Assembly (NCBI GenBank): GCA_028715015.1
Contig: JAQTLF010000004.1
Location: 1-42,874, forward strand
Length of the DNA: 42,874 nucleotides
Direction: 5' to 3'
Origin: Candidatus Moraniibacteriota bacterium
GTDB lineage: Bacteria > Patescibacteriota > Minisyncoccia > Moranbacterales > GWC2-37-73
Shown here: positions 1 through 42,874 of the stretch, one piece after another
Numbering within the stretch: position 1 is the stretch's first letter
Layout: each line of letters begins with the position of its first letter
The notes under the pieces: model-generated
Seen by the model: the letters and a program-made list of their open reading frames with translations, nothing else
Databases searched by the model: none
Told to the model about the DNA's origin: nothing
Made by a program: the position numbers and the translations under genes

Positions 1-1
1 C

Positions 2-94
2 AACAACCCAGGCAGCTCCGAGCCAACAACCCACGAAACCAGTTCCCTGCTCTCGGATGCGATGAATTTGATGGGTGGCACGATAGTTGAATAA
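2..94 (+). CDS. C-terminal fragment of a CDS, possibly DnaX (DNA polymerase III gamma/tau)
   Basis: Frame 2 is open from the window edge to a TAA at 92-94 and gives 30 residues. A Pro/Ser/Thr-rich stretch is followed by LLSDAMNLMGGTIVE and the stop. A polar linker ending in a short helix with a GG-x-I-V-E tail resembles the C-terminus of many DnaX gamma/tau proteins, but 30 residues cannot prove this. The gene starts upstream of the window. It is the only coding candidate left of the tRNA. Confidence 0.4.
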   Translation, partial: NNPGSSEPTTHETSSLLSDAMNLMGGTIVE

Positions 95-120
95 AAAAAC
101 AAATCACAAGAAACAATAAC

Positions 121-279
121 CAAAAAAATCTCAAATCTCAATTTCCAATATCAAACAAAATCCAAAATCTCAAATCCTAAAAGTTTTTTAGACATTTGGA
201 CTTGAGTCATTTATTGGAAATTTGGATTTTGTCATTTGGATTTTTGTTTGGTGTTTGTATCTTGATGTTTGTATATTTT
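121..279. repeat. Imperfect inverted repeat of short iterated words, no gene inside
   Basis: The left half is built of words such as AATCTCAA, ATTTCCAATA and AAATCC. The right half carries their complements (TATTGGAAAT, GGATTTTG, GGATTTTT). The two sides could fold on each other. A tail word, GTATCTTGATGTTTGTAT, recurs near 23.70 kb, and a close variant recurs near 26.46 kb. The arrangement resembles the arms around the 4HB genes but encloses no ORF, so it may be an empty or decayed cassette. It ends just before the tRNA gene. Confidence 0.4.
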
Positions 280-287
280 AAATTTAT

Positions 288-359
288 TGGGGCGTAGCCA
301 AGCGGTAAGGCAACGGACTTTGACTCCGTCACGCGTAGGTCCGAATCCTACCGCCCCAA
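288..359 (+). tRNA. tRNA-Gln (anticodon TTG)
   Basis: A full cloverleaf can be drawn. The acceptor stem TGGGGCG pairs with CGCCCCA. The D-arm is GCCAAGCGGTAAGGC. The anticodon stem ACGGA/TCCGT encloses loop CTTTGAC with anticodon TTG. The T-arm is GTAGG-TCCGAAT-CCTAC. Position 359 is the discriminator A and CCA is not encoded. A U-A first acceptor pair followed by GGGG is typical of bacterial tRNA-Gln. Confidence 0.96.
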
Positions 360-368
360 CACAGATAT

Positions 369-399
369 TTTTAAAGACACCATTGGGGTGTCTTTAAAA
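369..399. terminator. Bidirectional terminator after tRNA-Gln
   Basis: TTTTAAAGACACC and GGTGTCTTTAAAA form a perfect stem with a 5-nt loop. T-rich flanks on both sides let it stop both the tRNA transcript and the convergent gene whose stop codon is at 400. Confidence 0.8.
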
Positions 400-861
400 T
401 TACTTAATCGAATGCAGAATTGCTTGTTCCAATTTTTTGGGTTCATCAGTACCCATCCTATAAGTCTTACCATTTTTCAGTCTGATTTCAACCGCATCAA
501 AACCGGAAACATTGTAGATCCACATATTGGGCCAAAACCATCTTCTTATTCCCCATCCAAAATACCAATGATTTTTTACAGCTTCAGCAGAGACTATATC
601 ATCAAGCAAAAACTTTTTCCTATAAATGCCATAACCGAATTTGATTCGTAAATACTTTTCATTAACAATCACTTGAAGTGACCCGAAAGAAGAGAGAATA
701 AAAAGAACTAGTGCCATAATGGCAGTAACGACAAAATTTGGCCCTGAATCAACCGAAGGAAGCTCGGCGGAGGCCATCATATAAACCCGTGCGAAAAGCA
801 CCAGCACAGCCAGTATAACAACTAACATAAGATAACCAATTTGAGTGTGTTTGTATTTCAT
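400..861 (-). CDS. Bacterial PH-domain-like membrane protein
   Basis: 153 residues. Two hydrophobic helices (about 7-28 and 45-64) precede a beta-rich cytoplasmic domain with the run VNEKYLRIKFGYGIYRKKF, and a C-terminal helix beginning EPKKLEQAI. Short proteins with two TM segments and a basic beta domain (bPH-like/DUF families) are common, and their molecular role is usually unknown. The gene has no SD. An extended -10 lies about 50 bp upstream and a shared terminator sits at its 3' end. The family call rests on fold pattern only. Confidence 0.6.
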   Translation of the reverse strand: MKYKHTQIGYLMLVVILAVLVLFARVYMMASAELPSVDSGPNFVVTAIMALVLFILSSFGSLQVIVNEKYLRIKFGYGIYRKKFLLDDIVSAEAVKNHWYFGWGIRRWFWPNMWIYNVSGFDAVEIRLKNGKTYRMGTDEPKKLEQAILHSIK

Positions 862-910
862 AAAATTAAATTTTATTTATAAGTTTCAATTGGCTCTTAC
901 CTGCAAAGTC

Positions 911-919
911 ATTGTAGCA
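911..919 (-). promoter_or_regulatory. Extended -10 promoter for the PH-like gene
   Basis: On the minus strand TGCTACAAT stands about 50 nt before the start codon at 861. It fits the TGn-TAnAAT pattern seen before many other genes here. No good -35 is visible. Confidence 0.55.
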
Positions 920-1045
920 CAATGTTGAAACCTGCATTACAATAAGGCCTGCGTCCGCATGCAAAAATATATAATTGACAAGTACACCCATTAAAGCTTA
1001 ACTTAATTAAATAGTACCTATAAAAAACATTGGGAGGGATAAGTC

Positions 1046-1360
1046 ATGAGAGAAACGATATACAAAAAATTTATTGACAATGGAAATGGAGACTGCATCT
1101 ATTGCAATGAAAGAAGTCATGATTGCCGCTGTGATGAAAAAACGGCAGAATCATTGGGCTATCACTATGATCACATCCCAATAATCAAGGCTTTGGAAGT
1201 GCCGCCCATGCCAGATGGACTGGATGCAATTGGAAAACTGATGTTTTCAATTAGCCATCCAACTTCCATGAAAACCAGCCTGGGTGTTTGGAGGAAAGGT
1301 GATAAGTGGTTCAGAACTGGCTATGACCTTGTTGACTATCACAATCATGTGAACACATAA
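1046..1360 (+). CDS. Small Cys-rich hypothetical protein with strong SD
   Basis: 104 residues, no recognised family. Near the N-terminus Cys17, Cys20, Cys27 and Cys29 form a C-x2-C-x6-C-x-C cluster next to several His, which could bind zinc. The rest is polar with no membrane segment. The start is fixed by GGGAGGG 7-8 nt before ATG, unlike most neighbours. A TTGACA at 975-980 may be the -35, but the -10 is poor. A strong hairpin terminator follows, so it looks monocistronic. Confidence 0.7.
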   Translation: MRETIYKKFIDNGNGDCIYCNERSHDCRCDEKTAESLGYHYDHIPIIKALEVPPMPDGLDAIGKLMFSISHPTSMKTSLGVWRKGDKWFRTGYDLVDYHNHVNT

Positions 1361-1396
1361 ATGCGATTAAAAAAAACATGCCCTATCCAAATCACA

Positions 1397-1433
1397 AAGG
1401 CTCACTCGGAAATATTCTGAGTGAGCCTTTTTT
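1397..1433. terminator. Strong bidirectional terminator
   Basis: AAGGCTCACTC pairs perfectly with GAGTGAGCCTT across an 11-nt loop and a T run follows. It separates the small Cys-rich gene from the convergent cupin gene. Confidence 0.88.
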
Positions 1434-1435
1434 CC

Positions 1436-1837
1436 TTATTCAGTTGTTTTTCCATCAAATTCGGGACTGTCGGACTCAGCTTCTTGTTTGGTTGCCCGCT
1501 CAACTCCATCGAGATGATGCGCTGGAGAATAGATGGTATAGAGTTTCAGATCACTCGAATCTGAGATATTGATGATGTTGTGTTGCGCTCCTGCCGGCAC
1601 GATCACGGCGTCACCGTCGGAAACTGCATATTCGGTTTCATTGATGATGACTTTTCCCTCTCCTTTTTCGAAGCGAAAAAATTGATCATTTTCTTCATGC
1701 ACTTCCATGCCGATGTCCTCGCCGGGCTGCAAACTCATCAAAACCAGCTGGCAATGATTTCCTGTGTACAAAACTTTGCGAAACGATTCGTTTCCCAAGG
1801 TCAGATTTTCAATGTCGCCCATGTAGCCTTTTTTCAT
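1436..1837 (-). CDS. Cupin-domain protein
   Basis: 133 residues forming one cupin barrel. Motif 1 lies at about 40-61 (PGEDIGMEVHEEND, ending GEG) and motif 2 at about 76-90 (DAVIVPAGAQHNI). Likely metal ligands are Glu45, His47, Gln52 and His86. The ExH-x4-Q spacing is typical of small stand-alone cupins with a divalent metal. No signal peptide, so cytosolic. The substrate cannot be told; sugar isomerase, dioxygenase or binding-only roles are all possible. It is monocistronic with an extended -10 upstream and no SD. Confidence 0.88.
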   Translation of the reverse strand: MKKGYMGDIENLTLGNESFRKVLYTGNHCQLVLMSLQPGEDIGMEVHEENDQFFRFEKGEGKVIINETEYAVSDGDAVIVPAGAQHNIINISDSSDLKLYTIYSPAHHLDGVERATKQEAESDSPEFDGKTTE

Positions 1838-1866
1838 ATTGTTTTTGTTTAGGATATTACAAACTG

Positions 1867-1875
1867 ATTATACCA
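1867..1875 (-). promoter_or_regulatory. Extended -10 promoter for the cupin gene
   Basis: TGGTATAAT on the minus strand is a perfect extended -10. It predicts a leader of about 23 nt without an SD. Confidence 0.65.
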
Positions 1876-1929
1876 CATCCGGATCGGTTTTATTTCCTTG
1901 GCTGAAAATTTCCCAAATATTACGAAACC

Positions 1930-1958
1930 TTGACAAAAATTCACAATATGATTATAAT
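1930..1958 (+). promoter_or_regulatory. Consensus sigma-70 promoter
   Basis: TTGACA (1930-1935), a 17-nt spacer and TATAAT (1953-1958) match the textbook consensus exactly. It predicts a leader of about 55 nt before the hypothetical gene at 2020. Confidence 0.88.
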
Positions 1959-2019
1959 AGCAAGAACGTGAAAAAATGTAGCACATTAAAAATACACCAA
2001 AAAACCAGGAGGAAGTCTA

Positions 2020-2472
2020 ATGCAGAAAAAAAAACAGAGGCTTGTTCAAAAACTTGTTGATTATCTACGTGGTGATCATGCTGGTATGGATCTTACTGAT
2101 GAAGAAATTGAAGTCATTGGCAAAGCTCTTTCCATACTTGTAGAAAAAAGCTTGATCAACATAAATGAGAACGAGTTGGTGCGAGTTACAACTCCACCCA
2201 GCAAGCCGATGCCAATAAGGGCGGAAACGAAAGAGCTTATCATGGGAGCCATAGTCAGAATGCTTCATTCTGATTTGGATCACTTTAATGATGATAAGTT
2301 AAAGGGAAAGCAAACTCTCGATTTCGGCGAAAGAATTCGCGCCGATCTGGAGATTCCCAAAAAATATCACGAGCAAATGCGAAGCATTTGCCTGGAAAAA
2401 GGCTGGGAAGTGCAGGAAATTTCCGGCCTGGTGATTAAAGTAAACAATATCAAAAGAGTGAAGAAAAAATAA
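2020..2472 (+). CDS. Hypothetical soluble protein with strong promoter and SD
   Basis: 150 residues, not assignable to a family. The N-terminal half is helical and charged. A Pro-rich break (about 60-68) precedes a C-terminal alpha/beta part ending in a basic tail. No TM segment or signal. The start is set by AGGAGGA 6-8 nt upstream. A perfect promoter and strong terminator make it a single-gene unit, probably well expressed. Confidence 0.75.
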   Translation: MQKKKQRLVQKLVDYLRGDHAGMDLTDEEIEVIGKALSILVEKSLININENELVRVTTPPSKPMPIRAETKELIMGAIVRMLHSDLDHFNDDKLKGKQTLDFGERIRADLEIPKKYHEQMRSICLEKGWEVQEISGLVIKVNNIKRVKKK

Positions 2473-2496
2473 TTTCAACACTTCACTCAAAAAAAC

Positions 2497-2531
2497 AAAG
2501 GGTTTAGCGGAAACACGCTAAACCCTTTTTT
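2497..2531. terminator. Strong bidirectional terminator
   Basis: AAAGGGTTTAGCG and CGCTAAACCCTTT form a 13-bp perfect stem with a 6-nt loop. T runs follow on both strands. It serves the gene at 2020 and the convergent GT2 gene. Confidence 0.9.
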
Positions 2532-2561
2532 CATGTCCATTTTTACTGCACAATAAGCATC

Positions 2562-3500
2562 TCAGGATTGCACGATTTCTTTGATGTTGTAGTTCATGGT
2601 GTTTCTGCTCTTGTAATATGATTTGAGCAAGATGTCAGCCAAGAGTCCTGAAATGAAAAGTTGGATTCCGATCAAAACGAAGAAAACTCCCAAAAGCGGC
2701 CAGTTTCGAGTCGCGACTGGATATCCATAGAATATTTTTTCAATTCCCATCCAAACCAGAATCGCAAAGCCAAGTGCCATGAAGACCATGCCTGTGCCGC
2801 CAAAAAGATGCAGCGGCCTGTTGGAATATTTGCGCCAAAACCAAACTGAAATCATGTCCACAATTCCTTTGATTCCTCTTTTCCAGTTGTATTTCGTCAC
2901 ACCATGCACGCGCGGAAAATGGGTCACTTTGACTTCCCCGACTTTGTATCCTTGCAATTCCAAAATTGCCGGAATGAAACGATGCATTTCCCCGAAAAGA
3001 TCGACATCTTTGAAACATTCTTTTTTGTAGGCTTTAAGACTGCAACCACTGTCATGGATCGTGTCATTAATCAAAACCTTGCGCAAAAGATTGGCTGCTC
3101 TTGATGCCAAGTGCTTGCTGAGATTGTCTTTGCGATGGAAACGCCATCCGGAAACAACATCAAACCCCTTGTCCATTTCAGCCAGCAAAAGTGGGATATC
3201 TGCAGGATCATTTTGCAAATCACTGTCCATGGTGACAATAATCTCGCCTTGCGCCTGTTTGAAGCCTGCGTCCATGGCAGCTGTCTGACCGAAATTTTTG
3301 CGGAATTTGATCAAGATGAGCGGCGAAAGTCCTTCGCATTCTTTGACTGTTCCATCCCTTGATCCATCATCAATGAAAATTATTTCGAAAGATTTGCCAA
3401 TTTTTTGGCAAGCTTCCAAAATTCTGCGATGAAGTTCTCTCACATTTCCTTCCTCATTGAACACCGGCGCCACAATCGACAAATAAGGTTTTTCGCTCAT
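2562..3500 (-). CDS. GT2 polyprenyl-phosphate glycosyltransferase (DPM1/GtrB-like)
   Basis: 312 residues. A GT-A domain starts with LSIVAPVFNEEGNV, has FIDDGSRDGT at about 43-52 and the acidic metal motif in TMDSDLQNDP. Two C-terminal TM helices (about 236-255 and 268-292) anchor it. This layout fits enzymes that load a sugar on undecaprenyl phosphate at the inner face of the membrane. The sugar cannot be deduced. It may feed the GT-C-like membrane protein encoded just upstream on the same strand, which would use lipid-linked sugar outside. Confidence 0.85.
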   Translation of the reverse strand: MSEKPYLSIVAPVFNEEGNVRELHRRILEACQKIGKSFEIIFIDDGSRDGTVKECEGLSPLILIKFRKNFGQTAAMDAGFKQAQGEIIVTMDSDLQNDPADIPLLLAEMDKGFDVVSGWRFHRKDNLSKHLASRAANLLRKVLINDTIHDSGCSLKAYKKECFKDVDLFGEMHRFIPAILELQGYKVGEVKVTHFPRVHGVTKYNWKRGIKGIVDMISVWFWRKYSNRPLHLFGGTGMVFMALGFAILVWMGIEKIFYGYPVATRNWPLLGVFFVLIGIQLFISGLLADILLKSYYKSRNTMNYNIKEIVQS

Positions 3501-3580
3501 TTTTTTTGAAGTAAATAATTTATATTACCCATTAATATTAGCCAATTTCAACAAAAAATGCAACTGGCACAGTCGAAAAA

Positions 3581-4882
3581 TTATTTTTTCTTTAAATACA
3601 TATCCCATTTAGGGACTATTCTAAATTTGTATTGATCCCCAACCTTTACGGATTTGAATTCATGTATTTGCTGATTAAAATGATAATCCTTATATTTTGC
3701 AAAAACCCAGTCATGCGGCAAGCCGATAAAAACAAAACAAGCCAACAAAATACCAACAAAAGTTTTCAAAAATCTTTTCTCTGAGTTGAAAAATAGCCAT
3801 CCCAGGGAAATCATCCAAGCCAAGCCTGGCAAGAAATAATATCTTCCACCTGGCCCTCCGGTCATAACATCCCATTGAGGCTTGATAAGACTGACTTGCG
3901 GTGATGAAAGGGCGCCAGCAAAAACCAAAAAAGCAAAAATAATAAAAAGTTTAAGTTCCATTTGCGCCTTCCAAAAAACATATCCCAGCACGGCAACACC
4001 TGCAACTCCAAATGATATCGGAAGCGATCCATTTTCCCACAATCCAAGCTCTATTATTTTTTTGACATAATCAGTTCCCAAAAGACTACGGACAAAAACA
4101 TCCCCAGAAAGAATTTTAAAAAAATTCACAAAACTTGCACCAAGTGGAGCTGTAGAGCGCGCCGCGTCATTCACAATAAAAAGATAACTATACAGCTGGA
4201 TCAAAAATGTCACTGCCAAAATCGCAAACTTATCAAGAAATTCCTTGAATAAATTTTTGTAAAAATAGATAATTGCGATCGGCAAGGCAAAAAATATGAA
4301 AGGACCACTCAGCCCAGCCAGAAATAAAAGCGCCCAATCAAAAATTCTCCAACTGATTTTTTTGCTTTTAGGGACAATGATGATCAAAAACATCAACAAT
4401 GCCAACCGCCATTGAACATTCGTCAGATTGGCATTGATTTCAGCCGTTCCCAAGAGTGACAAATAGGCCAAACTACACAAAAAACGTTGCCAAAGTTTGG
4501 GAACCAGCTTGCCAAAACGCGCTGAAAGAAAATACAAAGCTGGCAATATCTGGAACAAAATGGCAAAAACATTGAAAACCAAAGGTGCGCGGCCGATGCC
4601 AACCATATTCCCCAGCAAACCACCAACCCTAGAAACGGTTTGGAAATATCCTTGTTTTGGAATCAGAAATGGTTGCCAAAAATGATCGGCGCCATAGGCT
4701 TCCGAAAACCAAAAAACTCCGTCCTCAGCATAGAACTGAGGATAGGTGACGACATCAACCCTTCTTGAAACAACAAGCAAAGAGAAAAATGCAGCGATCA
4801 AGAAAAACTTCAGATATTTATTTTTATACACCTTTTTCAAAAATTCCATAGTTGCAACTGATTTATTCTTAAATGATATCAT
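3581..4882 (-). CDS. Polytopic membrane protein, GT-C glycosyltransferase-like
   Basis: 433 residues with about 9-10 hydrophobic helices. After the first helix an extracytoplasmic loop has YAEDGVFW. An acidic pair in loop 1 is typical of GT-C enzymes that take sugar from polyprenyl phosphate. An Arg/Gly loop (GGPGGRYYF) lies near the C-terminus. No Pfam family recognised by eye. It precedes the GT2 gene, a usual donor-maker and user pair. The start could also be Met12 (4849). There is no SD. Confidence 0.6.
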   Translation of the reverse strand: MISFKNKSVATMEFLKKVYKNKYLKFFLIAAFFSLLVVSRRVDVVTYPQFYAEDGVFWFSEAYGADHFWQPFLIPKQGYFQTVSRVGGLLGNMVGIGRAPLVFNVFAILFQILPALYFLSARFGKLVPKLWQRFLCSLAYLSLLGTAEINANLTNVQWRLALLMFLIIIVPKSKKISWRIFDWALLFLAGLSGPFIFFALPIAIIYFYKNLFKEFLDKFAILAVTFLIQLYSYLFIVNDAARSTAPLGASFVNFFKILSGDVFVRSLLGTDYVKKIIELGLWENGSLPISFGVAGVAVLGYVFWKAQMELKLFIIFAFLVFAGALSSPQVSLIKPQWDVMTGGPGGRYYFLPGLAWMISLGWLFFNSEKRFLKTFVGILLACFVFIGLPHDWVFAKYKDYHFNQQIHEFKSVKVGDQYKFRIVPKWDMYLKKK

Positions 4883-4912
4883 GTTTGCCTATTTTACACC
4901 AAGAAAATAAGT

Positions 4913-5884
4913 CTACACCTCACTGATGACATCAAAGCCTTTGTAGCTTCCAGTGATTGAAAGTCCGATCACTTTTTTGGCAATTCCTTTTTGTTTTATT
5001 TGCAAAGCAGTTTCATTGAGTGTTGCACCAGAACCAACCGCATCATCAATCAACAAAACGTTTTTGAAAGTCTTTTTTTCATTCACAATGATCGTTTTTC
5101 TGGCATTTTCAATACGATCACCCAACTTGGTGAGGGTTTTTTGTGGAACAATAATCTCTGTCTTTATTTTTACAATGGAAATCTTATTGACATGCTCATG
5201 CAGATTTTTCTCCAGTTCTTTCATAAACTGCACTTCCCGCTTCACTGTTGGTGGAATAAAACCGATTCCGTCAATGCCATATTTACTGATGATCGCATCT
5301 ATTTTCGGCTTGACATCATTGGCCAATTCGCGCATCATTTTTTTGTCCTGACTTTGCTTGGCATACAAAAGAAGTTGTCCGAGCTTTGTTTTTCCAAACC
5401 TTTCAATGCTATAAAAATCCAGATAAAAAATCTTGTCCACGCCAACTTCCTGAAAAGTTGTTTTGAATTTATCGCGCCCGTCAATAACACCACTTTTTTT
5501 GAATGCATCATATTTTTTCAATGTTTTGACGTATTCGTGTGCGGTTTTTTCAACCTGTTGATTGGTTCTTTCACACCAGAACAAAAAACCATCCATGCCC
5601 TGCTTGCGCTCACCAGACGGCGAAATGAACAAGAAATTTTCTTCAATGGTTTTTTGCACCCCATCATCAACAACATTTGATCCATTTTTTTTGATCACTT
5701 CTTTTTTTAGCATATAAAAAACCACTGGCGGCTTGCCAATTTTTACAACTTCATCCTGTGACAACAAATTGCTAAGTTGTTTAGAAACAGCCATTCGACT
5801 TATTTCCAAATAATCAACCAATTCATTGATGGATACTTGTTTTTTTAATTTCAAATATGCCTTTATTTTTTCAGAAGTCTTCAT
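4913..5884 (-). CDS. wHTH-phosphoribosyltransferase regulator
   Basis: 323 residues. Residues 3-60 form a DeoR/MarR-like winged helix (SINELVDYLEISRMAVSKQL). A middle helical region follows, then a type I PRTase domain near the end with the PRPP loop VLLIDDAVGSGAT at 276-288. The combination resembles ComF-like or PurR-like PRTase sensors. Binding PRPP or a nucleotide could control DNA binding, although catalysis is not excluded. A perfect palindrome overlaps its own promoter, suggesting autorepression. It is transcribed divergently from galE. Confidence 0.8.
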   Translation of the reverse strand: MKTSEKIKAYLKLKKQVSINELVDYLEISRMAVSKQLSNLLSQDEVVKIGKPPVVFYMLKKEVIKKNGSNVVDDGVQKTIEENFLFISPSGERKQGMDGFLFWCERTNQQVEKTAHEYVKTLKKYDAFKKSGVIDGRDKFKTTFQEVGVDKIFYLDFYSIERFGKTKLGQLLLYAKQSQDKKMMRELANDVKPKIDAIISKYGIDGIGFIPPTVKREVQFMKELEKNLHEHVNKISIVKIKTEIIVPQKTLTKLGDRIENARKTIIVNEKKTFKNVLLIDDAVGSGATLNETALQIKQKGIAKKVIGLSITGSYKGFDVISEV

Positions 5885-5893
5885 TTTGATAAA

Positions 5894-5920
5894 GTTTACA
5901 GTTTACAGTTAACTGTAAAC
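5894..5920. promoter_or_regulatory. Palindromic operator plus extra half-site
   Basis: GTTTACAGTTAACTGTAAAC (5901-5920) is a perfect 20-bp palindrome. A further GTTTACA at 5894-5900 repeats the half-site directly. It lies between the predicted -10 and the start codon of the wHTH-PRTase gene, over the transcription start. That is the place for an autorepressor site. Confidence 0.75.
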
Positions 5921-5921
5921 C

Positions 5922-5949
5922 AATATACCATATTTTAATTAATTGTCAA
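5922..5949 (-). promoter_or_regulatory. Promoter of the wHTH-PRTase gene
   Basis: On the minus strand TTGACA (5949-5944) and TATATT (5927-5922) are separated by 16 nt. The start site would fall inside the adjacent palindrome. Confidence 0.7.
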
Positions 5950-6035
5950 CAAGCCAATTTTTAAGCTTATTTCGGGCATTTTAATGGTATTTATAAAAAA
6001 ATGATTATAAAAAAATTAAAATACTCACCATTTTA

Positions 6036-6044
6036 TGCTATAAT
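6036..6044 (+). promoter_or_regulatory. Extended -10 promoter of galE
   Basis: TGCTATAAT is a perfect extended -10 located 36 nt before the galE ATG. The leader has no SD. Confidence 0.65.
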
Positions 6045-6080
6045 CACAATAGGCTTTTAATTGTTGATAATAAAAATCAT

Positions 6081-7067
6081 ATGAAAATTTTGGTAACTGG
6101 CGGGGCGGGATATATAGGGTCGCACACTGTGCGGAAATTGAGGCAGGCTGGACATGAGATTGTGATTTTTGACAATCTTTCTTCAGGACATTTGGATGCC
6201 ATCCGGGGTTTTGAACTTTTTGAAGGCGACCTTGCCAACAAAAATGATTTGGAAAAAGTTTTTTCGCAAAACAATTTTGATGCGGTCGTGCATTTTGCAG
6301 GTTCGATCGAAGCCGGAGAATCAATGACTGATCCGAAAAGATTTTTCAACAACAATCTGATCAATGGTCTCAATCTTTTGGAAGCCATGCTGTCCCACGA
6401 CGTCAAAAAAATTGTTTTTTCTTCCACGGCTGCAGTGTATGGCGAACCCAAGCAGATGCCAATCGAAGAAACCGCACCCAAAAATCCGACCAATGTGTAT
6501 GGCCAGACAAAATTGATGTTCGAACAAGTTTTGGATGCCTATGACCATGCCTATGGACTCAAATCTGTGTGCCTCAGATATTTTAATGCCACTGGCGCCG
6601 ACCCGTCAGGAGAAATCGGACCTGATCACAAAAACAAAACCCATCTGCTCACTCTCACACTTTTGACCGCGCTTGGCAAAAGAGATTCCATCAAAATTTT
6701 CGGCACCGACTATCCGACTCCCGATGGAACAGGTATCCGCGATTATGTGCACGTCAACGATTTGGCCGACGCCCATGTTTTGGCCTTGGACCATTTGGAA
6801 AAAAATGGCACTTCAGACAAATTCAATTTGGGCAATGAAAAAGGCACTTCCGTGCGCGAAGTCATCGAAATGTCCAAAAAAATCACAGGCATCGATTTCA
6901 AAGTCATCGAAGAGCCGCGACGCGACGGCGATCCTGCCAATCTCTTTGCCAGTTCGCAAAAAGCCCAAACGATTTTGCACTGGAAACCCCAATTCCCTGC
7001 CATGGAGCAGATCATCGAAACCGCCTGGAATTGGCACAGAAGCCATCCAGATGGGTTTGAGAAGTGA
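6081..7067 (+). CDS. galE: UDP-glucose 4-epimerase
   Basis: 328 residues, normal GalE length. It is an SDR enzyme interconverting UDP-glucose and UDP-galactose (or the GlcNAc pair) with bound NAD. Visible features are the nucleotide loop TGGAGYIG at 6-13, the SST motif at 114-116, catalytic Tyr140 and Lys144 (YGQTK), and the GalE signature RYFNATGADPSGEIGPDH. It supplies sugar nucleotides to the polysaccharide genes of the window. Its GC content seems higher than that of the gtr region. Confidence 0.95.
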   Translation: MKILVTGGAGYIGSHTVRKLRQAGHEIVIFDNLSSGHLDAIRGFELFEGDLANKNDLEKVFSQNNFDAVVHFAGSIEAGESMTDPKRFFNNNLINGLNLLEAMLSHDVKKIVFSSTAAVYGEPKQMPIEETAPKNPTNVYGQTKLMFEQVLDAYDHAYGLKSVCLRYFNATGADPSGEIGPDHKNKTHLLTLTLLTALGKRDSIKIFGTDYPTPDGTGIRDYVHVNDLADAHVLALDHLEKNGTSDKFNLGNEKGTSVREVIEMSKKITGIDFKVIEEPRRDGDPANLFASSQKAQTILHWKPQFPAMEQIIETAWNWHRSHPDGFEK

Positions 7068-7094
7068 CTATCACTAGACACCGAAAAGTCCGGG

Positions 7095-7103
7095 TGCTAT
7101 ACT
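7095..7103 (+). promoter_or_regulatory. Extended -10 promoter, probably making a leaderless mRNA
   Basis: TGCTATACT ends only 6 nt before the ATG at 7110, so transcription would begin at or beside the start codon. Confidence 0.5.
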
Positions 7104-7109
7104 TTTATT

Positions 7110-7397
7110 ATGAATATTATTAAATGCGACATGGACAAGAAAAATAAACAAGAAATAACACTTGATGACATTGCTAGGATTTTGCAAGATGGTCTTTTGA
7201 AAATGGACAAGGGCTTTAATAACGTAGATAGAAGATTAGATGGTGTGGAAGAAAAATTAAATGGCGTGGAAGAAAGATTGGCAAGTGTCGAAAAGAAAAT
7301 TGACCGTATTGAAGGTGAAATTATCAAAAAAGTTGATACGGTTGAATACAACTCAACCAAATATCGCGTGAAAAAACTGGAAGAGAAATTTGCCTAA
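7110..7397 (+). CDS. Small coiled-coil hypothetical protein
   Basis: 95 residues. After a polar N-terminus, residues 30-95 are heptad-rich with repeats of the type NVDRRLDGVEEKL, NGVEERL and SVEKKIDRIE, predicting a parallel coiled coil. Such proteins are frequent in CPR genomes and have no assigned role. The start at 7110 would be leaderless; the in-frame Met at 7131 is an alternative. A weak terminator follows. Confidence 0.7.
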   Translation: MNIIKCDMDKKNKQEITLDDIARILQDGLLKMDKGFNNVDRRLDGVEEKLNGVEERLASVEKKIDRIEGEIIKKVDTVEYNSTKYRVKKLEEKFA

Positions 7398-7424
7398 AAC
7401 ATTCATAACAAAAAAAACTTATAC

Positions 7425-7456
7425 AAAAATCCAACTTAGATAGGCTGGATTTTTTT
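7425..7456 (+). terminator. Weak intrinsic terminator
   Basis: AAAAATCCA and TGGATTTTT pair around a 12-nt loop, followed by a T run. Confidence 0.5.
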
Positions 7457-7577
7457 GATGCTCAAATTTCCACCCCCACTCCTGCCAAGGACGGTCCTCG
7501 GTGATAGCTCGTTCTTGGCGATAACCTTATATGTGCATAACTATTCGGCATTTTTGCTACCAAGTATTGATATTATT

Positions 7578-7586
7578 TGCTATAAT
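7578..7586 (+). promoter_or_regulatory. Extended -10 promoter of the large secreted protein
   Basis: TGCTATAAT lies 28 nt before ATG 7614. It excludes the longer ORF start at 7455, which would lie upstream of the transcript. Confidence 0.65.
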
Positions 7587-7613
7587 ACACAAATAAACAA
7601 TAAACAAAATGCG

Positions 7614-10319
7614 ATGAAAAACAGAATCAAATTTAGCATTATCGTTAGTCTTGCTTTTTTGGGGTCATGGATGATGCCACAGAAAAGTTTGGCAGCTGCA
7701 AACACATGGACAACTATTGGAACTGCCGGATTTGGTCCAGGAACATCAATGAACTGGGAAGAAAAAATAATTTTTGACCCAGTAACTAAAAACCCCTGGG
7801 TATTAGTATGGGACTCTTCGAATGATCTTTTTTCTGTCATGAAGTATGTTGCTGGATCATGGTCCTATGTTGGAAATTCAGCATTTAATAGCGGTAACCC
7901 TGGGCATTTTCCAGTGCTTGTTTTTAACCCGCAAACAAACGAGCCTTATGTAGCATTTAGAAGTGGGACTGATAGTGCACGTTACAATAGTGTAATGAAA
8001 TTTAATGGCACCAATTGGGTTTATGTTGGACAATACGAACAATTTGCGGATAATTGGGAAACTTCAAATATTGCAACTATTTTTTTAGATTTTGATCCTG
8101 TCACCAATGACCCATATGTATTACAACCCGCATCTGATACTTTGTCTGGAGGTAAACTAATGAGATATAATAGTCCAACAGATAATTGGACTTCCGTTGG
8201 CCCCACAACAAATACCTACACGCTTGTTAATGATACCATCTCAACCTCATTTTATATTGAAGGATTTGCATTCAATAAAAACACTCACAGACCAAATGCA
8301 TTAATAGAAAGACACATTCAAAGCTATGATATGTACAATCAAGATTTCATGCTTATGGAATTCAATGGAACTACATGGTCTCAAGTTGGTGGAATGATAA
8401 ACAGCAGTGCTGATTACACTTATCCTGGATATCCAGACCTGGTTTTTAACCCGGTTACCAATGAACCTTATGTGGCTTATCAAAGAAGTGGTTGCAAAAT
8501 AAAAAAATTTGATGGAGCAAATTGGACCAATATTGGAAATGGGCAATGTAGTACTGACACCGCTTACGCACCGCACATAGCTTTTGATCTTGATACAAAT
8601 ATTCCATACGTTTCTTTTACTGATGATGGAATTAATAACAATTCTGATCAAGCAACTGTCACAAAATTAAATGGAAGCAGCTGGGACGTTGTTGGACAAA
8701 GAGGTTTTTCTTCTCAGGCCACATCAAATGTTCAAATAGCATTCAATCCAACCACAAAAGAACCATGGGTCGCATTCAGAGATTCAGCGAATGGAAACAG
8801 AACAACCGTAATGAAATTCAATTCAAACACGGTTGAAGCGCCAACTGCCTCGCCAGCTGCTGGAATTTATACATCAATTCAATCAGTAACACTCTCGACA
8901 ACAACTTCCGGAGCTGAGATTCGCTACACAACGAATGGATCAACGCCGTCCGCTTCTTCAACTTTATATAGCGGACCAATTTCAGTTTCATCATCTCAAA
9001 CAATCAAGGCGATTGCCATAAAATCAGGAATGGGAGATAGTGATATTTTTTCTGGAACATATACAATAAACATACCGCCAACCGTTTCCACTCCAACAGC
9101 AAGTCCAGCAGGAGGAACTCCGCCAGATAGTGGCACATGCACAGATGAGGATATGAGCATAACATTATCATCTTCAACTCCAGACGTCACCATCTATTAC
9201 ACAACTAACAACACTGACCCATCCAGATCATCAACACAATACACTGAACCCATAAATATCACAGAATCTGCAGTAATAAAAGCATTTGCAGTCAAAAGTG
9301 GCATGCTCGACAGTCAAATTCTCACACAAAACTACTGCATTGTGGTTCATAGACCAATCTTATCGCCAGCTGGCGGAACTTATGATGATCCTCAAACAGT
9401 TACTATGACACTTCCAACTCGCGACTCTTTGGCTTATTACACACTGGATGGTTCAGATCCTTACATGCGAACAGGTGGAGCTTGGTACACAAACGCAGAC
9501 CCGTACGATATAATTATAGATAAAAACACAACACTCAAAACAATTGCATTTAATGGAGCCTTAGTTGCTGGCTTTCCAGTTACAGCAAATTATTACATAA
9601 AAACAAAAAAACCAAGTGCCTCAATTTCTGGCTCAACATATTCATCAAATCAATCAATCACCCTTTCTTCAACCACATCTGGAGCAAGGATCTATTACAC
9701 ACTTAATGGTTCAACTCCAAGTGTATCATCCATCGAATTTGTTGTCGGAGTTAGTGCTCCAATAAGCATTTCATCAACCACAACAATTAAAGCAATTGCA
9801 ATAAAATCTGACTTAACTAATTCAGATGTTATGAGCGAAACGTATACAATAATTTCCCTAGCAACTCCTATTTATCGCCTATACAACACAAAGAATGGCG
9901 CGTTTCTTTACACGAAAGGAGAAGCCGACAGGGATTTTGTGTTAAACAAATTCCATGATTTTGAATTCACAGACGGAATACCTGCCTATTATTCATCTCT
10001 TGATGTTCAAGACGGCTTAACTCCAATTTATCGTTTGTACAACACGAAAAATGGAGCGTTTCTCTATACAAAAGGTGATGCTGATAGGGATTATGTGTTA
10101 AACAAATTCCATGATTTTGAATTTACAGATGGCGCACCGGCATTTTATGCCCCACTGACATATCAAGAAGGTCTGACGCCAATCTACAGACTGTACAACA
10201 GAGTTACAGGCATGTTTCTCTACACCAGAGGAGAAGCCGACAGGGATTATGTTTTGAACAAATGGTCTGATTTCGAATTTACCGATGGCACACCAGCATT
10301 CTATGCAAAAACAAACTAG
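7614..10319 (+). CDS. Large secreted multidomain surface protein (propeller-like repeats, chitobiase-C-like domains, DUF5648)
   Basis: 901 residues from ATG 7614, where a clear signal peptide starts (MKNRIKFSIIV to SLAAA). Residues about 30-405 carry repeats like VFNPQTNEPYVAF and SWxxVG, suggesting a beta-propeller. Four chitobiase/hexosaminidase C-terminal-like domains follow (motifs YYTTN, GSTPS, TIKAIAIKSG). Three 52-residue DUF5648 repeats end the protein (IYRLYNTKNGAFLYT, DFEFTDG). No catalytic residues recognised, so a wall- or glycan-binding surface protein is likely. The DUF5648 repeats closely match those of the SpoIID protein at 26.5 kb. Confidence 0.85.
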   Translation: MKNRIKFSIIVSLAFLGSWMMPQKSLAAANTWTTIGTAGFGPGTSMNWEEKIIFDPVTKNPWVLVWDSSNDLFSVMKYVAGSWSYVGNSAFNSGNPGHFPVLVFNPQTNEPYVAFRSGTDSARYNSVMKFNGTNWVYVGQYEQFADNWETSNIATIFLDFDPVTNDPYVLQPASDTLSGGKLMRYNSPTDNWTSVGPTTNTYTLVNDTISTSFYIEGFAFNKNTHRPNALIERHIQSYDMYNQDFMLMEFNGTTWSQVGGMINSSADYTYPGYPDLVFNPVTNEPYVAYQRSGCKIKKFDGANWTNIGNGQCSTDTAYAPHIAFDLDTNIPYVSFTDDGINNNSDQATVTKLNGSSWDVVGQRGFSSQATSNVQIAFNPTTKEPWVAFRDSANGNRTTVMKFNSNTVEAPTASPAAGIYTSIQSVTLSTTTSGAEIRYTTNGSTPSASSTLYSGPISVSSSQTIKAIAIKSGMGDSDIFSGTYTINIPPTVSTPTASPAGGTPPDSGTCTDEDMSITLSSSTPDVTIYYTTNNTDPSRSSTQYTEPINITESAVIKAFAVKSGMLDSQILTQNYCIVVHRPILSPAGGTYDDPQTVTMTLPTRDSLAYYTLDGSDPYMRTGGAWYTNADPYDIIIDKNTTLKTIAFNGALVAGFPVTANYYIKTKKPSASISGSTYSSNQSITLSSTTSGARIYYTLNGSTPSVSSIEFVVGVSAPISISSTTTIKAIAIKSDLTNSDVMSETYTIISLATPIYRLYNTKNGAFLYTKGEADRDFVLNKFHDFEFTDGIPAYYSSLDVQDGLTPIYRLYNTKNGAFLYTKGDADRDYVLNKFHDFEFTDGAPAFYAPLTYQEGLTPIYRLYNRVTGMFLYTRGEADRDYVLNKWSDFEFTDGTPAFYAKTN
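9864..10316 (+). repeat. Three tandem DUF5648 coding repeats, 156-bp period
   Basis: The units start near 9864, 10020 and 10176 and are strongly alike in DNA as well as protein. Closely related units sit at 26695-27150 in another gene, giving a substrate for recombination or gene conversion. Confidence 0.85.
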
Positions 10320-10351
10320 GAGAAAAAGAAATTACTAATAAATACGCACTG

Positions 10352-10387
10352 CAAGCAAAAAAGCGACAATCGTCGCTTTTTTGCTTG
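10352..10387. terminator. Long bidirectional terminator
   Basis: CAAGCAAAAAAGCGAC pairs over 16 bp with GTCGCTTTTTTGCTTG, with a 4-nt loop. It stands between convergent genes ending at 10319 and 10390. Confidence 0.92.
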
Positions 10388-10389
10388 AT

Positions 10390-11217
10390 TTAAATAAATT
10401 TTTCATCATAAAATGGGTCATTTGCAATTTCACTCCCCCATCTTTTTCGCATATATTTTTGCTCTTGAAGAAATTTTCGATATCTTTCTAATTTCCTAAA
10501 TTTCAAAAATTTTATTGGTGCTAACAATTTGTAGATGTTTTTCACATCTGATTTTCTGCTGGCAGATTCATGATGATACAGTTTAGCGTGTGGAGTACAG
10601 ATGATTTTATGTCCAAGATCACGAAGCTTTAAGCAATAATCCACATCATTATATGCAATTGGCAAATTCTTTTCATCAAATCCCCCAATCTTTTCAAAAA
10701 GATCTTTTCTGGTCATCATGCAGGCCGCAGTGACAGCTCCCCATTCCCTGGGCTCATCAAATTTTATTTCCTCCTCTTTCCATGTTCTGAACGCATGGAT
10801 TGCCAGCCGCTTTTCTTCAAGCATAACACCGGCGTGTTGGATTGCGCCATTAGGATACAAAAGCTTTACACCAACGGCTCCAACTTTTTCATCTTCAAAA
10901 CATTTCAACATTTCCTCGAGCCAATTTTCAGAAATAACCTCTGTATCATTGTTCAAAAAAAGAAGATATTCCCCTTTTGCATGTTTTACTGCAAAATTGT
11001 TTATGGCCGAGAAATTAAACTGGTCAGCATAATCCAAATTTTTTATTTTTTCATTGTTTGCAAATCTTTTCAGATATTCGTCAGTTTTTTCCTCAACACT
11101 ATTATTATCAACCAAAATAACTTCATAATTCTCATAAGAAGTTTTTTGCAAAATGCTTTCAAGACATTTTTGAAGCAATTCAATTTTATCCTTAAACGGA
11201 ATAATAATGGAAATCAT
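10390..11217 (-). CDS. GT2 glycosyltransferase (rhamnosyltransferase-like)
   Basis: 275 residues with a single GT-A domain. Motifs are ISIIIPFKDK at the N-terminus, ILVDNNS, the DxD-like FLNNDTEV, and the acceptor-side NDVDYCLKLRDLG followed by KLYHHES. No TM segments, so it acts at the cytosolic membrane face on a growing lipid-linked glycan. It starts inside the TAATG overlap with the upstream GT gene, so the two are translationally coupled. Confidence 0.88.
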   Translation of the reverse strand: MISIIIPFKDKIELLQKCLESILQKTSYENYEVILVDNNSVEEKTDEYLKRFANNEKIKNLDYADQFNFSAINNFAVKHAKGEYLLFLNNDTEVISENWLEEMLKCFEDEKVGAVGVKLLYPNGAIQHAGVMLEEKRLAIHAFRTWKEEEIKFDEPREWGAVTAACMMTRKDLFEKIGGFDEKNLPIAYNDVDYCLKLRDLGHKIICTPHAKLYHHESASRKSDVKNIYKLLAPIKFLKFRKLERYRKFLQEQKYMRKRWGSEIANDPFYDEKFI

Positions 11218-13274
11218 TATTTGTAATTTTCAATAAATTCTTTAATCTCTGAATTACTTTTATTTTTAAGATCAGCAATGCCAAATATGAAATCATCTTT
11301 TATGATCAGGTTCCATTTTTTATAAAAATGAACCCAAGAGTTGATAAAAGAAGTTTTATCATGTCTGACACTGACATATTTTTCAGTTCCAGGATCACGC
11401 TTTATTTCATAATTAACATGATGATGAACAACACTGGCAGTTGGAGCATGGACAATTCTCAGTCCATGTTTAACAAATTGCATATAATAATCATTGTCCT
11501 CATATGCATTGACGAATCCAGAATCAAAATTTGCCAGATGCAAATATTTTCTTTTTGTCATTGTTGCTCCAGTTCCAAGCCAATCATAATCACGTTTTAT
11601 CATGGTATGAAGATCACAATCACTCTTGCCAACATTGTCCAATTTAAATTCAATGAAATTGTCATCGATTTTTTTTATCAGACCGCCAGTGTATTGTATT
11701 CTGTGATCAGGAAAAATGATCCGTGCGCAACATGAGGCTATATCGTCAGATTCATTGATTCTTATGACCATTTCCTCCAGAAAATGTTCAGCTACTTCGA
11801 TATCATTATCAAAATAAAGCACATAATCACCATTCACCAATTTGGTGGCTTCCCTTCTTCCGCCGGCAGCTTTAAGATTTTCCTTAGAGAACACGACTTT
11901 TATGTTGCTCTTGCCGTTTATTGTGTGAAGATATTCCAAAACCTTGCCGTATGTTGATCCGTTGTCCCAAATAAGAATTTCGTAATTTATGTTTTTGGCA
12001 TTTTTCTTGATTTTTTCAACAGTATTTTTTAACTGCTTGAAGCGATTAAAAGAAAGGATTACCATGGAAACTTTTTCTTTAAACTCACCTTCGTATACAA
12101 GCTTCCTGAATTTGGCTTCTTTAATAATCATTTCAACATTTTTTGCATGCTTTTCATTTTCCACCAAAGTATTTTGACTTCCATGGATCCTATGATAATA
12201 TAAATATTTATCGATAAAACCGAAAGCCTTTGGCATATAGAATGCTACCCGCAAAAACATGTCGTAGTCATGCGTTCCGCCAAATCTTGGATCAAACAGA
12301 CCGACTTTCAAAAATGCATCCTTATGAATAATCTTCAAATGGCTCGAAACCATCCCTTTCAACAAATCCTCAAATTGATTCTTGTTGGCTGCTCTTTTCC
12401 CAAACCAAACTTTTCTCAAGAATTTGTCATTCTCATCAACCTCTATCCTGTTTGAATAAACAAGTCTCAATCTTGGATTATTTTCAATGTGTTTTGCCAT
12501 CTCTAAAAGCGCATTCTCTGGCAAATAATCGTCGCAATCCAAAAAGGCAACCCATTCGCCTTTTGAGTTCAGCACTTGCGAATTCAGAGATGCGGATATT
12601 CCCTTGTTTTCTTTATTATAAACAATCGTTATCTTTTCATTGGATTCATATTTTTTCAAAATTTCCCTATTTTTAGGATCTGATGAATTGTCATCGACAA
12701 TCAAGATGTCATAATTTTTATAATCCTGATCCAAAGCACTTTGAATGCATTTCTCCAAATATTTTGAATGATTGTAGCTTGCGATTCCTATCGTAATGGA
12801 AGGGCTTGTTCGCATTATTGAATTTTTTATTTTCTTGAAATTTATTTTTCTCAGCAAAAAAATAACCCTATAAAAAAGAATAACGGAAAAATCTTTTATT
12901 CTGAACACAAATTTTGGTATTAGTTTTTTGATTTTTTTCTTATACAATTTATAGACACCATTGGAAATTCTCCAACGTAAAGAAGTTTTCATTTCATAAA
13001 GTTCTTCTCTTATTTTTTCCAACTCATGATGTTCCTCAATATTTTTTTTATACAAATGTTCAAATTTGTACTTTTCATCAATCAAATCATTAAGCAAACA
13101 ATCGTTCAGTTTTTTGATTTTTTCCACATCTTTAAAACCCGAAGAAAAATCGTTTTCATTCAAGCCAATTTCGTCAAAATATTTTTTGCATATTTTCAAA
13201 CGAGCACCATTATGGTCATCTTTGGCATCATGCATTGGGACTATCTTTGAAATTTTAGTAGTGTTGTTGTCCAT
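11217..13274 (-). CDS. Tandem GT2 glycosyltransferase with N-terminal coiled coil
   Basis: 685 residues. About 45-100 is charged and helical (coiled coil). GT2 domain 1 lies at about 155-370 (TIGIASYNHSKYLEKCI, VDDNSSD, LDCDDYLP). GT2 domain 2 lies at about 400-640 (VSMVILSFNRF, WDNGST, YFDNDIEV, ending near YEDNDYYMQF). Two active sites in one chain suggest a polymerising or two-step transferase for a surface polysaccharide. The stop overlaps the next gene's ATG by one base. Confidence 0.87.
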   Translation of the reverse strand: MDNNTTKISKIVPMHDAKDDHNGARLKICKKYFDEIGLNENDFSSGFKDVEKIKKLNDCLLNDLIDEKYKFEHLYKKNIEEHHELEKIREELYEMKTSLRWRISNGVYKLYKKKIKKLIPKFVFRIKDFSVILFYRVIFLLRKINFKKIKNSIMRTSPSITIGIASYNHSKYLEKCIQSALDQDYKNYDILIVDDNSSDPKNREILKKYESNEKITIVYNKENKGISASLNSQVLNSKGEWVAFLDCDDYLPENALLEMAKHIENNPRLRLVYSNRIEVDENDKFLRKVWFGKRAANKNQFEDLLKGMVSSHLKIIHKDAFLKVGLFDPRFGGTHDYDMFLRVAFYMPKAFGFIDKYLYYHRIHGSQNTLVENEKHAKNVEMIIKEAKFRKLVYEGEFKEKVSMVILSFNRFKQLKNTVEKIKKNAKNINYEILIWDNGSTYGKVLEYLHTINGKSNIKVVFSKENLKAAGGRREATKLVNGDYVLYFDNDIEVAEHFLEEMVIRINESDDIASCCARIIFPDHRIQYTGGLIKKIDDNFIEFKLDNVGKSDCDLHTMIKRDYDWLGTGATMTKRKYLHLANFDSGFVNAYEDNDYYMQFVKHGLRIVHAPTASVVHHHVNYEIKRDPGTEKYVSVRHDKTSFINSWVHFYKKWNLIIKDDFIFGIADLKNKSNSEIKEFIENYK

Positions 13275-13383
13275 TATTCAGTTATTTTGCCATTTTATTT
13301 GACAAATTTCATTAAATATTTATCGGGAGCAAAAATTTCATGGATATAGAAGGCAACAATAAATTTTTATACAACTTCTCAAT

Positions 13384-13782
13384 TCATTGCTTATTCATAT
13401 TAAATTTATCCTGCAAAACAAATTTACTTAACAAATAAGTAAAGGGCATTGTTACAATAATACCCACTATTGGTGCCAGTTTTATATTATAATGCATTTT
13501 CTCCACAAGTATATACAGAAAAAACATATTCAATAAATATTGCGCGAGATATACGAATGGAAAACTTAGAAATTTTTTCAAACTAAAATATGATTTGAAC
13601 ACTAAAATAGTGTTCAAATAATATGACACTATAATACCCAAAAAAAATGCGACGGAGTACGAAATAAAGTATGGGAAAAAAAATAATAAGGCATAATATA
13701 TAACATAACTTGTCAGAGTATTAAAACCACCAACAAAAATAAAACGTATAAATTTCTTATATTTATTTATCAATCTTTTCAT
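13384..13782 (-). CDS. gtrA: GtrA-family membrane protein
   Basis: About 132 residues from the second Met (MKRLINKYK); the longer ORF starts at 13800. Four TM helices and the family motif RFIFVGGFNTLTSYVIYY near the N-terminus. GtrA proteins are thought to flip polyprenyl-phosphate-glucose across the membrane. It sits with GtrB and GtrII, supporting the O-antigen-style side-chain role. The DNA here is visibly AT-richer than galE. Confidence 0.85.
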   Translation of the reverse strand: MKRLINKYKKFIRFIFVGGFNTLTSYVIYYALLFFFPYFISYSVAFFLGIIVSYYLNTILVFKSYFSLKKFLSFPFVYLAQYLLNMFFLYILVEKMHYNIKLAPIVGIIVTMPFTYLLSKFVLQDKFNMNKQ

Positions 13783-13817
13783 GATTATAACACTATTCAT
13801 TATTACATTTACTATTA

Positions 13818-14756
13818 TTATTTGTCTCTTAAATATTCCCAGGTTTTTCTTATGCCATCCTTTAAATTTATTATTGAAATATTTCCGACCTCATTTCTGG
13901 TTCTATCCATATTTAAAACGATACTCTTCACATCAACCTCCCTATCTGGCTGGTTGTCTATTTCAATTTTTTTCCCAACTATCTCTTGAATCATACCTAC
14001 AAGACTGCTTATACTCAAACCAAATCCACTGCCTACATTATAGATATTATATTTGGTCGTCTTTGTAAAAAGCAGCTTCGTGATATTAATCAAGTCATCA
14101 ATATAAATATAATCCCTAATATTATTACCATCACCAAAAATTGTAATTGGTTTTCCCTGTTTAATTAAATTAAGAAAAATAGGTATTATACCCTGACTTC
14201 CGACAAGATTTTGACCAGGACCGTATGGATTTGCGTAACGCAAAATAAGATATTCAAGCCCCCTATTTATCTTATAATATTCCAGATATTTTTCTATTGT
14301 TAATTTCGATATGGCATATGGAGAGATTGGATTTGTGCTATCATTTTCGTTTAGCAGTTCTTTTTGTGTATCACCATAAATTGCTCCGCCAGAAGATGAA
14401 AAGATGACCTTTGAAACTTTTGCATTTGCGCATTCATCCAATAAAGTTATTGTGCCTCTAATGTTAGTATCAATATCAATCAAGGGATCATTCATGGATG
14501 AACCAGGGGTAGTCAGTGAAATAAAATGGAAAACATAATCAATTCCTTTCAAGGCTTTTTTTAAATCATCTCTGTTTAAAAAATTTCCCTGAATCATTAT
14601 AAAATCATCACCAAAACAATCTAAATTTTTGGAGAATCCATCCTTGAATAAGTCAAATGCAAAAATTTTATATTTTTCATCTTTATTAAGGGATTTTGCT
14701 AAATTGCTACCTATAAATCCATCAGCTCCAAGTATCAATATTTTCTGTTTTTTCAT
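13818..14756 (-). CDS. NAD-dependent nucleotide-sugar epimerase/dehydratase (SDR)
   Basis: 312 residues. Rossmann loop GADGFIGS near residue 10, SSSGGAIYGD as the catalytic Ser region, YAISK as the Tyr-Lys pair, and RYANPYGPGQ in the substrate-side segment. This is an extended SDR of the GalE/WbpP type. The exact sugar is not determinable. It lies between gtrA and gtrB, so it may make the sugar nucleotide that GtrB loads onto the lipid. Confidence 0.85.
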   Translation of the reverse strand: MKKQKILILGADGFIGSNLAKSLNKDEKYKIFAFDLFKDGFSKNLDCFGDDFIMIQGNFLNRDDLKKALKGIDYVFHFISLTTPGSSMNDPLIDIDTNIRGTITLLDECANAKVSKVIFSSSGGAIYGDTQKELLNENDSTNPISPYAISKLTIEKYLEYYKINRGLEYLILRYANPYGPGQNLVGSQGIIPIFLNLIKQGKPITIFGDGNNIRDYIYIDDLINITKLLFTKTTKYNIYNVGSGFGLSISSLVGMIQEIVGKKIEIDNQPDREVDVKSIVLNMDRTRNEVGNISIINLKDGIRKTWEYLRDK

Positions 14757-14776
14757 TTAATTATTCAATTACATTA

Positions 14777-15709
14777 TTATTCTTTATCAATATAAACCTC
14801 ATCTATAACATATGATGGTCTTTTTCGCGTCTCATCCAATATTCTCCAAAGATATTCTCCAATTATTCCCAGCATAATCATAATTAGCCCCAATAAGAAA
14901 GTAATAATTGCAATCAATGTTGTAAATCCTTGAACTGGAATCTTGCCAAGTATTGAATCGAAAATTGTATACGCTCCAAACAAAAAACTTACACATGCAA
15001 TAACAAGACCCAGAAACGAAATTATTCTAATAGGCGCATATGAAAATGCTACAAATGAATCAACAAAAAGTTTTATCTTTTTCGATAATGTCCATCTCGA
15101 TTTCCCATGTTTTCTTTCTTTTCTCACATAATACACAAAAGCCTTCTTAAACCCAAGCCAAAAAATAAGGCTCATTATATTGGTATTTTTTTCGCAAATT
15201 TTATCAATTTCTATGACAACTTTTTTATCAAAAAGAACGAAGTCAAATCCCCCTCTAGGGTAATCTTTGATAGCAAAAGTAGCCATCAAAAAATAAAATG
15301 TATTGGAGGCTAATTTTTGCAAAAATGGATCATCCCTATCTTTCCTGGTTGCAATTACTATTTTATTTCCAGCCTCCCACTTCCTAACCATTTCCACAAA
15401 TAGCTCAGGAGGGTCTTGAAGATCTGCATTTATAACACCCACACAATCCCCCTCCGCAAAGTGAATTCCAGCTTGTATTGCAGACATCATGCCAAAATTT
15501 TTGCTTAATTTTACAATCTTTATTCTATCATCCTTTTTTCTTTCCTCGAGAAGCAATGGCAAGGAACGATCACCCGAACCATCATCAACAAAAATAAACT
15601 CTAGCTTGTATTCTGGTAAAAGATTGCCCAATTTTTTTAATTCTGGAATTGTGTACGGGATATTTAGCTCATTATAATAAACGGGTGTAACTATTGAAAA
15701 AGTCTTCAT
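14777..15709 (-). CDS. gtrB: GtrB-like bactoprenol glycosyltransferase
   Basis: 310 residues. GT2 domain with FSIVTPVYYNELNI, FVDDGSGDRS and the metal motif INADLQDPP. Conserved KERKHGKSRW precedes two TM helices (about 228-252 and 264-288). This is the full GtrB/ArnC architecture, transferring a sugar from UDP to undecaprenyl phosphate. Neighbouring GtrA and GtrII complete the pathway. Confidence 0.9.
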   Translation of the reverse strand: MKTFSIVTPVYYNELNIPYTIPELKKLGNLLPEYKLEFIFVDDGSGDRSLPLLLEERKKDDRIKIVKLSKNFGMMSAIQAGIHFAEGDCVGVINADLQDPPELFVEMVRKWEAGNKIVIATRKDRDDPFLQKLASNTFYFLMATFAIKDYPRGGFDFVLFDKKVVIEIDKICEKNTNIMSLIFWLGFKKAFVYYVRKERKHGKSRWTLSKKIKLFVDSFVAFSYAPIRIISFLGLVIACVSFLFGAYTIFDSILGKIPVQGFTTLIAIITFLLGLIMIMLGIIGEYLWRILDETRKRPSYVIDEVYIDKE

Positions 15710-15827
15710 ACTACTTACAATTTCTTTAATTTTTTAATATTAACGTATAATAATTTTGTCATCAATTTTCTTAATTTTACATCCATTATTAGTTTTATTA
15801 ATTAAAAAATTATTTTAATAATCTTTA

Positions 15828-17357
15828 TCATTGTAAACATATTACACCCAATGTTCCAGTGACGCCAACAAAAAAATCAGAATTTGGAGAGATTGATTCA
15901 TTACCACAAAGATCTTTGGCGATATTTACCTCATTATTTGATGCAGCAGAAAAATCAAATCCGCCCACCTCATTTATGAGATTGAGCCTTGACCACTCAG
16001 CTCCAAATGCTGATATATTCATATCGCCCTGCAATGTTTTTATTTGTGTTCCATATCCCCACCTAGTGCCAACAAATGCAATAGTTTTAATTTTTGTAAA
16101 ATTTGGCAACATTTGGAGACGAACTATTATCCTATTTGCCATTTGAATATCTTTCATATTTATTCGCAATTGATCAATATAAACATGATTATTAATACCA
16201 ATAAAACTGAATATTAGTATCGTAGAAATAATAAAAAATATTTTTTTTACACTCTCATCAAAGAGTGTGTAACCCACCACGAGAATGCCAGCCCAAAAAA
16301 CTCCCAGGGAGGCTATAATTCTTGGCACCGGCCACCAAACTGCCAATAAAAGAGATACCCCCCAAACGCCAAGGATGGAAACTGCAAGCAGAATTAAAAC
16401 AGCCATTATAACTTTAAAAGAATTTATAGTATTTTTTCTTCTTAAATAATATAAACGAATCAAGCCAACACAAACAAAAAATAGCAATACAAGTAATAGA
16501 ATTTTTGACCCTAATGGCAATATAGGCTCATTCTGAAAAAACACAGTTTCAACAGAGATTTTAAATTGATACAATCGATTTGAAATATTATGCAAATTTA
16601 TAAAATTACCACGGTCTGCAATTGATATATGCAAAAAAGACAACAACAGTTTATTCATCAAAAAATACACTGATGTACCAGATATAAGCGTAAGAAGTTG
16701 CGGTCCCAGATTGATTCTCCTGATTACATCAAACCAAAAATTATTATCATACTTATACGAATCAGATTTATAGCTGCGCAATGTTTCAATTACAAGCGAC
16801 GTAATAATTGCAACAAAAACGTAATTGATAACCAATTGATACATGCTAATTGCAAAAACAAAAAGAATTGTTGCTAATGAAAATTCCTTCAATTTAAATT
16901 TACTCAAATAAACCGAAGTAAACCCAAAAAAGAGAGAGAAGATGAAAAATGTAAGTGTCATTTTAAATGTAAATATTTCAGCCTGATAAGGGAATAAAGT
17001 GATAAATAAAACAACAAGTGAACTGAGTGTAATGTTATTATTAATCTTCCATATCCTACAAATTATTATGCCTAACAATACGAATCCGATTGCTGCAATA
17101 AACATCAGCAAGGTGGGAGAAAAAACACCTTGAATACCAAGGTAATTAAAAAATTCAAAAAATAACCCTGATCCCCAGCGGCCCTGATATAACACCGTGC
17201 CAATATTTGGAGTAAAAAGCGTAAAAATATAGTCATCAACAGCATACCCCAACGTGAAAAAAGTGATTCCTCTGGCCAAAATAAAGCCAAGGATACTAAT
17301 AATGAAAACTATGCGCTCCTCTTTTGTTAATTTTAATTTCATTATAATGTTATCCAT
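15828..17357 (-). CDS. GtrII/GtrC-type membrane glucosyltransferase
   Basis: About 509 residues from MDNIIMKLK; the ORF extends to 17447 with a less likely start. Ten or more TM helices. The first periplasmic loop has GYAVDDYIF and then YQGRWGSG, the acidic pair plus GRW that mark GtrII-like transferases (GT-C fold). It would move the lipid-linked sugar to the surface glycan outside. It is the specificity component of the gtr set and often the most variable. Confidence 0.78.
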   Translation of the reverse strand: MDNIIMKLKLTKEERIVFIISILGFILARGITFFTLGYAVDDYIFTLFTPNIGTVLYQGRWGSGLFFEFFNYLGIQGVFSPTLLMFIAAIGFVLLGIIICRIWKINNNITLSSLVVLFITLFPYQAEIFTFKMTLTFFIFSLFFGFTSVYLSKFKLKEFSLATILFVFAISMYQLVINYVFVAIITSLVIETLRSYKSDSYKYDNNFWFDVIRRINLGPQLLTLISGTSVYFLMNKLLLSFLHISIADRGNFINLHNISNRLYQFKISVETVFFQNEPILPLGSKILLLVLLFFVCVGLIRLYYLRRKNTINSFKVIMAVLILLAVSILGVWGVSLLLAVWWPVPRIIASLGVFWAGILVVGYTLFDESVKKIFFIISTILIFSFIGINNHVYIDQLRINMKDIQMANRIIVRLQMLPNFTKIKTIAFVGTRWGYGTQIKTLQGDMNISAFGAEWSRLNLINEVGGFDFSAASNNEVNIAKDLCGNESISPNSDFFVGVTGTLGVICLQ

Positions 17358-17504
17358 AAATTTAAATTTATTAACAAAGAAATAGATTTTGATCAATAAA
17401 TATTTTAAATAATAAAATAAAAACCCTTGCCTTTTTATGCACATCACCTAAGTAAAATATTTTTTACATCTTCTTCAGATAAAGCTTGCAATCAACAAAC
17501 TATG

Positions 17505-20500
17505 TCAGAAAAATTGATTAATTTCTTTGCGATAACTTTCTTGAAAATTTTTCAAATTATGTTGAAAAATGATCCGCTCTCTTATTAATGCTATCTTGTC
17601 GAAATAATATGAGGGATTATTATAAAATTTATCAATTTTTTCACAATATTCATCGACTGTTTCAACATTTTTAACAAGTAAACCATAATCTCTTCCAAAA
17701 ATTTCCTCCGTATCTCCAATTGCTGATGAAATTATTGGCAAATTGTGTCCAATCATATCCAAAATAACTAATGCAATGCCTTCAAATTTTGAAGTGAAAA
17801 GCAATAAATCAAATTCCTCCATATTCAATTCAGAATAATCATTATAGACACCGCGATATTCAACATTTTTCAATTTTAATATTTTTTCAAAGTATTCATC
17901 AGCCACTTTATCCCCAAAACATGCACCATAAACAACAAATGTAATGTTTTTTCTCTCTTTACATATGCCATAAAAAACATCCATCAATTTTTGATTACAT
18001 ATTCTTGAAGCCCATAATATTTTTTTATTTACGGAAAATTTCTTTTTAATGTTCAGCGCCTGATCTATTGGTGAAAATAATTTTATATAAGGGAAATCTA
18101 CTCCAGCCAATTCTTTAAAATAAGTATACCAGTATGCATTATCACTTAAAACTAAGTCTGAATTACGCATAATCTCAGGGTATAAAACTGGATAACCATC
18201 ATATTTGCCAGTATCCCAATTATATACTGGGCAAAAAAGCGAGGAAACTATTCTAACCCCATATTCCGTAAATATATCTTTATAGTATTTAATCAATTGC
18301 AAGGCGATATCGGAATTTATTACATGAATAACTTTAATTTTTGAATTCATTATCGCCTTCATTAATATATGCATTTGTTCATCAGCGCTAAAATTAGACC
18401 AACACGGACATTCCGATGCAATATCGAAATGCGGAATAGAAATTTGATCTATTCTTTCTCCCGACTTTATAGTTGTTATTAAACATGGATTATAGCTGGT
18501 TTCATGCAAAGAATTTGAATATTCAACTACCAATTTATCGGCACCACCCAAAACAACCCATGGCGCAAAGAATATAAAATCCCTATTTTCTAAAAATTTT
18601 AACAATTTAATATAAATTTTAACTTGATCAGAGATTTCAAGCCCTAAATAACGAGGATTATGAAATCTTCTATCAAATATGGAAATATTTTTTTCGCCAT
18701 ATCCTTTTAAGAATTTTTTGTAAACACCAATATTATTTTCATGATAATTTTCAATAATATTGTCATTACCAATAGCAAACTTTTTATTTGCCAACATAGG
18801 TTTTTTATAAAAAAAACCATTGTCCACTAGACGCTTTTTAACAAGATTACCATTTAACACACTGTGTGAATCTTTTTGTTTTCTATAATAAAAAACAAAT
18901 TTTGAACCAACATAAGGCAGACCCATATTTAATAAAAAATTGTTCAAATCCCAATCTTCATGTCCATAAATATGGTCGTTTTTTCTATTTTCATATTTAA
19001 GTAACATGCCCCTGAAACACATTATTTTGCTAGTATAACAATGTGTAAATAAATTATTAATTTTTATATTATCATTTGAGTTGTTATAAACATGAAAACT
19101 TATTCTAGGAAATTCCACAAGAAGCTCAGGAAATGCCACCAAGTGCTCATTTTCTGGCAATTTTTCCAGATCATCTTGCTTTTTTACGACATTCCCATAG
19201 TGATTAAATGTTGTGTCAAACAAAGCAGCAAAACAATTCGAGGAGGATAGATCGTCACCATCAGCAAATAAAATAAAATTATTTTTAGCTATATTAACTC
19301 CAAAATTTCTTGAATCTGCTGGGTTTCCAAAATCAACAACCTCAATTTTATTGAAAATGTCTATACTATTTTTAACTATTTGTTCAGTTTTACTATCTGG
19401 TTTATCCAAAACAGCAATGAACTCGATATTTTTCCATAGCTGAAATTTATCATGATATTTTTTCATATCACGAATATTTTGTATTGTTTTTTTCGCAATC
19501 AAACCCTCCGCATGGAATGTTACAACCAAAGACAATGTATATATATCCCTATCTACGAGCCCATTTGAAAGATTTATATAATGTTTAGTCTCTTTATATT
19601 CATTAATTAAGTTATTAAATATTTTTTTTAGATATTTTTTTGCAAATGAAATGGGGTGAAAAACTACAAATTTTATTTTATAATTAATATCCCTTAACTT
19701 CCAAAATTTAGATGTTAACATAAATGAGATTTCATTTTTTAATCTTTCACATTTATATTGAAGCTGCATATTTAATTCCAATAATTCATCTTTTTCAATT
19801 TTTAATGTTTCAATTGTTTTTTTAAGATTACTTTGACTTTCTAAATTTTCTGCAATCAAACTATCAGCCGCTGATTCCCTATTAATATCTAATGCTTTAT
19901 TGATATCAATTTTTTTATGCATTATATCTGTGATCTTACAAAAATAATCCGCATTTTCTGCCGAATAATATTTTTTAATGTGCTTGTTTATAACGTCTTT
20001 ATCATCATTAGATATTTTATATCTCCACGGTAATGAAAGAGCTAAAAAAACATTTTGAATATTGGCTCTCAGTGATGGTGTTATTTTAAATGCAACAATA
20101 TTTGGCAGTCCATAATTCTCAAGATATTTTTTAGGAAATATTTTATCACATGACAAAACACTCATCAACAATCCTGTTGCATAAGCATTTTCAACATAGT
20201 GCACATTATTTTGATCTACACTTTCCTTGATAACTATTGCGCCTTTTTCAATCGGCAAATTTTGCAAATTAGTATCATGCAAAATACAAATAGCGCCATC
20301 CTTGAGATAAGGAAGTACCATAAGAAAATCAAGCAACTCGCCAGGCACAACATGCATTGTATCAATGACGCAAAAATCTATCCCTGGTCCAATAATATCT
20401 AAAAATTTAGCTGCAACACCTCCAGTATAAACAGCTATTTTGTCACGCAAATCTGGCTGCGTTTTTTCCAAAATCCAACCTGTTTTTTGTTCAGGATCAC

Positions 20501-20720
20501 GATAATAGGCGTCATTGTAGTCAATTCCAAAGAGCTTTACATCTGGATCCATTCTTGTATCCTCCAACATAAAAGCAGAGCAACTCCCCGCAGCAATACC
20601 AATTTCCAAAATTTTCTTAGGACTATGTGTTTTGATTAGTTCACTAATAAAATCAATTTCGGATTCCTGCATTTCTGAATAATTTAACAACAACCGTCTT
20701 TTATCTTCAATCTTTCCCAT
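17505..20720 (-). CDS. Three-domain fusion: class I methyltransferase, GT2, GT4
   Basis: 1071 residues. About 1-220: a Rossmann methyltransferase or CmcI-like domain (ILEIGIAAGSCSAF, FCVIDTMH, ILHDTNLQN). About 280-345: coiled coil. About 390-640: GT2 (LSLVVTFHAEGLI, ILFADGDDLSSSN). About 700-1071: GT4 (GGADKLVVEYSNS, ILWASRICNQK, TSKFEGIALVILDM). No TM helices, so cytosolic. Three activities in one chain suggest ordered building and capping of one oligosaccharide. Its place next to wzt suggests glycan synthesis tied to export. Confidence 0.8.
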   Translation of the reverse strand: MGKIEDKRRLLLNYSEMQESEIDFISELIKTHSPKKILEIGIAAGSCSAFMLEDTRMDPDVKLFGIDYNDAYYRDPEQKTGWILEKTQPDLRDKIAVYTGGVAAKFLDIIGPGIDFCVIDTMHVVPGELLDFLMVLPYLKDGAICILHDTNLQNLPIEKGAIVIKESVDQNNVHYVENAYATGLLMSVLSCDKIFPKKYLENYGLPNIVAFKITPSLRANIQNVFLALSLPWRYKISNDDKDVINKHIKKYYSAENADYFCKITDIMHKKIDINKALDINRESAADSLIAENLESQSNLKKTIETLKIEKDELLELNMQLQYKCERLKNEISFMLTSKFWKLRDINYKIKFVVFHPISFAKKYLKKIFNNLINEYKETKHYINLSNGLVDRDIYTLSLVVTFHAEGLIAKKTIQNIRDMKKYHDKFQLWKNIEFIAVLDKPDSKTEQIVKNSIDIFNKIEVVDFGNPADSRNFGVNIAKNNFILFADGDDLSSSNCFAALFDTTFNHYGNVVKKQDDLEKLPENEHLVAFPELLVEFPRISFHVYNNSNDNIKINNLFTHCYTSKIMCFRGMLLKYENRKNDHIYGHEDWDLNNFLLNMGLPYVGSKFVFYYRKQKDSHSVLNGNLVKKRLVDNGFFYKKPMLANKKFAIGNDNIIENYHENNIGVYKKFLKGYGEKNISIFDRRFHNPRYLGLEISDQVKIYIKLLKFLENRDFIFFAPWVVLGGADKLVVEYSNSLHETSYNPCLITTIKSGERIDQISIPHFDIASECPCWSNFSADEQMHILMKAIMNSKIKVIHVINSDIALQLIKYYKDIFTEYGVRIVSSLFCPVYNWDTGKYDGYPVLYPEIMRNSDLVLSDNAYWYTYFKELAGVDFPYIKLFSPIDQALNIKKKFSVNKKILWASRICNQKLMDVFYGICKERKNITFVVYGACFGDKVADEYFEKILKLKNVEYRGVYNDYSELNMEEFDLLLFTSKFEGIALVILDMIGHNLPIISSAIGDTEEIFGRDYGLLVKNVETVDEYCEKIDKFYNNPSYYFDKIALIRERIIFQHNLKNFQESYRKEINQFF

Positions 20721-20760
20721 AATGATATACTAATTATAAAAATCAATAAGATACTCGTTA

Positions 20761-22002
20761 TTAATTCCACTCATAATCAACCTCTATAAATCCATGGCTT
20801 TTCTTTTTGGAAACAAACTTAAACTCACTTGATTTTTCAAGTAAATCATAATTTTTAAAAGCATTATCTCCATGAACTGCTGCTTTAATATAATACGTGT
20901 TATTTTTAAGAGGCAAATTGAAAAAATTTATTTGAAAATATCCTAATTTTATATATTTTTCTTTATCAACATCGTCTATAAAAGTATTGATTCCAAATAT
21001 ATACAGACCGTCTTGACTATGAACAGCTAATCCAAAATTAAGATCGTTTTTTGCTTTTTTAATATCAAAATAAACCCTGATTGACATATCGTCTCCAGTC
21101 TCAAAAACATTTTTTTCTTTGCCATCTTTATCCAAAAATTCAACCTTTGTTATTTCTGCAATTTTGTGTGATTCAGTTTTGTTTTCTTCATTTGAAATGG
21201 CAACATTTTTTTCTTTTCCATCTTTCTTTTGCTTTTCTTCGTCAAAAATCCTTTTTTCCTCGTCTGACATGTTTTGATACATGTATTCAGTTCCAACATC
21301 TTCAGCCTTTCCAATTTTTATTATTTTTCCGTTTCTAAGAAGCAATGCTCGATCACAATATCGTTGCACTGTGGCAATATCATGAGTGACCAAAATCACT
21401 GTTTTTCCAGCATCTCTGTATTTGCTGAATTCTGAAAGACATTTTGATTGAAAATTGCTGTCTCCCACAGCCAAAACCTCATCCATCAACAAAATCTCAC
21501 GGTTGGCATGAATTGAAACAGAAAAAGCCAACCGCACTTGCATGCCGGAAGAATAATTTTTCAGTTTTTGATCAATGAATCGCTCCAGTTCAGAAAATTG
21601 CACGATTGAATCAAATTTTTTGTCGATTTCTTTCTTGGAAAGTCCCAAAACAGTGGCATTGAGATACACATTGTCACGACCGGAGAGTTCAGGATTGAAA
21701 CCGATTCCAAGCTCCAAAAATGGCGAAATGCGTCCGTCAATTTTCACGCTTCCCTTGTCGGTCTGATATATGCCAGCCAGGATTTTAAGCAATGTGCTTT
21801 TTCCGCTTCCATTTCGGCCAATGATGCCGAAAAATTCACCTTTTTTCACTTCAAAAGAAACATCGTCAAGGGCTTTAAATTCTTCGTAGGAGTTTTTTTT
21901 GAAAGCCGAAACAGCCGCCCCTCGCAGTGAGGAGATTTTCTCATGAGGAATTTTGAATGTCTTACTGACATTTTTGACGCTTATTGCGATATCTTTGTTC
22001 AT
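20761..22002 (-). CDS. wzt: ABC transporter ATPase for polysaccharide export (Wzt)
   Basis: 413 residues. Walker A GRNGSGKST (62-70), signature YSSGMQ (150-155), Walker B ILLMDE (170-175) and a switch His in VTHD. The C-terminal 130 residues form a Wzt-type beta domain that may recognise the glycan end. It should pair with the permease encoded at 36555-37331, but 14.5 kb lie between them. The start codon is touched by the arm of a 4HB cassette, leaving no SD. Confidence 0.93.
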   Translation of the reverse strand: MNKDIAISVKNVSKTFKIPHEKISSLRGAAVSAFKKNSYEEFKALDDVSFEVKKGEFFGIIGRNGSGKSTLLKILAGIYQTDKGSVKIDGRISPFLELGIGFNPELSGRDNVYLNATVLGLSKKEIDKKFDSIVQFSELERFIDQKLKNYSSGMQVRLAFSVSIHANREILLMDEVLAVGDSNFQSKCLSEFSKYRDAGKTVILVTHDIATVQRYCDRALLLRNGKIIKIGKAEDVGTEYMYQNMSDEEKRIFDEEKQKKDGKEKNVAISNEENKTESHKIAEITKVEFLDKDGKEKNVFETGDDMSIRVYFDIKKAKNDLNFGLAVHSQDGLYIFGINTFIDDVDKEKYIKLGYFQINFFNLPLKNNTYYIKAAVHGDNAFKNYDLLEKSSEFKFVSKKKSHGFIEVDYEWN

Positions 22003-22453
22003 AATTTCTAATTTTGAATTTCGAATTTCGAACCAAATTTTAATGTTTCAACTACTTAATTTTGAAATAATCTTTCCAAAAATAAGTGTTAGTTCCTGAG
22101 CTTCTTTCCATAACATGCCTGTTTCTGAAGCTAACTCTGGAGACGCCACTGAAATCATATGCAGCCAGTGCTTACTTTCTTGTATCTCTTTTTTGCAAAT
22201 ATGTATCTTGTTCTTGAAATCTTTCTTTGAGCTGGCACCGTTAGCTTCAGCATAATTGGCTCCCACACTGGTTGAACTCCTGACTATTTGTGAAATAAGC
22301 GGTCTTGTTATTGTATCCTGTTTTATTTTTTTGCACATCAATATGCAGCTTTCACCAAAAGCTGACGTTCTGATTTCTAAATTATACTCTCTTTTGTTAT
22401 TATTTTCAATCATTAGTTTTTCGAAATTGATTCAAAATTCAAAATTGGAAATT
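22003..22453 (-). mobile_element. 4HB cassette 1 (inverted arms around a four-helix-bundle gene)
   Basis: Arm L (22003-22032) and arm R (22418-22453) are imperfect inverted copies: AATTTCtAATTTTGAATTT against AATTTCcAATTTTGAATTT once reversed. Arm L touches the wzt start codon. Arm R stands 4 bp before the 4HB start codon. Both genes point the same way. Whether the unit is mobile is inference; see findings. Confidence 0.6.
22048..22413 (-). CDS. Four-helix-bundle protein (S23/IVP family), copy 1
   Basis: 121 residues, the usual length. The core motif reads IVRSSTSVGANYAEANGASSKKDFKNK, a good match to the family pattern R-S-x2-S-x2-N-x2-E. Four amphipathic helices, no TM. Members are encoded by intervening sequences in 23S rRNA and by many free-standing genes. 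Their biochemical role is unsettled, with basic surfaces suggesting nucleic-acid binding. It is most like copy 2 at 23251. Confidence 0.88.
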   Translation of the reverse strand: MIENNNKREYNLEIRTSAFGESCILMCKKIKQDTITRPLISQIVRSSTSVGANYAEANGASSKKDFKNKIHICKKEIQESKHWLHMISVASPELASETGMLWKEAQELTLIFGKIISKLSS

Positions 22454-22470
22454 CGAAATTTATGCAATGT

Positions 22471-22567
22471 GCTTCATATGGTGCAGGATGGGGATATGGT
22501 GATTTTCTCTTATTTTAAGCCATAATTTATCAATATTGACAGAAAACATGTGATGTGGTAGTATTAC
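22471..22567 (+). repeat. 98-bp promoter-bearing repeat, copy A
   Basis: From CTTCATATGGTGCAG to GGTAGTATTA this matches 25369-25466 with few differences. It carries a complete promoter and lies directly before a short structured RNA. Confidence 0.75.
22536..22564 (+). promoter_or_regulatory. Promoter of small RNA A
   Basis: TTGACA, 17 nt, TAGTAT. The same elements and spacing occur at 25435-25463. Confidence 0.75.
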
Positions 22568-22570
22568 TTC

Positions 22571-22627
22571 ATAGAAATCTCGGCCAGGAGGTAACACTCC
22601 ACATCGTTAGGCGGGGATTTTTATTTT
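22571..22627 (+). ncRNA. Putative small RNA A
   Basis: The RNA starts about 7 nt after the -10 and ends in a T-rich stretch next to the 3' end of the convergent PBECR-like gene. It can fold with AAATCTC pairing GGGATTT, an inner GGAG/CTCC hairpin, and a conserved TTAGGCGGG segment shared with RNA B. There is no ORF of note. Function is unknown. Confidence 0.5.
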
Positions 22628-22637
22628 GTTCAAAATA

Positions 22638-23045
22638 CTACTTTGGTGAAAAACAAGACATCATATATTTTCTTTTTCTTTTATCCTCTTTTATTTGGAC
22701 ATAAAACAAATTCTTCTCCTTGGTTAGTCCCGCAAATCTATACAATATTTCTTTTCTTTCAAAAGACTCCACTTTCTCAACTGGCCCAACCTTGGAATCT
22801 TTTATTAACTCTAGTGATGCATTAAAAAATCGCAATCTGTTCATTCTCTCTTTCTGGGATTTCTGAAACAAATGTTCACGAAAATAGTCTAAAAATATTT
22901 TTTCTTTTTTAAAATAAGCTGACCTAATATATGGCCGTCTTTTTGTTTTCTTCTTGATTTCATCATAAACCAAAAAAGCTTTCTTCATGACCTCGCCGTA
23001 GCTCGTTCCTGAGATTTTATTTGATTTTGTTTGATATGGAATCAT
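22638..23045 (-). CDS. PBECR-like nuclease (toxin-like) protein
   Basis: 135 residues. The N-terminus has a short polar segment then a basic helical domain. The C-terminal 40 residues (FAGLTKEKNLFYVQIKED to YMMSCFSPK) resemble the barnase-EndoU-ColicinE5/D-RelE-like (PBECR) nuclease core. If right, it is an RNA-cutting toxin or domain. No antitoxin gene is adjacent. It has its own extended -10 and a hairpin in the leader. The family call is moderate; an alternative is an uncharacterised CPR family. Confidence 0.5.
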   Translation of the reverse strand: MIPYQTKSNKISGTSYGEVMKKAFLVYDEIKKKTKRRPYIRSAYFKKEKIFLDYFREHLFQKSQKERMNRLRFFNASLELIKDSKVGPVEKVESFERKEILYRFAGLTKEKNLFYVQIKEDKRKRKYMMSCFSPK

Positions 23046-23056
23046 TACTATAAAAC

Positions 23057-23094
23057 AAACCCCGCCATGCCCAAAGGGTCAGGACGGGTGGTTT
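23057..23094. promoter_or_regulatory. Hairpin in the leader of the PBECR-like gene
   Basis: AAACC/GGTTT close an imperfect GC-rich stem that includes CCC-AAA-GGG. On the minus strand it is followed by GTTTGTTTT, so it could act as an attenuator between the promoter and the ATG at 23045. It is GC-rich in an AT-rich setting and may be a repeat. Confidence 0.45.
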
Positions 23095-23105
23095 TAGATG
23101 ATTGA

Positions 23106-23114
23106 ATTATAGCA
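23106..23114 (-). promoter_or_regulatory. Extended -10 promoter of the PBECR-like gene
   Basis: TGCTATAAT on the minus strand, about 60 nt before the start codon. It stands where the coding similarity of the broken wzt fragment stops. Confidence 0.6.
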
Positions 23115-23138
23115 AAACAAGGAGATGATGTCAAAATG

Positions 23139-23209
23139 CCGCTCATCTTTTCGTGAGGAATGCGGAAAGTTTTGGAAACGTGGGAGACTTTTATGGCAAC
23201 ATCAGACAT
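23139..23209 (-). pseudogene. Broken 5' fragment of a second wzt
   Basis: Translation from ATG at 23209 gives MSDVAIKVSHVSKTFRIPHE and then KMSG, matching the first residues of the intact Wzt (IAISVKNVSKTFKIPHEKIS). Similarity ends after about 24 codons and the Walker motifs are absent. A 4HB cassette lies 5 bp upstream, as at the intact wzt. It appears to be a remnant of an earlier wzt copy lost by rearrangement. Confidence 0.8.
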
Positions 23210-23214
23210 AGCTT

Positions 23215-23681
23215 AGTTTAAAGTTTTAAATTTGAAATTTGAAATCAGTTTTAATTCTCTAAGTTTTTAATTTCCTTATTCCTGCCCTCCATTGTAACAA
23301 TTATCTTGGAAAAAATCAAAGTTAGCTCGTGCGCTTCCTGCCAAAATTTACGACATTCTTCAATATTTTCAACACTTGCTTTGCCCAAAAGCTGCAACCA
23401 GTACTTTGTTTCTTTCGCCTCTTTCTTGCAAATGTATATTTTATTCTTAAAATCTTTCTTGGAACTCGCCCCATTTGCTTCGCAATAGTTTGCGCCAATG
23501 CTTGTAGCTGAGCGTACAAGTTGATTCAAAAGTGGAATTGTCACAATATCTTTGTTTATTTTTCTTATAAATTCAATAATTTCACCGCTGAATTTCGCGG
23601 TTCTGTCTTCGAGTTTGAATTTTTCTTGTGATTTCTCCATTTAAAATTTAGGATTTGATTTTAAATTTAAAACTTTAAACT
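23215..23681 (-). mobile_element. 4HB cassette 2
   Basis: Arm L (23215-23246) and arm R (23651-23681) match as inverted copies. AGTTTAAAGTTTTAAATTT is identical in both, followed by similar AAAT words. Arm L is 5 bp from the start of the broken wzt and arm R is 10 bp from the 4HB start. The arm sequence has no likeness to cassettes 3 or 4. Confidence 0.62.
23251..23640 (-). CDS. Four-helix-bundle protein (S23/IVP family), copy 2
   Basis: 129 residues. Core motif LVRSATSIGANYCEANGASS with KKDFKNKIYICKKE, close to copy 1. The C-terminal tail is charged. Fragments of this gene's start region and arm R occur again at about 25287-25361 and 26305-26383, so this cassette has left copies elsewhere in the island. 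Confidence 0.88.
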   Translation of the reverse strand: MEKSQEKFKLEDRTAKFSGEIIEFIRKINKDIVTIPLLNQLVRSATSIGANYCEANGASSKKDFKNKIYICKKEAKETKYWLQLLGKASVENIEECRKFWQEAHELTLIFSKIIVTMEGRNKEIKNLEN

Positions 23682-23781
23682 TAAAAATATTTTTGCTTGT
23701 ATCTTGATGTTTGTATCTTACACGATTTTAAGGACTTGTGACTTTGTGGACTTTTTTGTGATTTATCAATTTTTGTATTTT

Positions 23782-24840
23782 TTAAGCAAGAAAGTAATTA
23801 TTGATTGCGAATTTGAATTGTTCAACGAAAAGTTCCTTGAAAAATAATGCGCTGTTTTGCTCATAGAATAACAGAATCGCTTTTTTGTAATCACTCTCAT
23901 TGACACTTCTATATGACAACGGACAAAAGCCATACGCCATCAAGATGGCATTACCCAAAATACGGGCGGTTCGTTTATTTCCATCCTCAAAAGGCTGTAT
24001 ATATGAAATCATCAAAATTGCCATAAGTGCTTTTTCCAGAGGATGCTGGATTTTCCCAATTGCAGATATTGTTTTTTCCAATACTTCTTTTATTTGATAT
24101 TGATTGTCTAATGGTCGATATATTGTTCCAGTAATTCCGACCAAACCTTTGCGCAAGCCTGTTGCCACGTTCAAATCACCGACAATAAGAGCATGCAAAT
24201 CCTCAATTTTCCTCACAGTCAAATCACTGAACACCTCTTTATTATTCAGGACATAATCAAGCGCTTTTTTATGATTCAAAATCATAACCGCCTCTTCTTT
24301 TTCATGCCCCTCTGCTTCCTTGTTTTCACGTATAAGTATTTCCGTATCTATAAGCGAATACGTATTTCCTTCAATCTGTGAAGATTTCCAACTAAGTTCG
24401 ATAGTCAGTCGCTCCAATTCTTTTTTGAAAATCGTTTCCGACATCGAAGCCACTCGCTTTTCGTAAAAATTGTTGATTTCCTGCAATTCGGAAAGCTCAT
24501 CATCATTAAACAAACCGGCCATATTGTCGAATATTTCAAAATTGAAATTAGGATATGTCACCACTCGTTCATCAAGAGTTTTCTTGAAATATTCCTCCAC
24601 ATTGAAATATGATAAAAGTTTGTTCTCAACAGCCTCAAAATATAACACGCTTCTTCCCATTCCTTCTTTTTTGATCAACTTGTTTTCCAACAAAAAATCC
24701 ATATCTCGAATAATCGTAACACGTGAAAAAACCTCACCGAGATCCCTCTCTGTGTATGCCTTAATCTCTCGAGTTCCCACACCTTTTTGTCCCCTTATGA
24801 AGCCAAAAATTGTTGATTGTCTTTTTGTTAAATTAATCAT
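23782..24840 (-). CDS. wHTH-Fic protein with Gln in place of the catalytic His
   Basis: 352 residues from Met at 24840; the ORF begins at 24861, but a TATAAA touches that ATG. In ORF numbering, a winged helix spans 10-75. The inhibitory motif S160-x3-E164-G165 is present (class II Fic). The Fic core reads YIQPFEDGNKRTAR: Gln289 replaces the AMPylation His, while the anion loop (DGN, Arg297, Arg300) is kept. Fic enzymes transfer AMP to target hydroxyls. This one may be inactive or belong to a Q-type subfamily. It is probably autoregulated through the adjacent operator. Confidence 0.85.
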   Translation of the reverse strand: MINLTKRQSTIFGFIRGQKGVGTREIKAYTERDLGEVFSRVTIIRDMDFLLENKLIKKEGMGRSVLYFEAVENKLLSYFNVEEYFKKTLDERVVTYPNFNFEIFDNMAGLFNDDELSELQEINNFYEKRVASMSETIFKKELERLTIELSWKSSQIEGNTYSLIDTEILIRENKEAEGHEKEEAVMILNHKKALDYVLNNKEVFSDLTVRKIEDLHALIVGDLNVATGLRKGLVGITGTIYRPLDNQYQIKEVLEKTISAIGKIQHPLEKALMAILMISYIQPFEDGNKRTARILGNAILMAYGFCPLSYRSVNESDYKKAILLFYEQNSALFFKELFVEQFKFAINNYFLA

Positions 24841-24852
24841 GCGTGTATATAT

Positions 24853-24896
24853 TTGTATCATTTTATACGATTAATTGTATCATTTTGATACAATTA
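24853..24896. promoter_or_regulatory. Operator of the Fic gene: palindrome plus third half-site
   Basis: TAATTGTATCA-TTT-TGATACAATTA (24872-24896) is a perfect inverted repeat. A third TTGTATCA at 24853-24860 stands 22 bp from the first, two helical turns. The -10-like TATAAA lies between them. This suits repression by the protein's own winged helix. Confidence 0.7.
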
Positions 24897-24900
24897 ATGC

Positions 24901-25212
24901 AACACCTTGCGTCAATTTATAACTTTTTAGACATTGTATGTATTAAAAGATATATCTAATTACGCATCACAACACATAGACGTATTATATACGATTAATA
25001 GACGATTGCAAAGCCACGGAAAGCCCTGCTACCCATGGTTAAGCGGAAATGCAAAAAACACAGTTCCACATTTCTTTTGACCGCAAAAGAAACCTGGAGG
25101 AAAGAAAACTCGCACCGGATGAAGATACTGTGGCAAAAACTGCGTTCTTCGCTAAAATTTACACTTCGCGCCTACGTCTGCTGACGGGCGCTACGTTTCA
25201 AAATTTTTTAAC
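24901..25212. other. Intergenic stretch without a gene
   Basis: No credible ORF. One short perfect hairpin, TTTCTTTT-gaccgc-AAAAGAAA, is at about 25072-25093. The base composition turns less AT-rich from 25010 on, as in decayed coding or imported DNA. Confidence 0.5.
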
Positions 25213-25385
25213 GCTCATCACTTGTTTTTTGCCTACGTACTTCATATGGTGCATTTGGAATGCGGAATGCGAATACTGGATTGATTTTTGCGATTTCTCC
25301 ATTTTAAATTTAGGATTTGATTTTAAACTTAAAACTTTAAACTTAAAAATATTTCTGCTTGCTTACGTACTTCATATGGTGCAGA
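25213..25385. repeat. 173-bp repeat with a remnant of 4HB cassette 2, copy 1
   Basis: It begins GCTCATCACTTGTTTTT and has TACGTACTTCATATGGTGCA at both ends of its core. Inside is a stretch matching the 5' end and arm R of the 4HB gene at 23640 (start codon, GATTTCTCCAT, TTAAACTTAAAAATATTT). A near-identical copy is at 26236-26406. Confidence 0.8.
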
Positions 25386-25466
25386 ATGGGAATATAGTTA
25401 TTTTCCATTATTTTAAGCCATAATTTATCAAATATTGACAGAAAACATGTGGTGTGGTAGTATTAG
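25369..25466 (+). repeat. 98-bp promoter-bearing repeat, copy B
   Basis: Same element as 22471-22567, overlapping the end of the preceding repeat at CTTCATATGGTGCA. Confidence 0.75.
25435..25463 (+). promoter_or_regulatory. Promoter of small RNA B
   Basis: TTGACA (25435-25440), 17-nt spacer, TAGTAT (25458-25463). The spacer differs from copy A at one base. Confidence 0.78.
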
Positions 25467-25469
25467 TTT

Positions 25470-25526
25470 ACAATGGCATCTCGCAAGAGAAGCTCCGAGG
25501 ACTCGCTTAGGCGGGTCCGTTTTTTT
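25470..25526 (+). ncRNA. Putative small RNA B with intrinsic terminator
   Basis: A transcript of about 57 nt. An inner hairpin CTC-gcaa-GAG is followed by a terminator GGACTCGC-ttag-GCGGGTCC and a T run. The TTAGGCGGG segment recurs in RNA A. It ends at the stop codon of the convergent PemK-like gene. No ORF. Confidence 0.6.
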
Positions 25527-25929
25527 ATTTTCCTTGTAAAAATTTCACAACCACGCCAAGTATCTTATTAAATTCATCTTTTCCAACAAAACCCAATCTT
25601 CGCAAAAACCTCTTGGTGCTCATAACCCTCAATTGGAAAATAATTGCCGAAAAAAGCTTTCCCTCGTGACTATATTGATAATAATATGGATGATTTTTAA
25701 GTTTTGAACTAAGCGGTATTACTAGTGCTAAGTGTCTGTTTATTTTTCTTAACACTAAAATTGGTCTTTCAAAGTTTTCATTCTTACCGTCTTGTTCATA
25801 GCCTATATTGACACCAAGAGAACACCACCAGATTTCACCTTTTCTAAAATAAATATCCTTGTTAGTTTTATGTAACTCTTGTTTCTTCTTGTTCCAAACT
25901 TCAAATTCTTTTTTGTTTTCTGTTTTCAT
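25525..25929 (-). CDS. PemK/MazF-family endoribonuclease toxin-like protein
   Basis: 134 residues. After a charged N-terminal extension (about 1-27) the MazF fold begins with RKGEIWWCSLGVNIGYEQ, and the core RPILVLRKINRHLALVIPLSS follows. The family cuts mRNA. No antitoxin ORF is adjacent, so this is an orphan, or it is controlled otherwise, perhaps by the convergent small RNA. The start has only a weak SD-like GAG. Confidence 0.83.
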   Translation of the reverse strand: MKTENKKEFEVWNKKKQELHKTNKDIYFRKGEIWWCSLGVNIGYEQDGKNENFERPILVLRKINRHLALVIPLSSKLKNHPYYYQYSHEGKLFSAIIFQLRVMSTKRFLRRLGFVGKDEFNKILGVVVKFLQGK

Positions 25930-25958
25930 CTCGTGAAATTAACATATTTTACCAAATA

Positions 25959-25967
25959 ATTATACCA
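25959..25967 (-). promoter_or_regulatory. Extended -10 promoter of the PemK-like gene
   Basis: TGGTATAAT on the minus strand, 30 nt before the start codon. Confidence 0.62.
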
Positions 25968-26069
25968 TCAAAAGGCCAAGTATGCAATGTTTTGGCGCGT
26001 GCAAAACTCTTTTCCACATTTCCCTCAAAAGTTTTCTTCCATACCATTCTCTTCTTTGATAAGGAGAGA

Positions 26070-26213
26070 TGTCCCGATACGGAATCGGGACAGAGAGGTT
26101 GAGCAGGGCCTAGCTCAGCCCCACCTCAATCCTCCCCCTATCTAAGGGGAGGAAGAAATAAGGAAAAATTCTTATTGATCCTCACCCCAACCCTCTCCTT
26201 ATCTAAGGAGAGG
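26070..26213. repeat. Cluster of GC-rich palindromes
   Basis: Three clear hairpins: GTCCCGAT-acgga-ATCGGGAC (26071-26091), CCTCCCC to GGGGAGG (26131-26152), and CCTCTCCTTA-tc-TAAGGAGAGG (26192-26213). The last two belong to a tandem unit of about 60 bp ending in GGAATAAGGAAA or a similar word. No ORF covers them. They look like a REP-type element in a gap of 620 bp. Confidence 0.65.
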
Positions 26214-26235
26214 AGGAATAAGGAAATAATTATTG

Positions 26236-26406
26236 GCTCATCACTTGTTTTTAGCCTACGTACTTCATATGGTGCAGGATGGGTGCGGAATGCGAATACT
26301 GGATTGATTTTTGCGATTTCTCCATTTTAAATTTAGGATTTGATTTTAAATTTAAAACTTTAAACTTAAAAATATTTCTGCTTGCTTACGTACTTCATAT
26401 GGTGCA
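26236..26406. repeat. 171-bp repeat with a remnant of 4HB cassette 2, copy 2
   Basis: Nearly the same as 25213-25385, including the TACGTACTTCATATGGTGCA ends and the 4HB start-region fragment. It is followed by unique AT-rich DNA up to the promoter at 26509. Confidence 0.8.
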
Positions 26407-26508
26407 TTTGGAATGCGGAATGCATATACTGGACTTTTTTGTGATTTGTTTGATGTTTGTGTCTTGATGTTTGTATCTTTCCCGCTGTTTGTTTAAAAAA
26501 TGCAAAAA

Positions 26509-26517
26509 TGCTAGAAT
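26509..26517 (+). promoter_or_regulatory. Extended -10 promoter of the SpoIID-like gene
   Basis: TGCTAGAAT lies 33 nt before ATG 26551. No SD follows. Confidence 0.5.
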
Positions 26518-26550
26518 ATATATGTTGGTTTGCGTTAAAATGAACAAAAA

Positions 26551-28113
26551 ATGAAAATAAAAAAAATCAAACGAATATTCATATTTATATTTTTTTTCAC
26601 GTCATTAACCATTGCCTCCAAATCAGCCGAGGCATATTGTGTTTATGATGGAGGAAATTTTCATCTTCAAAGCGATCCGAATCAGATTCTTATGCCAATT
26701 CACCGCCTTTACAACACAAATAATGGTGCGTATCTTTATACGAAAAGTGTTGCCGATGCCAATTACGTTTTGGGAAAATGGCCTGAATTTGAATTTACTG
26801 ATGGAATACCGGCTTTTTGTGCATATTCCATATACAAAGATGGACTTACGCCAATATACAGGCTATACAACACAAAAAATGGCGCTTATTTATACACCCG
26901 AGGTGAAGCTGATAGGGATTATGTTTTAAATAAATATAAGGATTTTGAATTTACTGATGGTGTTGCATCGTTTTATGCATCACTGACAATGCAAGATGGA
27001 TTGACACCAATTTACAGACTATTCAACACGAAGAATGGAATGTTTCTCTATACAAGAGGTGCAACTGACAGGGATTATGTCATGAGTAAATGGCCTGAAT
27101 TTGAATTTACTGATGGAATTCCAGCATTCTATGCAGACACCACAAATGACTCTGGCCCTGCATTGTTTAAATATGAAGGTCCTGAAATTTCAGTCGGACT
27201 TTGGTACTATGGAAAAACTGACATCCAAAATTCGAATTTCAAAATAAGTGCCAATAAGACATACAACATCAGAGATGCTGCGGGCAATATTTTGGCGCAA
27301 GCGGGAGGAAGTTCAACCACGAGTGTTGGATATGATGACAACCAAAACCAATTGACTGTCGAAGGACCATTGAGCAAAGTTATTGCCGGCAAAACCGTCA
27401 CTTTTGATGCAGCCGATGGTGACAACTCCACTCTCATTTTCGACACCCATCGTTCAAGTTTTGTTTCCGATTGGCGTGGAAAAATCGACAACTACAGAGG
27501 GAAAATAAAAATCCAATATTATCGCGGATATGACATTGCAAACGGGGCGGCACCTGGTAGCGCAGATGTGACCCAGATTTGGGTCAACAACATTCTGCCA
27601 TTGGAACAATATGTTTGGGGATCGGCAGAAACAAACGGAACAAAAGCCCTCAACCACACACAAGTGATGACCACGGCCGTCAGGACCTATGGTTTTTGGT
27701 ATATCAAATATGCCAACAAATATTCAGCACTTGGTTTCAAAATCCGCTCAGACAGCGGTTCGCAAAATTATGGAGGATACGATTGGGAAAAAAATCATCC
27801 AAACATAAAAACAGCAGCTCAAAACACGCGCGGGGTCATTGCAACTTATGCAGGCGACGTGGCACTCACGCCCTACTCTTCAGCCAGCGACGGCAGGACA
27901 AGAAGTTGGCAGGAAAAATGGGGTTCCACAGATTATCCTTGGTGCCAATCAGTCCCCGACCCATATGGCAAAGATCTCTCCAGATCATCAGGCAGCCACA
28001 TGGTCGGACTCATCGGATTCGGCTCAGAAAATTTGGCCAGCACCTACGGCTGGGACTGGCAAAGAATTTTGCATTATTATTATACTAATATTTCACTTCC
28101 GGTGAATTATTAA
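26551..28113 (+). CDS. Secreted SpoIID-like peptidoglycan lytic transglycosylase with three DUF5648 repeats
   Basis: 520 residues. Signal peptide about 1-28. DUF5648 repeats occupy about 49-204 (IYRLYNTKNGAYLYT, EFEFTDG). The SpoIID/LytB domain covers about 225-515. It has ILPLEQYVWGSAE, where the Glu of SAE fits the catalytic acid, then QVMTTAVRTY and the end motif GSHMVGLIGFGSENLA. SpoIID enzymes cut denuded glycan strands of the wall. The repeats probably bind the wall. It resembles wall remodelling proteins outside spore formers and does not imply sporulation. Confidence 0.87.
   Translation: MKIKKIKRIFIFIFFFTSLTIASKSAEAYCVYDGGNFHLQSDPNQILMPIHRLYNTNNGAYLYTKSVADANYVLGKWPEFEFTDGIPAFCAYSIYKDGLTPIYRLYNTKNGAYLYTRGEADRDYVLNKYKDFEFTDGVASFYASLTMQDGLTPIYRLFNTKNGMFLYTRGATDRDYVMSKWPEFEFTDGIPAFYADTTNDSGPALFKYEGPEISVGLWYYGKTDIQNSNFKISANKTYNIRDAAGNILAQAGGSSTTSVGYDDNQNQLTVEGPLSKVIAGKTVTFDAADGDNSTLIFDTHRSSFVSDWRGKIDNYRGKIKIQYYRGYDIANGAAPGSADVTQIWVNNILPLEQYVWGSAETNGTKALNHTQVMTTAVRTYGFWYIKYANKYSALGFKIRSDSGSQNYGGYDWEKNHPNIKTAAQNTRGVIATYAGDVALTPYSSASDGRTRSWQEKWGSTDYPWCQSVPDPYGKDLSRSSGSHMVGLIGFGSENLASTYGWDWQRILHYYYTNISLPVNY
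26695..27150 (+). repeat. Three DUF5648 coding repeats, 156-bp period
   Basis: Units start near 26695, 26851 and 27007 and are closely related to those at 9864-10316. Here they are at the N-terminus, there at the C-terminus. Confidence 0.85.
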
Positions 28114-28123
28114 TTCATAAATT

Positions 28124-28577
28124 AAAGAGTTAACGGGTTAACGAGTTATGAAAATACAAAAATTTGAAGAATTAAATATTTGGAAATTAAGTCTTGAGAT
28201 TACGAAAGAAATTTATGACTTGACTTCGAAAGGTAATTTTTCAAAAGATTTTGGACTAAGAGACCAAATCAGAAGAGCTGTTGTTTCAATCAGTTCAAAT
28301 ATAGTCGAGGGATTTGAAAAAAATAACAATAATGAATTTGTCAGATTTCTTAAAATATCCAAAGGATCAGCTGGTGAAGTTAGGAATCAATTATACATCG
28401 CATTAGCCATTCCATATATTTCACAAAAAGAATTTGATGAACTAAATGGTAAATTGGAAAATTTGGCATGCCAAGTTGGAGCTTTTATTGTTTATTTGCA
28501 AAAGAAAAAAATAAACAAGGAATTTTTAAGGAAATAATGCATTCAATTTTTAACTCGTTAACTCGTTAACACGTTAA
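28124..28577 (+). mobile_element. 4HB cassette 3
   Basis: Arm L (28124-28147) has GAGTTAACGGGTTAACGAGTT. Arm R (28548-28577) reads as its inverted copy, with about 20 of 22 bases matching. Arm L touches the 4HB ATG. Arm R ends 16 bp before the ATG of the next gene. The GTTAACG word is unlike the other cassettes' arms. Confidence 0.65.
28148..28537 (+). CDS. Four-helix-bundle protein (S23/IVP family), copy 3
   Basis: 129 residues. N-terminal FEELNIWKLSLEITKEIY and core QIRRAVVSISSNIVEGFEK are classic for the family. The C-terminus is basic (KKKINKEFLRK). It diverges from copies 1 and 2 and fits the general TIGR02436 pattern best. It is transcribed towards the anchored Cys-rich gene at 28594. 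Confidence 0.9.
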   Translation: MKIQKFEELNIWKLSLEITKEIYDLTSKGNFSKDFGLRDQIRRAVVSISSNIVEGFEKNNNNEFVRFLKISKGSAGEVRNQLYIALAIPYISQKEFDELNGKLENLACQVGAFIVYLQKKKINKEFLRK

Positions 28578-28593
28578 TAAATAATTTATCAAC

Positions 28594-29250
28594 ATGAAAT
28601 CTCCTTTTTCAAAAACAACAACTTTCGTCTTTCTTGCTGCAATTATTGCAACCGGCTTTTGGTCTTATGTTATTTTCAAAAATCGCAATGCCAAAGAATC
28701 CATTGTTCCGACTCGCACGGAGACTTTTACCAACGATTCATCAGACTCATTGGCTGCGACGGATGATCTGGTTGATGATGGAGACAGTGACAACAATGGC
28801 ACGATGCAAAACTCATCAGATGCGTCGACAGAAAATCAGCCAACGGCAAACAATGGTCAGGAAAATTCAAGTAGTAAAACTAGAAATGCTGTCAGCAAAA
28901 ATCCTGTGAGTGTGACGCCGGAAATCAAAGGATCGAAATTGGCCAACATCACTCCAGAACATTGCAGCAATGATTGTCAGGCATTTTCAATCGATTTGAA
29001 ACTTTTTGAATATTGCCAGCAATCATGCGGCATCTCCCCCATCAAAAATGTTTCCAATTGCGACGACAAAAAAGACATCCAAAAAGATTATTGCCTCAAA
29101 GATCTGGCCATCACCAAGAAAGATTTGTCCGCCTGCGACAAAGTGAGCGATGGCAACATCAAGCAATCTTGCAAAAATCGCATCGAACAAGATGCTTTTG
29201 AAAACTTGCAACAAACCAACAACAATCAGCAATCTGAACCGACATTCTAA
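28594..29250 (+). CDS. Membrane-anchored, Cys-rich exported protein
   Basis: 218 residues. An uncleaved signal anchor (about 9-28) is followed by a low-complexity Asp/Ser/Asn/Thr linker (about 45-105). The compact C-terminal domain has eight Cys (HCSNDC, YCQQSC, then four single Cys), suited to four disulfides or metal binding outside the membrane. No family recognised. It has no SD; the leader is the arm of 4HB cassette 3. Confidence 0.7.
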   Translation: MKSPFSKTTTFVFLAAIIATGFWSYVIFKNRNAKESIVPTRTETFTNDSSDSLAATDDLVDDGDSDNNGTMQNSSDASTENQPTANNGQENSSSKTRNAVSKNPVSVTPEIKGSKLANITPEHCSNDCQAFSIDLKLFEYCQQSCGISPIKNVSNCDDKKDIQKDYCLKDLAITKKDLSACDKVSDGNIKQSCKNRIEQDAFENLQQTNNNQQSEPTF

Positions 29251-29275
29251 ACCAATGTTTTATTTTTGCACATGA

Positions 29276-29320
29276 AAAGAGGGAGACCGACGTTTATCAT
29301 CGTTCTCCCTCTTGTTTTTT
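29276..29320. terminator. Bidirectional terminator
   Basis: AAGAGGGAGA and TTCTCCCTCTT pair with an inner CGA/TCG extension, with T-rich flanks. It resembles the terminator at 30045-30087 in sequence. Confidence 0.82.
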
Positions 29321-29335
29321 CCAACGCAGTCCTCA

Positions 29336-29722
29336 TTAAAGAGGACTCGTCTCTTTTGTTGCATCGATGATGAATTCCTTTATTTTTTTCCTGAATTCTT
29401 CATCAATTTCAGGCCACTCATTGATGGCCTGCAAAATCCTTTCCTTGCCAACATCAGCAATGTTGAGCAAAGAGCAACGCAGAGCAAGGACATTGATGCC
29501 GGTGTTTTTCCCATCGTCATCATAATCCTTGTTGCAATCTGCCCTAAGAATTTCAATAAGTAATTTCAAAAATTCCTGCAGCTGCACTGAAAATGATTCA
29601 ACGGACGCTTTTGGATTTCTTGAAATCTGATCGACCAGCATCATTAAAACGCCAATGATGTTGTTGAATTGAGGTGTTCTCTTAACAACATCAACATTTC
29701 TTGTTTCTGGCAAATTTTGCAT
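29336..29722 (-). CDS. Small helical hypothetical protein (paralogue set, member 1)
   Basis: 128 residues, all-helical in appearance, no TM. No known family. The central part VQLQEFLKLLIEILRAD recalls the FLE-x3-L motif of the proteins at 30108 and 35964. An SD-like AAAGGGG stands upstream of ATG 29722. The leader of about 105 nt follows a promoter with an embedded palindrome. Single-gene unit. Confidence 0.65.
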   Translation of the reverse strand: MQNLPETRNVDVVKRTPQFNNIIGVLMMLVDQISRNPKASVESFSVQLQEFLKLLIEILRADCNKDYDDDGKNTGINVLALRCSLLNIADVGKERILQAINEWPEIDEEFRKKIKEFIIDATKETSPL

Positions 29723-29825
29723 ATAAAATTCCCCTTTCTGTTTCTATTTGTTTGTTTTTGACTGAATATTGAAATCCCGATTTCCCGCCAAATCAACCTT
29801 TTTTGTCAAACAACAACCATCACTT

Positions 29826-29862
29826 GATATACTTTTGTATATCATTTTCATGATTTTGTCAA
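29826..29862 (-). promoter_or_regulatory. Promoter with an 18-bp palindrome
   Basis: Minus strand: TTGACA (29862-29857), 17 nt, TACAAA (29839-29834). GATATAC-tttt-GTATATC (29826-29843) is a perfect inverted repeat over the -10, a likely repressor site. Confidence 0.6.
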
Positions 29863-30044
29863 GCCAAAAAATTTTCAGCATTTATTGTAAAATTAGGGTC
29901 ATGCCCAATATATGGCTTCAAATATTAACTTTTGTTTTTTTGCTTTGCCTGTTTTCTTTTGAGGCCATCCGCAGCGAGAGCGAGTCAGAGAGAACCATGT
30001 ATTGCATATGAACCTCAAATTCCCATATTGTCTTGATTTTGGAA

Positions 30045-30087
30045 CAAAAAAAGGGAGACGACATTTGTCGTTCTCCCCCTTGTTTTT
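30045..30087. terminator. Terminator of the gene at 30108
   Basis: AAGGGAGACGAC and GTCGTTCTCCCCCTT form a strong stem. On the minus strand it is followed by a 7-T run. Confidence 0.82.
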
Positions 30088-30107
30088 CCTGCATTAAAAA
30101 TTCACTT

Positions 30108-30554
30108 TCAAGACATAATGATGACCCTGCGTATTTCATCCATGATCATATCCTCTCCCTCAATGACACCGGAATGCTCATAAATGAACAGCCGGAGATG
30201 GGCGTTGCCCACGATCCTAAACTCCTTTGAGGTCATGAACTTTCTCAGCTGGCAAATGTTCGCCCTTGTGAAAAATTTCAGAGTCAAGTACATACCCTCA
30301 AGAAACTCATACATCTCGTCTTCCGGCATCTCTTTTTTGACAATTTTAGTGGAGATCTCGGCAGACCGCCTCGGGTCAAGAAGCGCTTCCATGAATGAAT
30401 TCCGCTTCCGCAGGAGAGCATCCGTGCCCTGCCTGTTCATCATGTGACGAATCACACACTCATTTTGTGTGGTCCTGTTCCCGTCAGGGTTGGTGAACTG
30501 TGGAATCACAACAACTTCTTCAACATCCTCTGCAACAACTTGTCCGTGTGGCAT
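30108..30554 (-). CDS. Small hypothetical protein (paralogue set, member 2)
   Basis: 148 residues from MPHGQVV. That start is chosen because AAAGGAGA stands 6-7 nt upstream; the ORF runs to 30620. Motif pieces RRSAEISTKIVKK, YEFLEGMYLTLKFF and FMTSKEFRIVGNAHLRLFI align with GRVAEILEKIFEK, SFLEDFLFVLVQIF and FISKFGIVDLARLLI of the gene at 35964. Soluble and helical. No known family. Own promoter, long leader and terminator. Confidence 0.7.
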   Translation of the reverse strand: MPHGQVVAEDVEEVVVIPQFTNPDGNRTTQNECVIRHMMNRQGTDALLRKRNSFMEALLDPRRSAEISTKIVKKEMPEDEMYEFLEGMYLTLKFFTRANICQLRKFMTSKEFRIVGNAHLRLFIYEHSGVIEGEDMIMDEIRRVIIMS

Positions 30555-30637
30555 TTGAATCTCCTTTCGTCCTGATGGTTGATTGGTTGCTTGCCTGTGG
30601 GTTGTTTTTACAAAGAACACTGCATCACTACCCTGTC

Positions 30638-30666
30638 TTTGTACCTCATTTTCCCCCTCCCGTCAA
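30638..30666 (-). promoter_or_regulatory. Promoter of the gene at 30108
   Basis: TTGACG, 17 nt, TACAAA on the minus strand. It predicts a 77-nt leader. Confidence 0.62.
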
Positions 30667-30774
30667 GCCCAAAATGGTTCCATATTCTTAAATTTATCTA
30701 AAAATAGCCGCATTCAGTTTTACAAAAAAGTTTTAACAACTTACCCCACCGACCCTTCTACCCAAAAACCCATT

Positions 30775-31125
30775 ATTCCACTTCTCGACGACCGCATGAA
30801 TCTGGAATATATCTTGATCTTGTTGCTATTATTTTACTGTCACTGCTTAATATTCAATGGATTATATGCAAACACGGCTCACATGATTTGCCCAAACCCA
30901 TTATTCCACTTCTCGACAACCGCATGGTTGTGGAATATAAATATTTTACAACAACACGAAAAAACTAGTTTATTTCAATACAAAACCAATTATGCCACTT
31001 CCAGACGACCGCATGGTTGTGGAATATGTGCCTCATGACAACAATACAGCAAGTCAAGTCCTCGTATAATTTATTAATAAAAAAGATTGTTCCACTTTTG
31101 GACGACCGCATGGTTCTGAAATAAT
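30775..31125 (+). repeat. Cluster 1 of a 36-nt palindromic repeat (four copies)
   Basis: Copies lie at 30775-30810, 30903-30938, 30992-31027 and 31089-31124, all in the same direction. Consensus elements are TTCCACTT, then GACGACCGCATGGTT and GTGGAAT. Each can fold: ATTCCAC pairs GTGGAAT and ACC-GCAT-GGT forms the tip, with a bulge on the left side. The DNA between copies (92, 53 and 61 bp) is unrelated. It fills most of the 617-bp gap downstream of the Cas2-like gene. No ORF is credible here. Confidence 0.85.
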
Positions 31126-31237
31126 GTATCCATCTCATGCATAATTGGACAACAAAAAACATGGAGGAGATTTTTCGGCTGATTCAGCAATATAACCTTA
31201 CTTTGCAAATAAAACACTTCCGGCATGCCTGACATGC

Positions 31238-31795
31238 TCAATATAGTTTAAATTTCAATTTAAATTCTTCTTCATTTGAAATGTTGATCATTTCTCCATG
31301 GCGAACAAGGTTTCGAAGTTGAAAATATTCAGTGATGAAGTTTACCTCTTTCAAGCACGGAAAAGGATGAATAAAGACGGATTTTTGAATTTCCTTGAAA
31401 CCGATGTCTTTCAATTTTTCCCTCAATATGTTTCTTTCCGCTCTTCTTTTTTCAGGAATGTCGAACATAACGACTCTCCATTTCTTGTCCCATTTGAGGG
31501 GTTTCGGTATTTTGATTGCATCGATTTCAAATTTGAGAGTTTTCAATTTCCCCTTTTCTGTCAGAACTATTTTTGTCACTCCATCTTCTTGTTCAACATA
31601 ATCAACCAATCTCTCCTGCTTGAATTCGTTCATGACACGATACAGATATTGTTTGTTTATCTCCTGCCAATCTTTTTTGAGTGTCCTGAAGGCACGGCGC
31701 TGCGATTTTGGATTTCTCGCAAATCCAAGTGCCACTCCCCCAGCAAGAAGAAGCAATATTTTTCTTTTGATCGGACTTTTGAATGTTTTCGTCAT
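31238..31795 (-). CDS. wHTH protein with Cas2-like domain (PaaX_M-like)
   Basis: 185 residues from the ATG in the ATGA overlap at 31795. Residues about 30-85 form a winged helix preceded by a short hydrophobic segment. Residues 104-185 form a Cas2-like ferredoxin fold, KWRVVMFDIPEKRR, with Asp112 at the Cas2 acidic position, and KEIQKSVFIHPF. PaaX regulators share this combination, and free-standing versions are common in CPR genomes, often mislabelled cas2. A role in DNA or RNA binding is likely. No CRISPR array or cas1 is seen. Confidence 0.78.
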   Translation of the reverse strand: MTKTFKSPIKRKILLLLAGGVALGFARNPKSQRRAFRTLKKDWQEINKQYLYRVMNEFKQERLVDYVEQEDGVTKIVLTEKGKLKTLKFEIDAIKIPKPLKWDKKWRVVMFDIPEKRRAERNILREKLKDIGFKEIQKSVFIHPFPCLKEVNFITEYFQLRNLVRHGEMINISNEEEFKLKFKLY

Positions 31796-34700
31796 ATTCT
31801 TTTTCTCAAAAAGAAACTGGTCAGCATCAGGCTGAAAAACAATCCGACTGTTGCCACCATCCAATTTCTTTTTGGATTGTTTTCTGGAAAATTTGATTTT
31901 CCATTTTCCAATGAAAGTGTTTTGTCATTTTTTGGTGAAACATACATGAATGACATTTTTCCCAATGCAGCGGAAATCCTGCCATTGCTTCTTGCAAGCA
32001 AATCAGCAAAAGATTCTCTTTGCTGCTCAGGCTGAAAGTCAAATCTGGATTGATTTGTTGCATCATCAGAAACAATGTCCACATTTTCCTCAAAACTTCT
32101 GTCTGTCATCACGCCAAGAACTTCCTGATTGTTTCGCAATGGCAAAGGCAATGATTTCGACGAAGAGATTGTTTTGATTTCTTCTTTGGATTTTGTGACC
32201 CCATTTTTCAAAACAATGGTCGCTTTTTTGGGATGTGATTTTTTGTGTGATTTCTTTTTGTGCTTTTTGTCCTTTTTTGAACTGCGCTCATCATCATTAT
32301 TATCAGTCTTTTCCTGGGCAACATTCATTTGATTTTGAACGACAATTGGAGGAATTGCTGGCGGCGGATTATTGCTTTGTATTGGAATGTCGACGGCAAC
32401 AACCACAGGAGGCGCAACCACTGGGACAGGATCAGGCACAATGACAACAGGAGGATCAACCGTCGGAGAAGGATCAGCAACAATTGGGGGATCCGTGACA
32501 ACGACTGGTGGCGTGTCAGTGTCCGAAATTGGATCCGAATCAGGGATGACAACTGGCGGTGGATCTGCAACTGGCAGAGGATCAGTTGGAATTACAGGTG
32601 GAATTGTGGGTGGATCAGGTACAGTGACCACAGGAGGATCAGACTTTTTCACTTTGAAAGAAGCCTCTCCCCATCCATAATTCCCAGCTTCATCCAAAGC
32701 AGCAACCCAAACCGTATATTCTCTTCCTGATGATAATTTGGAAAGATCAATTGTTTTTTCAAAAAGCTCTTCTTCATCAAGATACATTTCCGTTTTGATG
32801 TTTTCAGGTTTTGAAACATTGTCTGAAAATGAAAAAGATATTGGCAGAATTTGATCATTCGTATATATTGCTCCATCTGCAGGTGAACTGATTGTGACAA
32901 TCGGCTCCACTTCATCTTTCAATTGGATGTTCTCAATCGGAGTAATATTGTTTTCAGGATCAGCCACGATGACCAAATTTTGTGTTTGATCTTTTTTTAT
33001 TTCAACCAATTGGGTTGTGGATTTGTTTTCTTTGTTGCCAGTGTGGTCAAAATATTCCACTGCCACATGATGCTTCTCGTGACTGTCAACATTGCCTTTC
33101 AAGGAAACTTTGTACTCTCCTTTCTTCGCATTCGGCACAGAGGCGATTTTGAAGCCATCTCTCAATTTTTCCTGAGAATATATGCCATTTTCAATATTGT
33201 TTTTGTCTTTGGAAATAATATTGCCATCAGGATCACTAACTTCCATTTCAGCCGGCGCATCTGTCCAAAAAATCATTTCGTCATCGATTGTCGGTGAATT
33301 GTAGATTCCATCCAGACTTTCTCCAAGTCGCTCAGCCACAATTTTTTCCGATTTGCTGACAATTTCACGATGACCATATTCCAAAACGTCACGAAAATCA
33401 CTTGGCGTGTCTCCGGAAGAAATCAAAACCTCCCCGTCCCCTTCGGTATCATCTTGATTGGGATCAATGGGGTCAGGTTTGCCATCAGCCCACACATCAT
33501 TCTTGTCTGAATTGATTGTTGGAATTTTGTTGACTGTCGGCTGTTTGTCTCCCAAAATTATGCTAAGTCTGGTTCTTGAATCAAGCTTGTCGATGTCCGA
33601 ATTCAAATCCAGCAAAAAATTGTTTTTTTCTTTCATTGAAAGAAAATTTTTCAAATTTTGCGCATCATCAACAGTATGAAGAAAATCATAGGTGGGCATC
33701 AGATCCCTAAGTGATGGGATGTATTTATGAATTGTGTCGTAAAAACTTGCAGTTTCTAGTGTTGTATTTGTTAAATATCCTAGATAAACTTTCATAATAA
33801 ATTTTCCATCCCAATTACTCGGTATGCGACCACCTTCCCAGGCAGCATAAACATCAGATGAACCCTTGTTGGGAGGTGCGATCATGATCAAGTTGTCCAC
33901 ATCACTCGCATAGGAATCGCTTTGGACATAGCTTCGAGCCACCAAACTTCCCATGGAATGTGTCACGATGTTCACTTTCTCTGCATCACTTTTTTCCAAA
34001 GCTTTTTTGATAATTGGTTTCAAATATTCTTCCGCAGATTCAACATTGCTTTGACGCCAATCATAATAGGCAATGAAAAAATTTTTGCCTTCCTGATATC
34101 CCATGACCTTGAATGCCTCAAGAATACCATCATAGGTGTGATCAAACATCATCCAATTGTCAGCAAAAATATTGCCGATCATGAGATCAGGATTGAGAGA
34201 TGCGCCGATGCCAGGAACGAAAATGACCGGTTCCTTGGGCACAGTTGGATCTGATTGATTCCATGGCCTGAAAAGAGTGCTTGTGCCCACAAGACGATTG
34301 CCTTTGCCATCCTTGTTGTCTTGTGAAGTTCCATAGGATCGATATGGACCGCTTGGATCTCCCCAATAGTTGTAGCGGGCATCAAACGCATATGAAAGAG
34401 ATGAATAGATACCGTTCCTGTTGCCCGAAATCACACTGTTTCTTATTTTCGCCATATCCCAATAAGATGAAGCATAGATTTCGACACCATTATAGTTTCC
34501 ACTTAAAACCAGTCCATCCATTGTTGGCTGAGTGTAGCGAAGAAAAATCCCATCAGAAAAACAATATTTTATTTCCGTGTGCTTGATGCTGAGGTCTTTA
34601 AAAATCTCATTGGGTTTGATGTAGTTGTCGTAACCTACCCCAGTATATGCATACAAAATTGTCGCATGTTCAATTAAAACAGGAGTGTCATGCATCGGAA

Positions 34701-35136
34701 TGACACCTATGCCACTCCAATCACCACTCATGGGTTTTCCACGACTATACACACTGCAATGTTCCAAAGTTTCACCGCCAAAAGAACTGTCACAAGCGGA
34801 AGTAAAAACGATTTTTTCTAAAACATTTCCAACCGCTTTGAAAGAACTCTTTATTGATAGTCCAGGGGATGGACCTTCTTCATCACCATTACCGAATTTG
34901 ATGACAGTTCCCGCTTCGATCGTCAAAGGAGCTTTCACTTGAATGGATTTGGTGACGACATAGGGGCTATTCGCCTTGGTCCAGGTTGTCGACTCCACAA
35001 CATCGCTTGAAATTTCAGTTGAAGCCAACACATTTTTTGGAACAAGAAAAAAGGCCACAGCAACTGTTGTTGATATTATGGTCAAAAAAAATTTTCGACT
35101 TTTTGTTTTTGTTTTGGGTTGTTCAAAAGTGATCAT
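31792..35136 (-). CDS. Surface-anchored beta-helix and LCAT-like alpha/beta hydrolase
   Basis: 1114 residues from MITFEQPK; the longer ORF starts at 35196. Signal segment about 15-40. Right-handed beta-helix about 40-300 (repeats like GVEIYASSYWD, RNSVISGNRNGIYSS). A lipase/LCAT-like domain from about 300 has VIFVPGIGASL and the nucleophile THSMGS (Ser394). An Ig-like domain sits near 790-880 and a Pro/Asp-rich rod follows. A Lys-rich patch and a C-terminal TM helix with RKR form the anchor. It probably hydrolyses ester-linked lipids or glycan acyl groups outside the cell. Confidence 0.82.
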   Translation of the reverse strand: MITFEQPKTKTKSRKFFLTIISTTVAVAFFLVPKNVLASTEISSDVVESTTWTKANSPYVVTKSIQVKAPLTIEAGTVIKFGNGDEEGPSPGLSIKSSFKAVGNVLEKIVFTSACDSSFGGETLEHCSVYSRGKPMSGDWSGIGVIPMHDTPVLIEHATILYAYTGVGYDNYIKPNEIFKDLSIKHTEIKYCFSDGIFLRYTQPTMDGLVLSGNYNGVEIYASSYWDMAKIRNSVISGNRNGIYSSLSYAFDARYNYWGDPSGPYRSYGTSQDNKDGKGNRLVGTSTLFRPWNQSDPTVPKEPVIFVPGIGASLNPDLMIGNIFADNWMMFDHTYDGILEAFKVMGYQEGKNFFIAYYDWRQSNVESAEEYLKPIIKKALEKSDAEKVNIVTHSMGSLVARSYVQSDSYASDVDNLIMIAPPNKGSSDVYAAWEGGRIPSNWDGKFIMKVYLGYLTNTTLETASFYDTIHKYIPSLRDLMPTYDFLHTVDDAQNLKNFLSMKEKNNFLLDLNSDIDKLDSRTRLSIILGDKQPTVNKIPTINSDKNDVWADGKPDPIDPNQDDTEGDGEVLISSGDTPSDFRDVLEYGHREIVSKSEKIVAERLGESLDGIYNSPTIDDEMIFWTDAPAEMEVSDPDGNIISKDKNNIENGIYSQEKLRDGFKIASVPNAKKGEYKVSLKGNVDSHEKHHVAVEYFDHTGNKENKSTTQLVEIKKDQTQNLVIVADPENNITPIENIQLKDEVEPIVTISSPADGAIYTNDQILPISFSFSDNVSKPENIKTEMYLDEEELFEKTIDLSKLSSGREYTVWVAALDEAGNYGWGEASFKVKKSDPPVVTVPDPPTIPPVIPTDPLPVADPPPVVIPDSDPISDTDTPPVVVTDPPIVADPSPTVDPPVVIVPDPVPVVAPPVVVAVDIPIQSNNPPPAIPPIVVQNQMNVAQEKTDNNDDERSSKKDKKHKKKSHKKSHPKKATIVLKNGVTKSKEEIKTISSSKSLPLPLRNNQEVLGVMTDRSFEENVDIVSDDATNQSRFDFQPEQQRESFADLLARSNGRISAALGKMSFMYVSPKNDKTLSLENGKSNFPENNPKRNWMVATVGLFFSLMLTSFFLRKRI

Positions 35137-35674
35137 GCAGATGGCTGAAAGCTTGGGGCAAAAGAACCAATGCCCAATAAGTGAAAATTGATGCAAAAAT
35201 AACCAAAGACAAAAAAGATCCCAACAAAAAACTTTTCCAAGTAAATTTGTTTTTTATGATTTTAATGAACATTAAAGGAGAAATTGAAATCAAAAATACT
35301 AAAATTAAAATTGGATATAAATTAAAATCATCATAAAAATAGTAAAGATCTGCACTTTTTTTGGCAGTCCAATTGCTCAAAAAATCGTCAACCGGATATA
35401 TATAAACAAAAAGAAAAATGAGTGTCAAAGCAGAACTCAAACTCAAATATTTCATCACACTCTTTTCTTTCAAAAATTTCAGCCAAAAAAATGGCGAAAT
35501 GATGATTGCCGCAAGCGCCAAAGATGCCAAGGTTGTCAAAATGATGTTTATCACAAAATTGTTTTTTGTTTTTGTTATTGTTATTGTTATTGTTAAAAAA
35601 AGATTGATGAAAAAATCCAGCACCAATTTATCTGTATTGATATTATACCACAAACTCCCAAAGCCGGGCAACAT
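35123..35674 (-). CDS. Small polytopic membrane protein
   Basis: About 183 residues from MLPGFGSLW. The longer ORF to 35893 only translates the palindromic repeats and an ATATAA tract, so the internal start is preferred. About four to five TM helices; no family recognised. Its stop codon lies inside the first codons of the hydrolase gene (14-bp overlap), so the two are translationally coupled. It heads the three-gene operon. Confidence 0.6.
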   Translation of the reverse strand: MLPGFGSLWYNINTDKLVLDFFINLFLTITITITKTKNNFVINIILTTLASLALAAIIISPFFWLKFLKEKSVMKYLSLSSALTLIFLFVYIYPVDDFLSNWTAKKSADLYYFYDDFNLYPILILVFLISISPLMFIKIIKNKFTWKSFLLGSFLSLVIFASIFTYWALVLLPQAFSHLHDHF

Positions 35675-35697
35675 CAAAATTTCCAACTTATCAACAT

Positions 35698-35857
35698 ATT
35701 CCACTTCCAGACGACCGCATGGTTGTGGAATATAAAATATAAATATAAATATAAATATAAATATAAATATAAATATTATATCAACACGTAAAATCCTGCA
35801 TATTCCTATGCAAAAACGATTGTTCCACTTTTGGACGACCGCATGGTTTTGGAATAA
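35698..35857 (+). repeat. Cluster 2 of the 36-nt palindromic repeat (two copies) with ATATAA tract
   Basis: Copies at 35698-35733 and 35822-35857, same direction as cluster 1. The first is identical to copy 3 of cluster 1 except at one base. The second shares the TTGTTCCACTTTTGGACGAC variant of copy 4. Between them lies a pure ATATAA-type tandem tract (35738-35778). Confidence 0.85.
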
Positions 35858-35913
35858 TGGTGATTTGCTATGATTATATCTGCTTTTGAACAAGAAGATT
35901 TGAACAAGAAGAA

Positions 35914-35959
35914 AGGCCCTTGCATTCGCAAGAGCCTTGATGCGTCACACAAGTGTGAC
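35914..35959. terminator. Terminator of the gene at 35964 plus a second hairpin
   Basis: AAGGCCCTTGC and GCAAGAGCCTT form one stem with one G-T pair. GTCACAC-aa-GTGTGAC (35944-35959) is a second, smaller palindrome directly after the stop codon. Confidence 0.72.
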
Positions 35960-35963
35960 AATA

Positions 35964-36428
35964 TTATTTTTCAACAGTGGAAATGAGCGCGTTCTCGATG
36001 CGCCGAGCCAATTTGACATCACCGATTTTTTCATCGCGTGCCAAAATCAGCAAGCGGGCAAGGTCGACGATGCCGAACTTGCTGATGAATTCATCGAGCA
36101 TTGCCTCTCCCCCTCTGGACTGCAGGAAAATCTGCACCAGCACGAAGAGGAAATCTTCCAGAAACGAAGCCTCCGGAAGGGACAACTCTTCCAGGGAAAA
36201 ATTCTTATTTGTCTTTTCAAAAATTTTCTCCAGAATTTCAGCGACTCTTCCTTCAATAGGATGCTTTGTTTTCCCGGTGATGATCGCCGCATAAATCCCG
36301 GAGCGATCCAAATTTTCCCCTATCATTTCATGGATTGAAGTTCTCCCAAACACCCCTGCAGGCATCGGGATTGGCGTAAATGCCACAGTGCGTTGCAGAG
36401 TCTCTTGTTGTTCCACTATTTCTGGCAT
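35964..36428 (-). CDS. Small hypothetical protein (paralogue set, member 3)
   Basis: 154 residues, soluble and helical. Clear SD AAAGGAGG before ATG 36428. Pattern similarity to the protein at 30108 is visible over about 90 residues (GRVAEILEKIFEK, SFLEDFLFVLVQIF, FISKFGIVDLARLLI). The two paralogues bracket the repeat-bounded operon. No function can be given. Confidence 0.72.
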   Translation of the reverse strand: MPEIVEQQETLQRTVAFTPIPMPAGVFGRTSIHEMIGENLDRSGIYAAIITGKTKHPIEGRVAEILEKIFEKTNKNFSLEELSLPEASFLEDFLFVLVQIFLQSRGGEAMLDEFISKFGIVDLARLLILARDEKIGDVKLARRIENALISTVEK

Positions 36429-36515
36429 AGCAACCTCCTTTTACTGATGATGGTTAATGAGATATGTCAATTACAACTGTTTTATTGTTAAGACTACCAA
36501 ACTCACTATCATATC

Positions 36516-36544
36516 TTTATACAGCATATTCCTCTTTTTGTAAA
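36516..36544 (-). promoter_or_regulatory. Promoter of the gene at 35964
   Basis: TTTACA, 17 nt, TATAAA on the minus strand. It predicts a leader of about 80 nt. Confidence 0.65.
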
Positions 36545-36554
36545 TGGTCCATGC

Positions 36555-37331
36555 CTATATTTCCTCGGCGATGTTCGGCGCAAATTTGTTGTAACAAAAA
36601 GTTCCCAGAGCGAAGGCAACCAAAACAGTGAGAATGAAAATGAAAGTTTTCCATGGATCGGCAAAATGGTTGTTAATGAGTCCCTCTTTGGAAAAATGGA
36701 TCACAAATGCCATGGGATTGAGCAGCATTATTTTTTGGATTTTTTCCGGCATCATCTGCAAGGAATAGACGATCGGACTGGCATAGAAAAGAAGCGAGGT
36801 CACCACCTCCCAAATCATGGAAAGGTCGCGGAATTTCACATACAGCGGCGCAGTCAGCAAAGCGAATCCCAAGATGATGATATAGGTGAAAACCAAGAAC
36901 ATGCCGAAAAGCAAGATGGCCTCGAAGCTTGGCACAAATTTGTTGAGTGCGAAAAAGAAAATGATCACCAAGATGTTCATCAGAAAAATCAAGGCGGAAT
37001 TGATGGTTGAAGCGATGATGATCGTCCAACGCGGAACATATATTTTTGTCACCAATTGCGATTTGGCCAAAAGTGATGTCATGCCGGCCATCGTTCCTTC
37101 GGAAAAAAAGTTGAACATGATGATGCCCACCAGCAGTTGCAATGAATAGTATGGGATTCCGTTCCCTTTGGCATTGAAGAGCGACGAAAACACGAAATTC
37201 AAAATTGAAAACATCAACAGCGGTTTGAGGATCGCCCAGAGATATCCCAACACGCTGCCATGATAGCGCAGTTTGAAATCGGTCTTGGCCAGAACCCAAA
37301 TAAGTTCTTTGTAGTTTTCGTGACTCTTCAT
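36555..37331 (-). CDS. wzm: ABC-2 polysaccharide export permease (Wzm)
   Basis: 258 residues from MKSHENYKEL. The longer ORF adds MLYAICY from the cassette arm and is rejected. Six TM helices; N-terminal amphipathic segment with LAKTDFKLRYHGSVLGYLWAILKP, the hallmark of TagG/Wzm permeases; and the NPM motif (LLNPMAFVIHF). It forms the channel for a lipid-linked polysaccharide together with Wzt, 14.5 kb away. No SD; the start codon overlaps arm L of cassette 4. Confidence 0.92.
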   Translation of the reverse strand: MKSHENYKELIWVLAKTDFKLRYHGSVLGYLWAILKPLLMFSILNFVFSSLFNAKGNGIPYYSLQLLVGIIMFNFFSEGTMAGMTSLLAKSQLVTKIYVPRWTIIIASTINSALIFLMNILVIIFFFALNKFVPSFEAILLFGMFLVFTYIIILGFALLTAPLYVKFRDLSMIWEVVTSLLFYASPIVYSLQMMPEKIQKIMLLNPMAFVIHFSKEGLINNHFADPWKTFIFILTVLVAFALGTFCYNKFAPNIAEEI

Positions 37332-37765
37332 ATAGCATATAGCATACAGCATATAGCAACATCGGGGCTCAGTCTTTTTCTTTGAGACCCTGTATCGTTG
37401 TCCATAGCATCGCTCCTATTTCTTCAGATAAATTAATTAATTTTTCATATTCTGCCAATTCAACGTATTCCTCTCTTCTGGAAAAATAAAGCAAATATTT
37501 TGATTCCTTAAGCGAGCCATAAGAAATATTGAGGAAGTTTTTCAATTGTTTGTCTCCCGTCCTTGCAAATCCCTCTATGTAATTCAGTATAACAGATAAT
37601 GCCGATCTTCGTAGTTGTGATGTTATTCCATACATTTCATCCTTTGGAAATTTTTTTGTCACAGCATAAGTGCCAAAAGCGTAATCATCCATTTTCCTTT
37701 TTAATTCGTCGTGAAATTTGTTGTTTTGCATTTTTGTTACATGTTATATGCTGCATGTTATATGA
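37329..37765 (-). mobile_element. 4HB cassette 4
   Basis: Arm L (37329-37360) and arm R (37736-37765) are inverted copies: CTATATGCTGTATGCTATATG against TTATATGCTGCATGTTATATG, 18 of 21 matching. Arm L includes the wzm ATG. Arm R is 4 bp before the 4HB start and ends next to the stop of the upstream epimerase gene. Confidence 0.63.
37369..37731 (-). CDS. Four-helix-bundle protein (S23/IVP family), copy 4
   Basis: 120 residues. Core motif QLRRSALSVILNYIEGFART, then FLNISYGSLKESKYLLYFS, typical of the family. Distinct from the other three copies, so not a recent duplication. Upstream of wzm in the same direction, as copy 1 is to wzt. Confidence 0.9.
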   Translation of the reverse strand: MQNNKFHDELKRKMDDYAFGTYAVTKKFPKDEMYGITSQLRRSALSVILNYIEGFARTGDKQLKNFLNISYGSLKESKYLLYFSRREEYVELAEYEKLINLSEEIGAMLWTTIQGLKEKD

Positions 37766-37767
37766 GC

Positions 37768-38724
37768 CTAATATAGTTGTTTATTTTCCTGATACCAAGC
37801 GATAAATCTTTCCATGCCTTCTTCAATTTTGACTTTTGGATCATAACCGAGGAGTTTGCGGGATTTGGTGAGGTCGGCATTGGTGATGCGGACGTCGCCG
37901 GGTTGCATGGGGAACTCTTTGACGCAAGCCTTTTTGCCGAGAATTTTTTCCACCGTGGCAATGAAATAATTAAGTTCAACCGTGCTGGAATTTCCCAAAT
38001 TGAAAATCTCATAGCCCAAAATGTTGTCCAAGGCAGCCACCACTCCGTCGACCAAATCATCGATAAAGGTGTAGTCACGCTGGGTTGATCCGTCGCCGAA
38101 ACGCTTCACTTCAGCCCCTTCGTCGATCAATTTGGTGCACAAAAACGGAAACATGTCAGGCCGTCCACCGGGCCCGTAGACTGTGAAGGGACGCACCACG
38201 TTCACGTTGAGCTTGTATAAATGGTGGTAGGTGTATCCCAGAAGCTCTGTGGCCTTCTTGGTGGCCGCATAGGGCGAAATGGGATTATCCACCGGGTCAG
38301 ATTCTGAAAATGGCACTTTGGAGGAATTTCCGTAGACAGAGGATGAGCTGAAAAGGACGAAATTTTCGATGCCGAATTCCTTGGACAAATGGAGCAAATT
38401 GAGGGTTCCTTTCACGTTTGTGTCTTCATAGATGAACGGATTTTCAATGCTTGGCCTGACTCCCGCTCTGGCTGCCGCATGCACCACTCTTTGAATTCCC
38501 TCTTTTTCGAAAACAGTTTTCAAGAAATCAAAGTCGGTAATGCTGCCGCGATGCAAAGTAAAATTTGGATCGTTTTCAAATTGTGCAACATTAAGTTCTT
38601 TTATTTTCGGAGAATAGTAATCATTAAATTCATCCACACAGACCACGATGTCTCCGCGCTCCAACAATTTTTTGGTCACATTGCTGCCAATAAATCCAGC
38701 GCCACCGGTAACTAATATCTTCAT
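37768..38724 (-). CDS. UDP-sugar 4-epimerase, UDP-glucuronate epimerase-like
   Basis: 318 residues. SDR loop TGGAGFIGS, SSSSVYGN, catalytic YAATK, and the substrate signature ARAGVRPSIENPFIYEDTN with YGPGGRPDMFPF. These last two are characteristic of UDP-glucuronate 4-epimerases and close relatives. It supplies a uronic acid or similar sugar nucleotide to the glycosyltransferases downstream and upstream. In the minus-strand cluster it lies between a GT4 and the 4HB-wzm pair. Confidence 0.86.
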   Translation of the reverse strand: MKILVTGGAGFIGSNVTKKLLERGDIVVCVDEFNDYYSPKIKELNVAQFENDPNFTLHRGSITDFDFLKTVFEKEGIQRVVHAAARAGVRPSIENPFIYEDTNVKGTLNLLHLSKEFGIENFVLFSSSSVYGNSSKVPFSESDPVDNPISPYAATKKATELLGYTYHHLYKLNVNVVRPFTVYGPGGRPDMFPFLCTKLIDEGAEVKRFGDGSTQRDYTFIDDLVDGVVAALDNILGYEIFNLGNSSTVELNYFIATVEKILGKKACVKEFPMQPGDVRITNADLTKSRKLLGYDPKVKIEEGMERFIAWYQENKQLY

Positions 38725-38792
38725 ATTTTCTTTTTCAAATTAAGCATTATTATAATTTTCTATTTTCAACGCTAATCGAAGAGTGATCCATC

Positions 38793-38884
38793 ATTAGTCA
38801 TTGGTCATTGGTCATCGGTCATCACAAATTCATGCCTGCAAAGTTTTTCGTGTTTGATTACTAATTACTGTTGACTGATGACTA
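38793..38884. repeat. Inverted arms without a gene
   Basis: Left: iterated GTCATTG and GTCATCG words. Right: ATTACTAATTACTG then TTGACTGATGACTAA, similar to the left arm when reversed. Only about 30 nt separate them. It lies between two minus-strand genes and looks like an empty 4HB-type cassette. Confidence 0.5.
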
Positions 38885-40066
38885 AACATTTATCTTGATT
38901 TTTGATCTCAGATATTCATAATATTCCTCGTTGCTTGCGTTGGTTGTGGTATATTTTTCAAATGCCTTTTCTCTTGCCTTCTCGCCCATTGATTTTCGCA
39001 GTTCACTGCTGTTGATCAATTTTTCCAATTTTTCAATCCATTGTTCGCTGTCATTGGCCACGAAGCCGTCCACACCGTCAACAATGGCTTCAAAAAACGG
39101 TTGGGTTGCGGCAGCCACTGTCGGCACACCCACGATTGCCGCTTCGAAAAATTTGAGTTCTGATTTTGATTCGCAAAAAGGATTTCCCATTTCCAAAGGC
39201 ACGATGTTGATGTCGACAGCGGCCAAATTGACGAAATGTTTCTCCCTTTTGACATATGGAAGTTGTTTTATTCTTGCACCAAACTTGTTCAATTTGTTTT
39301 CCAAATCCAATGGTCCGACCAAGAAAAGTTCCACGTTTTCATTTTTTTCCATGATGAACATCAGCACATCGGTGATGGTGGCAAAATCTTTGTTATGGGA
39401 AAGGGTGCCGGAAAAATATCCCAATCGCACTGTGTTTTTGATGACTGATGACTGATGACTGATGATTTCATTTGCAATTTTCACATCTTTCTTTGACAAT
39501 CTGTTCGGCACGATGAAAACTTTTTTGCCATGTTCGCGCAATTTTTCTGCCAAAAATGTCGTGGTGGTGGTGCAGACTTTCACATAGGGATCAACCAGGA
39601 TTTCTCCGCCAACTCCGTTTTCATATAGCTTTCTTTCCAAAGAATTCATGACTTTGAAATAGTCCATGTGCTGGAGATATTTTGAATCATAGACAAGATC
39701 ATCAGTTTCAAAAATTATTTTCTTGCCTTGGGCTTTGATTTTTTCGATCAGTTTTTTCACGCTTGGGGTTAAAAGGACACGATGAAAAACAAATATTTGA
39801 AATTTGTCCGCATAGGTTGCGAGCAATGGGTTGTCCTGCACTGTTATGGAACATTTGAAATTTTGCATTTCCAACTCCTCAGCCACATGATGGGTGCGAT
39901 AGCGGGCACTGTCGCCCACCCCGCCAGTCACAAAAAGAATGTCGCCTTTGCCCACAAAGCGGAACAAAGCAAAAAAGGCTGAAAAAACACGTTTTCCGCC
40001 TTTCAAAATCCCATCCCTTTGGATAGTTTTGATGGCTTTCCCAACTTTGATTAGCAATAATTTCAT
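38882..40066 (-). CDS. GT4-family glycosyltransferase
   Basis: 394 residues. GT-B fold: N-terminal domain with GDSARYRTHHVAEEL and FETDDLVYD; C-terminal domain with LGYFSGTLSHNKD, LFLVGPL and the nucleotide-sugar helix KFFEAAIVGVPTVAA. No TM helices, cytosolic. It transfers a sugar from a nucleotide donor to a surface glycan intermediate. A tandem ATGACTG tract (39439-39465) codes ISHQSSV in the interdomain link. The promoter ends 6 nt before the ATG, suggesting a leaderless mRNA. Confidence 0.87.
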   Translation of the reverse strand: MKLLLIKVGKAIKTIQRDGILKGGKRVFSAFFALFRFVGKGDILFVTGGVGDSARYRTHHVAEELEMQNFKCSITVQDNPLLATYADKFQIFVFHRVLLTPSVKKLIEKIKAQGKKIIFETDDLVYDSKYLQHMDYFKVMNSLERKLYENGVGGEILVDPYVKVCTTTTTFLAEKLREHGKKVFIVPNRLSKKDVKIANEIISHQSSVIKNTVRLGYFSGTLSHNKDFATITDVLMFIMEKNENVELFLVGPLDLENKLNKFGARIKQLPYVKREKHFVNLAAVDINIVPLEMGNPFCESKSELKFFEAAIVGVPTVAAATQPFFEAIVDGVDGFVANDSEQWIEKLEKLINSSELRKSMGEKAREKAFEKYTTTNASNEEYYEYLRSKIKINV

Positions 40067-40072
40067 ATAAAC

Positions 40073-40081
40073 ATTATATCA
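40073..40081 (-). promoter_or_regulatory. Extended -10 promoter, probable leaderless start
   Basis: TGATATAAT on the minus strand ends 6 nt before ATG 40066, the same spacing as at 7095-7110. Confidence 0.55.
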
Positions 40082-40124
40082 TGTAACGCACAGCATGAAA
40101 ACAGTGGTTGTTGGCAGCCTTTTT

Positions 40125-40153
40125 GGTAATTAGTTATTAGTTATTAGTTTTTT
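40125..40153. repeat. Solo tract of TTAGTTA words
   Basis: GTAATTAGTTATTAGTTATTAG lies between the DUF4012 gene and the GT4 gene. It has the same build as the cassette arms, but no partner arm was found nearby. Confidence 0.45.
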
Positions 40154-40159
40154 GTAAAT

Positions 40160-41587
40160 TTATTGTTTTGTTGCCTGGAAATTCAGATCGTTGATCAGGG
40201 TCTGTTTTTCAGTGAACTCACCATCGACTGTTTTCACGTGCACGGTCACTGGCACATCCGTCACACCTGATTGTTTTTGGATGAGCAATTTGTAGTCATT
40301 AATGCTCATGTTGGAAAAAGAAGCCGGCAATTGATATCTCACCGTGGCATCGGTCGTATCATTGATGAGCACATCGAGTTTGAATCCGAAATATGTTTTG
40401 CCAAAGTCATCAGCAGTCGCCACGCGGTTCACCATGTGACTGTCGAGAAATGTCGATCCTTGCGGCACATATATTCTCAAATATGAATGATAGTCACTGG
40501 TGCGCCAATCTCCGCCTGTGGCAGTGTGGGTGTATTTCAAATTCAAAGTCACCAATGGATTAGGTTGGGTAAGGTCGATGTCATAATTCATTTCGCGTTT
40601 GATGTAGAAATCTGACTTGAGCGCTCCCATGTTGGCATCAATCGCCATCAGAAAATCACTGTTCCAATCTTTGGCAACGGTACCATCCCAGCGCACGCTG
40701 GCCACTTGTTGTTGCAAATTCTGATCAGTAAAATTCAACATCACATTTCTGTTTTTCATTTCGGTGTGCAACAGATCAGCAATTTTAGGGATATTTCCCA
40801 ATGTCAAAAGTTTGTCCAAAATGATCGGAGCCATTTTTTTCAGAATGGCTTTTCTGTTTTGCGTGTCCAAGGATGGATCCATGATGTAGGCTTTTTCAAC
40901 TTGCGCTTCAAGTTGACGTGAAGCATTTTCCTTGGTGTATTCTCCTGAATATCCAGGCACAGTTATTGGTCCAGTGAGCCCGATCACGTCATCAAAAACT
41001 TGCGAATTGACCGCAATCACTCCATCAAATCCTGTTGTGCTTCTTCCAGCCATGCGCATGAAATATTTGGCCTTGTCAACATTGGTTGGAAAATCAGGAG
41101 AAAAATTCGAATCGCGGAATTTCCAATTCTTGATTTGCATCATTTTCTTGAACGGAAATGGCGCCACGATTTTGGCCGAGATTCGCTGGTCCAAAAGATT
41201 GGCATCTTCCACGAAAGTCGAAGTTACTTGCCCATTTTTAATGGTCACGATGGCATATTGACCCAAAAATCCTCCGCCTGGTCTGAGCTCGGCATTGTTT
41301 TGCAGCATGATCAAAAAAGTTCTTTCCTTGTTGTCATTTTGTGTCAGCACACCCACGATGTTGTTTACAACTTCGATCTCTTTTTTTTCATCGGCAGGCA
41401 ATGGCAAAAATCTGGTGACTTTGCCCAGAACCGACAACGAGGAAACTGCCAACATGCGCTTGTTCTTCATCGCATAGGTTGCGCCAGCAAAAAGCCCCGC
41501 CAGCAAAACTACAACCACGATTATTTTGATTATTCTTTTTTTAGGAAAATTCTGTTTATTGAAATATTTTGGTGAAAAATTTTGCAT
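40160..41587 (-). CDS. DUF4012 membrane-anchored protein
   Basis: 475 residues. One N-terminal TM helix (about 20-40), then a large exported domain. The signature FLIMLQNNAELRPGGGFLGQYA identifies DUF4012, a family common in CPR bacteria and Gram-positives and often encoded with glycosyltransferases and polysaccharide export genes. Its biochemical role is unknown. It lies 18 bp after the upstream GT4 gene, so they are probably co-transcribed. Confidence 0.9.
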   Translation of the reverse strand: MQNFSPKYFNKQNFPKKRIIKIIVVVVLLAGLFAGATYAMKNKRMLAVSSLSVLGKVTRFLPLPADEKKEIEVVNNIVGVLTQNDNKERTFLIMLQNNAELRPGGGFLGQYAIVTIKNGQVTSTFVEDANLLDQRISAKIVAPFPFKKMMQIKNWKFRDSNFSPDFPTNVDKAKYFMRMAGRSTTGFDGVIAVNSQVFDDVIGLTGPITVPGYSGEYTKENASRQLEAQVEKAYIMDPSLDTQNRKAILKKMAPIILDKLLTLGNIPKIADLLHTEMKNRNVMLNFTDQNLQQQVASVRWDGTVAKDWNSDFLMAIDANMGALKSDFYIKREMNYDIDLTQPNPLVTLNLKYTHTATGGDWRTSDYHSYLRIYVPQGSTFLDSHMVNRVATADDFGKTYFGFKLDVLINDTTDATVRYQLPASFSNMSINDYKLLIQKQSGVTDVPVTVHVKTVDGEFTEKQTLINDLNFQATKQ

Positions 41588-41605
41588 AGGATGCTTTTTG
41601 TTTTT

Positions 41606-42781
41606 TTATTGTTTAAAATAAATTTCTTCAATTTTTTCAGAGGAAAGATCCCAACTGAATTTTTCAATTTGCTTTTTGTTAAACTCACCTTGAAATCTTG
41701 TTTTTTCTTGATCATTGACAAGCTTGATGATCGCTTCGGTCAACCCTGCCGCTGAAATTTCCTGCGCATATTCCGCCCCGTTGCCAAGATAGGCTCTGTT
41801 GTTGGGACGATCGAAACAGACCACGCCAAGACCGGCTGCCATGTATTGCAAGATTTTTCCACTGGCTTGCAAAGTCGTTGAATCTTTGGGATCAACGCCG
41901 ATGTCACTGGCCATCAAAATTTTTGACAAGTCAAAATAATCAAGCGGACTGATGACGCGGACAGAAGCTGACAAACCATTATCACTCACGAATTTTACAA
42001 CATTTTCCGCAGGAAATCCAGCCACAACAAAATAGGCATTTGGGGTCTTTTTGAGCACTTCAGGAATGGCCTGCAGCAGATATTCAATGCCTTTGTTGCC
42101 CATCAATGCTCCGGTATATGTCACAATGGTTTTGTCCAGCGGCAATTCAAATTCTTTCTTGAGTTCAATTTTGCTTGGCAGATTGGAATAGTGAGCCAAA
42201 TTTGCGCCATCCAAAATTGTTGAAACCTGATGATCTGTGCGAAAAAGTGCGATGTCTTTGGCAAGTTCTTCGCTGCTAGCCATGGCGCTGTCACCCAGAT
42301 TGTTCACCCATCTTTCAATTGAGCAAAATATTTTTTTGAGAGGACCGCCATTAAGATAGCTGTGCGAAACCATTTCTTTGGTCAGACTTCCATGGAAATC
42401 AGCCACCAATTTCATTTTTCTCCAAAAAAGAACGGTTTTTACAATCCAACCGATCAACACGCCTTCATGCAAATGCCCATGGATGATGTCTGGTTTTTGA
42501 GTTCTGGCCAGATTGAAAGCCTTGCGGATGAGCATGATGTCCAACAGAATTTTCTGCCAATCAGGACCGGCTTCCAATTTTTTGTACCAAAAAAGCAGAC
42601 GCCTGATGCGTCTGACATCAACTTCGGTTTGGACATTTGCGTCGATATCTTTGCCTATATGATATGTCGCAATCGTGATTTTGTGGCCACGTTTTTCCAA
42701 AGCCAAGGCTTCTTCCAATATTCGAATGTGTGTTCCCCTGTCGGCAAAAAACGGCGTAGGGGCAATAACCAATATCTTCAT
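41606..42781 (-). CDS. GT4-family glycosyltransferase
   Basis: 391 residues from MKILVIAPTPFF. Six extra residues in the ORF (MYAVYN) come from an upstream TATGC-rich word and are rejected. N-terminal FADRGTHIRILEEALAL is a typical GT4 acceptor loop. The C-terminal donor site has TYTGALMGNKG, FVVAGFP and DPKDSTTLQASGKILQYMAAG. Cytosolic, PimB/WbuB-like arrangement. First gene of the cluster visible at this edge. Confidence 0.9.
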   Translation of the reverse strand: MKILVIAPTPFFADRGTHIRILEEALALEKRGHKITIATYHIGKDIDANVQTEVDVRRIRRLLFWYKKLEAGPDWQKILLDIMLIRKAFNLARTQKPDIIHGHLHEGVLIGWIVKTVLFWRKMKLVADFHGSLTKEMVSHSYLNGGPLKKIFCSIERWVNNLGDSAMASSEELAKDIALFRTDHQVSTILDGANLAHYSNLPSKIELKKEFELPLDKTIVTYTGALMGNKGIEYLLQAIPEVLKKTPNAYFVVAGFPAENVVKFVSDNGLSASVRVISPLDYFDLSKILMASDIGVDPKDSTTLQASGKILQYMAAGLGVVCFDRPNNRAYLGNGAEYAQEISAAGLTEAIIKLVNDQEKTRFQGEFNKKQIEKFSWDLSSEKIEEIYFKQ

Positions 42782-42810
42782 ATTATATACAGCATACAAT
42801 ATCTGCCGAG

Positions 42811-42838
42811 ATTATGCCAGTTTTTGGGTCATGTTTAA
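42811..42838 (-). promoter_or_regulatory. Promoter of the GT4-DUF4012 unit
   Basis: TGGCATAAT (extended -10) with TTAAAC 16 nt upstream of the hexamer, on the minus strand. It predicts a leader of about 24 nt. Confidence 0.5.
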
Positions 42839-42874
42839 CTTATGGTTTCAGGAAATGGTTCTTGGTTTTTGCTT

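What the first reader, a model, noticed from the sequence alone, without database searches (positions are those of the whole stretch)
23782..24896. Fic protein with Gln at the catalytic His and an operator for its own winged helix
The Fic core reads IQPFEDGNKRTAR rather than HPFxDGN, while the inhibitory S-x3-E-G and the phosphate-binding residues are intact. Three TTGTATCA half-sites overlap the start region. The protein may work as a nucleotide-sensing repressor instead of an AMPylator.
Basis: partly seen in the sequence, partly recalled or inferred. Interest (0 to 1): 0.5.

Follow-up and report, generated by a model that had tools for sequence, protein, structure and literature searches.

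The report
His-less Fic protein repressing its promoter
This gene encodes a Fic-fold protein whose usual catalytic histidine is always glutamine across a whole bacterial family, fused to a DNA-binding domain that almost certainly shuts off its own promoter; the glutamine clade was seen in 2015 without a function, and its own-promoter control now gives a way to test what it does.

Summary
ORF 24840-23782(-), 352 aa, is an N-terminal winged helix plus a Fic domain with IQPFEDGNKRTAR and an intact inhibitory S-x3-E-G. The Gln is not an error: every examined family member keeps it (about 90 sequences from Patescibacteria, Bacteroidota and Proteobacteria), while the other Fic proteins read from related genomes keep His. 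The H-to-Q clade is already published (clade D2, Khater & Mohanty 2015, motif Qx[FY]x[DE][GV]NKR), without a function and described as usually single-domain.

What looks new is the regulation. In 47 of 73 relatives a palindromic operator fills the 16-18 bp spacer of a sigma-70-like promoter, and in 46 of those the -10 box is part of the right half-site (shuffles: 1.4). Half-site bases co-vary with recognition-helix residues 40 and 41, and one relative (L042) is a natural swap of promoter, operator and winged helix onto a 91%-identical Fic core. Perfect palindromes occur only in front of these genes. So auto-repression is strongly supported.

'Nucleotide sensor' stays untested. Because no second target was found, the Fic-Q domain probably has an activity of its own that auto-repression keeps low. 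The closest characterised relative, CccR, keeps His.

The parts
23782..24840 (-). wHTH-Fic(Gln) protein gene, 352 aa, start ATG 24840 (upstream in-frame ATG 24861 is inside an operator half-site)
24631..24840 (-). N-terminal winged-helix DNA-binding domain, residues 1-70
   Evidence: AlphaFold2 model: H6-16, H23-34, H40-52, E56-59, E66-69; weak Pfam HTH_DeoR/MarR_2/HTH_11 matches in relatives; profile match to the C-terminal wHTH of CbFic2 8cil
24685..24723 (-). recognition helix, residues 40-52 (RVTIIRDMDFLLE); residues 40 and 41 co-vary with operator bases
24367..24384 (-). class II inhibitory helix motif SSQIEG (S153..E157-G158); SSxIEGNTY is invariant or nearly so in orthologs
23962..24000 (-). 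Fic motif IQPFEDGNKRTAR, Q282 in place of catalytic His, K289 in place of the second Gly
24870..24898 (.). operator palindrome ATTAATTGTATCAAAATGATACAATTAAT (core 24875-24893 perfect)
24850..24861 (-). third operator half-site ATGATACAAATA, between the -10 box and the start codon
24897..24902 (-). -35 box TTGCAT
   Evidence: TTGACT in many relatives
24874..24879 (-). -10 box TACAAT, shared with the right operator half-site (17 bp spacer filled by the palindrome)

Best explanation
The gene is a self-repressing, non-canonical Fic protein. Its N-terminal winged helix binds head-to-head half-sites (ATGATACAATTA here) that fill the space between the -35 and -10 boxes of its own promoter, with a third half-site near the transcription start; binding blocks RNA polymerase and holds the protein at a low level. 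The Fic domain keeps the nucleotide/phosphate-binding residues and the auto-inhibitory glutamate but has a fixed Gln instead of the catalytic His and Lys instead of the second motif Gly, so it is not a conventional His-dependent AMPylator. Shown by sequence: family-wide Gln, operator and promoter architecture, co-variation of operator and recognition helix. Inferred: repression (rather than activation), dimer binding, loss of AMPylation. My split for what the Fic-Q pocket does: altered chemistry or target binding as an effector kept low by auto-repression 0.45; ligand (nucleotide) sensor that relieves repression 0.35; other, such as a partner or antidote of neighbouring active Fic toxins, 0.2.
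For: Gln in every member checked: 44/44, 32/32 held-out genes above 150 bits, 9 plus 3 plasmid members, 4 viral-contig members. One branch separates Q from H Fic proteins, support 98/90. Half-sites 4.5 per promoter versus 0.55 in control windows; held-out set 2.5 versus 0.41. Promoter with operator in the spacer in 47/73 versus 1.4 shuffled, -10 fused to the half-site in 46/47. Residue 40 Arg with base A, non-Arg with G: 37/41 and 22/26, Fisher 6e-10, 58/5000 when permuted within 60%-identity clades; Met41 with TTA core, 14/5000. L042 chimera: Fic core 91% to L030, winged helix 77% to L026, operator of the L026 type. Exact palindrome only in front of these genes in 21 genomes, reversed-pattern control 0. 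AlphaFold2 model: wHTH plus Fic fold, pLDDT 84. Working precedent: CccR binds two inverted repeats near its -35 and -10 boxes and represses itself (PMC9755527).
Against: No binding or expression data exist for this family. A whole-helix versus operator partial Mantel test was not significant (604/2000 permutations), and within 70%-identity clades the residue tests have no power. One held-out prediction failed: Ala41 was predicted to read ATA but went with AGA. Residual His-independent activity cannot be excluded; the 2015 paper argues these proteins may not be dead. The inhibitory-motif loop (154-160) is the least confident part of the model (pLDDT below 50).
Confidence: 0.75

Rival explanations
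1. Nucleotide-sensing repressor: ATP/ADP/AMP or another phosphate ligand in the Fic-Q pocket switches the winged helix on or off the operator.
For: Nucleotide-pocket residues D286, N288, K289, R290, R293, E157 and R230 are invariant in 43 orthologs although the protein is only about 41-61% identical overall; fixed Gln without drift implies a selected role; operators are real.
Against: No second target operator in the genome and no conserved downstream gene, so a sensor would report only to itself. Part of the Proteobacterial branch has changed the motif Gly to Val. The Moraxella member keeps the pocket without a wHTH.
Confidence: 0.33
2. Conventional AMPylator toxin/effector that merely tolerates Gln and is self-repressed like CccR.
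For: Same layout as CccR (Fic + HTH + autorepression, PMC9755527); H-to-A in IbpA left residual activity according to PMC4454073.
Against: His is one base change away yet never seen in about 90 members; CccR H192A abolishes activity; the motif also differs at GNK and, in some Proteobacteria, DVNK.
Confidence: 0.12
3. Partner or antidote of active Fic toxins encoded nearby.
For: 4 of 20 neighbourhoods carry a canonical HPFxDGNGR Fic gene within about 3 kb; about 46 canonical Fic genes in about 19 Mb give roughly 0.3-0.6 expected.
Against: The four neighbours belong to four different Fic families and 16 of 20 loci have none; clustering in variable islands explains it as well.
Confidence: 0.08
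4. Sequence error or decaying pseudogene in this one genome.
For: None found.
Against: Open frame, Gln in all relatives, purifying selection on the pocket.
Confidence: 0.01

Closest known systems
Fic/Doc clade D2 (Khater & Mohanty 2015, PMC4454073)
   Same: Motif Qx[FY]x[DE][GV]NKR, exactly matched including the Gly/Val alternative; bacterial; function unknown.
   Different: Described as usually single-domain and without any regulatory context; here nearly all members have an N-terminal winged helix and own-promoter operators.
CccR of Yersinia pseudotuberculosis (PMC9755527, PDB 7xux)
   Same: Class II Fic protein with a helix-turn-helix that represses its own promoter through inverted repeats near -35 and -10; half-site ATGATAATCT resembles ATGATACAAT.
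   Different: CccR has the HTH at the C-terminus, keeps His (HPFGNGNGR) and AMPylates FtsZ; its repeats are 26 bp apart instead of adjoining; E-value to our protein only 5e-5.
CbFic2 of Coxiella burnetii (PMC10628234, PDB 8cil)
   Same: Class II Fic protein with a DeoR-type winged helix; our profile matches that winged helix.
   Different: C-terminal HTH, HPFDDGNGRIGR, active AMPylase/deAMPylase, DNA binding apparently not sequence-specific.
FICD/HYPE (PDB 6i7g, 4u04)
   Same: Best sequence and fold match of the Fic core (E 5e-14, TM 0.55); N-terminal inhibitory Glu.
   Different: Catalytic His present; no DNA-binding domain.

Membership tests
Fic fold (Pfam PF02661) | Match above curated cut-off | tested here: met
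   46.1 bits versus 24
Canonical Fic AMPylator | HxFx(D/E)GNGRxxR with catalytic His | tested here: not met
   QPFEDGNKRTAR; Gln in all orthologs
Canonical Fic AMPylator | AMP transfer to a protein hydroxyl | not testable with these tools
   needs biochemistry
Clade D2 of Fic/Doc (PMC4454073) | Motif Qx[FY]x[DE][GV]NKR | tested here: met
   IQPFEDGNKR here; Gly or Val at the variable site in relatives
Clade D2 of Fic/Doc (PMC4454073) | Groups within their Doc branch in the 1883-sequence tree | not tested
Class II Fic | (S/T)xxxE(G/N) N-terminal to the Fic motif | tested here: met
   S153..E157-G158, invariant
CccR-type self-repressing Fic-HTH | HTH fused to Fic | tested here: met
   wHTH present but at the N-terminus
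CccR-type self-repressing Fic-HTH | Inverted repeats over own promoter | tested here: met
CccR-type self-repressing Fic-HTH | Catalytic His and AMPylation | tested here: not met
   His absent
Doc kinase | HxFxDANKR motif | tested here: not met
   Gln instead of His, Gly instead of Ala

The most novel reading that the evidence does not exclude
A widespread, horizontally moving family in which the Fic pocket has been re-tooled (Gln+Lys instead of His+Gly) for a His-independent reaction or ligand switch, with protein level set by an operator built into its own promoter whose specificity changes by swapping promoter and winged helix as one module.
Probability: 0.4. Interest if true: 0.75.

Novelty: new variant of a known kind. 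Interest (0 to 1): 0.55.

Why it matters
A clade of Fic proteins without the catalytic His has been known since 2015 with no lead on function. Linking it to a winged helix, a promoter-embedded operator and a testable operator code gives a direct assay (own-promoter reporter) for ligand, partner or mutation effects on the Fic-Q pocket, and a natural domain swap that shows specificity is modular. It also extends self-repression of Fic proteins from single cases (CccR) to a family found in several phyla and mobile elements.

Tried and rejected
Sequencing error or pseudogene: rejected, Gln in all relatives. Regulator of a conserved neighbour: rejected, downstream genes are unrelated (PfkB, prfB, NUDIX, IS110, TrmB, VIT1 and others). 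Regulon in the genome: the exact palindrome occurs once in the own genome and only at copies of this gene in 21 genomes; two extra sites (G116:C18, G127:C42) are contig-end copies of the same promoter. A cluster of loose half-sites at 16781-16858 lies inside a coding region and is taken as chance. Whole-helix partial Mantel test: not significant, replaced by residue-level tests, which were chosen after looking at the data. Prediction Ala41 -> ATA failed in the held-out set (AGA instead); Met41 had no held-out case. Paper searches for His-less Fic pseudoenzymes or Fic in Patescibacteria found nothing further. Rfam: nothing in 20000-28000. The generic promoter scan missed the conserved promoter of this gene because its -35 box TTGCAT is weak; it was found by comparison.

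Full report
The gene. The minus-strand ORF ending at 23782 encodes 352 aa from ATG 24840. The longer start at 24861 falls inside an operator half-site, and relatives align from 24840. Pfam finds only Fic (46 bits, cut-off 24). The AlphaFold2 model (9-sequence alignment, mean pLDDT 84, pTM 0.76) shows a winged helix at residues 1-70 followed by the Fic fold; best fold matches are FICD structures, then BT_2513, SoFic, CccR and CbFic2. The genome (1.06 Mb, 61 contigs) has a second Fic gene with ordinary HPFLDGNGR. The nearest named relatives are Patescibacteria (Komeilibacteria, Paceibacterota).

Is the Gln real? A search of 187 related genomes gave about 40 orthologs at 43-61% identity. In 44 of 44 aligned proteins the position is Gln, with S153, S154, E157, G158, N159, T160, Y161, D286, G287, N288, K289, R290 and R293 also invariant. 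A phylum-wide search found a match in 36 of 380 genomes; 32 newly fetched ones scoring over 150 bits all have Gln and the two low-scoring ones are ordinary HPFxDGNGR proteins. Plasmid members from Bacteroides, Rhodobacterales, Rhizobiales and Burkholderiales also have Gln, some with DVNKR. Four viral-contig members do too. Of 20 further Fic proteins fetched from related Patescibacteria genomes, 19 gave a readable frame and all 19 have His and GNGR, with any clear HTH C-terminal; one frame (L115) was broken. In a 76-row tree the Q proteins are one side of one branch (98/90; 0 of 500 label shuffles as low). His and Gln codons differ by one base, so this constancy means selection for Gln, not drift.

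Prior knowledge. Khater & Mohanty 2015 (PMC4454073) describe clade D2 with motif Qx[F|Y]x[D|E][G|V]NKR, 45 sequences, usually single-domain, unknown function. The match is exact, so the Gln substitution itself is not new. The passage on D2 does not mention a winged helix or operators.

Operator. The window holds a 29-bp palindrome (24870-24898) plus a third half-site (24850-24861). Across orthologs the half-site is ATG-NNN-C[A/G]ATTA: 198 sites in 44 promoters against 25 in shuffles, 4.5 per promoter against 0.55 in other stretches of the same loci. In genes not used to define it the mean is 2.5 against 0.41. In 47 of 73 promoters the palindrome occupies the 16-18 bp spacer between TTGNNN and TAYAAT-like boxes, and in 46 the -10 box is part of the right half-site; shuffled promoters give 1.4. 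Similar half-sites precede Proteobacterial members, for example ATGAAACGATTA in Sulfitobacter and ATGACAAGATTA in Comamonas. A Moraxella member without a winged helix has no such repeats.

Operator and winged helix go together. Arg40 goes with base A and Lys/Leu40 with G at operator position 8 (37/41, 22/26; Fisher 6e-10). Met41 goes with core TTA. Both survive permutation within 60%-identity clades (58/5000 and 14/5000) but not within 70% clades, where there is no power. A cruder whole-helix test was not significant, and one of my written-down predictions (Ala41 to ATA) failed. L042 is a natural chimera: Fic core 91% identical to L030 but winged helix 31%; winged helix 77% identical to L026 but Fic core 51%; breakpoint near residue 72; its operator is of the L026 type. 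Because operator and winged helix are adjacent, the swap alone would not prove pairing, but it agrees with the co-variation.

Targets and context. The exact palindrome occurs once in this genome and only before copies of this gene in 21 genomes. Downstream genes are unrelated. Presence is patchy, and the same-genus copy (G002) is only 53% identical in a different neighbourhood, which points to horizontal movement. Four of 20 neighbourhoods carry a canonical Fic gene within about 3 kb, more than the 0.3-0.6 expected, but these belong to four families.

Mechanism. Auto-repression by promoter occlusion is the best reading, with CccR as experimental precedent (PMC9755527). Conventional AMPylation is unlikely because CccR H192A is inactive. 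A repressor with one target, itself, has no output of its own, so the conserved Fic-Q pocket must either sense something that changes its own level or act as an effector that must be kept scarce. I favour the effector reading slightly (0.45 to 0.35). Neither nucleotide binding nor catalysis was tested.

Noticed in passing
window 23623-23699, 25285-25361, 26308-26384: A 77-bp AT-rich direct repeat (94-95% identical) flanks the gene; shorter relatives occur at about 25 places in the genome, so the gene sits in a repeat-rich island.
   Followed up: partly
window 25525-25929 (-): PemK/MazF-like toxin gene next to the Fic gene; no antitoxin gene was looked for.
   Followed up: no
window 23251-23640 (-): 23S rRNA-intervening-sequence-type four-helix bundle protein; ORFs at 22048-22413 and 28148-28537 look like further copies.
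   Followed up: partly
L065, L073, L075, L082: Canonical HPFxDGNGR Fic genes lie within about 3 kb of the Gln-Fic gene in 4 of 20 neighbourhoods, above expectation.
   Followed up: partly
L042 (G069:C38): Natural chimera: promoter, operator and winged helix from one lineage joined to a Fic core 91% identical to another.
   Followed up: yes
L174 1138-2181: Moraxella bovis plasmid member keeps YLQYFSDHNKRTAR but has no N-terminal winged helix and no operator repeats.
   Followed up: partly
L011 and L015: Orthologs with an in-frame TAG inside the match; possible recent decay or assembly error.
   Followed up: no
L095 1501-1512 (G000:C44:3234-3245): A lone exact half-site ATGATACAATTA between divergent ORFs, one of them a polyprenyl synthase-like ORF; about what chance would give.
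   Followed up: no
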